From positions 1-36,856 of the IMG/VR virus record IMGVR_UViG_3300047163_000092: a stretch of 36,856 bases of DNA; one strand, given 5' to 3'. This document shows, one piece after another, positions 1 to 36,856 of the stretch; position 1 is the stretch's first letter; each line of letters opens with the position of its first letter. Source of the DNA: a virus. The notes under the pieces are model-generated. The model had not been told where the DNA came from and ran no database searches. It saw nothing but the letters and a program-made list of their open reading frames with translations. The position numbers and the translations under genes are program-made.

Positions 1-11
1 TCGTCAGAGAT

Positions 12-1466
12 ATGCCCGAAGGGTTCGCAGCCTTCTATCGCCCCTTGCACGAGCGCTTCAGCCCGTGGCGCGACGAACTGGACGCCAAACGCAAGGCCGT
101 TCTCGCGCGTTCGCACGAGGGCCGGCTGCCCGGCTACTTGCCGCCGTCGGCCGCGACGACGACCGACTGGCGGATAACGCTTCCGGCCTGGTGCCTCGAT
201 CAGCGCAATCAGATGACGGGTCCGGCCGACGAGGGCGACCTCGTCGTCAAGATGCTCAACTCCGGCGCGCCGGGCGTCATGCTCGACCTCGAAGATTCGA
301 TGGCCAATGCGTGGGAAGCGATGCGCCTGGGCCTCGACAACATCGTCGCGGCACTCTACGGCGAATTGACCTACGAGGATCAGAAACGCGGCAAGACCGT
401 CGGCATCAAAGAATCGTCGACGGTCGTGTGGACGCGCGTCCGCGGCCTGCATCTCCAACAGGCCGGCGTCTATCCCGCCGAGTTGACCTCGGCGTCGCTG
501 TTCGACCTCGCGCAGCTGGTGTACGGCCTCGACCTTTCACGGCTCAAACACCCGCTCGCGATCTACATTCCCAAGTCGGAATCGGCCGAGGAAGCGCTCT
601 GGTGGCGCGACCTGTTTCGCGCGCTTGCGGAGTTCAAAGGGCAGGCGCCCGACTACATCAAGTGCATGGCGCTTTGCGAAGCGCATCCGATGGCGTATCA
701 ACTCGAGGAGTTCGCGTATAATCTCCGCGACCATCTGCTGGGTCTCAATCTCGGCCGCTGGGATTACATGGCGAGTTTAATTCACTTCAACATCAACGAT
801 CCGAACTGGGTCCTGCCCGATCGCAATACGATCCCGCACGACGTGCCGTTCTTCCAGAACCTCCGGCTGCTGATGCCCTCCATCTGTCACAAGCACGGCA
901 TGCTCGCAATCGGCGGCATGACCGCGCTCTTCCCGAGCCGCGACGACGCCGAACTGAACGCGCGCGCGCTCGCGGTCCTCGCGGAGGATAAGAAGAACGA
1001 AGCGACGTGCCTGATGGACGGCGCCTGGACGGGGCACCCCGACCAGAACGACATCGCCGTCGAGCAATTCCCCTTTCCCAATCAGATCGCGTCCTACGAG
1101 CCCGGCTTCGACGCGCAGCCCGATTTGCGCCCGTCCGTCGCGGGCATCGGCGCGCGAACGCTCGACGGAACGCGCGCGGCGGTGCGCACCGTCATCCGCT
1201 ATCGCAACGGCTACATCAACGGCCGCGGCGCGAGCCTGCTCGACGGCTTCATGGAAGATCTGGCGACGGATCGCATCTATCGCTTGATGATCGCGCAGCG
1301 TTTGCAACACGGCGTCGACACGGCCGCCGAGGTCACCGGTCTGTTCGACGAAGAATTGCAGAAGCTGATCGATTCAGGCAAGGAAGCCGGCGACGCGACG
1401 ACGCTGCGGAAAGCGCGCGAGATCGGTGAGGCGATGATCTTGCAAGGGGCGCACGATCCCGTCTAA
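12..1466 (+). CDS. aceB: Malate synthase A, possibly 5'-partial
   Basis: Malate synthase condenses glyoxylate with acetyl-CoA to give malate in the glyoxylate shunt, in the cytoplasm. Family motifs are visible: LDLEDS (residues 91-96), RVRGLH with the active-site Arg (142-147), GLNLGRWDY (244-252), CHKHGMLAIGGM (292-303) and the C-terminal catalytic MED (414-416). At 484 residues it is shorter than the ~530 of typical AceB. The frame stays open to the window edge and the first residues already align inside the usual N-terminal helix, so the true start probably lies upstream and the ATG at 12 may be internal. No isocitrate lyase gene is visible in the window. Confidence 0.93.
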   Translation: MPEGFAAFYRPLHERFSPWRDELDAKRKAVLARSHEGRLPGYLPPSAATTTDWRITLPAWCLDQRNQMTGPADEGDLVVKMLNSGAPGVMLDLEDSMANAWEAMRLGLDNIVAALYGELTYEDQKRGKTVGIKESSTVVWTRVRGLHLQQAGVYPAELTSASLFDLAQLVYGLDLSRLKHPLAIYIPKSESAEEALWWRDLFRALAEFKGQAPDYIKCMALCEAHPMAYQLEEFAYNLRDHLLGLNLGRWDYMASLIHFNINDPNWVLPDRNTIPHDVPFFQNLRLLMPSICHKHGMLAIGGMTALFPSRDDAELNARALAVLAEDKKNEATCLMDGAWTGHPDQNDIAVEQFPFPNQIASYEPGFDAQPDLRPSVAGIGARTLDGTRAAVRTVIRYRNGYINGRGASLLDGFMEDLATDRIYRLMIAQRLQHGVDTAAEVTGLFDEELQKLIDSGKEAGDATTLRKAREIGEAMILQGAHDPV

Positions 1467-1488
1467 CGCGCGGGAGGCCGCGCTCGGC

Positions 1489-1692
1489 GTGGCGGGCGTC
1501 CTCGGGCTCGTGGCGCTCGCGTACGCCGCGAGCGTGCAGCCGGGACGCGTCGACATCGCCGTCGAGCGTCGCGGCGCGGCCATGGCACCCCATCGCGTTC
1601 ACCCCGCCGCGATCCCCTCGGCCGAGGTGATCGTCGGGCATCCGCGCGACGGGATCGTCGAACTGCGTGAACCGCAGAAGGTGCCGCGCTAA
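1489..1692 (+). CDS. Possible small membrane-anchored protein, unrecognised
   Basis: This is a 67-codon frame just after malate synthase, with a GTG start. The N-terminus is a hydrophobic stretch (GVLGLVALAYAASV) that could be a membrane anchor, followed by a polar tail of about 45 residues. No family is recognised and no clear ribosome binding site is seen. The frame is open back to 1438, so a start overlapping aceB is also possible. In DNA this GC-rich a 67-codon frame can occur by chance, so this is a weak call. Confidence 0.3.
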   Translation: MAGVLGLVALAYAASVQPGRVDIAVERRGAAMAPHRVHPAAIPSAEVIVGHPRDGIVELREPQKVPR

Positions 1693-1701
1693 CGCAGACG
1701 A

Positions 1702-1723
1702 CGGCCGCCCCTGGGAGCGGCCG
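1702..1723 (-). terminator. Terminator-like hairpin downstream of tRNA cluster
   Basis: An inverted repeat with 7-bp arms (1702-1708 and 1717-1723) and an 8-nt loop sits between the small plus-strand frame and the 3' end of tRNA-Thr. It could end the minus-strand tRNA transcript, the plus-strand transcript, or both. There is no U-run on either side, so intrinsic termination is uncertain. Confidence 0.3.
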
Positions 1724-1735
1724 CGGATCGAATGC

Positions 1736-1810
<75 letters not shown>

Positions 1811-1817
1811 GACGACC

Positions 1818-1891
1818 TGGAGCGGGCGGCGAGAATCGAACTCGCAACTTCTGCTTGGAAGGCAGAGGCATTACCATTATGCAACGCCCGC
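1818..1891 (-). tRNA. tRNA-Gly (anticodon UCC)
   Basis: This is a 74-nt cloverleaf on the minus strand with a perfect acceptor stem (GCGGGCG/CGCCCGC), anticodon loop CTTCCAA and an encoded CCA. The anticodon UCC reads GGA/GGG codons. It lies 7 nt upstream of tRNA-Thr and is probably processed from the same precursor. Confidence 0.96.
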
Positions 1892-1895
1892 GGAC

Positions 1896-1983
1896 TGGTG
1901 GGCAGGGCAGGATTCGAACCTGCGTAGCGCTTTCGCGCGCCGAATTTACAGTCCGGTGCCTTTAACCACTCGACCACCTACCC
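1896..1983 (-). tRNA. tRNA-Tyr (anticodon GUA)
   Basis: This is an 88-nt class II tRNA on the minus strand. The acceptor stem is GGGTAGG/CCTGCCC, the anticodon loop CTGTAAA gives GTA, the variable arm is long and the CCA is encoded. It is the first gene of the Tyr-Gly-Thr cluster, and only 4 nt separate it from tRNA-Gly. In E. coli the same three tRNAs, preceded by tRNA-Thr(UGU), lead into tufB. No tuf gene follows here. Confidence 0.96.
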
Positions 1984-2116
1984 ATACCGGTCCGGACCAG
2001 CGTCCGTTGGTTACGGGGCCGCCGTTCCGGGTCCTTGTCCCGGTTCGTTCCCGCCCGCGCCGCTCGCCTTTCGGGCCGCGGCACGCTGCGGAAGCGCCGG
2101 ATAAACCGCGGCCGGT

Positions 2117-2145
2117 TTGACTCGGGCGCCGGAACGTGTCATACT
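2117..2145 (+). promoter_or_regulatory. Sigma70-type promoter for the DEAD-box helicase
   Basis: TTGACT (2117-2122) and CATACT (2140-2145) are separated by exactly 17 bp. The -35 matches consensus at five of six positions and the -10 at four. The pair lies about 70 bp upstream of the helicase start codon. The rest of the 1984-2213 gap shows nothing recognisable. Confidence 0.6.
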
Positions 2146-2213
2146 CAGCCGCCATACCACGCGCGGTTCTTTCGATGAGCGACCGACTCGCGCACATTTG
2201 AGAGAGCCACACG

Positions 2214-3413
2214 TTGACCTCGTTCGACCAACTGAACCTTCAGCCGGCGCTGCTGCGCGCGGTGCGCGAACTCGGCTTCACCGAGCCGACCCCCGTACAG
2301 GCCGCCGCGATTCCGCCCGCGCTCGCAGGGCGCGACCTTCTGGCCAGCGCCGCGACCGGCAGCGGCAAGTCCGCCGCGTTCGGCCTGCCCCTCATCGACG
2401 CCCTGAGCAGCCTGCCGCGCGGCAAGACGCGTGCGCTGATCCTGGCGCCGACGCGCGAACTCGCGGCGCAGATCGCCGAACACCTTGCCGGACTCGCGAA
2501 GCACACGAAGGTGAGCGTCGCCGCAGTCTTCGGCGGCGTGTCGTTCGGTGCGCAGGCCGCGGCGTTCAAACGCGGCACGGACATCATCGTGGCGACGCCG
2601 GGGCGGCTGCTCGACCACGCCGGACAGGGCACGGCGCGGTTCGGCGACATCGCGTTTCTCGTCATCGACGAAGCCGACCGGATGCTCGACATGGGCTTCC
2701 TGCCCACGGTCCGGCGCATCCTGAAGCTGCTGCCGGCCAAGCGTCAAGGCTTCTTCTTCTCCGCCACCATACCGCCGCCGGTCGCAGAGCTCGCGCGCGA
2801 CATGCTGCACGATCCGGTCCGCGTCGACCTGACCGTTCCGGGCGCGCCCGCGGCGGCAGGCATAGAACAAACGATCTATTCCGTCAACCAGGATCGCAAA
2901 GGCGATCTGCTGCTCGAGCTGCTCAAAGACAACTCGATCTACAGCGCGATCGCCTTCACGCGCACCAAGGCGCGCGCCAACCGTCTAGCGATGCTGCTGT
3001 CGAAGAACAACGTGCCGTCCGAGCGCATTCACGGCGATCGTTCGCAGGCGCAACGCACGCGCGCGCTCGCCGATTTCAAGCGCGGGAAATACCGCGTGCT
3101 CGTCGCAACCGACATCGCAGCGCGCGGCATCGATATCGTCGAACTGGGTCACGTCGTGAACTTCGACGTGCCGATGGTACCGGACGACTACATCCACCGC
3201 ATCGGCCGCACGGCCCGCGCCAGCGCGACCGGCGACGCCATCACGTTCGTCTCGCGCGAGGAAGAGCAGTTCTTCGCTCAGATCGAGCGGAAACTTGGGC
3301 GCCGTATCGACCGCGCGAAAACGCCTCCGCTCCCCGAACGCGTCCCGGTCGCGCAACCGGTGCAGGCCGGTCCGCGACGCTCGCACCGCGATAGTCCTCG
3401 CCGCCGGGGCTAA
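2214..3413 (+). CDS. DEAD-box ATP-dependent RNA helicase (RhlE-like)
   Basis: This is a cytoplasmic ATP-driven RNA-unwinding protein of the RhlE/DeaD group. The Q motif lies around PTPVQ (26-30), motif I is AATGSGKS (46-53), motif Ia PTREL (79-83), Ib TPGR (128-131), motif II DEAD (152-155) and motif III SAT (183-185). HRIGRTAR sits near residue 330. At 399 residues it is a compact two-domain helicase with a short basic, Pro-rich tail instead of a long accessory domain. The start is a TTG with a weak purine-rich ribosome site (GAGAGAG) upstream, and a good promoter precedes it. The exact subfamily cannot be fixed from sequence alone. Confidence 0.95.
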   Translation: MTSFDQLNLQPALLRAVRELGFTEPTPVQAAAIPPALAGRDLLASAATGSGKSAAFGLPLIDALSSLPRGKTRALILAPTRELAAQIAEHLAGLAKHTKVSVAAVFGGVSFGAQAAAFKRGTDIIVATPGRLLDHAGQGTARFGDIAFLVIDEADRMLDMGFLPTVRRILKLLPAKRQGFFFSATIPPPVAELARDMLHDPVRVDLTVPGAPAAAGIEQTIYSVNQDRKGDLLLELLKDNSIYSAIAFTRTKARANRLAMLLSKNNVPSERIHGDRSQAQRTRALADFKRGKYRVLVATDIAARGIDIVELGHVVNFDVPMVPDDYIHRIGRTARASATGDAITFVSREEEQFFAQIERKLGRRIDRAKTPPLPERVPVAQPVQAGPRRSHRDSPRRRG

Positions 3414-3420
3414 GCCCCGG
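3404..3420 (+). terminator. Hairpin overlapping the helicase stop codon
   Basis: The arms CCGGGGC (3404-3410) and GCCCCGG (3414-3420) flank the loop TAA, which is the helicase stop codon. It lies between this gene and convergent minus-strand genes. The stem is strong but has no U-tract, so termination is only a suggestion. Confidence 0.35.
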
Positions 3421-3436
3421 ATCCGGCGAGTTCCGA

Positions 3437-3703
3437 TCAGGCAGTGACGGGCGTTTGCAGCGCCTCGATCGCCATCGCCGGCGCGTCGGACGGCTTGCCG
3501 TCCAACTCGTCGATCGACAGCATTTCGGAGTAGCGCACCGATTCGCGCGAACGGCGAGCCGCCGGCGACAAGGCCGCAGCGCCCACCGGATAGGTGATCA
3601 GACGATCTTCCTGCGCTTCGTAAATCCAGCGATCGATCCGCTGGCGGCCTTTGAGCACGATCGTCGCATCGCGCTTCAGGAATTTACTCGCTAATTTTCT
3701 CAT
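3437..3703 (-). CDS. Small conserved-looking protein, function unknown
   Basis: This is an 88-residue protein with a basic N-terminus (MRKLASKFLKRD) followed by a mixed region and an Ala-rich tail. I recognise no family. It ends 24 bp from the helicase stop and is convergent with it. No convincing ribosome site precedes the ATG. The small gene at 3738-3905 lies just upstream on the same strand, so the two may share a transcript. Confidence 0.6.
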   Translation of the reverse strand: MRKLASKFLKRDATIVLKGRQRIDRWIYEAQEDRLITYPVGAAALSPAARRSRESVRYSEMLSIDELDGKPSDAPAMAIEALQTPVTA

Positions 3704-3737
3704 TCGCGATAACTATTCGGGACCGCCCCGAAAGGGC

Positions 3738-3905
3738 CTAGGTGCGCTGCGGCCGTTCGGCGGTGAGCGCCGCACGCGCCTCGAGCAGCTCGACACGTTC
3801 CGAAAGCTGGCCGACCATCTCTCGCAGCAGCGCCACGGTGCGGCGCAGATCGTCGGCGGAGTCGGGAGCGAGCGCTCGCTTGGGAAACGGGATCGTGTTT
3901 TTCAT
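3738..3905 (-). CDS. Small coiled-coil protein, 55 residues
   Basis: This short frame has good coding character. A polar N-terminus (MKNTIPFPKRA) is followed by a predicted amphipathic helix with Leu at heptad-like positions (VALLREMVGQLSERVELLEA). The ribosome site AGGA lies 5 nt before the ATG, and a -10-like hexamer is found about 60 bp upstream. The function is unknown. It is possibly a small oligomerising adaptor. Confidence 0.6.
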   Translation of the reverse strand: MKNTIPFPKRALAPDSADDLRRTVALLREMVGQLSERVELLEARAALTAERPQRT

Positions 3906-3965
3906 GGGGTTCCTTCCGCATCCGGCGGCGCGGGAGCGCCGACGGTCGCGGGTCTTTCACGCCAC

Positions 3966-3971
3966 AGTATA
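3966..3971 (-). promoter_or_regulatory. -10-like element TATACT
   Basis: On the minus strand TATACT matches the sigma70 -10 consensus at five of six positions, about 60 nt upstream of the ATG at 3905. No good -35 lies at 16-18 bp (GGCAAT is the best at that distance), so the promoter is tentative. The remaining sequence between 3906 and 4070 shows nothing else recognisable. Confidence 0.35.
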
Positions 3972-4070
3972 CCCTAGTTCGGCCGCAAATTGCCGGACCT
4001 AAGTCACGGGCGCCATGCCGAGGCCTGAAGTTGCCCCGACGACGCCGGCAACGGATTTCCGGCGCGCCCC

Positions 4071-5144
4071 CTACGGGCGCGGCGGGGCCGGGGGCGACGG
4101 CGACGGTTGCGGGGTCGTGATGTAGACATACGCCGGGTACTCGAGTTGCGTCGCGTTCCCCGCGATCTCGCTCTTGGGGGCGACGTTGCCGTTGGCATGC
4201 GGGGCGAAACGCGCGATGGAATTGGAATACCGGTTGGTGACGAGGATCTCGCCGCTCGCGTCCACGATCGGGTCGTCCGGGTTGCTCAATTGCGTCTCGC
4301 TGCCGGTGATGAGACGATCCGGCGGCACGTTGCTCATCGGATACGGAAGCGGATGATACGCGGCGACGGCTTGCGAGTTGAGCGCGGTGTAAATCTCCCC
4401 GTCGGGCCCGACCGATACGCCGTTGGGCTGATAGAGGTCGGTCAAGGACCCCGCGATCACGTCGATCGGCGCGACGTTCCCGTTCGAACCGGGGGGAAAG
4501 ACGACGATCGAATTGCCGAAGAGATTCGAGACGTAAATATTGCCCGCCGCATCCACCGCAACGCTGCTCACGCGATCGAATTGCGTGTTGGAACCGCTGA
4601 TGACGGCAGCCGGCGCGGCATTGCCGTTGCTTCCCGGCGGATAGACGGTCACGTTATCGGGGCCGCTCGCGCCGCAATCCGATCCGCAGCTCACCGTGTA
4701 GAGATTGCCGGCAGCGTCGATTGCGAGGCCGCCGGGCTGCTGCAGGGTGGAGCCGGTGATCACGACATTGGGTGCGGCATCGCCGGTCGATCCCGGTGCG
4801 AAGCCCAAAATCTCGTTCTTCGACGAGTCCGCAACGTAGATCTCGCCCCGTGCGTCGACGACGACCCCGTTGGGGCCCTGCAATTGCGTGTCGTATCCCT
4901 TGATGACGCCGACCGGCTTCGCATTGCCTTTCGCGTCCACGCGATACGTCGTGATGAAGCTTCCGCTGCTAAACGTGTTGTCGGTGACGTAGGGTAATTT
5001 TTGCACCTCGTGCTTCGCGGGCACGCGGGCGATGAAGGCCGCAGCGGCGCCCGTCTGCGGCATGGGCGGCGACGCCGTGTGCGACGAGCACGCTGCGACG
5101 GCGAACGCGAGACCCAGTGCGGGCAGGCCGATCGGAGAACGCAT
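4071..5144 (-). CDS. NHL-repeat beta-propeller lipoprotein
   Basis: This is a 357-residue predicted lipoprotein. A signal peptide ends in a lipobox with the lipidated Cys at residue 19 (AFAVAAC), followed by a Ser/Pro-rich linker. Seven or so repeats follow, built around GNIYV/GEIYVA-type strands, PxGVAVD turns and PPGSNGN-type loops, typical of NHL/SMP-30-like propellers. It should sit on the outer face of a membrane. Ligand and role are unknown. The ATG at 5144 is chosen over the longer frame because the upstream part would run through the tRNA half at 5169-5210, and because GAGG lies 9 nt before it. It ends in a Pro-rich tail. Confidence 0.85.
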   Translation of the reverse strand: MRSPIGLPALGLAFAVAACSSHTASPPMPQTGAAAAFIARVPAKHEVQKLPYVTDNTFSSGSFITTYRVDAKGNAKPVGVIKGYDTQLQGPNGVVVDARGEIYVADSSKNEILGFAPGSTGDAAPNVVITGSTLQQPGGLAIDAAGNLYTVSCGSDCGASGPDNVTVYPPGSNGNAAPAAVISGSNTQFDRVSSVAVDAAGNIYVSNLFGNSIVVFPPGSNGNVAPIDVIAGSLTDLYQPNGVSVGPDGEIYTALNSQAVAAYHPLPYPMSNVPPDRLITGSETQLSNPDDPIVDASGEILVTNRYSNSIARFAPHANGNVAPKSEIAGNATQLEYPAYVYITTPQPSPSPPAPPRP

Positions 5145-5168
5145 CCCGGAGAACCTCACGGACCGATG

Positions 5169-5210
5169 AGCCGACGGCCGGACTCGAACCGGCGACCCTC
5201 TGCTTACAAG
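5169..5210 (-). other. Prophage attachment site: 3' half of tRNA-Thr (UGU)
   Basis: On the minus strand this reads as the 3' part of a tRNA. It holds the anticodon loop CTTGTAA (anticodon TGT), the 3' anticodon strand GCAGA, a perfect T-arm (GCCGG/CCGGC around TTCGAGT), the 3' acceptor strand CGTCGGC and discriminator T. The bases 5' of the loop (GACGA) cannot pair with GCAGA, and no 5' acceptor strand (GCCGACG) lies to the right. This is the usual junction left when an element integrates in a tRNA gene: the half stays here and the full tRNA is rebuilt at the other end. CAT replaces an encoded CCA. Phage genes begin just to the right, beyond a short region (5211-5333) with no feature. Confidence 0.75.
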
Positions 5211-5333
5211 TCGTCTTTCGAGTGCATCGGGTCGGGCCTTTTGACGCTTGTTCCTCGTGGAACACGTCCATACGTTCCACCGCCCGAGGAGCTTTCCCAC
5301 CGCTGTGGCTGTCTCTATTGGCTGTCAAACGCG

Positions 5334-5365
5334 GGCGCCCGCCGGCGGCTCAACCGGCGGGCGCC
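5334..5365 (-). terminator. Strong hairpin ending the phage late operon
   Basis: A perfect 12-bp inverted repeat (arms 5334-5345 and 5354-5365, GGCGCCCGCCGG) with an 8-nt loop lies 20 bp past the last phage stop codon. On the minus strand it is followed by GCGTTTGAC, so the U-tract is poor. Its position at the end of the lysis genes and before the attachment site fits a late terminator. Confidence 0.6.
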
Positions 5366-5384
5366 TGCGATCCCCCGCGGGGAT

Positions 5385-5834
5385 CTAGCTCTCGTTCTCT
5401 CCCAGTAGGCCGCCGATGGTCGTGACCCCGGCGGGGATCGGTGTTGCGAAGCCGTCCTTGGCGAGCGCCAACACGACGCCCGGCTTGCCGTCGAACGAGA
5501 AATTGTCGTCAAGCAGCGCAAACTGGTCGGTGAGGTAGTCCTTCGCGACGGCGCTGAACTTCGTGAGCACGCCTTGCGCGGCGGTCACGACGCTGAGCAC
5601 TTCCGCAGGCAAGAACCCCGAGCCGTTGCTGGCGATCGACGCGAGGATGGCGCCCAAATTGGAGATGTCGTTCTGCGTCGAGTTGAACGGCTGCAGCGTC
5701 CCGAGCGACTGAAGGAACGCGAGCAGCCCCGAGATCCAGCTCGGGATCGGTGTGGACGTATCGTTCGCCTGCGGATGCTTCTGCAGCACCGAGACGACGA
5801 GGTTGACGATTGGCCCGATGAGGGCTGCGAACAT
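5385..5834 (-). CDS. Phage protein of the lysis region, function unknown
   Basis: This 149-residue protein is the last gene before the prophage end. It has a hydrophobic N-terminal helix (FAALIGPIVNLVVSVLQ), then a Pro/Ser linker and two more moderately hydrophobic helices (PSWISGLLAFLQSLG, NLGAILASIAS). No catalytic motif is visible. It starts 3 nt from the stop of the holin-like gene, so it is cotranscribed with it. A membrane-associated accessory lysis or superinfection-related protein is possible, but nothing in the sequence decides this. Confidence 0.75.
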   Translation of the reverse strand: MFAALIGPIVNLVVSVLQKHPQANDTSTPIPSWISGLLAFLQSLGTLQPFNSTQNDISNLGAILASIASNGSGFLPAEVLSVVTAAQGVLTKFSAVAKDYLTDQFALLDDNFSFDGKPGVVLALAKDGFATPIPAGVTTIGGLLGENES

Positions 5835-5837
5835 GGG

Positions 5838-6056
5838 CTATTTTCCGTTCTGCGACGCGCTGGTCGCGACAGTGGAGGGCATGCCGAAGTAGGCCGCCGC
5901 GAACCCCGCGACGATGAAGACGATGCCGAGCCAGGGCGCCGCCGCCGGCACGGCCTTGGTCAGCGCCTCCTGGAACTGCGTCTGGCAGAGCAGGCCCACG
6001 ACGAACGAGACGATCCCGATGTAGCCGACCGGCTTGTTGTTGAGCGCTAAAAACAT
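5838..6056 (-). CDS. Holin-like small membrane protein
   Basis: This 72-residue protein has two predicted transmembrane segments (about 12-26 and 42-60) joined by a short polar loop, with a polar C-terminus. Size, topology and place in the lysis cassette fit a class II holin, which would form inner-membrane lesions at the end of infection. Holins share little sequence, so the assignment rests on topology and context. Confidence 0.6.
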   Translation of the reverse strand: MFLALNNKPVGYIGIVSFVVGLLCQTQFQEALTKAVPAAAPWLGIVFIVAGFAAAYFGMPSTVATSASQNGK

Positions 6057-6071
6057 GACGAACGCGCCTCC

Positions 6072-6263
6072 TTAGCGCGACGGCCCGTCGTCGGTGATCG
6101 GCGACGGGATGGGCGGGTGCGGCTCGTTGGGTCGGAACGGTCGCAGCCGCGCAGCGACGAACCCTGAAAGGAACGCGGCGCCGGCACACGCGGCGACGAC
6201 GAGCACGATCGCAAGTGCGAGCGCGCCCGAATCGTAGAAAGCGTGCGACGGCGGCGGCGTCAC
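6072..6263 (-). CDS. Small single-span membrane protein
   Basis: This 63-residue protein starts at a GTG that overlaps the stop of the upstream gene as GTGA. A strongly hydrophobic helix (ALALAIVLVVAACAGAAFL) is followed by a basic boundary (RLRPFR) and a Pro-rich tail. It could be a second holin/antiholin component or an accessory membrane protein. No family is recognised. Confidence 0.6.
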   Translation of the reverse strand: MTPPPSHAFYDSGALALAIVLVVAACAGAAFLSGFVAARLRPFRPNEPHPPIPSPITDDGPSR

Positions 6264-6613
6264 GGATATTGCCCCGTGTTGCAGACGGTGACGAGCGGCT
6301 GCCAGAGGTCGCGCCGCGGCAGCTGCGCGATGATGATCACGCCGGGGCGCCAGGGCGGCTTCCCTTGCGTTGCATTCCCGATGTACGTGGTGACGTCGAA
6401 CAGCGATCCGCCGTAGGCGATCGGATCGCACTGCTTCGTCGTCGCGTCAAACCACCAGAACGTGTACTGAGGCTCGGCGAACGCCGTCGCCGCAGCGGTC
6501 GGAGTTGGGGTCGGGACGACGACCGATTGCGCGTGCGCCTTGGGTGCTGCGACGGTCGCGAGGCCGATGACGAGCGCGAGCAGCGCGCCGCCGACGATCG
6601 ATTTACTTTTCAC
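6260..6613 (-). CDS. Secreted phage protein, function unknown
   Basis: This 117-residue protein has a classic signal peptide: MKSK, a hydrophobic core of about 17 residues, then AHA-Q as likely cleavage site near residue 29. A Thr/Pro/Ala linker and a small domain with two Cys (in TKQCDP and TVCNTG) follow. In a lysis cassette it may be an outer-membrane or periplasmic lysis factor, for instance a spanin partner, but it has no lipobox. It lies 12 bp downstream of the L,D-transpeptidase-like gene. Confidence 0.65.
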   Translation of the reverse strand: MKSKSIVGGALLALVIGLATVAAPKAHAQSVVVPTPTPTAAATAFAEPQYTFWWFDATTKQCDPIAYGGSLFDVTTYIGNATQGKPPWRPGVIIIAQLPRRDLWQPLVTVCNTGQYP

Positions 6614-6625
6614 AGAAATAATTCC

Positions 6626-7186
6626 TCAATCGGGAAGCGGGAGCGGTTCGCCGATCACCGAGTACACGGCGACGTTGTCGGCAAGCAACGGCGCGAGCCA
6701 CGACGCGAACGCGTCGAAGTCCTCATTGTGCAGACGCGTGCAGCCCTCGGTCCTCAGCAGCGGCTGCTGCGGCGCCAGCGGATCGGGAGCGTTCGATCCG
6801 CCTCCGTGAATCATGATCGCCGAGCGATCGTATTTCGCGAGCTGGCCGATCGGCAGCGTGATCCCACCGATCTCCACCTGCGTGTCGACCGCGCCGGGCT
6901 CGTAGCTGAAAACGGCGATGCGGGCCTTGCCGGCGTTTTCGAGCGTGCGGACCGTTGCGAAGTCGAGATCCGCGACGTAGACCTGTCCGTCGCCCTCCGA
7001 CGCGATCGGTGCGTCAAATTTCTCGACGTGCGTGAGCAGATAATGCCCGACCGGAGTCGGGCCGTCGTGCCCATATCCGGGACCGCCCCACGCATCGCCG
7101 CCGGCGACGAACTGCGCTTCGATCGCACCGTTGAGGCCGAACACTTTGAACGATGCGCTGGGTCGATTGAAAACGACGTGGATCAC
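6626..7186 (-). CDS. L,D-transpeptidase-like (YkuD) murein enzyme
   Basis: YkuD enzymes act on peptidoglycan stem peptides through a Cys thiolate, either cross-linking or cleaving. This 186-residue protein has the family signature: TPVGHYLL (44-51), then MIHGGG with His127-Gly128, then TEGCTRL with Cys149 and Arg151. There is no signal peptide, so it would need the holin or the spanin complex to reach its substrate. Its location between a coiled-coil membrane protein and holin-like genes suggests it serves as or with the endolysin. The GTG start overlaps the upstream stop as GTGA. No lysozyme, amidase or other endolysin domain is recognised in the cassette. Confidence 0.75.
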   Translation of the reverse strand: MIHVVFNRPSASFKVFGLNGAIEAQFVAGGDAWGGPGYGHDGPTPVGHYLLTHVEKFDAPIASEGDGQVYVADLDFATVRTLENAGKARIAVFSYEPGAVDTQVEIGGITLPIGQLAKYDRSAIMIHGGGSNAPDPLAPQQPLLRTEGCTRLHNEDFDAFASWLAPLLADNVAVYSVIGEPLPLPD

Positions 7187-7620
7187 GGCAATTCTCCTCC
7201 AGGGTCGAGGCGTGCGAGGTGTGCACGCATCGCGCTAATGTCGTCGCGCTGTTGCTGACTCTCGGTGCGCAGCTGCTGGTTCTCGGCGCGCAAATCGCGA
7301 TTTTCGGTGCGCAGGCGGTCGAGCTCGACGTGCAGCTGGTGTTCGCGGCGACGCAGCTCGGCGACGTTGAGGTCGAGCATCTTCACCTTCGCGACGAGCT
7401 CTTTCTCACGCGAATTGGCGGCCGCGAGCGCATTGCGCAGGCTCTCGATGTCGGTTTGGAAACCTTCCGCCGCGTCGCGCCATGCGGCGCCCGCAGCCCT
7501 ACTAGCTTCGGCCGAAAGCACGACGGCGATCGCCTTCAGGAGTGCGAGGCCGCCGACGACGATACCGACGACGGCCGAGCAGTACCCCGCGATCGACCAG
7601 TCTAAGTGCATCGTGCCCAC
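7183..7620 (-). CDS. Membrane-anchored coiled-coil protein, spanin-like
   Basis: One N-terminal transmembrane segment (about residues 9-36) is followed by a ~90-residue coiled coil with regular Leu/Arg/Glu heptads (ELRRREHQLHVELDRL, LRTENRDLRAENQQLR). This is the architecture of inner-membrane spanins such as lambda Rz, which disrupt the outer membrane. The start is GTG (7620) or the ATG three codons on. AGGAGG lies about 14 nt upstream of the GTG, longer than usual. It opens the lysis cassette, and a copy of the 15-nt leader motif lies 33 nt before the start. Confidence 0.7.
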   Translation of the reverse strand: MGTMHLDWSIAGYCSAVVGIVVGGLALLKAIAVVLSAEASRAAGAAWRDAAEGFQTDIESLRNALAAANSREKELVAKVKMLDLNVAELRRREHQLHVELDRLRTENRDLRAENQQLRTESQQQRDDISAMRAHLARLDPGGELP

Positions 7621-7653
7621 CGAGCCAAATCGAACCTCCTGCGAGATCGACGG

Positions 7654-7668
7654 GCCGGTGGAGACGGC
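7654..7668 (-). promoter_or_regulatory. Leader motif copy A (GCCGTCTCCACCGGC)
   Basis: This 15-nt motif is found three times on the minus strand, each 26-33 nt before the first gene of a phage transcription unit. Here it precedes the lysis cassette. As RNA it can fold as GCCG/CGGC around the loop UCUCCAC, which contains an anti-Shine-Dalgarno CUCC. It could equally be a DNA site such as an operator or phage promoter. Confidence 0.5.
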
Positions 7669-7736
7669 GCGCGTAACGCCCTAGCCGTTCGCCGCGGGCG
7701 CCGGATTCCTGGCAGCAGGACGTTGCGGATTTTTCG

Positions 7737-10088
7737 CTACGAGGTCGACGTAAACGCGAACGGCGGCGCCGAGACGCTCTCGCCGTTTGCAGCGTAGGCC
7801 GTCGCGACGAAGATCCAGTCATAGATCCAGCCGTAAGGATTCTGGGACGTCGTTATGTTTTTGAAGACTGTCGTGCCGAACGGCAGCGTGCCGGTGAGCC
7901 CGAACGCGTTTTGCGAAAAGCGCGAGATGAAGATCGCCTGCCCGGGGTACGCGGGGTCCCAGCTAAACATGTTGATTTCGATATAGTCGACCCAGCTGCC
8001 GTCGACGCAGCCGTGCAGCGTATACGTCGGATCACACGAGATGATATGACCGCCGGTCACTTGCGCGTTCGGATCGACCGTCCAGCTGACTCCCGACAGC
8101 GTCATCGTCGTCCCCGCCGGCACACCGCCGAACGCGCCCTTCAGCAGGGGGTTGTTCGCCGTGTTGCCGAGCACGAGCGGCGCCGACACGCGACCTTGCG
8201 TGTCGACCGAGACGATCTGCAGCTGATAGTAGTTCGAGGCGCCCAGGCCGATCGTGACGTCGTAGATATTCGATTGCTGCGCCGCGAAATTGACGCACGC
8301 GCTCGGCGGCGGCGGCGTGCCCGTCGAGTCGTCGATCACGACGCCGGCGCTGTCGCAGACGACCGCTTGCAGCTGAAAGTGATCCAGCCACGGCGCCGAG
8401 TACTGCGGCGTCAAGAGATCGAACTTGATCCGCTGCTGATACGTCCCTTTCCCCGAGTTGACCGGCGGGACGAACGTCGGCGTCGTGCCGCCGACGAGCG
8501 CCGGCGCCTCGAGTGTGGGATCGGACGGCGTGCCTTGCACGAGATTGCGCAGATCGGTGCAATACGGAGCGCCGTCGACGACGAAGATGCCGACGAGGTT
8601 CTGCTGCGTGTTTGTGTTCGGTGGGTTGCCGCCGGACTGGGTGATCTTCGTGACGATATACATGCCGGCCGACGTCACCGAAAGGACATACCAACCGTCG
8701 CCCGTCTGCCCGTTGTTTGCGCCGCCTGAGTTGTCGACGAGCGTCGATAGGCCGAAGCCGGCCACGTTGATCAGCCCCACGTTCGGGAAGACCGCCTCGA
8801 CGGGCGCCGTCTGAATTTCCGCCGGCGACGAGGCTGTGTTCGTGACGTAGCCGCCGGCGCGAATGTACAGCGACTGTGCGTTGCCCGGGTTCTGCGAATT
8901 CTGGATCGTCTCGTTGACGGCGATGTTCACGCCGAGCCGGTAGATCGCGTCGTCGAGGTACGGGGTCGGCGCCTGCAGCGAGCACGTTTGATAGATGCGC
9001 GCGCTCTTCTTTCCGAGTTTCACCATCGCGATCCGGACCTGCTTGATCGTCGCCTCGTACTCTTGCGTTTCGGGCGTCTCCCAGATCTGCACCCACGTGC
9101 CGGCTCGGATCTCCTGGTTTGGCTGCAGCAGATCGAAATTGCCCTGCGCGGTCGGGGAGCTGCTCAAGTCGAGCTGAAGCGTCGCGTAGGTTTGCGCGGC
9201 CGCAGCCGAGATGATCGACGAATTGGAGAGCTTCGCTTCGATCGCGCAACCGAGCGCCGCGATTGACGCCGTGTCTTGGTAGACGCCGTAAACCTGCTGC
9301 CCGTTGGAGTCCTGACCGCCGTAGACCGCGAGGACGTTGAAGACGTCGCGATACTTGGTCTGCACCGTGTAATTTGCGAAGCTCGCGTCCTTGAAGAGAT
9401 GGATGAACTTGACCGTGCTGACGACGTTGGGATTTTGATCGATGACGATCTCCACCTTACGCGTCAGATCGCCCTTCGTGCGCACGAACCACGTGTAGAG
9501 CAGGCCGCTCGTGTCGTCGCGCCCGATCTTGCACACGGTATCGATCGCGTCGGCGAGGTGCTCGTCTTGGAAGAGCGTCGGCTCTAGGTTGAACATCGTC
9601 GACGGGATCGACGCCGTGCCGAAATAGGCGTTCGGCTGATAGTTTTTCAGCAGGCCGGTCAGGAAGGTCGCCGCGTCTAGGCTCGGATTGCCGCCTTCGT
9701 TCGGCGCGATCTGCACGTTCACGAGCGCGTCGTTCAGCAGCGCGAAGTCGCCCTCACACTTCGCGACGATCTGGCCCGTCGTGTTGAGCTCGTTTTGATC
9801 GAAGTCGACGAAGTGACCGGACCAGTACGGATCCGCCGGCCGCTGCGAACCCTGCGGCCAGAGGAACACCTGGAACAGATACCGGAAACCGAGCGCGCCG
9901 ATGTCGTTGAACAGCCGCCGGAAGTTGAACGTGCCTTGGCTGCTGCCGCCGTTGATCACGTCCTCGACTTCGTAGCTCTCGATATCGTCTTGCGGGATAT
10001 CGACCAGCTTCCCCGTCGTATCGTAGATCAGGACCGCGTCGTTCCACTCTTCGGCCGCGAGATAGTCGAGCGTTGCCGGCGTGCTCAT
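7737..10088 (-). CDS. Phage tail protein (Tal-like, tail-tip/baseplate)
   Basis: This 783-residue protein begins with a domain of about 380 residues typical of siphovirus tail-associated/baseplate hub proteins: a beta-rich start (NDAVLIYDTTGKLVDIPQ) and a long region without Cys clusters or enzymatic motifs. Beta-sandwich-like segments rich in Thr/Gly/Asn follow (IYDVTIGLGASNYYQLQIV, TPPPPSACVNF), resembling fibronectin-like or carbohydrate-binding folds at the tail tip. Position after tape measure and distal tail genes supports a host-contact role. The assignment is by order and general character, not by a definitive motif. Confidence 0.7.
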   Translation of the reverse strand: MSTPATLDYLAAEEWNDAVLIYDTTGKLVDIPQDDIESYEVEDVINGGSSQGTFNFRRLFNDIGALGFRYLFQVFLWPQGSQRPADPYWSGHFVDFDQNELNTTGQIVAKCEGDFALLNDALVNVQIAPNEGGNPSLDAATFLTGLLKNYQPNAYFGTASIPSTMFNLEPTLFQDEHLADAIDTVCKIGRDDTSGLLYTWFVRTKGDLTRKVEIVIDQNPNVVSTVKFIHLFKDASFANYTVQTKYRDVFNVLAVYGGQDSNGQQVYGVYQDTASIAALGCAIEAKLSNSSIISAAAAQTYATLQLDLSSSPTAQGNFDLLQPNQEIRAGTWVQIWETPETQEYEATIKQVRIAMVKLGKKSARIYQTCSLQAPTPYLDDAIYRLGVNIAVNETIQNSQNPGNAQSLYIRAGGYVTNTASSPAEIQTAPVEAVFPNVGLINVAGFGLSTLVDNSGGANNGQTGDGWYVLSVTSAGMYIVTKITQSGGNPPNTNTQQNLVGIFVVDGAPYCTDLRNLVQGTPSDPTLEAPALVGGTTPTFVPPVNSGKGTYQQRIKFDLLTPQYSAPWLDHFQLQAVVCDSAGVVIDDSTGTPPPPSACVNFAAQQSNIYDVTIGLGASNYYQLQIVSVDTQGRVSAPLVLGNTANNPLLKGAFGGVPAGTTMTLSGVSWTVDPNAQVTGGHIISCDPTYTLHGCVDGSWVDYIEINMFSWDPAYPGQAIFISRFSQNAFGLTGTLPFGTTVFKNITTSQNPYGWIYDWIFVATAYAANGESVSAPPFAFTSTS

Positions 10089-10089
10089 G

Positions 10090-10428
10090 CTAGGTCAGAT
10101 TCACCGTGACGGGGATCTCGATCGACTGTCCGTTCGCATCCCAGGCGGTTAGCAGCGCATCGCCGGCGCTCACCGCCGTGACGAGGTACTCACAATTCCC
10201 CGGCGACAGCACCAACGCGTCGACGCGCGCGACGAGCGGGCTACTCGTGCCCAAGCCGATCGCGCCGGCGAGGCCCGCTTCCGTCAGCGTGAGGATGATC
10301 TGCTGACCGATCAGCGTGAAGTCGAGCGACGAGAGCGGCGAGACCTCGATCGGCGCCGACTCGGTTTGGAGGACGGTGCCGCTCTCGGTTGTGAGCGGCG
10401 TGCCCGACTCGGTTTGGAGGACGGACAC
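10090..10428 (-). CDS. Small beta-rich virion-like protein
   Basis: This 112-residue protein starts at a GTG overlapping the upstream TAG. The N-terminus repeats VLQTES/TTESGT, encoded by a direct DNA repeat (17 bp, copies at about 10,352 and 10,409). The C-terminal part alternates hydrophobic and polar residues as in an Ig-like fold (CEYLVTAVSAGDALLTAWDA). It sits between two tail-tip genes, so a structural or decoration role is likely. No family is firmly recognised. Confidence 0.65.
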   Translation of the reverse strand: MSVLQTESGTPLTTESGTVLQTESAPIEVSPLSSLDFTLIGQQIILTLTEAGLAGAIGLGTSSPLVARVDALVLSPGNCEYLVTAVSAGDALLTAWDANGQSIEIPVTVNLT

Positions 10429-11927
10429 TAGATCGGCGTCGCGATCGCTTCGCAGCCGCCCGACTGCGTGACCGAGGATCCCGCCGTGTACGATTGGCAC
10501 GTCCACGTGTACGTCGACGAGTTCGCGTATTGCGCGCTATAGCGTATCCGCTGGATGACCGACGCTGCGTTCGGCGCGCCGGCGAGGGCGCTGGTGGGCG
10601 ACGTGACGCACGCGGTCCCGGTGGCCGTCGACGCCGTGCCCGTGCCGTTGATCCCCGCGGCCGTGCCGATGATGCAGCCCGTCGACGCGGTCGTGCCGGC
10701 GGTCGTCCACATCTCGATCGCGATGCGCCACGCGCCGGTCGCACCGTTGCTGACGCCCGTCGTGATCGACAGCGTCCCGGACGTGATGTAGGCGTTCGAC
10801 GTGAGCGATTCGTTCGACCACGACGCGTATGCATCGAGTGGATACGGCGCACAATTCGTGCCGGCGCTCGTCAGCGCGCTCGAGCTGTTGGTCGCGACGC
10901 AACGCGATGCGGTGAGACCGCTCAACGTGATCCCGGTGATCGACGGCGACGACGCAAGGTCGATCGTCGGAGCCGTCGACGTCCCGCCGACGACGATATT
11001 CGAGCTGTTCGCCGTCACCGAGTAGACGCAGTCGCCCGACGCACTCGCGAGCGCCTTCGAGCTGTTCGCGCGAAGACACGTCGACGCCGTCAGCCCGGAT
11101 AGCGTGAGGCCGGTGATCGACGGCGTCGAGCCGAGATCGATCGTCGGCGCCGTCGACGTGCCGCCGACCACGATGTTCGAGCTATTCGCGGTGACGCTGT
11201 AGACGCAGTCGCCCGACGCACTCGCGAGCGCCTTCGAGCTGTTGGTGCGCACGCAGCTTGAGGCGGTGAGACCGGTGAGCGTCGCGCCGGTCAGCGACGG
11301 CGACGCGGAAAACGTGATCGTATAGCTCGGCCACGAGCCCGACGTCGACAGGTTCGACCCGACGGACAGTGACGGCGTCGACGTGCCGTTGCCGCCATTG
11401 GCGACCGGCAGCACGCCGCTGAGGGCGGTCGCGGCCGGGATATTGCTGAGCGATGCGCCGCTTCCCGAGAAGAGCGTCGCGCCGACGGTGCCGTTGACGG
11501 TCGCGCCGTTGGGCCCGTACGTCGACGACCCGGCGACGTAGCCGCCGCCGATCGAGAGCTGCGGCGTCCCGGCTCCGGTGCAGCTGAGCAGTTGCGTGCC
11601 CGGCGTTCCCGAGTCGAGCACCGAGCACGACAGCGGCGTGTCGCTGGCGCTCGAGCCGCCCCAGTCGCTTGCGTTGAACGTGATCGACGTGCTCGGCTGG
11701 TGCGGCGTGCCGCTCGATGCGGCCGCCGAATGCGGCCACGTCTGCGTGTATTGCAGCAGCTGCGACAGCGGCATTTGATACGTCGCGCCGCCGTGATCGA
11801 TCGGGAAGATGTCGCTCGCGTTCGGCGCGCCGCTGAACGTGGGCAGCCCCGAGAACGAAACGCCGGCGGCGACGGCCACCGGTGTCAAGACGAGCGCGAG
11901 AACGATTGCGATGAGTTTGCGGTGCAT
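10428..11927 (-). CDS. Tail-fibre-like repeat protein with signal peptide
   Basis: This 499-residue protein is made of Ser/Thr/Gly-rich repeats. An N-terminal signal-peptide-like stretch (MHRKLIAIVLALVLTPVAVAA) leads to a region with DHGGATYQMPLSQLL and LPVANGGNGTST, both common in phage tail-fibre shafts. Tandem 59-residue repeats and a Cys-containing C-terminal domain follow. The start is ATG 11927, with GGAG 6 nt before it. Frames further upstream have no support. Fibre proteins normally lack signal peptides, so this may be exported, act as a host-surface (moron-type) protein, or the hydrophobic start may insert in the virion. Confidence 0.75.
   Translation of the reverse strand: MHRKLIAIVLALVLTPVAVAAGVSFSGLPTFSGAPNASDIFPIDHGGATYQMPLSQLLQYTQTWPHSAAASSGTPHQPSTSITFNASDWGGSSASDTPLSCSVLDSGTPGTQLLSCTGAGTPQLSIGGGYVAGSSTYGPNGATVNGTVGATLFSGSGASLSNIPAATALSGVLPVANGGNGTSTPSLSVGSNLSTSGSWPSYTITFSASPSLTGATLTGLTASSCVRTNSSKALASASGDCVYSVTANSSNIVVGGTSTAPTIDLGSTPSITGLTLSGLTASTCLRANSSKALASASGDCVYSVTANSSNIVVGGTSTAPTIDLASSPSITGITLSGLTASRCVATNSSSALTSAGTNCAPYPLDAYASWSNESLTSNAYITSGTLSITTGVSNGATGAWRIAIEMWTTAGTTASTGCIIGTAAGINGTGTASTATGTACVTSPTSALAGAPNAASVIQRIRYSAQYANSSTYTWTCQSYTAGSSVTQSGGCEAIATPI
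10882..11290 (-). repeat. Tandem 177-bp coding repeats in the fibre-like gene
   Basis: Three copies start at 10,882, 11,059 and 11,236, exactly 177 bp apart. The last one is partial. Each unit encodes 59 residues containing SVTANSSNIVVGGT and SITGLTLSGLTAS-type segments. The first two units differ at only a few positions. Such units are prone to expansion and contraction by recombination. Confidence 0.85.
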
Positions 11928-11953
11928 GCGGATCTCCACGGCGAGCGCGTTGC

Positions 11954-11968
11954 GCCGGTGGAGACGGC
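11954..11968 (-). promoter_or_regulatory. Leader motif copy B (GCCGTCTCCACCGGC)
   Basis: Identical to copy A, and 26 nt before the ATG of the fibre-like gene. The downstream ribosome site reads GTGGAGA, the exact complement of the motif's TCTCCAC, so the leader RNA could mask its own Shine-Dalgarno. ATTCC and GGATTAC lie about 80-110 nt upstream, as they do at copy C. Confidence 0.55.
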
Positions 11969-12102
11969 ACGGTGCGGTAGTCCGAGCGGCACTTCGCGCG
12001 CGCATCGTCGCGCCATGCCGCCATCCAAAAATCCGAACGTGGCGGGTAATCCGGCTGGAATAGCCAGCATCGGCCGGATTGGGCAGGGCTTGCCGTAGGA
12101 TC

Positions 12103-12111
12103 GATATACCA
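12103..12111 (-). promoter_or_regulatory. Possible extended -10 promoter in the 480-bp gap
   Basis: On the minus strand TGGTATATC resembles an extended -10 (TGn plus TATATC, four of six). It lies about 175 nt upstream of the fibre-like gene, in the only phage gap above 300 bp (11,928-12,408). That gap also holds leader motif copy B, a strong hairpin and one copy of the TCAGCGACTAAATTTCG motif. No credible gene is seen in it. Confidence 0.3.
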
Positions 12112-12272
12112 GCGTAATTCCGTTTTTCTGGCGGAAGGATCGTGAGCGTCGTCGCGCTATTTTGCGCGCACGGCGAGACCGAACGCTCGCCGCGGATCGA
12201 AGGCCGGGATCACGGCGTTCAGCTGGGCCGTGCACCGCTCGGGCTGGATGCCCGGTCGTAGATCCCCGTGAG

Positions 12273-12300
12273 GAAGAGCCGCCTGCCGGGGCGGCTCTTC
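12273..12300 (-). terminator. Strong 11-bp hairpin between tail units
   Basis: Arms GAAGAGCCGCC (12,273-12,283) and its complement (12,290-12,300) enclose a 6-nt loop, without mismatches. On the minus strand it is followed by CTCACGG, so no U-run. It lies about 110 bp past the distal tail gene and upstream of the fibre-like gene, consistent with a boundary between transcription units. Confidence 0.55.
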
Positions 12301-12319
12301 TGTCGTGCCGTTTACGCCG

Positions 12320-12336
12320 CGAAATTTAGTCGCTGA
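12320..12336 (-). repeat. Motif copy 1 (TCAGCGACTAAATTTCG)
   Basis: One of three copies in the phage, all in the same orientation relative to transcription. Here it is intergenic, 73 bp after the distal tail gene and just before the strong hairpin. The core GCGACTAAATTTCGC has short inverted arms GCGA/TCGC. It is AT-rich against a GC-rich background. A repressor or stoperator-like site is one reading. Confidence 0.5.
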
Positions 12337-12408
12337 GGGCCTCGACCGGGCGTCGTGCTCCCTTCGTACGCGCGCCGCGAATCGGGCGCGTCTAGGCCGC
12401 CATTTGCG

Positions 12409-13266
12409 CTAGTACAGGAACGCGTCGTTCCAGACCATCGACCACTCGAAGTTCGTTCCGCTCAGGCTGACGATGTTGCCGCCGCCGAAGAAGAACGGGA
12501 AGAACTCCGTGTTGCCGACGGTGTTGATCAGCGCTCCGGTGGAGCTCAGCAGATCCAGCCGCGGGACGCCGTTGAGCGTGATCGCGTTCGGGCGGTTGCG
12601 CGGGTTGGAGTCGATCACGAGCACGTCGCCCGTGTTCATAGCGACCGTCGGCGCGACCTGAATGTATCCCGTCAGTCCGGCCGGCTCGACCTGGTACACC
12701 GGATTCGAGCACGAGCCCGTCGCGGTCAGCGTCAAGATCGGGTAGGTGATCGCGTTGCCGTCCGACGTCGCGGTGACGCTGTCGGGACCGCCCTGCGTCG
12801 GCACTTGCAGCAGCGCCGCAGACAGCCAGCGCGGATCCTCGGCGATGAAGTCGATCTGCACGCCGACGACGGACGCATTGCCGCCCTGCTCCGGCACGTA
12901 TTTCACCGTTTTGCGCTGCGCGATGATGTAGCGCCCGTCGGAGTCGCCGACCAGCAGCGGCTGCTTGCCGGCGGACAGCGCCGCCTCGAGACGATTGAGC
13001 TCCGCGTTCGCCTGATCGCGCGTCGTGATGAAATTGCCGAACGTGTCGATCGCGCCGATGCCGCCGATCGTCGACTTCAGCGTGATGATCTTCGCCTTGC
13101 GCGTGCCCGTCGGGATATTCGAGCCGTCGCGCAGCGGGATCACGATCTCGTCGAGGTTCGTATCCTGGTCACGCTCGGCGAGCCACGTCGACACGGGAAA
13201 GAGATAGCCGGCGAATTCGATCGGGCCCGGATTCGGCCACGCCGGCGCGATGTAGGGACTGCTCAA
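12409..13266 (-). CDS. Distal tail protein-like (siphovirus tail domain)
   Basis: This 285-residue protein directly follows the tape measure, the usual position of the distal tail (Dit) protein that forms the ring between tail tube and tip. The sequence is mostly beta, with a helix-rich insert (RDQANAELNRLEAAL) and RWLSAALLQVPT, in line with siphovirus tail-component families. The start is a TTG overlapping the tape measure stop (TTGA). Confidence 0.75.
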   Translation of the reverse strand: MSSPYIAPAWPNPGPIEFAGYLFPVSTWLAERDQDTNLDEIVIPLRDGSNIPTGTRKAKIITLKSTIGGIGAIDTFGNFITTRDQANAELNRLEAALSAGKQPLLVGDSDGRYIIAQRKTVKYVPEQGGNASVVGVQIDFIAEDPRWLSAALLQVPTQGGPDSVTATSDGNAITYPILTLTATGSCSNPVYQVEPAGLTGYIQVAPTVAMNTGDVLVIDSNPRNRPNAITLNGVPRLDLLSSTGALINTVGNTEFFPFFFGGGNIVSLSGTNFEWSMVWNDAFLY

Positions 13267-16200
13267 ATCGGCACCTTCGCGATCAGATATGCGCGGCTAC
13301 GCGTGACGCGCGCGGTCATTTCGCTCTGCGCGTTCCAGAGTGCGACGGCGTCGGCGGACGAACCGACGCTGCCGATCGACAGGGAGTGATCGATGTGCGT
13401 GTCGCCGTGCGTCGACGACGAGCTCGATGCGGCCGCCGATCGCGACGCGCTGACGCCGGCGGCGAGTTCGTTGCCGAAGGTGTTGAGCGCGTTGATCACC
13501 GGCACCGCGTTCGAGACGAGCGTCGAGAACGGTTCCATAATGCCGCCGAACGCGTCGGCGATCGCCTTGGCGGCGTTCACCGCCTCGTCCCACAGCGCTT
13601 GATAATTGCCGCTAAACTGACCGCCGGCGACCTTCTCGTTCTCGATGTTGTGCCCGTAGATGATCTTGCCGCCGCCCGTGGTGCCGAACTCGTTGAGATA
13701 CTTCTGGTATTGCGCGGGATCGAGGCCGCTGGCGGCCTGACCGCCGGCGAGCGTCGCTTGGATCCATGACAGCAGTCCCTGCCCACCGGTGAGCTGCTGC
13801 ACCCACGCGGGCATCTTCCCGGCGCCGAAGCCCTGCGTCGAGAACGGCTTGCCGGTGAGAGCGACTTGCTCGTTGCCGAAGTTCGGATCGTGCAGATCCG
13901 GCTGGCTCCCGGCGCCCTGCGGGCCGAAGAGGCCGCCGATCACCGTGCCGAGCAGGCCGCCCACGACGGCACCGATCGGACCGGCCCACGCGCCGAGCAT
14001 CATGCCGAGCAGTTCGGATCCGCCGAACACGCCGGCGCCCAGCAGCGCGCCGCCGATGCCGCCCGCGATGCCGCCGACCTGCGCGTCCTTCTTCCCGGGC
14101 TCGAGCACGCCGGCAATCGCGCCGCCGATGCCGCCCCCGCCGAGGATCGCCGTACCGAGACCGAGCGCAGCTGCGATCGCGGTTCCCGCCGCGGAGCCGA
14201 ACGTATCGGCGACGCCGGCGGCGTTCGTATCGAACGCGTTGGCGAACCCTTGCGCGAGACCAGCGCCGGCGCCGGCGATGTTTCCGGTGCCGAGGCCAAG
14301 GCCGAGCACGCCGCCAAGGAGCCCGTCGCCCGCGCCGCTTGCACCAGCGGCCGCAGCAGCACCGCCGCCGCCTCCAAAAATGCCGCCGATCCAGCTAAAG
14401 AGATTGCCGAACAGGCCGCCGATGCCGCCCGCGGCTTGCACCGCGGTATACGCCGCGATCGCGAGCTTGATCGCGAGCACGGCACCGAGCACGTCCTCGA
14501 GCACGCCGAGCAGGCCGCCGCCGAGCGACGGGTTTTGCATTGCGTTGGTGATCGGCGACGCCCACGTGCTGCTGACGTTTTGCGCGCCGGTCGTGAGCGG
14601 CGCAATCTTGCCCGTCGCGAGCTCGTTGAGCGTCGGCAGGTCGTGGATGATTGAAATCAGCGGCGAGCTATCGATGCCGTTGAAGTCGGTATTGATCTTG
14701 TCGAGCAGCTGGAGATGGATCCCGAGCAGGCCGAGCAGCTTCGCGAACGTGTTGTAGATCTCGATCACGATGTTCGCCAAGAAGGCGAAGGCGCGCAGCA
14801 TCGTGTCGATGATCGGCGCGAGCGCGTCGAGGATCTGTGCGAAAACCTTCAGCAGCTGGTTGATGACCGACTGGACGTCTTTCCACTCTTTTGTCTTCTG
14901 AAGGACGTCGACGAGCAGCGTCTGCCAGCTGAACGCGACGGATAACCCGCCGCCGCTCTTTTCCTGGACGTTGAGGCCGGGGACGAGCTTTGCGAACGCC
15001 TGCGCGACGGTGTCGAGGATGTTGGTCAGATTGAACTGCGAGCGCGACATCGCGTCGGCGAGATCTTTGTGCGCGAGCGTGACCTTATTGACCGCGGCGA
15101 CCAGCGCTGCGTTCGCGTCGGCGACCTTCGCGTCGGCCTCGGCGACCTGCTCGGCGGACGCGAACGGGTTATTGCGAACCGCCTCGTCTTGTTGAATCGC
15201 CAGCGCTTGCGCGATGCGCGCGAGCTGCAGCGCGATCTGCGCCTCGGCGTCGGCTTGGCGTGCGTCGGCGATCGGCGAGTTCGCCTGCGCCGGATGCAGC
15301 CGGCGTTCGTATTGCTCCTGGATCCGCAGCTGCTCTTGCTGGCCCTGCACGCCGCGACGGGCGACGTCGGCCTCGGCCTGCGCGGCCGCCTCGGCGAGCT
15401 TCTGCGCCTGCTCCGCGAGCTCGCGCATCGGATCGCGCAGCGCCGTCACGAGCTTTGCGATCGCGGCGTAGATCTTCTCGTACTCGAGGCCGACGCGGGC
15501 GGCGGCGAGCTGGTGCTCATGCGCTTCGCGCGTGAGCTCGGCGGCGTGCTGCACGCGTTCTTTGTCCGCCGCCGGTAACGCGGCCGCATCGGCGAGCTCT
15601 CGCTTTGCAGCCGCTTCGAGCGCCGTCTTTTGCTGCAGCAGCGCAGCTGCGACGTCGCGCTGCTTCGCCATCTCGGCGTCGATCAGGCGCTGCTCCTCGA
15701 GCGCTTGCGACGTCGTCGTGACCTTACCGTCGGGAAGCGCCGACTTGAATTTGTCCAGCGCCGTGACGACGCGCTCGAGCTCGATGCGCGCGCGTTCGAC
15801 GCGCTGCGAGGCGGCATCGAGCGTCGCCTGGATCGCTTCGCGTTCGGTCGTGAGCGCGTCGTTCAGCGCCTTCTGCGCGCCCTTATTTCCCGATCCGACC
15901 TCGTCGAAGGTCGCGTTCGGGATGGTCGGCTTGCCGCCGGGCAGCGCGTGCGTCGTGAAGAGCCGCTGGATATACGCGTTGATCTCGTCGTAGGTTTTGT
16001 ACGCGAAATTCCGCACGTCGACGAACGCCGCGTTGAGCGTTGTCGTCATGATCTTCGCGGTCTTCGGCATGCTGACGGCCATCGCGGCCGCCAGATCGTC
16101 GACGCCCTTCTGCAGCGTCGACGGGTTGAGCACCTCGACGATCGCGCGCATGAACTCGAGCAGCTTCGGCCCCGAGCTCAGCACGTTGTCGACGAATTCG

Positions 16201-17243
16201 CGCCACGCGTCGGACGCGAAATTCGTGAAGTCCGACCACACCTGTTTGAGCGTGCCGATGTTGTTGCCGAGCGCCGTCATGGCGGCGATCAACCCGACCG
16301 TCAGCGCGACGACCGTCACGGTCGGCGACGCGAAGAGCGCGATCGCGCCGACGAGCAGCTCGAAGCCGGCCGTGACGAGCGGGATCAGCGCATCGGCGAT
16401 CCCGAGCACGAGAATGAGCGACGTGAAGGCTGTCACGCCCGCGCCAATCCAGGTGATGAGCTGGATCGCTTCCGGCGAGAGCGATCGGAACGCGTCGATC
16501 ACGCGCGTGACGGCGTCGACGGCCTTGATCATTGCCGGCACGAGCACGTCGCCGATCTGCTCTTTGAGCAGCTGGAAGTGATCGGCTGCGACCTGGATAT
16601 GGCCGGGCAACGATCCGCCGAAGACTTCGCCGGCCTTCTCGCCGGCGCGCTGCAGCATGTCCATCGCCTCGTTGACGGTGAGCGTGTTGCCCGCGGCGTC
16701 TTTGGTGGCGATGCCGTAGCGCGACAGCAGCGCCACGTGACCGGTGAGTACTCGCGAGACGATCTGAATCGCTTCGCCGAGATCGCGGTGCGTCGCGCGC
16801 GCGAAGTTCGCGGCGATGCCGGCAGCGCGCTCGAGCTGCGCCTGCGACGTCGTGACGAGCGCGAGCTGGCGGAAGCTATCGCGCAGCTGCTGCAGCGGCT
16901 CGCCCGTCGAGTCCGCGAGCTGCTCGGCGAACTTCTCGAGCTCGGCCGTATTGAGCGTGCGCCCGAAGTTTTCGGCGATCTGGGCCGCGGCTTCGAGCGA
17001 GTCGTGCGCTTCCGACGCCGCGCTGGCGAGCTCGAGCAACCCCTCAGCGACGTGTTTGACGGCCTCGTATTCGAACAGCGACGTCCAAAGGTGCTGCAGA
17101 TTCTCGGCTTTGTCCGCGACGTCTTTGAGCGTCGACGTCACGCCCGACGCCCACGCGCGGATCTCCGACGCCGACGAGTTCAGCCCGGCGCTGAGCTGGT
17201 CGGTGACGACGCGTAGCGCGATCGAGAGTTCGGTGTCGGCCAC
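13263..17243 (-). CDS. Tape measure protein
   Basis: The longest gene, 1,326 residues, in the canonical place between the chaperone and distal tail genes. The tape measure sets tail length and may help DNA enter the cell. An Ala/Glu-rich helical N-terminus is followed by a hydrophobic segment (about 264-331), a long helical/coiled-coil region (about 464-728) and a second hydrophobic Gly/Ala-rich zone (about 934-1114). At roughly 0.15 nm per residue the tail would be near 200 nm. No lytic domain is seen in it. The GTG start lies 1 nt after the upstream stop (TGACGTG). Confidence 0.92.
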   Translation of the reverse strand: MADTELSIALRVVTDQLSAGLNSSASEIRAWASGVTSTLKDVADKAENLQHLWTSLFEYEAVKHVAEGLLELASAASEAHDSLEAAAQIAENFGRTLNTAELEKFAEQLADSTGEPLQQLRDSFRQLALVTTSQAQLERAAGIAANFARATHRDLGEAIQIVSRVLTGHVALLSRYGIATKDAAGNTLTVNEAMDMLQRAGEKAGEVFGGSLPGHIQVAADHFQLLKEQIGDVLVPAMIKAVDAVTRVIDAFRSLSPEAIQLITWIGAGVTAFTSLILVLGIADALIPLVTAGFELLVGAIALFASPTVTVVALTVGLIAAMTALGNNIGTLKQVWSDFTNFASDAWREFVDNVLSSGPKLLEFMRAIVEVLNPSTLQKGVDDLAAAMAVSMPKTAKIMTTTLNAAFVDVRNFAYKTYDEINAYIQRLFTTHALPGGKPTIPNATFDEVGSGNKGAQKALNDALTTEREAIQATLDAASQRVERARIELERVVTALDKFKSALPDGKVTTTSQALEEQRLIDAEMAKQRDVAAALLQQKTALEAAAKRELADAAALPAADKERVQHAAELTREAHEHQLAAARVGLEYEKIYAAIAKLVTALRDPMRELAEQAQKLAEAAAQAEADVARRGVQGQQEQLRIQEQYERRLHPAQANSPIADARQADAEAQIALQLARIAQALAIQQDEAVRNNPFASAEQVAEADAKVADANAALVAAVNKVTLAHKDLADAMSRSQFNLTNILDTVAQAFAKLVPGLNVQEKSGGGLSVAFSWQTLLVDVLQKTKEWKDVQSVINQLLKVFAQILDALAPIIDTMLRAFAFLANIVIEIYNTFAKLLGLLGIHLQLLDKINTDFNGIDSSPLISIIHDLPTLNELATGKIAPLTTGAQNVSSTWASPITNAMQNPSLGGGLLGVLEDVLGAVLAIKLAIAAYTAVQAAGGIGGLFGNLFSWIGGIFGGGGGAAAAAGASGAGDGLLGGVLGLGLGTGNIAGAGAGLAQGFANAFDTNAAGVADTFGSAAGTAIAAALGLGTAILGGGGIGGAIAGVLEPGKKDAQVGGIAGGIGGALLGAGVFGGSELLGMMLGAWAGPIGAVVGGLLGTVIGGLFGPQGAGSQPDLHDPNFGNEQVALTGKPFSTQGFGAGKMPAWVQQLTGGQGLLSWIQATLAGGQAASGLDPAQYQKYLNEFGTTGGGKIIYGHNIENEKVAGGQFSGNYQALWDEAVNAAKAIADAFGGIMEPFSTLVSNAVPVINALNTFGNELAAGVSASRSAAASSSSSTHGDTHIDHSLSIGSVGSSADAVALWNAQSEMTARVTRSRAYLIAKVPI

Positions 17244-17244
17244 G

Positions 17245-17526
17245 TCAGTTGTACCGCTCGAACTCGGCGCGCATCATCGCCTGCACGTCGTCGGCGAACT
17301 CCGAGATGCTGCGCCCCTGCACGATCGGCATGACGGGCACGCAGTTCGCTTGGAAGACGTCGATCGCGCCCTCTTGATCGGGACGCACGTGCGCCTTGAA
17401 TTGACGCGGCGACCGGACGGGAACGGCGTCGTCGCCGTCCTCGTCGGGTGCACCGTGAATCAGCTTGAGATAGTTTACGCCGCCTGCGAGCAAGACGAAG
17501 ATCTGCCCGAGCGTGAGCTCGTGCAT
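17245..17526 (-). CDS. Tail assembly chaperone, T-like part (likely frameshift product)
   Basis: This is the 3' half of a lambda gpG/gpGT-type chaperone pair that guides tail tube assembly around the tape measure. The 93 residues from ATG 17526 include MHELTLGQIFVLL, but good coding character continues upstream in this frame (LVLAHYHYTAFHV), where no start codon exists. This argues for a -1 shift from the preceding gene, before its stop at 17,562. No classical slippery heptamer is visible. GGC-TAG at the G-part stop is one candidate slip point. Confidence 0.7.
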   Translation of the reverse strand: MHELTLGQIFVLLAGGVNYLKLIHGAPDEDGDDAVPVRSPRQFKAHVRPDQEGAIDVFQANCVPVMPIVQGRSISEFADDVQAMMRAEFERYN

Positions 17527-17561
17527 GACGTGAAACGCCGTGTAGTGGTAGTGGGCGAGAA

Positions 17562-18041
17562 CTAGCCCGACGGCGTCAACGGCGTGACCGGAGCCTCGGC
17601 CGTCGCCGTCGCCGGCGAAGGGTCCGCGATGCCCTGGCCGCCTCCGGCACCGGCAGCGCCGGCAGCTTGGATCACGGGGCCGCTGATCGTCTTGAACAGT
17701 GTCAACGGATCGAGCTCGCCGAACCACTCGTCGAAGACCGCGATGTCCGCCGGATCCGGATGCTCGACGCCGTAGAACGCCGATCGATAGAGCAGATCGC
17801 GCACCGCACCGAGCAGATCGGGGCCTTTCGTGCCGAGCGTCTTCAGGATGTCGGCGCCCTGCGTCGAGTCGAGTTTGCTGAGATCCTCGAGCGAGCCGAG
17901 GATCCGGAGCAGTTGCGCCGTCGTCGGCGCGACCAGATCGAACTCCATCCCGCCGAGCGCGCAGATCACGCCGGTCGGCTTGCCGGCGACGGCAGCGAGA
18001 ATCGCTACGCGCGCGGCCGCGGTGAAACGTCGTTGAGCCAT
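17562..18041 (-). CDS. Tail assembly chaperone, G-like part
   Basis: This 159-residue protein lies between tail tube and tape measure genes, the standard place for the assembly chaperone. It is helical, with LLRILGSLEDLSKLDS and LDPLTLFKTI, and ends in a Gly/Ala/Pro-rich tail (PSPATATAEAPVTPL) close to where the frame is probably changed. The start is ATG 18041. The longer frame upstream is in another phase and has no support. Confidence 0.75.
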   Translation of the reverse strand: MAQRRFTAAARVAILAAVAGKPTGVICALGGMEFDLVAPTTAQLLRILGSLEDLSKLDSTQGADILKTLGTKGPDLLGAVRDLLYRSAFYGVEHPDPADIAVFDEWFGELDPLTLFKTISGPVIQAAGAAGAGGGQGIADPSPATATAEAPVTPLTPSG

Positions 18042-18077
18042 GGTTCTCCCCGGCGCGCGCGCTCACGGCGCGGCGCC

Positions 18078-18872
18078 TTAGACGTTGACGAAGGTGAACT
18101 TCGCGACGTAGCCGGTCGGATCGGCGAACGCCATGAACTTCCGATCGAGCTGCAGCGCTTCGTTTTCTTTGAACGGGATCGTCATCTGCCCTGGCCGCAC
18201 GGCGCCCAGCTCGCAGAGCAAGATCCCGAGCGAGCCGTCGATCGGCGAGCGATCGCGCTTGTACAACGCCATCGTCATGAACGGCGAGCTATTTTGGTAC
18301 GTCTGGCTGAGCGTAACGGCGTTGCCGTTGGTGCTGTTCCACTGGTACGTCACCGACAGAGCGAGAGCGACGTCGCCGGCGGCGAACTTGAGGACGCCCG
18401 CGGTGATCGAGCAGCTCTGACCTGCGACCTCCGAGCCCGCGGCGACGATCGCGTATTGCACGGGATACGTCTTCCCGTTGGCACCCTGCACGTAGACGAT
18501 CACGTCCGCGCTGCCGGCGACGTAGTTCGTCGCCTGATTCAGCGCGTACGTATACGTCGGATTCGGCCCGACGATGCCCGCTTCGTCGAATACAACGGAC
18601 TTCGCGCCCGCCGACTGCACGCCGTTGAAGTCGGTCGCGATGCCCGCCAGCGACAGCTTGTAGTGCTTCGCGCTGATATCGAGTGTGCGCCGCCCGTCGA
18701 AGGCGGCGACGGCCCAAGCGCCATCACCGTATATCGCTTTTTGGTCGATCTTGATATCCAGCTGGATATCGCTGAGGATCGACACCGAGACCGGGCCGGT
18801 CGCGCCGAGCGGAAACTCTTCGAGGCGGCCCGAGCCGAACATGACGCGGGAGACTTCTTGGACAGCGCTCAT
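18078..18872 (-). CDS. Major tail tube protein
   Basis: This 264-residue protein lies between the tail terminator and the chaperones, as tail tube subunits do. It is mostly beta, with features of tube proteins: an N-terminal RVMFGSGRLEEFPLG, a central beta domain with Ig-like character (VTYQWNSTNGNAVTLSQTY) and a C-terminal KFTFVNV. GGAG lies about 10 nt before the ATG. It polymerises into the hollow tail tube. Confidence 0.8.
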   Translation of the reverse strand: MSAVQEVSRVMFGSGRLEEFPLGATGPVSVSILSDIQLDIKIDQKAIYGDGAWAVAAFDGRRTLDISAKHYKLSLAGIATDFNGVQSAGAKSVVFDEAGIVGPNPTYTYALNQATNYVAGSADVIVYVQGANGKTYPVQYAIVAAGSEVAGQSCSITAGVLKFAAGDVALALSVTYQWNSTNGNAVTLSQTYQNSSPFMTMALYKRDRSPIDGSLGILLCELGAVRPGQMTIPFKENEALQLDRKFMAFADPTGYVAKFTFVNV

Positions 18873-18888
18873 GGCGGATGCAGCTCCT

Positions 18889-19386
18889 TCAGACGGCGAC
18901 GACGCGATAGTCGGCTTTTAGCTGGTACTGGTTCGCGACGTTATCCCACAACGGGGCGTAGACGTTCTGTTCAGTGCACTCGCGCAGAGCGAGCGGTGGG
19001 ACGGTGGAGCTGCCCGCGCGGCTCAAATCCTGCACGCCGGCGGGCGCGTCCTGGTCCGCGTTAAAAATCCGCGCTCGCACGGCCTCGTACAGCATCGTGC
19101 ACTCGTCGATCGACTGATTGCTCACGACCCAGATCTCGAGCAGCAGCGCACGCTCGGCAAGGAACCGCGACCAGTCGCGTTTCGTCGTCGACACGGCGTA
19201 GCACACCGCCGGCAGCGTCGGCGGATTGGGCGCGAACGATTGGGCCAGGTTCCAAACGGCCTGCGGCACGACTTGCGACGTCGCCAGCGTGACGGTGCCC
19301 TGCTGGTCGACTTGATAGCTCAGCGGCGTCGCCGTCAGCGCGGCGTAAATCGCCTGGCGCACCGATTGCAGCGTCGGCGAGCTCAC
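18889..19386 (-). CDS. Tail terminator-like protein
   Basis: This 165-residue protein starts at a GTG overlapping the previous stop (GTGA). The N-terminal helix SVRQAIYAALTATPLSYQV, then PAVCYAV, LLLEIWVVSN and the helix ECTMLYEAVRARIF, fit the small alpha/beta fold of tail completion proteins. These cap the tail tube and join it to the head. Gene order (after gp10-like, before tail tube) supports this. Confidence 0.7.
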   Translation of the reverse strand: MSSPTLQSVRQAIYAALTATPLSYQVDQQGTVTLATSQVVPQAVWNLAQSFAPNPPTLPAVCYAVSTTKRDWSRFLAERALLLEIWVVSNQSIDECTMLYEAVRARIFNADQDAPAGVQDLSRAGSSTVPPLALRECTEQNVYAPLWDNVANQYQLKADYRVVAV

Positions 19387-19874
19387 GCGCCGATCCCGCT
19401 CTCGCGGATCGCGTTTGCGATCTCGGCTTTGACGGCGGCAACGACGGCCGGCCCGATCGTCTGCGTGATGAATTTCATCCACGGCCGTGCAATCATGCGT
19501 GACGTGCCCTGCTGCAGCATCGCGTCGAGTTGCTGCACCCACGAATCGCCGTCCATGCGGATCTCGCCCCCGACGATCGCGCCGGGCAGGCCGGCTGGCG
19601 GGTAGACGCGCAGGCCGGCCACGTAACGGCCGCTCTGGATGTGAATCACGGGCTCCGCGTGCGGCGGCCGCGGGTTGCGCGTCGCGTACGGATGGCCCAT
19701 CGCTTTGAGCACGACGAGAGAATGGTCGGTCGCGGTGATCTCCTTGAGCGACGCCGTCTGCAGCGCTTTCAGGCCGTGAACGACGGCGAGCCACGCGATC
19801 GCTTTCACGCGCGGCTCGAAATTGCGAATGCCGCTGATCGTCGCCTCGAGGCCGCGGACTTCACCGGTGATCAT
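19383..19874 (-). CDS. HK97 gp10-like neck/tail-completion protein
   Basis: This 163-residue protein has the layout of the HK97 gp10 family: an N-terminal helix-strand part (GLEATISGIRNFEPRVKAI), a central basic His/Pro stretch (HPYATRNPRPPHAEP) around the VIHIQSG strand, and a helical C-terminus (VVAAVKAEIANAIRESG). The start ATG overlaps the upstream stop (ATGA). It is expected in the neck between connector and tail terminator. Confidence 0.75.
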   Translation of the reverse strand: MITGEVRGLEATISGIRNFEPRVKAIAWLAVVHGLKALQTASLKEITATDHSLVVLKAMGHPYATRNPRPPHAEPVIHIQSGRYVAGLRVYPPAGLPGAIVGGEIRMDGDSWVQQLDAMLQQGTSRMIARPWMKFITQTIGPAVVAAVKAEIANAIRESGIGA

Positions 19875-21451
19875 GTCAGCGACACGATACTTTGCCCGAC
19901 TTGGCCGAGCAAATTGAGATTCAGCGTCACGGTTGCGTGCGGGAACCGGCGGATATAAATCTGCGACTGTTCACCGGGAAGTCCGCCCGTCGTCGACGGA
20001 TGCGTGGCGTCGCCGAGCGGCGCGCCCAGCGCGTGCACGAAATCCGGATAGAAGGCAGCGTCGGCAAGCCACGCGGCTGGATTCGCGGGGAGATCGCCTG
20101 ACGTCGGATCGTATTGCAGCGCGATCCCGCCGCCGTCCGAATCGTAGCCCCAGCTGTACGACAAGTAGGTCTGCGAGTAGGCGCACACGAGCCCGGCCGC
20201 GACGGCGAAATCCATGTTGAGCGGGAGACGCGCGCGCGTCAGCCGCGCACCGTAAGTCGCGGGCCAATTCGACGGGTTCTCCGTCTGATCGAGGAAGCTG
20301 AACCCGGGGAACATCTGCATGATCTGCGGCCAGCCGGCTTTACCGAACGCGATATGTGCATCGATCCACTGCTTCACTTGAACGGGGTCGGTCGATCGCC
20401 CGATCGGGCCTTCGCCGAAGGCCATGTGCAGCGCGTTGCCGTCGAAATACGTCGCGCCCGGCGTGAGCGACGGGAAGCAATTGCCGACGAGGATCTTGCC
20501 GGCCGGGAGCTTCATGCGCAGCTCGGCGACCAGCGCGTATTTGTTCGCATCGAACCCGGGCCCGAGCGAGTCGATTAGCACGCCGTCGAACTCGGAGTAG
20601 GTCGTGAGCATCGTGGCGATCGCCGTCGTCCACCAGTCGCGGAACGCCGGATCGTCGACGTTGCCGCCGCCGGCGGCGATCCAGGACGGTTGCGCGCCCG
20701 GCACCGTCCAGTACCAATAGCATTGCGGGCGCTGGCCGTGGAAGCCGACATAGAAGATCCACTTGCCGCCCGGGTTTGCGGCTTTGTAGATCGCGCACTG
20801 CGCCGCGGACTGATCTTCCCAATAGCCCGTGTTGCCGCTGTGGATGTTGCAGAAGACGATCGGTTTGACCGTCGCGACCTCACCGATCTCACTCGACGTG
20901 AACGGGGCCGATTGCGACTTGCCCATGAGGCCCGACAGCGGGATGTTCGTCCAGCTGAACGCGGGGAGGTTCACGGTCGGCGGGGGCGCCGGCGCGGGCG
21001 GCGGATTGTGCCAGGCGGCGCCGATCTCGAGCTGCGCCTGCAGCGTCGGCGCGACCTCGTCGAACATCGCGACGAGCTTGACCAGATATTCGAAGCCGTT
21101 CTCGTCGATCACCTTATCGCCGACGCGCATATCGATCTGACCGGCGTCGCCGTTGCCCGTCACGCGATACGTCGTGACGCCGTCCGGTCCGGTGAAGTAC
21201 GCGCCCGGCCCGGCGGTCGACGGCACGAGCCTGCCCGGCACGCCGTCGATGATCAGGACGTGCGTCGAGTAGGACGCGATGCCGGCGGCCTCCGCGCGGA
21301 TCTGGCCGCCGCGCGAGATCTGGTCGACGTACGCCGGCACGTTCTGCACGATCAGCGTGTCGCCGGCGGGCACGCGATCGCCGGTGCTCGAGACGCCCGT
21401 CGACGTGCGGCGGTAGATCGCGATGGTGTTCGGCCGCAGCAGCGTGCCCAT
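19871..21451 (-). CDS. Head-completion protein fused to a glycoside-hydrolase-like domain
   Basis: This 526-residue protein occupies the head-closure (gp16/gp7-like) slot. The first ~150 residues look like that domain: RPNTIAIYRRTSTG, then a beta barrel and LVKLVAMFDEVAP. A Pro-rich linker (PPPAPAPPP) follows. The C-terminal ~340 residues resemble the TIM-barrel of putative glycoside hydrolases (GHL15/GH114-like group), with FDGVLIDSLGPGFDA and KILVGNCF as strand-end motifs and Asp as possible catalytic residue, plus WKWY-rich aromatic patches such as YWYW. If correct, the neck of the virion carries a sugar-binding or -cleaving domain. The ATG is preceded by no strong ribosome site. Confidence 0.65.
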   Translation of the reverse strand: MGTLLRPNTIAIYRRTSTGVSSTGDRVPAGDTLIVQNVPAYVDQISRGGQIRAEAAGIASYSTHVLIIDGVPGRLVPSTAGPGAYFTGPDGVTTYRVTGNGDAGQIDMRVGDKVIDENGFEYLVKLVAMFDEVAPTLQAQLEIGAAWHNPPPAPAPPPTVNLPAFSWTNIPLSGLMGKSQSAPFTSSEIGEVATVKPIVFCNIHSGNTGYWEDQSAAQCAIYKAANPGGKWIFYVGFHGQRPQCYWYWTVPGAQPSWIAAGGGNVDDPAFRDWWTTAIATMLTTYSEFDGVLIDSLGPGFDANKYALVAELRMKLPAGKILVGNCFPSLTPGATYFDGNALHMAFGEGPIGRSTDPVQVKQWIDAHIAFGKAGWPQIMQMFPGFSFLDQTENPSNWPATYGARLTRARLPLNMDFAVAAGLVCAYSQTYLSYSWGYDSDGGGIALQYDPTSGDLPANPAAWLADAAFYPDFVHALGAPLGDATHPSTTGGLPGEQSQIYIRRFPHATVTLNLNLLGQVGQSIVSLT

Positions 21452-21459
21452 AATGCGCC

Positions 21460-21475
21460 CGAATTTAGTCGCTAA
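21460..21475 (-). repeat. Motif copy 2 (TTAGCGACTAAATTCG)
   Basis: The second copy of the 16-17-nt motif, with one T fewer than the others. It ends 8 nt before the ATG of the head-completion fusion gene, in the place where a ribosome site is expected. CGAGGCCCT lies just upstream, as it does at copy 1. It is followed upstream by a 6-bp hairpin. Confidence 0.5.
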
Positions 21476-21491
21476 GGCCCGCGCAGGGCCT
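21475..21491 (-). terminator. Short hairpin after the connector gene
   Basis: AGGCCC and GGGCCT enclose the loop TGCGC on the minus strand, 20 bp past the connector stop codon. The stem is short and has no U-run. It could be a weak terminator or a processing site between head and tail units. Confidence 0.3.
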
Positions 21492-21511
21492 CGCTAGTAG
21501 ATTCGTGCGCA

Positions 21512-22432
21512 TCACCGGATTCCGCGTCGCATGAACGGCCGCAGCATCTCTTTTGCGGGCGCCGGGATCTGGAACGGTTCTTGCCGCCGATCGTACTGGG
21601 TCTCGCCCTGCTTGACGCGAGCGAACCCACCGAGCCCGGCCTGCTGGATCCGCGCGTAGGAGATCATCTCGGTCGCGACCATCACCGTCGCTTGCTTCAC
21701 CTGCGCCGGATAGTTGAGCTGCGCGAATCCCGACGTCGCCCACAGCTCGACGATGTTGGCCGTGAAGCCGAGGTTCTCGATCGAGCCGAGCAGCGCGAAG
21801 CTCGCGACGGCGTAGCTGAGGATCTCGACGTAACCGCCGGCGTTGTTGATCACGATATCGGTCGGCTCGAACGTCGCGATCTCTTGCGGCGAGATCCGCA
21901 CGACGAACTGCTGGATCGACTGGATCGGCAGCTTGTACGGGTAGATGCGCCGCGTCGACTTGCGCCACGGGTGCGATTCGACCAGCGGCGTCACGCGCAA
22001 ACCGCCCTCGTCCGCGTAGCCGATGTACGCGTCGACGTACGCGCTCGCGCGCCGAAGGATCGCGTCGAGATCCGCAGGCAGGTTGAACTGCGACAGATCC
22101 GTGCCTTCGCCGGCGGCCTGGTATTCGACGGCCTGCACGTATTGGCTCGAAACGTAGAGCGAGATCTGCGCCGTCGAGCCGTCCGTCCCGGTCAGCTGAA
22201 ACGGCCCGCTGAGGGCGCCGTCGGGCACGACGAACGTGAGGTCACTGTCGTCGCTGACCGTCAGCGGGACGGCGATCGTGTTCGCGCTCGGCGTGCCGGT
22301 TTGCGGATCGGGCGGCCCTTCATTCAGCAGCTGCGCTGTGACCGCAAGCGCTTGAAAACCGGTGCCCTGCAGCGCGACTGTGTTTCCCGGCGCGCACGAG
22401 ATCGGGCTGGCCGTGGTGATCGTTAGCGCCAT
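21512..22432 (-). CDS. Head-tail connector with N-terminal IPT-like domain
   Basis: This 306-residue protein has two parts. The first ~95 residues look like an IPT/TIG immunoglobulin-type domain (ISCAPGNTVALQGTGFQ, then LTFVVPDGALSGPFQLTGTDG). The rest is helical (DLDAILRRASAYVDAYIG, then QIPAPAKEMLRPFMRR) like gp6/gp15-type connector proteins that lie under the portal. Ig-like domains on virion proteins often aid weak binding to cell surfaces or glycans. The start ATG overlaps the upstream gene's end by about 10 nt. Confidence 0.75.
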   Translation of the reverse strand: MALTITTASPISCAPGNTVALQGTGFQALAVTAQLLNEGPPDPQTGTPSANTIAVPLTVSDDSDLTFVVPDGALSGPFQLTGTDGSTAQISLYVSSQYVQAVEYQAAGEGTDLSQFNLPADLDAILRRASAYVDAYIGYADEGGLRVTPLVESHPWRKSTRRIYPYKLPIQSIQQFVVRISPQEIATFEPTDIVINNAGGYVEILSYAVASFALLGSIENLGFTANIVELWATSGFAQLNYPAQVKQATVMVATEMISYARIQQAGLGGFARVKQGETQYDRRQEPFQIPAPAKEMLRPFMRRGIR

Positions 22433-22758
22433 TGCGTCGCCGAATCGCGGAACGCGTCAGCCTTGGTCGGCAGCGTCGAGTAATGCTCGAAGGCCTCTTG
22501 CACCGCGGCCGCGCGCTCCATGCCGTCGAGGATGCTCTGCTGCACGGCGTCGGACAGCGCGTCGAGGCCGACCGGCTTCTCGCCGCGCTGGCGTCCGAAG
22601 GTTCGCTCGACGTGCGGGATCAGCATGATCCCGTCGCCGGTCAGTTCGTCGGCCTGCTCGTCCGTGAGCTCCGCGATCCCGTCTTGCCCGACGACGACGT
22701 CGCCGGCGTTGGTCGGGATGACGATGCCTTCTCGATATTCGACGATCCGATAGAGCAT
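22423..22758 (-). CDS. Small phage head-region protein, unknown
   Basis: This 111-residue protein has a beta-rich start (MLYRIVEYREGIVIP) and an acidic helix (AELTDEQADELTGDGIMLIPH), followed by a helical end. I choose ATG 22758 because GGAGG lies 7 nt before it. The ATG two codons upstream is too close to that site. It lies between capsid and connector genes, so a head accessory role is likely, but the family is not recognised. Confidence 0.7.
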   Translation of the reverse strand: MLYRIVEYREGIVIPTNAGDVVVGQDGIAELTDEQADELTGDGIMLIPHVERTFGRQRGEKPVGLDALSDAVQQSILDGMERAAAVQEAFEHYSTLPTKADAFRDSATQWR

Positions 22759-22852
22759 CCGCATCCCTCCGCCATGACGACGTCGCGCTTGATCAGATCG
22801 CCAGCGCGCGCGGGAAATGCGGCCGACGCCTGCGTGCGCACGCCTAAATGTT

Positions 22853-23368
22853 TCACGCTTTGCCGGTGAGCTTTCGCCCGCGCTTACGCGCGCGCAGCGC
22901 CGCGCTCTCCGCGCCGACCGTCACACCGGTCGACGAATCGCCGAGCTGCACGGTGCCTTCTTCGTCCGCGGTGGCCGTCGCGTGATCGACGAGCCGCTGG
23001 TGATTGCCCGCGTGCCGCGTCCACGCTTCCATCGCGCGAGCGTACTTTTTCGCAGCTTCCTGCGCGGTCGCCCAGAGCTCGTAGCCTTCGGGATCCTTCG
23101 TCGGATCGGGCACGGGTTTTTGCGCGAGCGCCTCTTGCTCGGCGTGATCGATCGCGATCTCCGCCGCGGTGATCTGGCCGTTCGCGCTCTCGTCGAAAAA
23201 CGACGCGTTGTGCGTCGATCGCAAGAAGCTCTCTTGCTGCGCGGTGACGGCGGTGCGACGATGCTTGCCGATCGTGACCTCGCCGAAGGGCGTCGAGATC
23301 TTCTGCCCTTCGCGAAAGCCGACGGGGAAAATCAGTTCGGGTTCGGTGCGTCCGGCCTCGTCGCTCAT
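22853..23368 (-). CDS. Phage head-region protein following the capsid gene
   Basis: This 171-residue protein starts at ATG 23368, preceded by GGAGACC 9 nt upstream. The longer frame (GTG 23422) would run through the hairpin at 23401-23437 and has no ribosome site. The sequence begins with ELIFPVGFREGQKI, has a central helical region rich in Ala/Glu and ends basic (ALRARKRGRKLTGKA). Head decoration, fibre or stabilisation roles are possible. No family is recognised. Confidence 0.7.
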   Translation of the reverse strand: MSDEAGRTEPELIFPVGFREGQKISTPFGEVTIGKHRRTAVTAQQESFLRSTHNASFFDESANGQITAAEIAIDHAEQEALAQKPVPDPTKDPEGYELWATAQEAAKKYARAMEAWTRHAGNHQRLVDHATATADEEGTVQLGDSSTGVTVGAESAALRARKRGRKLTGKA

Positions 23369-23400
23369 GTTTACGGTCTCCAGCGTCGGGAAGGTGTTGA

Positions 23401-23437
23401 GTCCCGGGGGCAACGTCTCCACCGTGTCCCCCGGAAC
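23401..23437 (-). other. Hairpin with loop complementary to the leader motif
   Basis: Arms of 10 bp (23,401-23,410 and 23,428-23,437, one G-U in RNA) enclose a 17-nt loop on the minus strand. The loop holds GGTGGAGACG, the perfect 10-nt complement of CGTCTCCACC in all three leader motifs. It lies in the 132-bp gap between the capsid gene and the next gene. It may act as an mRNA stability element, a weak terminator or an RNA-RNA docking site. Confidence 0.45.
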
Positions 23438-23500
23438 TCATACCGCCGGACCTGACGCCGTCGTGGGCGACGTCGGGCCCGGCAGTTCTGGTGCGGCCGC

Positions 23501-24799
23501 TTAGGCCGTCTTGATCTGGACGCGCGATTCGAACAGCGCCGCAAATTGCACGAGCCCGCCCATCATGTACGGGATGTACAGCTTGCGCAGCGTGCCGTCG
23601 ACGCCGACGGGGATCTCGAGCACCGTCGGGCCAGGGCCGCCGAGATAGGCCCAGGCGAGCTGGTCCATATCGACGACGTAGCCGTCCTGGTAGGTGTGGC
23701 CGCCCGTCACGATCGTGCCGATGGAGTCGCCCGGCACGGCGATGATCGGCAGCTCCGAATCGCCCGCAACGATCTTCGGCACCCGCATGCCCGGGATCAC
23801 CTCGATATCGTTGTTGGTGATGCGCATCAGCGGGACCATCTCTTCGACGATGGCCTCGCGGAAGCTGACGGAGCAGAGCAACGCAGTCGGCGCGCCGCCC
23901 TGATCGATCACGGCGTTCGCGGCTTTGCGCACGCCCGTCGACACGGCTTGCGATGCGGTCGTGTAACCACCGCCCGACGTCGTGTCGATGCTGATCGTGT
24001 TGCCCGCCGGCGACACGTTCTGGAGGAACCAGCGCAGGCCGTTGAACGCGTTCGCGTTGTAGATCCCGTTGGGATCGGTTGTGGTGGTTGACCCGCTGAC
24101 GACGTCCTGGTAGCGGAACATCGCACATTGCGCGCGATGCGTGAGGGCCCGGATGCCGCCCTCGATCTCGCGCGTCTCGGGGTCGTAGGCGACGCCGCCG
24201 GCGCGAACCGAGTTCAGCGCCTTGAGCGTGATGCCGCGACGGGTCGCCAGCACCGCGATGTTCGCGTACTGGCGGGCGTACGTCGTCTGGTCGTCCGTGA
24301 CGCTGCCGGATTCGGTGATGAACTGCGCATCACCATAACCCGTCGCCGTATTGTAGGCGTGGACTTCGCCGTTGCTCGGGATCTTCTGAATCATGTCCCA
24401 CAACGGGAACTTCTTCACGAAGAGCTCGTAGACGGTCGGATCGAGATCCTGACGGATCAGTGGACCCGTGCCGATCGTGTCGATCGCTTTTGCCAGCTCG
24501 GCGCTCAACGCCGAGATCTGCTTGCGCGCTTCGGCGCTCATGCGTTCGGCGAAACCCTGCCAGCTGTACGTGCCCGCGAGCTCGTCGAAGTCGAGCGGCT
24601 TCCAGAGCGGGTAATATCCCGCTTCTTTGCGCTCCCGACGATCGGTGTGTTGCGTGCGCTTGAGCTGCGTCAGGATGGCGTCGAACTGGGCGTTTCGGCC
24701 TTCTTGTTCGGATCGCGCGCTGAGCGCCGCGATCGACTCTTCAAGGGCCTTGAGCCGTTCCTCGGCGGAACGGACGACGGGCGTCGCGGTGGCGGACAC
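23501..24799 (-). CDS. Major capsid protein, HK97-fold
   Basis: This 432-residue protein follows the prohead protease gene. The first ~110 residues are helical and charged, consistent with a delta domain removed on maturation. The body has HK97-type features: EVHAYNTATGYGDAQFITESGS, ITLKALNSVRAGG, a long spine-like region, FREAIVEEMVPLMR and a C-terminal ALFESRVQIKTA. The start is GTG 24799 with GGAG 8 nt upstream. It assembles into the icosahedral shell. Confidence 0.88.
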   Translation of the reverse strand: MSATATPVVRSAEERLKALEESIAALSARSEQEGRNAQFDAILTQLKRTQHTDRRERKEAGYYPLWKPLDFDELAGTYSWQGFAERMSAEARKQISALSAELAKAIDTIGTGPLIRQDLDPTVYELFVKKFPLWDMIQKIPSNGEVHAYNTATGYGDAQFITESGSVTDDQTTYARQYANIAVLATRRGITLKALNSVRAGGVAYDPETREIEGGIRALTHRAQCAMFRYQDVVSGSTTTTDPNGIYNANAFNGLRWFLQNVSPAGNTISIDTTSGGGYTTASQAVSTGVRKAANAVIDQGGAPTALLCSVSFREAIVEEMVPLMRITNNDIEVIPGMRVPKIVAGDSELPIIAVPGDSIGTIVTGGHTYQDGYVVDMDQLAWAYLGGPGPTVLEIPVGVDGTLRKLYIPYMMGGLVQFAALFESRVQIKTA

Positions 24800-24816
24800 G
24801 GTGGTGCTCCTCTCGG

Positions 24817-26370
24817 TCAGCGGATGCTGCGGGATCTCGCGTCGCCGGTGTCGCCGCGGTTGGCGCGTCTGAGATCGGAGACGATCTCATGCGTGCCGCG
24901 TGCGCGAAAGGCCGGGTCTGCGGTTCGGGTTCCGTAGCTTCCGCCGGCGAGGGCGCTCGTGCGCCGTCCGAGCGGGATTGCTCCCAGGGTGAGGATCCGC
25001 GTCTCGATCTCGGCGAGTTCGAGGCGCTTCTCTTCGAGTTTGCCGACGATCGGCGCCAGCTTTGCGAGTCGCTCTTCCAGATCGGCGAGCTGCGCAATTG
25101 CGAGGGCGGGATCGACGGACGCCGACTCCCATACGGGGTAGTCCGACTCCTCCGGAACGAGGTCGGCTAATTTTTGGTGCGCCGCTTGCAGCGACGATCC
25201 GGCTTGCGGGCAGACGCCGTGCTTTGCGGCCGCAACGATGTGCGACGCGGCGTCCATCACGCACTTCGTCTGCTCGTCGCTCAGCCCGGTCGCGACGTCG
25301 TCGGGGTCGTCTTCGCTCGCGGCTTTGATCGCGCTGAAGATCGCCCACAGATAGGGGTGCGCGTTATTGAAATGCGCGCTCAGCTGCACGTCGCGGATCT
25401 CGTCGCGGCCTTGGACCGTCGCGCGGAGCGCGTCGACGAACGCTTCGAAGTCGAGCGCTTTCAGCGCCACGACGACGGGCGGCAACGCGTCGAGCTGCAG
25501 CCGATCGGCGCGCAGCTCGTCGACGGTCGCCTGACCCTTGCGCGCCGGCACGTCCGCCGCGGCCGCCTTCGGCGCGGGCGCCGGGTCCGCCGTCTCGCCG
25601 GCGATCGACAAGATCTCGTCCATGATCTTTGCGACTTCGGGGTTCGCCGCGCGCTGCTCGGGCGTGAACGCCTTCGCGATCGCGACCATGCGCGGCGACA
25701 CCGCCGGCGGCGCGGCCGCGGCTTTGCGGAACGCGTCGCGCTTGGCTTCCGCGTCGGCTTTCAGCGCCGCCGCGAGCTTCGGTGCGAAGTCGAACCCGAG
25801 CGACTTGCGCAGCGCCTTCGACGCTTCTTGCTCGATGTACGCGCGCTGGTTGGCGGGGATGCCGACGACGCTGATCTCCCACAGCGCCATGTCGGTGATC
25901 ACGAAGACCCAATCGCCGTCGGGCAGATCGGCGAATTCGTAGTCGAGGATGCGGCCGCCGACCGAGAAGCCGAGCCGCACGCCGGCGGTGATGTGCCGCG
26001 CAGCTTCGACCGCGCGCGGGTTCGTCATCGCGACTTTGCAGCGGATCCACAGCTCCGTGCACTCGCCCTGCTCGGCGTCGGTCGCCTGTTTCAGATACGA
26101 CTCTTCGCACGTGCCCATGACGTCCTCGGGGACGTCGTAGCTGTGATTCAGGAAGATCGTGAGGCTCTTGCACTGCTCGAGGAACTTCTGCTGACACGCG
26201 AGCGAGATGCGATCGCCGCAGCGATCGATCACCGTCGAGCTCGCGCAACCCTCGATGAAGAGCTGCTCGGAGCCGTCGGCCGCTTTTTCGATCTTGAGCG
26301 CGATGTCGCGCGTGAAGAACTTGAACGTGCTGGGCGCCACGGGGCGCGGCACGGTTGCAGTCGGCGGCAT
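24817..26370 (-). CDS. Prohead protease with C-terminal scaffold domain
   Basis: This 517-residue protein has an HK97-family maturation protease of about 185 residues at its N-terminus. Likely active-site residues are His76 (FLNHSYDV), Ser136 (LGFSVGG) and an acidic residue around WEISVVGIPANQ (164-175). An Ala/Lys-rich helical region and a C-terminal half of mixed helices (EERLAKLAPIVGKLEEKRLELAE) suggest an internal scaffold cut during capsid maturation. It directly precedes the capsid gene. The leader carries motif copy C and a ribosome site GGAGACG complementary to the motif's CGTCTCC. Confidence 0.85.
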   Translation of the reverse strand: MPPTATVPRPVAPSTFKFFTRDIALKIEKAADGSEQLFIEGCASSTVIDRCGDRISLACQQKFLEQCKSLTIFLNHSYDVPEDVMGTCEESYLKQATDAEQGECTELWIRCKVAMTNPRAVEAARHITAGVRLGFSVGGRILDYEFADLPDGDWVFVITDMALWEISVVGIPANQRAYIEQEASKALRKSLGFDFAPKLAAALKADAEAKRDAFRKAAAAPPAVSPRMVAIAKAFTPEQRAANPEVAKIMDEILSIAGETADPAPAPKAAAADVPARKGQATVDELRADRLQLDALPPVVVALKALDFEAFVDALRATVQGRDEIRDVQLSAHFNNAHPYLWAIFSAIKAASEDDPDDVATGLSDEQTKCVMDAASHIVAAAKHGVCPQAGSSLQAAHQKLADLVPEESDYPVWESASVDPALAIAQLADLEERLAKLAPIVGKLEEKRLELAEIETRILTLGAIPLGRRTSALAGGSYGTRTADPAFRARGTHEIVSDLRRANRGDTGDARSRSIR

Positions 26371-26399
26371 AGTACGGCGTCTCCGTGGATACGAGGCGG

Positions 26400-26414
26400 G
26401 CCGGTGGAGACGGC
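26400..26414 (-). promoter_or_regulatory. Leader motif copy C (GCCGTCTCCACCGGC)
   Basis: Identical to copies A and B, and 29 nt before the ATG of the protease-scaffold gene. Here the RNA stem can be 5 bp (GGCCG/CGGCC). GGAGACG in the ribosome site is the exact complement of CGTCTCC in the motif. The flanking upstream ATTCC...GGATTAC and CGGATTTT elements match those at copy B at similar distances. Confidence 0.55.
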
Positions 26415-26476
26415 CTCAGTTGCCCGGTGCTTCGCGCCGCCGAGCGGCGCTCTTGCGCGACGCCGAAAATCCGTGC

Positions 26477-26722
26477 TCAGAAGCGAACGCGCGTAATCCG
26501 TGGCCGGAATTTCGTCACGTTCGCGACGGCGGTCTTGCAGTCGTCGCACGCCAGCCGCCGCCATTCGGCGAGCGTCGCGGGCCGCGTGCCGTTCCAGCGC
26601 CGGCGCCCGCAGTGCGACGTGCTGCCCGGCGTCTGCCCGAACACGTGCACGCGATCGGCGTCGGCCGGCAGCTGCGACGGCGCCGGCGTCGCCTTCGGAA
26701 CGAGCGATCCTGGAAGGCTCAT
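26477..26722 (-). CDS. Small Cys-containing phage protein
   Basis: This 81-residue protein has a single zinc-like pair cluster: SHCGRRRWNG and LACDDCKTAV. It starts at an ATG overlapping the upstream stop (ATGA). The position between the MuF-like head gene and protease gene suggests a head-region accessory protein. Function unknown. Confidence 0.65.
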   Translation of the reverse strand: MSLPGSLVPKATPAPSQLPADADRVHVFGQTPGSTSHCGRRRWNGTRPATLAEWRRLACDDCKTAVANVTKFRPRITRVRF

Positions 26723-27459
26723 GCGGCCTCACCGAACACTTTTTCCCACGAGTCCTTATCCGCGGTGATCATGCATTTGCATCGGTCGAGGCATTGCGTG
26801 TCTCCTTGCGCGGGCCACGTCGGAATATCGTCGACGCTGTAGGGTGAACCGTCGGCCAGCTCGGGGCAGTCTTCGCAGTGATCCGCCGCGTCGTCGAGCG
26901 TCCAATCCATGAGCACGTCGAACTCGCCGAGCTGATTCCCGTAGCCGGCATTGCCGGCTGACCACGGCGGATCCGCATACCGCGTGACATCCGAGGCGAG
27001 CGCGGCGATCTTGTCGTCGACGATTTGCCAGAGCTTATCGACGTCTTCGTAGCCGTTCGTCTCGCCGGCGGCCTCGTTCAGCGTCTGCGCGAGCGAGCCG
27101 GAGATCCGCAGCGGGACACCGTCCGCGTATTTGCGCCGGTAGGACGCGTGCGCTTGGCCGAGCGCGTGCGGATCGATCGCGCGATCCTCGTAGCCGGGCA
27201 CGGCGCGCTGGCCGGCCTTGGCGGCCTCGATGTACGGCGCCGGATCGACCATGACGTCGGGCAGGCCGTCGAGTTCATCGAGGAAGTCGTCCTCGTCGAA
27301 AAGCCCGTCGTTTGACGATTTGCGCAATTCTGCAATTGCCGATTTACGCTGGTGAAGCAGCGATCGCACCTTCGACTTCAGGTGCGTCGCGCGATGGTTC
27401 CACTCGTTCTGCAGGCGCGTGCGCGAACGCTCGACGATCGCATCGAGCGCCGCGTACAT
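26719..27459 (-). CDS. MuF/SPP1 gp7-like minor head protein
   Basis: This 246-residue protein has a helical N-terminus (ERSRTRLQNEWNHRATHLKSK) and a C-terminal module of the phage-Mu-F/gp7 type: HCEDCPELADG, DDIPTWPAQGDTQC and RCKCMI. That Cys/His/Trp pattern is typical of minor head proteins next to the portal. It lies 30 bp after the portal gene. Frames upstream of ATG 27459 remain open to about the portal stop, so the start is uncertain by some ten residues. Confidence 0.8.
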   Translation of the reverse strand: MYAALDAIVERSRTRLQNEWNHRATHLKSKVRSLLHQRKSAIAELRKSSNDGLFDEDDFLDELDGLPDVMVDPAPYIEAAKAGQRAVPGYEDRAIDPHALGQAHASYRRKYADGVPLRISGSLAQTLNEAAGETNGYEDVDKLWQIVDDKIAALASDVTRYADPPWSAGNAGYGNQLGEFDVLMDWTLDDAADHCEDCPELADGSPYSVDDIPTWPAQGDTQCLDRCKCMITADKDSWEKVFGEAA

Positions 27460-27488
27460 CTCGAGCTCTCGCTCGGCGTTTGGGCCTG

Positions 27489-28853
27489 TCAGCCGCTCCG
27501 CGCGCGCCGCGCGCCAAAAGGGCTACGCGCAGCGCGCCCACCCCTCAGCGACTTCTTCCCGCCGCCCTGCGGGTCGTCGTCGGGGTCGACGTCTTCGCCC
27601 GGCGGCGGCTCGAGCGGCTCCGTCGACTGCGTCGGCGACGGTTCGTCGCCCCACGGCACCGCCGGCATCCCTTTGCGATCGCGCACCTCGTTCGGCGTGA
27701 TGACCTGCGCGGCCAGATAGATCTTGTCGATCTGCGCCTGCGCCATGTCGTCGATCGAGACGAGGTCCTTGAACGCGAAGCCGTGATTGGGGTCGATCGC
27801 GGCGACGATCTCGCGCGAGATGTGACCTTCGATCACCGAGCCGAGCGCCTCGAGGCCGCGATCGGTCTTCGACGCGCCGGTCTTGGACGTCGATCGGTTG
27901 ACGTCGGCGATCAAGTTGAATTCGACGAGATCGAGCTCGAAGACGGTCGCGATCTTCACCGCGAGCCAGTGCTTATATGCCTCGCGGTCCTCGAACGAGT
28001 CGTCACGGAAGGCGATGTAGTTGACCTGGCTTCCGCCCTTGCCGCCCTCCGCGCCGCCGCCGATCACCGCTACGCGCCGCGTGCCGGCGATCTCGGCCTC
28101 GTAGTACTCGCGGAAGCGCTCGAGCTCGGGCATGGACGTCCCGGGCCCGAGGTCCAGCACGCCCGCCGGCTGGTGCTGCTTCATCGCCTCGTAGTCGTAC
28201 TGTTCGCCGTAGAGCTCGGCTTCGATCACGCGCACGAGTACTTCAACCGGCGAGTGCCCGATCGGCAGATCCGTCGACGGGTTGTGCATCATGTAGATCA
28301 GCTGATCGTTGAGCAGCTCCGCGATCAGCTTGTAGCCTTCGTACTGGCGATAGCGCGGCGATCTCGGGTCGCAGTCTTCGATCCACTTGGCATCGACCGA
28401 GATCGTCTCGCCGGCGACCGGCCACAGCGCGACGACGTCGCCGCGCGCGTTGAATTCTTTTTCGATACACCCGGCGTCGAGCACGAGCAGATCGAATACG
28501 GCCTGCGCGATGAACTCGCGCCAGCTCATGCCGGCGGGGTTCGGATTGTTGAGCAGCTGCCGCACGAGGCGCTGCACGTCCGGATCCGGTTTCGCGAACG
28601 GATCGTCGGTGCGAACGATCGTCCACTTCGCGTTCTGGATCGCGTGCGAGCGCCGGAAGATAGCGTTGGCGACCCACTCGTTGCTGCGCGCGAAATTCTT
28701 GAGCATCTTCGCGCCGCGCTTTTGGTTGCCGCCCGAGATGACGGCGCGCGTCGCGTTCGCGTACGGCGCGACCGTGACGGCGTGTTTTGCGACGTCGGCG
28801 CCGGCGGCCGCCGCGGTCCACGGCCGGCCGTCGGGCCCGAGCAGTTCCGGCAT
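27489..28853 (-). CDS. Portal protein
   Basis: Portal proteins form the dodecameric ring through which DNA is packaged. This 454-residue protein has portal-like features: SNEWVANAIFRRSHAIQN, SWREFIAQAVFDLLVLDAG, YGEQYDYEAMKQHQPAGVLD and FREYYEAEIAGTRRVAVIGGG. A GEDVDPDDDP acidic stretch and a basic C-terminus follow. The ribosome site AGGAG is 5 nt upstream of the ATG. It is placed between the small genes after TerL and the MuF-like gene, as usual. Confidence 0.85.
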   Translation of the reverse strand: MPELLGPDGRPWTAAAAGADVAKHAVTVAPYANATRAVISGGNQKRGAKMLKNFARSNEWVANAIFRRSHAIQNAKWTIVRTDDPFAKPDPDVQRLVRQLLNNPNPAGMSWREFIAQAVFDLLVLDAGCIEKEFNARGDVVALWPVAGETISVDAKWIEDCDPRSPRYRQYEGYKLIAELLNDQLIYMMHNPSTDLPIGHSPVEVLVRVIEAELYGEQYDYEAMKQHQPAGVLDLGPGTSMPELERFREYYEAEIAGTRRVAVIGGGAEGGKGGSQVNYIAFRDDSFEDREAYKHWLAVKIATVFELDLVEFNLIADVNRSTSKTGASKTDRGLEALGSVIEGHISREIVAAIDPNHGFAFKDLVSIDDMAQAQIDKIYLAAQVITPNEVRDRKGMPAVPWGDEPSPTQSTEPLEPPPGEDVDPDDDPQGGGKKSLRGGRAARSPFGARRARSG

Positions 28854-28861
28854 GGCGGCTC

Positions 28862-29005
28862 CTAGTTCGCTGAGGTGAACGTAACGAACGATTCGAGCTC
28901 GAGCACCAGCTCAAGCACGCCGTCTTCGTTCGGGATTGCGGCCGTCGTGCGCGGCACGCATACCAGAACGCCGACGTTGCCGTCAGCGTCCTGGCAGACC
29001 GTCAT
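28862..29005 (-). CDS. Tiny phage protein, 47 residues
   Basis: A 47-residue frame between the portal gene and the small beta-rich gene. It begins MTVCQDADGN and ends in a hydrophobic/acidic beta stretch (LELVLELESFVTFTSAN). Its stop is 9 bp from the portal start, and its start is 7 bp from the upstream stop, so it fills a gap exactly. No family is recognised. The start has no strong ribosome site. Confidence 0.6.
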   Translation of the reverse strand: MTVCQDADGNVGVLVCVPRTTAAIPNEDGVLELVLELESFVTFTSAN

Positions 29006-29011
29006 CACGTG

Positions 29012-29224
29012 CTAGGGCTGCTGCAGCACCAGCGACGCGGCGCCCGTCACGAGGCCCGTGGCCGACGCGTTGGGCACCGTCACCTTGAGCGTCGGCGTGC
29101 CGACGGCCGGTGCGTATCCGCCGGCGGACGGATCGAGGATCTTGACCTCGAGATCCGTGTACGCAGCGCCCGCGGTGATCGACTGGATATTGACCGGGAT
29201 CGTGGCCGCAACGACTTCGGACAT
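29012..29224 (-). CDS. Small beta-rich phage protein
   Basis: This 70-residue protein has repeated alternating hydrophobic/polar strands (AYTDLEVKILDPSAGG, TPTLKVTVPNASATG) like an Ig or decoration domain. GGAGA lies 8 nt before the ATG, just after the TerL stop. A role in head decoration is possible, but not shown. Confidence 0.65.
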   Translation of the reverse strand: MSEVVAATIPVNIQSITAGAAYTDLEVKILDPSAGGYAPAVGTPTLKVTVPNASATGLVTGAASLVLQQP

Positions 29225-29225
29225 G

Positions 29226-30674
29226 CTAGCTTCTCCGCTTCGACTTCGAGGGATCTATGGTGCCCCACGCTCGCGCGTTTCGCGGTGAAAGCCGCGCGAG
29301 AGCCAGGCTCGTCGTGTCTACGAGATCGTCGCGCTTGCCGTTGGGGAACCGTAGGTGCTGCTTGATCCAGCCATCTAGCCACGGCGCCCGTTCGGGGAGC
29401 ACGACCTTCCCGGCCTCGAATAGTGGAGATATTGCTTCGGCGCGAGCGAGCTTCGACATACCCCTCGTCGGCACTCCCAGGAGCGGTAAATCCGTCTCGC
29501 GGCGCAGCTCTTGCACGATCGCAATGCCCGACGCCGCATCCTCGACGGCGAACTCGTCGGGCTGCATATCGCGACCGTAATCGCGCACGATCTGCTTAAG
29601 CATCGGATATTCGACGCGATCGCTCCACGCGTGCAGCAGGTAGAAGTCAACGCCGTCGCTTCCCCAAAGCGCGATCGCCGAATCGTCGTTCGACACGCCT
29701 TCTTTCCAGGCGCCGTCGAGCGCGGCCGTGACCGTCTGCATGCGATCGACTATCTGATCGAGCGAGCGATACCGCCGCTTGAACCATTCGGCCTTGAAGA
29801 CGTCGCCCGTCGCCGGCGACGGATCGCATTGAATGAGCGCTTGGAACGATCGCGACGAGATCTCGCCGCGCTGCGGCGACGGCAGGTCCGGCCCTTCCGG
29901 CCACAGCGCCACGCCCTTCGACCGACCGAGCGGATCCGGATCGACGATGGCCGGATCGGCGTAGCCGGGCAGCAGCAGCACTTCCCACTGTGCGCCGAAT
30001 TCGGAATTGCGCAGCCGGCCGACGACGTCGTCGTCGTTCCACAGCGTCGTGATGATCAGCTTCACGCTGTGCCGCCGTTTGCGCAGCATGAATACGTCGG
30101 TGAACCAGTCCCACCGGCGATCGCGGATCACGATCGAGTCGGCCTCAACGCGATCCTTAAACGGGTCGTCGAGCACGAGCAGATGACCGCCGAAGCCGCC
30201 GAGCGCGGATCCGGCGCCGGCAGCGCGCAGATAGCCGCCCGTCGTCAGCGCCCACTCCTGGATCGATTGCGCACCGGGCGCGAGCCGCGCTTCGAACGGC
30301 CAGCGCGGATCGGCGATCAGCGAGCGGATCTCGCGACTCGCCTTGTACGCGCGCGCGTCGCCGTACGACGTCAGCACGACGTTGCGCTTCGGGTTGCGGC
30401 CCATGTACCACGCCGGCAGCAGCTCCGAGCCGTGGAAGCTCTTGCCGTGCTGCGGCGGCATCGCGATCACGAGGTTCTCGATATCGCGCCGCTCGAGCGC
30501 CTCGAGATAGCGGATGATGACCTTCGAGTGCGCGTAGGCGACGTAATCCTCGCGCATGCGCGCGGCGAAGATCTGGAGGCTTTGCTTGGCGCGCACGCGC
30601 TGGGCGGCCTCGGCGGCGAGCCGGACCTCGAGCTGCTCGGCCGTGAGCCCTTCGAGGTCCGCCAGCTGGATCAC
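29226..30674 (-). CDS. Terminase large subunit
   Basis: This ATPase-nuclease packages phage DNA through the portal. The 482-residue protein has Walker A MPPQHGKS (72-79), Walker B LLVLDDP (165-171), the coupling region ITTLWND (207-213), and an RNase-H-like nuclease with acidic residues Asp319 (AALDG), Glu377-Asp378 (VEDAASG) and Asp448/Asp449/Asp452 (RDDLVDT). The GTG start has no clear ribosome site and 91 bp of DNA without a recognised feature precedes it. Unlike many phages, its small-subunit partner lies four genes upstream. Confidence 0.92.
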   Translation of the reverse strand: MIQLADLEGLTAEQLEVRLAAEAAQRVRAKQSLQIFAARMREDYVAYAHSKVIIRYLEALERRDIENLVIAMPPQHGKSFHGSELLPAWYMGRNPKRNVVLTSYGDARAYKASREIRSLIADPRWPFEARLAPGAQSIQEWALTTGGYLRAAGAGSALGGFGGHLLVLDDPFKDRVEADSIVIRDRRWDWFTDVFMLRKRRHSVKLIITTLWNDDDVVGRLRNSEFGAQWEVLLLPGYADPAIVDPDPLGRSKGVALWPEGPDLPSPQRGEISSRSFQALIQCDPSPATGDVFKAEWFKRRYRSLDQIVDRMQTVTAALDGAWKEGVSNDDSAIALWGSDGVDFYLLHAWSDRVEYPMLKQIVRDYGRDMQPDEFAVEDAASGIAIVQELRRETDLPLLGVPTRGMSKLARAEAISPLFEAGKVVLPERAPWLDGWIKQHLRFPNGKRDDLVDTTSLALARLSPRNARAWGTIDPSKSKRRS

Positions 30675-30765
30675 GCCGAGGGATCAATGGCGCTTGTCTC
30701 TCTGCGCAGCATTTCCGTATTCGGAGCTACCTGTTCCATGAAATCGCGTTCACCTTTCCGGACAC

Positions 30766-31035
30766 TCAGCCTGCCGACCCGGTATTAGCGGCCAATCGCG
30801 ACAGTGCCCGGAGGCAGTGCCGGCACGTCCGCCGCGGAGCAGCGATCAGCGCCGGCGTGTCGTCGCGATCGTACGGCGACCGGTCCGCGAAGAGCCCGAC
30901 CAGTTCGCGATCGACCTCCCGACAGAGCGACGTCGGCGCATCCCCGACGAACGCATGCCGCGGCCGATCGTGCCGATCGCGGCGAAAATAGTAGGCGATA
31001 AGCGGCGCGCGCGCCGCGCGCGGGACCGATTGCAC
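30766..31035 (-). CDS. Small Cys-containing phage protein, unknown
   Basis: This 89-residue protein starts at a GTG directly abutting the upstream stop (TGAGTG). It is Arg/Asp-rich, with SLCREVDRELVG and a C-terminal TCRHCLRAL motif that may bind zinc. It lies between the small-subunit and large-subunit terminase genes. No family is recognised. Confidence 0.65.
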   Translation of the reverse strand: MQSVPRAARAPLIAYYFRRDRHDRPRHAFVGDAPTSLCREVDRELVGLFADRSPYDRDDTPALIAAPRRTCRHCLRALSRLAANTGSAG

Positions 31036-31290
31036 TCAGTCGTCGGCGTCGTCGGTCGGTTGCAGCCGAGCCGTTTCGGCCGTCGGGTCCGGATCGTCGA
31101 CGATCGCGACCAGCCCGAGCTGCGACACGTGGGCGCGCCGCTCGTAGATGACGGCTTCGTAGCTGTCGCCTCGGATGCCCTTCGCCGCGATCGCGACGGC
31201 CTCTGCGAACGTGTCGCAGTGACCGCCTCCGTTCGGCGCGTCGACGTGGTAGCGCCAGCCCTTGTACGGCTCGATCAACTCGATCTTCAT
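31036..31290 (-). CDS. Small phage protein, unknown
   Basis: This 84-residue protein begins MKIELIEPYKGWRYHVDAP and ends in an acidic tail (DDADD). Start codon overlaps the upstream stop as ATGA, which sets the start at 31290 over the longer frame. Function unknown. Confidence 0.7.
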   Translation of the reverse strand: MKIELIEPYKGWRYHVDAPNGGGHCDTFAEAVAIAAKGIRGDSYEAVIYERRAHVSQLGLVAIVDDPDPTAETARLQPTDDADD

Positions 31291-31475
31291 TCGGCCGATC
31301 GCCGCGCGCGCATCCGCTCGCGGCATGCCATGACGTGCCTATCGACGGCGATCTCGACATTCTCGAACGCGTAGCGCAGCAGGATCCCGGCCATCACGTC
31401 GACCGACTCGAACCCGTAGTCGTTCGTCAGCGCCTTTAGCTCTTGCATGTCGTCGATGCGGACGTTGATCTTCAT
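31287..31475 (-). CDS. Small phage protein, unknown
   Basis: This 62-residue protein (MKINVRIDDMQELKALTND...) has a short strand followed by helices, resembling ribbon-helix-helix proteins in layout but not clearly. Start and stop both overlap the neighbours as ATGA, so it is one of a run of translationally coupled genes. Confidence 0.65.
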   Translation of the reverse strand: MKINVRIDDMQELKALTNDYGFESVDVMAGILLRYAFENVEIAVDRHVMACRERMRARRSAE

Positions 31476-31702
31476 CGCGGCTTCCCGCACGTCGGGCAGA
31501 CGCGGTCTCGCGGCGACGGCTTCGGCGGTCCGTCGACGCGCAGCCCGACCCGGCCGTCCGCCTTGAACTCGCGCCCGGGATCCAGCCGCACGCGCCAGCG
31601 CACGCCGGGGCAGGTCCGCCGGCCGCAGCTGCACGGCACGAGCACGTGCGTGATCTGCGGATCGGGCGCCTTCGCGTGGACGTGGGCAGCGTTCAGTTTC
31701 AC
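31472..31702 (-). CDS. Small Cys-rich, probably zinc-binding protein
   Basis: This 76-residue protein carries PCSCGRRTCPG and a C-terminal CPTCGKPR, two Cys clusters that could form one or two zinc sites. The start is GTG. It lies 23 bp after the terminase small-subunit stop. It may be a DNA-binding or packaging accessory protein. Confidence 0.65.
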   Translation of the reverse strand: MKLNAAHVHAKAPDPQITHVLVPCSCGRRTCPGVRWRVRLDPGREFKADGRVGLRVDGPPKPSPRDRVCPTCGKPR

Positions 31703-31724
31703 GTTGACAGTAGATCGGGGCCCG

Positions 31725-32234
31725 TCACGACGTCAATTTCGACGCAGGCTCGCCGTCAGACAGGCCGCCCGCCTTGATCAGCGCGTCCAGCTCCGCCGGC
31801 GAACGACCGGCCAGACGACGCGCAGCTTCCACGATCTCACCCTCGATGCGCAACGCGATCGGCACCGGCTTCTCCGGATCGCCGCCCTCGAGCGTGACCG
31901 TCTTGCCGAACTCGTCGCGGAAATAACGCTCGAGCAGCCACGCCGCCGCGCGCCAGTCCTTTGTTGCGCTATTCGAGATGAACCCGACGAGCTTCGGCTT
32001 GAGCTGATCTCTCGCGCGCGTGACGCGGTCCGAAAAGTCCTGATCCGCAGCGAGCCAGTCGAAGAGCGTCGACGGGGCGATGCCGGCGGCCCGGGCGGCG
32101 TCGTCCTTGCTCAGCCCGTCGCTGATCGCGCGGATGACTTTGCGCGCCGTGGCTGCGGTTCGGACGGTCGGGCGGTTCGGCGGCCGCTTTCGACGACGGC
32201 CCGGCTGCGGCTTCTTCTCGCGCTGCGCCGCCAC
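31725..32234 (-). CDS. Terminase small subunit (putative)
   Basis: This 169-residue protein has a basic N-terminus (EKKPQPGRRRKRP), an HTH resembling terminase small subunits (KDDAARAAGIAPSTLFDWLAA) and a helical oligomerisation region (DQLKPKLVGFI...WLLERYFRDEF). It would recognise the packaging start and help TerL load. The start is a GTG 1 nt after the upstream TGA (TGACGTG). The four small genes between it and TerL are unusual for the family. Confidence 0.75.
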   Translation of the reverse strand: MAAQREKKPQPGRRRKRPPNRPTVRTAATARKVIRAISDGLSKDDAARAAGIAPSTLFDWLAADQDFSDRVTRARDQLKPKLVGFISNSATKDWRAAAWLLERYFRDEFGKTVTLEGGDPEKPVPIALRIEGEIVEAARRLAGRSPAELDALIKAGGLSDGEPASKLTS

Positions 32235-32235
32235 G

Positions 32236-32442
32236 TCAGTGCACCGTGCGCCAGTAGTACTGCACCGGCGTGCCGGGGCCGAACGCGCGGCGGATCCGCT
32301 GCGCGAACCGGTACGCGCACGCGTCCTTGTCGACGCAGTATTGCGTCGGCACGGTGAGGCGCGGATCGAGACGCACCGTCGTCACGAGCTCGCAGTGGAA
32401 ACACCGGGCGATGCCCGCGCAGGGCTGCGCGGCGGCCGTCAC
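32236..32442 (-). CDS. Small Cys-containing phage protein
   Basis: This 68-residue protein has RCFHCELV and CVDKDACAYRF Cys pairs that could form a zinc site. GTG start just after an upstream TGA (TGACGTG). The C-terminus is basic then aromatic (YYWRTVH). Function unknown. Confidence 0.6.
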   Translation of the reverse strand: MTAAAQPCAGIARCFHCELVTTVRLDPRLTVPTQYCVDKDACAYRFAQRIRRAFGPGTPVQYYWRTVH

Positions 32443-32443
32443 G

Positions 32444-32632
32444 TCAGGCCGCCTTCGCCGGCGTTCGTTTCTTGCGAGGCCGGCCGCGCCGCAGCTTCTT
32501 GCCTGCGGCGATCGCTTTCTCGTTGGTCTCCCATTTCCGATGGCACCCCTTATGGCCGTCGATTAAGCTCGCCAGATACCAGCCGCACTCGCAGAACTTC
32601 GGCGGCGACGGCGGTAGCGGCTTCTGTTTCAC
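32444..32632 (-). CDS. Small basic protein with Cys motif
   Basis: This 62-residue protein starts at a GTG overlapping the upstream stop (GTGA). The first half has FCECGWYLASLIDGHKGCH, a CxC...C/H arrangement. The second is strongly basic with RRGRPRKKR, an AT-hook-like motif. It may bind DNA. The much longer open frame upstream is a shadow of neighbouring genes. Confidence 0.6.
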   Translation of the reverse strand: MKQKPLPPSPPKFCECGWYLASLIDGHKGCHRKWETNEKAIAAGKKLRRGRPRKKRTPAKAA

Positions 32633-32829
32633 AGCCCGAACTGGTCCAAGAGCGGTGCGCGCTTCCGGCCGATCTCTTGGATCAAGATCAGCAGCGAGTG
32701 GGCGAGTCGATAGTCGGTCGCGATCTCTTCGACGGTGCGCTGCCAGACGACGCACCGCTCGACGTCGTCGCCGGCGTATCCGGGGTGCACGCAGATCGCT
32801 GCGCGCCCGATCTCGCGCCAGGGGATCAC
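32629..32829 (-). CDS. Small phage protein, unknown
   Basis: This 66-residue protein (MIPWREIGRAAICVHPGYAG...) has a mid-protein helix (EEIATDYRLAHSLLILIQEIG). GTG start. It overlaps the next gene's start (GTGA) and the upstream gene by 4 nt. No family is recognised. Confidence 0.6.
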   Translation of the reverse strand: MIPWREIGRAAICVHPGYAGDDVERCVVWQRTVEEIATDYRLAHSLLILIQEIGRKRAPLLDQFGL

Positions 32830-33224
32830 GATCGTTGCGCCGCCCGCACGGCGCGCATTGATTCCGCCATCCGATCACGAAGCTGTGGTGTGCGCAACGC
32901 CTCAACGCGTGGCCGGACGTCCAGCCCGAGCCTGCGCCAGCACTTTAGAAGACCTTGTCTCGATATGCCAGCTTCACGCGCTAGCGTTCGCGCGCTTTCG
33001 CCGTCAACGTGACGAGTGTGCAGCTCGCTCGCGATCTGGTCAGTGATTTTCACACTCGCGGTGCGTACAGCATCAAGGCGTGACCGGACGCTCAGGCCGA
33101 TCTTGCGCCATCTACCGATCAGCGATACTACGCAGACACCCGCCTTGATCGCGAGCCTCCGCGCGCTTTCGCCGTCAACGTGGCGAGTGTGCAGATCGCG
33201 CACGAGCTGCTCGGACATCTTCAC
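32826..33224 (-). CDS. Protein with two tandem HTH-like repeats
   Basis: This 132-residue protein has two related copies of a ~45-residue unit, each with HTRHVDGESAR followed by a helix-turn-helix-like segment (REAGISRQGLLKCWRRLG in the second copy) and VRxR. The first copy is roughly residues 5-50, the second 53-98. GTG start at 33224 is chosen for its overlap with the upstream stop (GTGA). An ATG two codons later is possible. A DNA-binding role is likely. Confidence 0.7.
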   Translation of the reverse strand: MKMSEQLVRDLHTRHVDGESARRLAIKAGVCVVSLIGRWRKIGLSVRSRLDAVRTASVKITDQIASELHTRHVDGESARTLAREAGISRQGLLKCWRRLGLDVRPRVEALRTPQLRDRMAESMRAVRAAQRS

Positions 33225-33519
33225 GCGGCGATCTCGTCGACGATCTTCGCCCGCACGTGATCTAACACGCGCAGCTTCTCTTGCAGCGTCGTAATCGACC
33301 CCGACTCGCTGCTCTGCTCGAATAGGGCCAGAGCCGCGTCCAGAAGATCGCACTCTGCGAGGCGTTCGAGCTCGTCGGCACTTCCGGCTCGGGCGGCTGC
33401 CGGCGCTTTTTGCGCGCAGCCTGCTTCTTCTTCCACTCCTTCGGGTGGTCGGCTTTTTGGTGCGCCGCGATCGCCTGCATTTGCGTGAAATCGTCGCGCT
33501 GACATATCGTGCATTTCAT
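33221..33519 (-). CDS. C2H2-like zinc-finger protein requiring a -1 frameshift
   Basis: The start at 33519 overlaps the upstream stop (ATGA). It encodes a C2H2-type finger (CTICQRDDF...HQKADH, residues 3-25) and a Lys-rich helix. This frame then loses coding character and would end at 33262. The -1 frame then encodes ADELERLAECDLLDAALALF and a helix to 33221. The heptamer CAAAAAG (33,406-33,412) is where the frames can join, giving 99 residues. Programmed frameshifting, an indel, or two overlapping genes are all possible. Confidence 0.55.
33406..33412 (-). promoter_or_regulatory. Possible -1 frameshift heptamer C-AAA-AAG
   Basis: Reading frame 0 is CGC AAA AAG, and a -1 shift gives GCG next. 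It resembles the dnaX-type A-AAA-AAG site, but the first base is C, so P-site re-pairing is imperfect. No stimulator has been analysed. An indel in the poly-A run is an equal explanation. Confidence 0.35.
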
Positions 33520-33819
33520 GATTCGAGCCTTTCGATCAGGATGGTCGCGCCCGTCGGTTCCTCGACCGCGAAGCGCTTCCGGAGTGTGAGATCGCAGATC
33601 CGCGCATCGTCCGCGTAGATCAAGCCGGTCATCGAGTCGAGCACGGCGCGCGCGCACTTGTCGAGATCGAGCCCGGTGTGTGGCAGCGTCACGCGCTTGG
33701 GCGCGGTCTTGGGACGCTGCAAACGAAACTCGACGGTGACGGCGATCGGGCCGTCGAGCGGCGCCGGCGATCGTGACGGCCCAGACGATTGGGGCGCCGC
33801 AGCTTCTGCACGCGCTCAT
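33516..33819 (-). pseudogene. RusA-like resolvase remnant joined to a zinc-ribbon start
   Basis: Two recognisable pieces lie in different frames. At 33819 an ATG overlapping the upstream stop (ATGA) opens MSACRSCGAPIVWAVT, like small phage zinc-ribbon proteins. About 50 nt later the +1 frame reads PLDGPIAVTVEFRL, then DLDKCARAVLDSMTG and YADD. Those are the D-x-D and second Asp of RusA Holliday-junction resolvases, with Arg in place of the usual Lys. RusA's N-terminal ~40 residues are missing. An internal deletion or frameshift probably fused two genes. A TTG at 33722 could start the RusA part alone. Confidence 0.5.
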
Positions 33820-34346
33820 ATCTCGACGCTCGCGGTCTTCTCGCGCAGCGACGTGTTGCCGCGCGCGACTTTCCCGCCGCGGCCCTTATCACGCGCGATC
33901 TCGTCTTCGCGCAACAGCCGCATCTGCTGCTCGCGCTCGGCCTCGTCCTCACGAGCTCGGCGCTCGCGCTCCAGCGACTCGTTCCACGCTTCGGACTCGA
34001 CGTGCGCGGGGATCGCGGCGCGCTTCGCCCGGACCTTGCGCGCCAGCGCGATCAGCACGCAACGGCGCAGCTGCGCGCCGACGGCGCTCGGGGCGCGCGG
34101 GTGATCGTGCTTCGCGATCACGGCGTCGGGATCGGCGGCGATCGCGGCGAGCTCCTCGAGCGTGACGAGCCCCGCATCGAGTGCCGCGCGCGCGTAGGAT
34201 CCACGCTTCCCGAGCCACTCGTCGTAGGTCAAATGCTGGCGGCCTTCCGCGCGCATCTTGCCGTAGATCGCGGCGAGCGCGTTTGCCCACACGAGCGCAT
34301 CGAAGCCGGGTTTCACTGCGCGCTCGGGACGCTGCGTCGTCGTCAT
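33816..34346 (-). CDS. Phage protein of the replication region, unknown
   Basis: This 176-residue protein starts at an ATG overlapping the initiator-like gene's stop (ATGA). After MTTTQRPERAVKPGFDALVWANALAAIYG come LTYDEWLGKRGSYARAALDAG and a long charged helix (ESLERERRAREDEAEREQQMR). A replication or recombination accessory role is possible. No family is recognised. Confidence 0.65.
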   Translation of the reverse strand: MTTTQRPERAVKPGFDALVWANALAAIYGKMRAEGRQHLTYDEWLGKRGSYARAALDAGLVTLEELAAIAADPDAVIAKHDHPRAPSAVGAQLRRCVLIALARKVRAKRAAIPAHVESEAWNESLERERRAREDEAEREQQMRLLREDEIARDKGRGGKVARGNTSLREKTASVEI

Positions 34347-35299
34347 CGCGCGGCTCTCCGCGGTTCGAGGCCCTCTTCGAGCGCCCGAATCATGAACGGG
34401 TTCCGCCACGGCGCGCCGTCGGCGATCTCGGTATGATAGCGCAGAGCGGCGGCCACGTACTGGGACACGGTCAGGTCCGCGTAGAGCTCCGAACTCGCGA
34501 GCTTGGCAATGCCGACGACGATGTCGGCGCCGGCCTTGCGGTTGCGGCTCAGCGACTTCGTGCAGTTGGCAAACCTGTACGCGTGATAGCGAGCGACGAG
34601 CAGGCGCTCTTGCACCGAGAGCTCGCGGATGCGCTTGTCGCGGATCGCGTTGACGTCCTCGCGCAGCTTCGGCACCCAGACGGCGGGATCGCGCTCGTCG
34701 GCCGTTTCGGCCTCGTGCGCGCCCGGGTGTAAGTCAGACTCGGATACGGAGCGTAGCGGAGTATCCGAGGCAACTCTAACTAGATCCTTAGCCGTGCGCG
34801 CCCGCGAGATACGGTCCGGAGCGGAATCTCCGTTTCGGTCCGAATCGTGCTCATTTTTCGGTCCGCGGGTGTCAGCGCGTTTCGGTCCGTCCGCGACTGC
34901 ACGCGACGCGCCGTCGCTTCGGTCCGGATCGTGCTCATTTTTCGGTCCGAAGCCGCGCTGCACGCGACCGTCCGCCAGTAGCTGATCGAGCAGGTCGGCG
35001 CCGTCGTTCTGCTGCCCGTTACGGTCCGCGGCGTGTTCTGCATTACGGTCCGGAACGTGCTCAATTTTCGGTCCGCGCTCGGCGTCGCGTTTCGGTCCGC
35101 GCTTCAACGATGCCGATCGTCCGACGACGCCTGGTTTACGGTCCGCGGCCGCAACGAGCGGCGCGAGCCAGCGCGATGCGTCGTCGTTGGAGAACTTCGC
35201 GCCGGCAGCGCGCGCGACGATCCGCGTGCGACCGATACTGACGACACCCTGAGACTCGAGCAGACGAAAAATGCCGATCACGACTGTCCGAGCCTCCAC
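34343..35299 (-). CDS. Putative phage replication initiator with internal iterons
   Basis: This 318-residue protein has an N-terminal ~60-residue domain that could be a winged helix (FRLLESQGVVSIGRTRIVARAAG). Its middle is low complexity and Asp/Arg/Lys-rich, with short repeats such as GPKNEHDPDRS. A helical C-terminal domain follows (LREDVNAIRDKRIRELSVQERLLVARYH). The middle coincides with an array of 11 CGGTCCG iteron-like sites. In lambda, the origin iterons also lie inside initiator gene O, so an initiator role is inferred by analogy and position. The GTG start has GGGGGG about 6 nt upstream. Confidence 0.5.
   Translation of the reverse strand: MEARTVVIGIFRLLESQGVVSIGRTRIVARAAGAKFSNDDASRWLAPLVAAADRKPGVVGRSASLKRGPKRDAERGPKIEHVPDRNAEHAADRNGQQNDGADLLDQLLADGRVQRGFGPKNEHDPDRSDGASRAVADGPKRADTRGPKNEHDSDRNGDSAPDRISRARTAKDLVRVASDTPLRSVSESDLHPGAHEAETADERDPAVWVPKLREDVNAIRDKRIRELSVQERLLVARYHAYRFANCTKSLSRNRKAGADIVVGIAKLASSELYADLTVSQYVAAALRYHTEIADGAPWRNPFMIRALEEGLEPRRAAR
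34739..34769. repeat. Inverted repeat beside the iterons
   Basis: CTCGGATAC (34,739-34,747) and GTATCCGAG (34,761-34,769) form a 9-bp palindrome with a 13-nt centre. It is in coding sequence, next to the AT-rich stretch (34,770-34,792) and the first iteron. A protein-binding site at a replication origin is possible. Confidence 0.5.
34812..35145. repeat. Iteron-like array: 11 copies of CGGTCCG
   Basis: Copies start at 34812, 34836, 34859, 34883, 34920, 34943, 35022, 35046, 35069, 35093 and 35139. Most are preceded by TTT or TTA. Many neighbours are 23 or 24 bp apart (24, 23, 24, 37, 23, 79, 24, 23, 24, 46). Three near-identical 30-bp pairs occur (34836-34865, 34920-34949, 35046-35075). Because 23 is not a multiple of three, the heptamer is read as Gly-Pro in some copies and Asp-Arg in others. 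This argues for DNA-level constraint. A phage replication origin is the best reading. Confidence 0.7.
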
Positions 35300-35487
35300 C
35301 AGCTACCCCCCGAGATACACGGACGAACCGCCCGCTTGCATGCCCAAAAAAGGGCGGACCCCGCGCTTCCGTCTGCGTTGAGATGCAGCACCCCGTGCGC
35401 AATGAGCGACACGATCAGCGCGGCGAGCGCGACGAGCAACGAGACCCGCATGACGCGATCGAGGATCTTCACGGGATCACGCGGCAT
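35278..35487 (-). CDS. Small membrane protein
   Basis: This 69-residue protein has one transmembrane segment (VSLLVALAALIVSLIAHGVL) after a short basic start. Overlaps neighbours at both ends (22 bp with the initiator-like gene). Possibly a phage-encoded exclusion or membrane-associated protein; no family is recognised. Confidence 0.6.
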   Translation of the reverse strand: MPRDPVKILDRVMRVSLLVALAALIVSLIAHGVLHLNADGSAGSALFWACKRAVRPCISGGSWWRLGQS

Positions 35488-35752
35488 CGGCCACCACCCG
35501 ATCGCGACGCACGATGCCGAGCGCGGACCAACGCTGGATCGCGACGCGCGGGATCATCCGCGCGGCACCCAGACGTCGGTACGGCAGCGGGCCCTGATTC
35601 ATGAGCTCGTAGATCTGCGAGCGCGAGAGGCCGAGGAACTCGGCGGCCTCCCGCGCTCGCATGAATCCGTCGGCCGCGAGCTCCTCGTTCGTCAGCCCTG
35701 CCAACTCACGCGCGAGCCGCGCCTCGTCCGGAGTGACCGGGCGCCGCTTCAC
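35477..35752 (-). CDS. HTH DNA-binding protein, excisionase-like
   Basis: This 91-residue protein has a MerR/excisionase-type helix-turn-helix: MRAREAAEFLGLSRSQIYEL, followed by GPLPYRRLGAARMIPR. This motif is common in phage excisionases and Xis-like regulators. The GTG start overlaps the upstream stop as GTGA. It may direct recombination or control early transcription. The integrase expected as its partner was not seen in this window. Confidence 0.65.
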   Translation of the reverse strand: MKRRPVTPDEARLARELAGLTNEELAADGFMRAREAAEFLGLSRSQIYELMNQGPLPYRRLGAARMIPRVAIQRWSALGIVRRDRVVADAA

Positions 35753-36168
35753 AGCACACCGCCAATGTGGCGAAATTTAGTCGCTGACGCGCGCGACGGG
35801 TGCCCCGAGTCTCTTAGTGCAGGACCCGGTGACGAACGCGCGCCAGCGCCCGAATTCATCGGGCCGCCCATCTCGCCCATCGGCGCCGGCGCGCTCGCCG
35901 TCTGCCGGAGGATGTCCTCGGCGGCCAGCGTTTGCCCGTTGCGCCAGCAGCGCGCGAGCAGATCCGTGCGCGTCGCTTCGACCTGATCGAGCGACGCGTT
36001 TGGATAGCGTTCGTGGAACGCGCGCGCACCGTTCGCGGCGTTGACGCGGATCGCGGTGCCCAGAATGAGCGCGCGCAGCACGACGTTGTCGGAGATCGCG
36101 TCGAGCTGCTCGAGCAGCTTCGCGGCGCCGTCGGCGATCCGGGCGTCGACCTTCGGCACGCTCAACAT
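35749..36168 (-). CDS. Phage early-region protein, unknown
   Basis: This 139-residue protein (MLSVPKVDARIADGAAKLLEQ...) is helical for about 90 residues, then Pro/Gly/Ala-rich. Its last residues, SATKFRHIGGVL, are encoded by copy 3 of the TCAGCGACTAAATTTCG motif. The start overlaps the previous gene's end by 7 nt. No family is recognised. Confidence 0.6.
   Translation of the reverse strand: MLSVPKVDARIADGAAKLLEQLDAISDNVVLRALILGTAIRVNAANGARAFHERYPNASLDQVEATRTDLLARCWRNGQTLAAEDILRQTASAPAPMGEMGGPMNSGAGARSSPGPALRDSGHPSRASATKFRHIGGVL
35771..35787 (-). repeat. Motif copy 3 (TCAGCGACTAAATTTCG), inside a coding end
   Basis: Identical over 17 nt to copy 1. It ends 18 nt before the GTG of the HTH gene, but is read as the C-terminus of the preceding gene. 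This shows the motif tolerates a coding position, and it lies just upstream of a start codon as copy 2 does. Confidence 0.5.
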
Positions 36169-36521
36169 GGCGCGGCGCTCCCATCCTCGTGCGTGCGCAA
36201 CATGGCGACGCCACGCTCAACCGGCAGGCCCTCGTCGCGCAACTCCCAGAGGTGGAAGACGTTGCGTATGTTCACGTAGTCGGCTGGCGGCGGCAGGATC
36301 AGGCCGAAGTCGCGATCGTTGGGCAAGAGCTGATAGCGCGCGTCGGCGATCTCGTCCCACGTCGGATAGCGATCGCCGTCGCACGACACGGACATGTGCC
36401 AGCGCCCGTGCTCCGAGGCGACGCAGACGCGGACCGGACCCTGTCGAAACCACCGCGCCCCCTCGCTCGGCCACATCATCATGCGCGGCGTGAACGGCGG
36501 CGCGAACTCCACGAAGGGCAT
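36162..36521 (-). CDS. Conserved phage protein (DUF7694-like)
   Basis: This 119-residue protein has a recurring phage/actinophage pattern: GRWHMSVSCDGDRYPTWDEI, then YQLLPNDRDFGLILPPPADYVN and FHLWELR. I associate this with the DUF7694 type of proteins in phage early regions, of unknown function. Start overlaps the upstream TAA as TAATG. Confidence 0.65.
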   Translation of the reverse strand: MPFVEFAPPFTPRMMMWPSEGARWFRQGPVRVCVASEHGRWHMSVSCDGDRYPTWDEIADARYQLLPNDRDFGLILPPPADYVNIRNVFHLWELRDEGLPVERGVAMLRTHEDGSAAPC

Positions 36522-36856
36522 TAGCGACGCCCTTCGTTCGCATAGCGGCCGCGATCGCCGCCGCCGAACGTCTCGTAGAACGTGTTGAGCGCATCTTTCG
36601 CCTGATCGTAGGTCAGCTGCTCGAAACCGCGTACGTCGCGCCCCGCGATCTGATCGATGATCTCCCAGAGCTTATCGACTTTGCGGATCTTGCCGAGCCG
36701 CTCGATCTGCGACTCGCTGGCGGGCTTCGCGTCGCGCCGCAGCACCCTGACGTTGTCCGCTGGCGCCGGGCGTTCGGCGGCCGCAGGGGGCGCGGCGACC
36801 GCGGGCTGACCGCTTTGGCGCACGATGCGCGGATCAAGCTGCGACACGACGCGCAC
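36521..36856 (-). CDS. Phage protein, 5'-partial at the window edge
   Basis: The frame runs through the right edge of the window, so the N-terminus is missing. A Pro/Ala linker leads to a helical C-terminal domain (SESQIERLGKIRKVDKLWEI) ending ANEGRR. Small helical domains of this kind are found at the C-terminus of some phage recombination/ssDNA-annealing proteins, but this is a weak parallel. Identity is not decided here. Confidence 0.5.
   Translation of the reverse strand: MRVVSQLDPRIVRQSGQPAVAAPPAAAERPAPADNVRVLRRDAKPASESQIERLGKIRKVDKLWEIIDQIAGRDVRGFEQLTYDQAKDALNTFYETFGGGDRGRYANEGRR

Follow-up and report, generated by a model that had tools for sequence, protein, structure and literature searches.

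In phage lambda, gene O contains four iterons and, next to them, an AT-rich region of 39-40 bp; the iterons are bound by dimers of the initiator O, whose C terminus is regarded as its P-binding part (PMC6022878, PMC5043065). Some lambdoid relatives have six sites where lambda has four (PMC7466680). In phage SPP1, gp38 binds the oriL repeats inside gene 38, which also contains an AT-rich unwinding region (PMC6316719). Iteron plasmid origins carry direct iterons roughly two helical turns apart beside AT-rich DNA (PMC5043065).

Here, we describe an array of eleven short direct repeats within the gene for a 318-aa protein, found in a 36,856-nucleotide stretch of viral DNA (IMG/VR record IMGVR_UViG_3300047163_000092, positions 1 to 36,856; hereafter, the window). 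The best reading of the locus is that a lambda-O-like initiator gene, from a putative new initiator family, contains a candidate iteron origin. As in lambda, repeated putative initiator sites lie mid-gene with an AT-rich tract on one side, the gene follows a cro-like gene in an early operon, and the protein has a proposed layout of an N-terminal DNA-binding domain and a C-terminal partner-recruiting domain. The initial annotation had equated the arrangement with that of the lambda O gene; this holds for the architecture, but family searches do not place the protein among the lambda O members. Unlike lambda, the locus has 11 sites rather than 4, these are 7 to 9 bp rather than inverted repeats of 18 to 19 bp, the protein has no sequence match to O, and no P gene is recognizable beside it. 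The locus likewise resembles SPP1 oriL and gene 38 in having direct repeats and an AT-rich region inside the gene of an origin-binding protein (here a putative one); it differs in that the SPP1 helicase loader gp39 and helicase gp40 have no recognized counterpart and in showing no sequence match. With iteron plasmid origins, the locus shares the spacing of its direct iterons, close to two helical turns, and their position beside AT-rich DNA, whereas a RepA-type protein match is absent here. In plasmids, the iterons are usually located outside the rep gene. The features of the locus are as follows.

34343-35299, minus strand: putative replication initiator, 318 aa, GTG start; an open frame with C-domain homology to proteins that have replication-initiation N termini.
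35135-35299, minus strand: N-terminal three-helix segment, helix-turn-helix-like in an AF2 single-sequence model; presumed iteron-binding domain.
34810-35145, minus strand: array of 11 direct iterons (CGGACCGWA on the coding strand) within the part of the gene that encodes the linker.
35139-35145, minus strand: lone outlying iteron, an exact match.
35022-35099, minus strand: four-iteron block, copy A of a duplicated block (starts 35022, 35046, 35069, and 35093).
34920-34949, minus strand: two-iteron pair (starts 34920 and 34943).
34812-34889, minus strand: four-iteron block, copy B of the duplicated block (starts 34812, 34836, 34859, and 34883; spacing 24, 23, 24).
34771-34790, unstranded: AT-rich tract, presumed unwinding element, adjoining the array on the C-domain side; 65% AT in a 66% GC window.
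34739-34769, unstranded: 9-bp inverted repeat CTCGGATAC-N13-GTATCCGAG with loop TCCGCTACGCTCC; DNA fold z = -3.2.
34370-34699, minus strand: conserved C-terminal domain with a YHxxxFxNCTKS motif, 30 to 37% identical to three relatives; presumed to recruit a helicase or loader.

On the coding strand, the order is therefore the three-helix segment, the iterons, the AT-rich tract, the inverted repeat, and the C-terminal domain. In agreement with the initial annotation, an exact search of the window found eleven copies of CGGTCCG within about 335 bp (34812 to 35145), all on the plus strand in a single orientation. The bare heptamer is not rare in GC-rich DNA (23 observed in the window versus about 20 expected), and the signal is its clustering, not its frequency: across 40 simulated windows, the maximum for any 7-mer was 6 copies per 334 bp. 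All eleven array copies extend to TWCGGTCCG, and the exact matches to this 9-mer in the whole window are the same eleven, all inside the array. In the coding sense, CGGACCG is followed by A or T and then by A, with a further A in 9 of the 11; the flanking TTW noted earlier is thus found in 9 copies and its TW portion in all 11. The spacings between iterons are, in order, 46, 24, 23, 24, 79, 23, 37, 24, 23, and 24 bp. Seven of these ten are 23 or 24 bp, as had been remarked, but at 10.5 bp per turn this is about 2.2 to 2.3 helical turns and not exactly two. The AT-rich stretch and the 9-bp inverted repeat reported near the array (34,770 to 34,792 and 34739 to 34769) were likewise recovered. The AT content of the tract is equaled at 0.4% of window positions, although the tract is short and windows of 30 to 40 bp are less extreme. 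GC skew shows no turn at the array and was uninformative. When viral and genome contigs were searched with paired-iteron DNA patterns, the denser matches included unrelated in-frame tandem repeats such as L051 and L029.

The initial annotation described the initiator as unlike any recognized one; the 318-aa protein matched no family in Pfam or PHROGs, including the N-terminal models for lambda O and Phage_rep_O. It had no relative among 50,697 phage records, and its sole match among viral contigs was a near-identical sister contig. The AF2 model of the whole protein is poor (pLDDT 49). The N-terminal helices are modeled at residues 3 to 16, 22 to 31, and 38 to 54 with low confidence (pLDDT 66), and this segment has no fold match in the PDB. 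The C-terminal domain matched nothing in PHROGs or the PDB, and a protein search of genome contigs with the C-terminal part was also negative. A C-domain profile found no match in 247 Acidobacteriota and 398 Pseudomonadota genomes, an empty answer that is uninformative by itself; searches outside Eremiobacterota were small in scale.

The C-terminal domain nevertheless has three relatives: L183 (401 aa) and L184 (a broken frame), both in one Eremiobacterota genome, and L193 (272 aa) in a viral contig. The window protein and these relatives share 30 to 37% identity around a core of the YHxxxFxNCTKS type, and the C-terminal domain is the only part common to them. The N terminus of L183 matches the PHROGs "replication initiation O-like" model (E = 2e-9) and Pfam HTH_36, and L193 matches PHROGs "replication initiation protein" models (E = 3e-5). 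Because of these matches, the family most likely consists of replication initiators, and the window protein would be a member through its C domain. A transposase-like gene, named from its sequence, adjoins the broken relative (L184, 190 to 1386), which fits a decaying prophage.

Each relative, like the window gene, has short linker repeats and AT-rich DNA, while N termini and repeat sequences differ. In linkers picked by eye, the repeats are GTACCA/GGTACC in L184, CGTTAC/GTAACG in L193, and ACCTAGGT-like in L183, and low-GC 40-bp windows fall at the linker in all three. GTACCA in L184 and CGTTAC in L193 (five copies each) rank first or joint first among the 6-mer clusters in their respective 12-kb loci. 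When each gene was scanned along its length without guidance, clear signals came from the window (z = 6) and L184 (z = 7.7), but those of L183 (P = 0.045, its top-scoring window lying elsewhere) and L193 (P = 0.02) did not exceed the signals of control genes. The repeat signal in the relatives is thus strong in one and moderate in two. The pattern that the initial annotation held to speak against an origin, a Gly-Pro/Asp-Arg peptide kept while the heptamer spacing is lost, was not seen: peptide and heptamer are both absent from the relatives, which have repeats of their own. This comparison, which covers three relatives, one of them broken, suggests that the N terminus and the iterons may change together while the C domain stays. 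A hairpin loop motif, TC(C)RCTNCGYTC, occurs just past the AT-rich tract in three of the four family members (window, 34739 to 34769; L193, 5943 to 5973; L184, about 1740 to 1775). It is in the same frame (Leu-Arg-Ser) in all three, and protein conservation may account for it.

The window is a prophage of Ca. Eremiobacterota, an assignment based on a malate synthase gene in the host flank and on portal homologues in the phylum. Host chromosomal DNA makes up the left end of the window (1 to 2000), with malate synthase at 12 to 1466 and tRNA-Thr/Gly/Tyr at 1736 to 1983. This malate synthase is 86% identical to that of one Ca. Eremiobacterota genome and 62 to 79% identical to those of dozens more of the phylum, versus at most 38% identity among 119 Actinomycetota genomes; portal homologues (44 to 49%) were found in 3 of 149 Ca. 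Eremiobacterota genomes. The sister contig (L002/L042), which is at least 99.8% identical to the window and reaches further upstream, has a tyrosine-type integrase (named by sequence, not by family search) beside tRNA-Thr. The prophage also encodes an NHL-repeat protein and an L,D-transpeptidase-like (YkuD) protein (window, 4071 to 5300 and 6626 to 7186).

Upstream, the sister contig has a CI-like gene and a divergent Cro-like gene, followed by a same-strand run that ends in a gene for a small DNA-binding protein and the array gene. Downstream of the array gene come a 176-aa protein, part of a RusA-like resolvase, the terminase subunits, and the portal. The immediate neighbors are as follows.

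35477-35752, minus strand: HTH_17/AlpA-like small DNA-binding protein, upstream of the initiator (PF12728, E = 1.8e-11).
33816-34346, minus strand: next gene, 176 aa, with no assigned function and no family or phage match; position of a loader gene.
33516-33722, minus strand: RusA-like Holliday junction resolvase, C-terminal part (phrog_140, E = 1.4e-12; PF05866, E = 6.6e-6).

By this gene order, the array gene belongs to an early operon downstream of a cro-like gene, which is the position of O in lambda. No helicase or loader was recognized among the early genes scanned. The RusA-like domain was seen as a 68-aa C-terminal ORF within 33262 to 33819, possibly a shortened or frameshifted RusA gene. 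A portal-related phage (L172; 60%) has no homologue of the array gene. At the equivalent place (L172, 1 to 3100), it has a different replication module, consisting of RecT-like, 275-aa unknown, and DnaB-like helicase genes, so the replication module is exchanged between related phages. Its early region also includes a gene for a pentapeptide-repeat-like protein with 15-bp repeats (L172, 4245 to 4685).

This neighborhood bears on two other explanations for the array. Rather than an origin, it could be a group of operators bound by a transcriptional regulator, whether the 318-aa protein itself or the CI-like, Cro-like, or AlpA-like protein, since genes for HTH proteins are close by and the core, CGG-A-CCG, is quasi-palindromic, like many operators. 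We consider this unlikely, as the eleven sites are direct, in the same orientation, and within one gene; as a promoter scan around the array, which is a weak test, found no promoter-like site; and as relatives with replication-initiation N termini have other repeats at the equivalent place. Repeat arrays also occur at packaging and partition sites, and the small terminase gene is located about 2.6 kb downstream of the array. A packaging (pac/cos) or partition site inside an early gene is still less probable than operators, given that the family of the carrier gene is most likely replication related and that no ParA/ParB-like gene was present among the genes scanned.

The coding sequence itself addresses whether tandem duplication could have spread a repeated peptide, GPKNEHDPDRN, with the heptamer as its by-product. 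The linker is indeed partly built by duplication (the D1/D2 families and the four-iteron block, which is present twice). However, the initial annotation was correct that the iterons are read in two frames, as Gly-Pro in 5 copies and Asp-Arg in 6, and the Gly codon of the Gly-Pro copies is always GGA, which makes up 8% of Gly codons in the phage. When the same protein was recoded in 20,000 trials, using the codon usage of the phage structural genes, CGGACCGWA occurred on average 0.67 times and at most 5 times, versus the actual 11. Copies A and B of the duplicated block differ at 21 of 86 nucleotides and at none of the 28 core nucleotides, indicating drift in the spacers and the encoded peptide but not in the heptamers. 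The probability of zero core changes under random placement is 6e-5, a value that comes from blocks aligned on their heptamers once the duplication had been noticed and not from a blind test. The differences are spread over codon positions without bias (6/9/6). The recoding result, the rarity of GGA, and the invariant cores together bear out the earlier claim that protein-level selection alone is insufficient, and the heptamer is evidently held at the DNA level rather than as a by-product of the protein, leaving the protein-repeat explanation with very little credibility. An RNA-level element of the early transcript, such as an antitermination signal or mRNA structure, would fit the single orientation of every copy relative to transcription, but it is equally implausible, as predicted RNA folding is average for the composition (z = -0.03) and Rfam gave no match.

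Collectively, these data make it highly probable that the array is the replication origin of the phage and that this origin lies within the gene for its initiator. The reading proposed in the initial annotation is thus strengthened by the DNA-level constraint on clustered sites, by the early-operon position, and by relatives with O-like or replication-initiation N termini and linker repeats of their own. In the mechanism that we envisage, the N-terminal segment would bind CGGACCGWA, and the DNA would be wrapped by many bound copies of the protein, opening the AT-rich tract. The C domain would recruit host DnaB helicase, either directly or via the 176-aa product of the next gene; a host helicase is proposed since the early genes scanned showed no helicase of the phage's own. 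A more ambitious proposal, which we hold tentatively and consider somewhat doubtful, is that these proteins form a new family of Ca. Eremiobacterota phage initiators in which an undescribed C domain brings in the host helicase with no need for a separate loader, and in which the N-terminal part and the linker array are exchanged or co-evolve as a cassette.

An origin coded within its own initiator is the lambda arrangement, known from a few model phages. The same layout now appears in a phage whose host belongs to an uncultured phylum; its putative initiator is unrecognized by the family libraries searched, and its sites are almost three times as numerous as those of lambda. Phages of this group have hardly been described, and the locus provides a candidate minimal origin for them. 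The C domain offers a handle for finding further initiators of this kind. The apparent paired change of N terminus and iterons around a kept C domain would make the co-evolution of origin and initiator testable by swaps.
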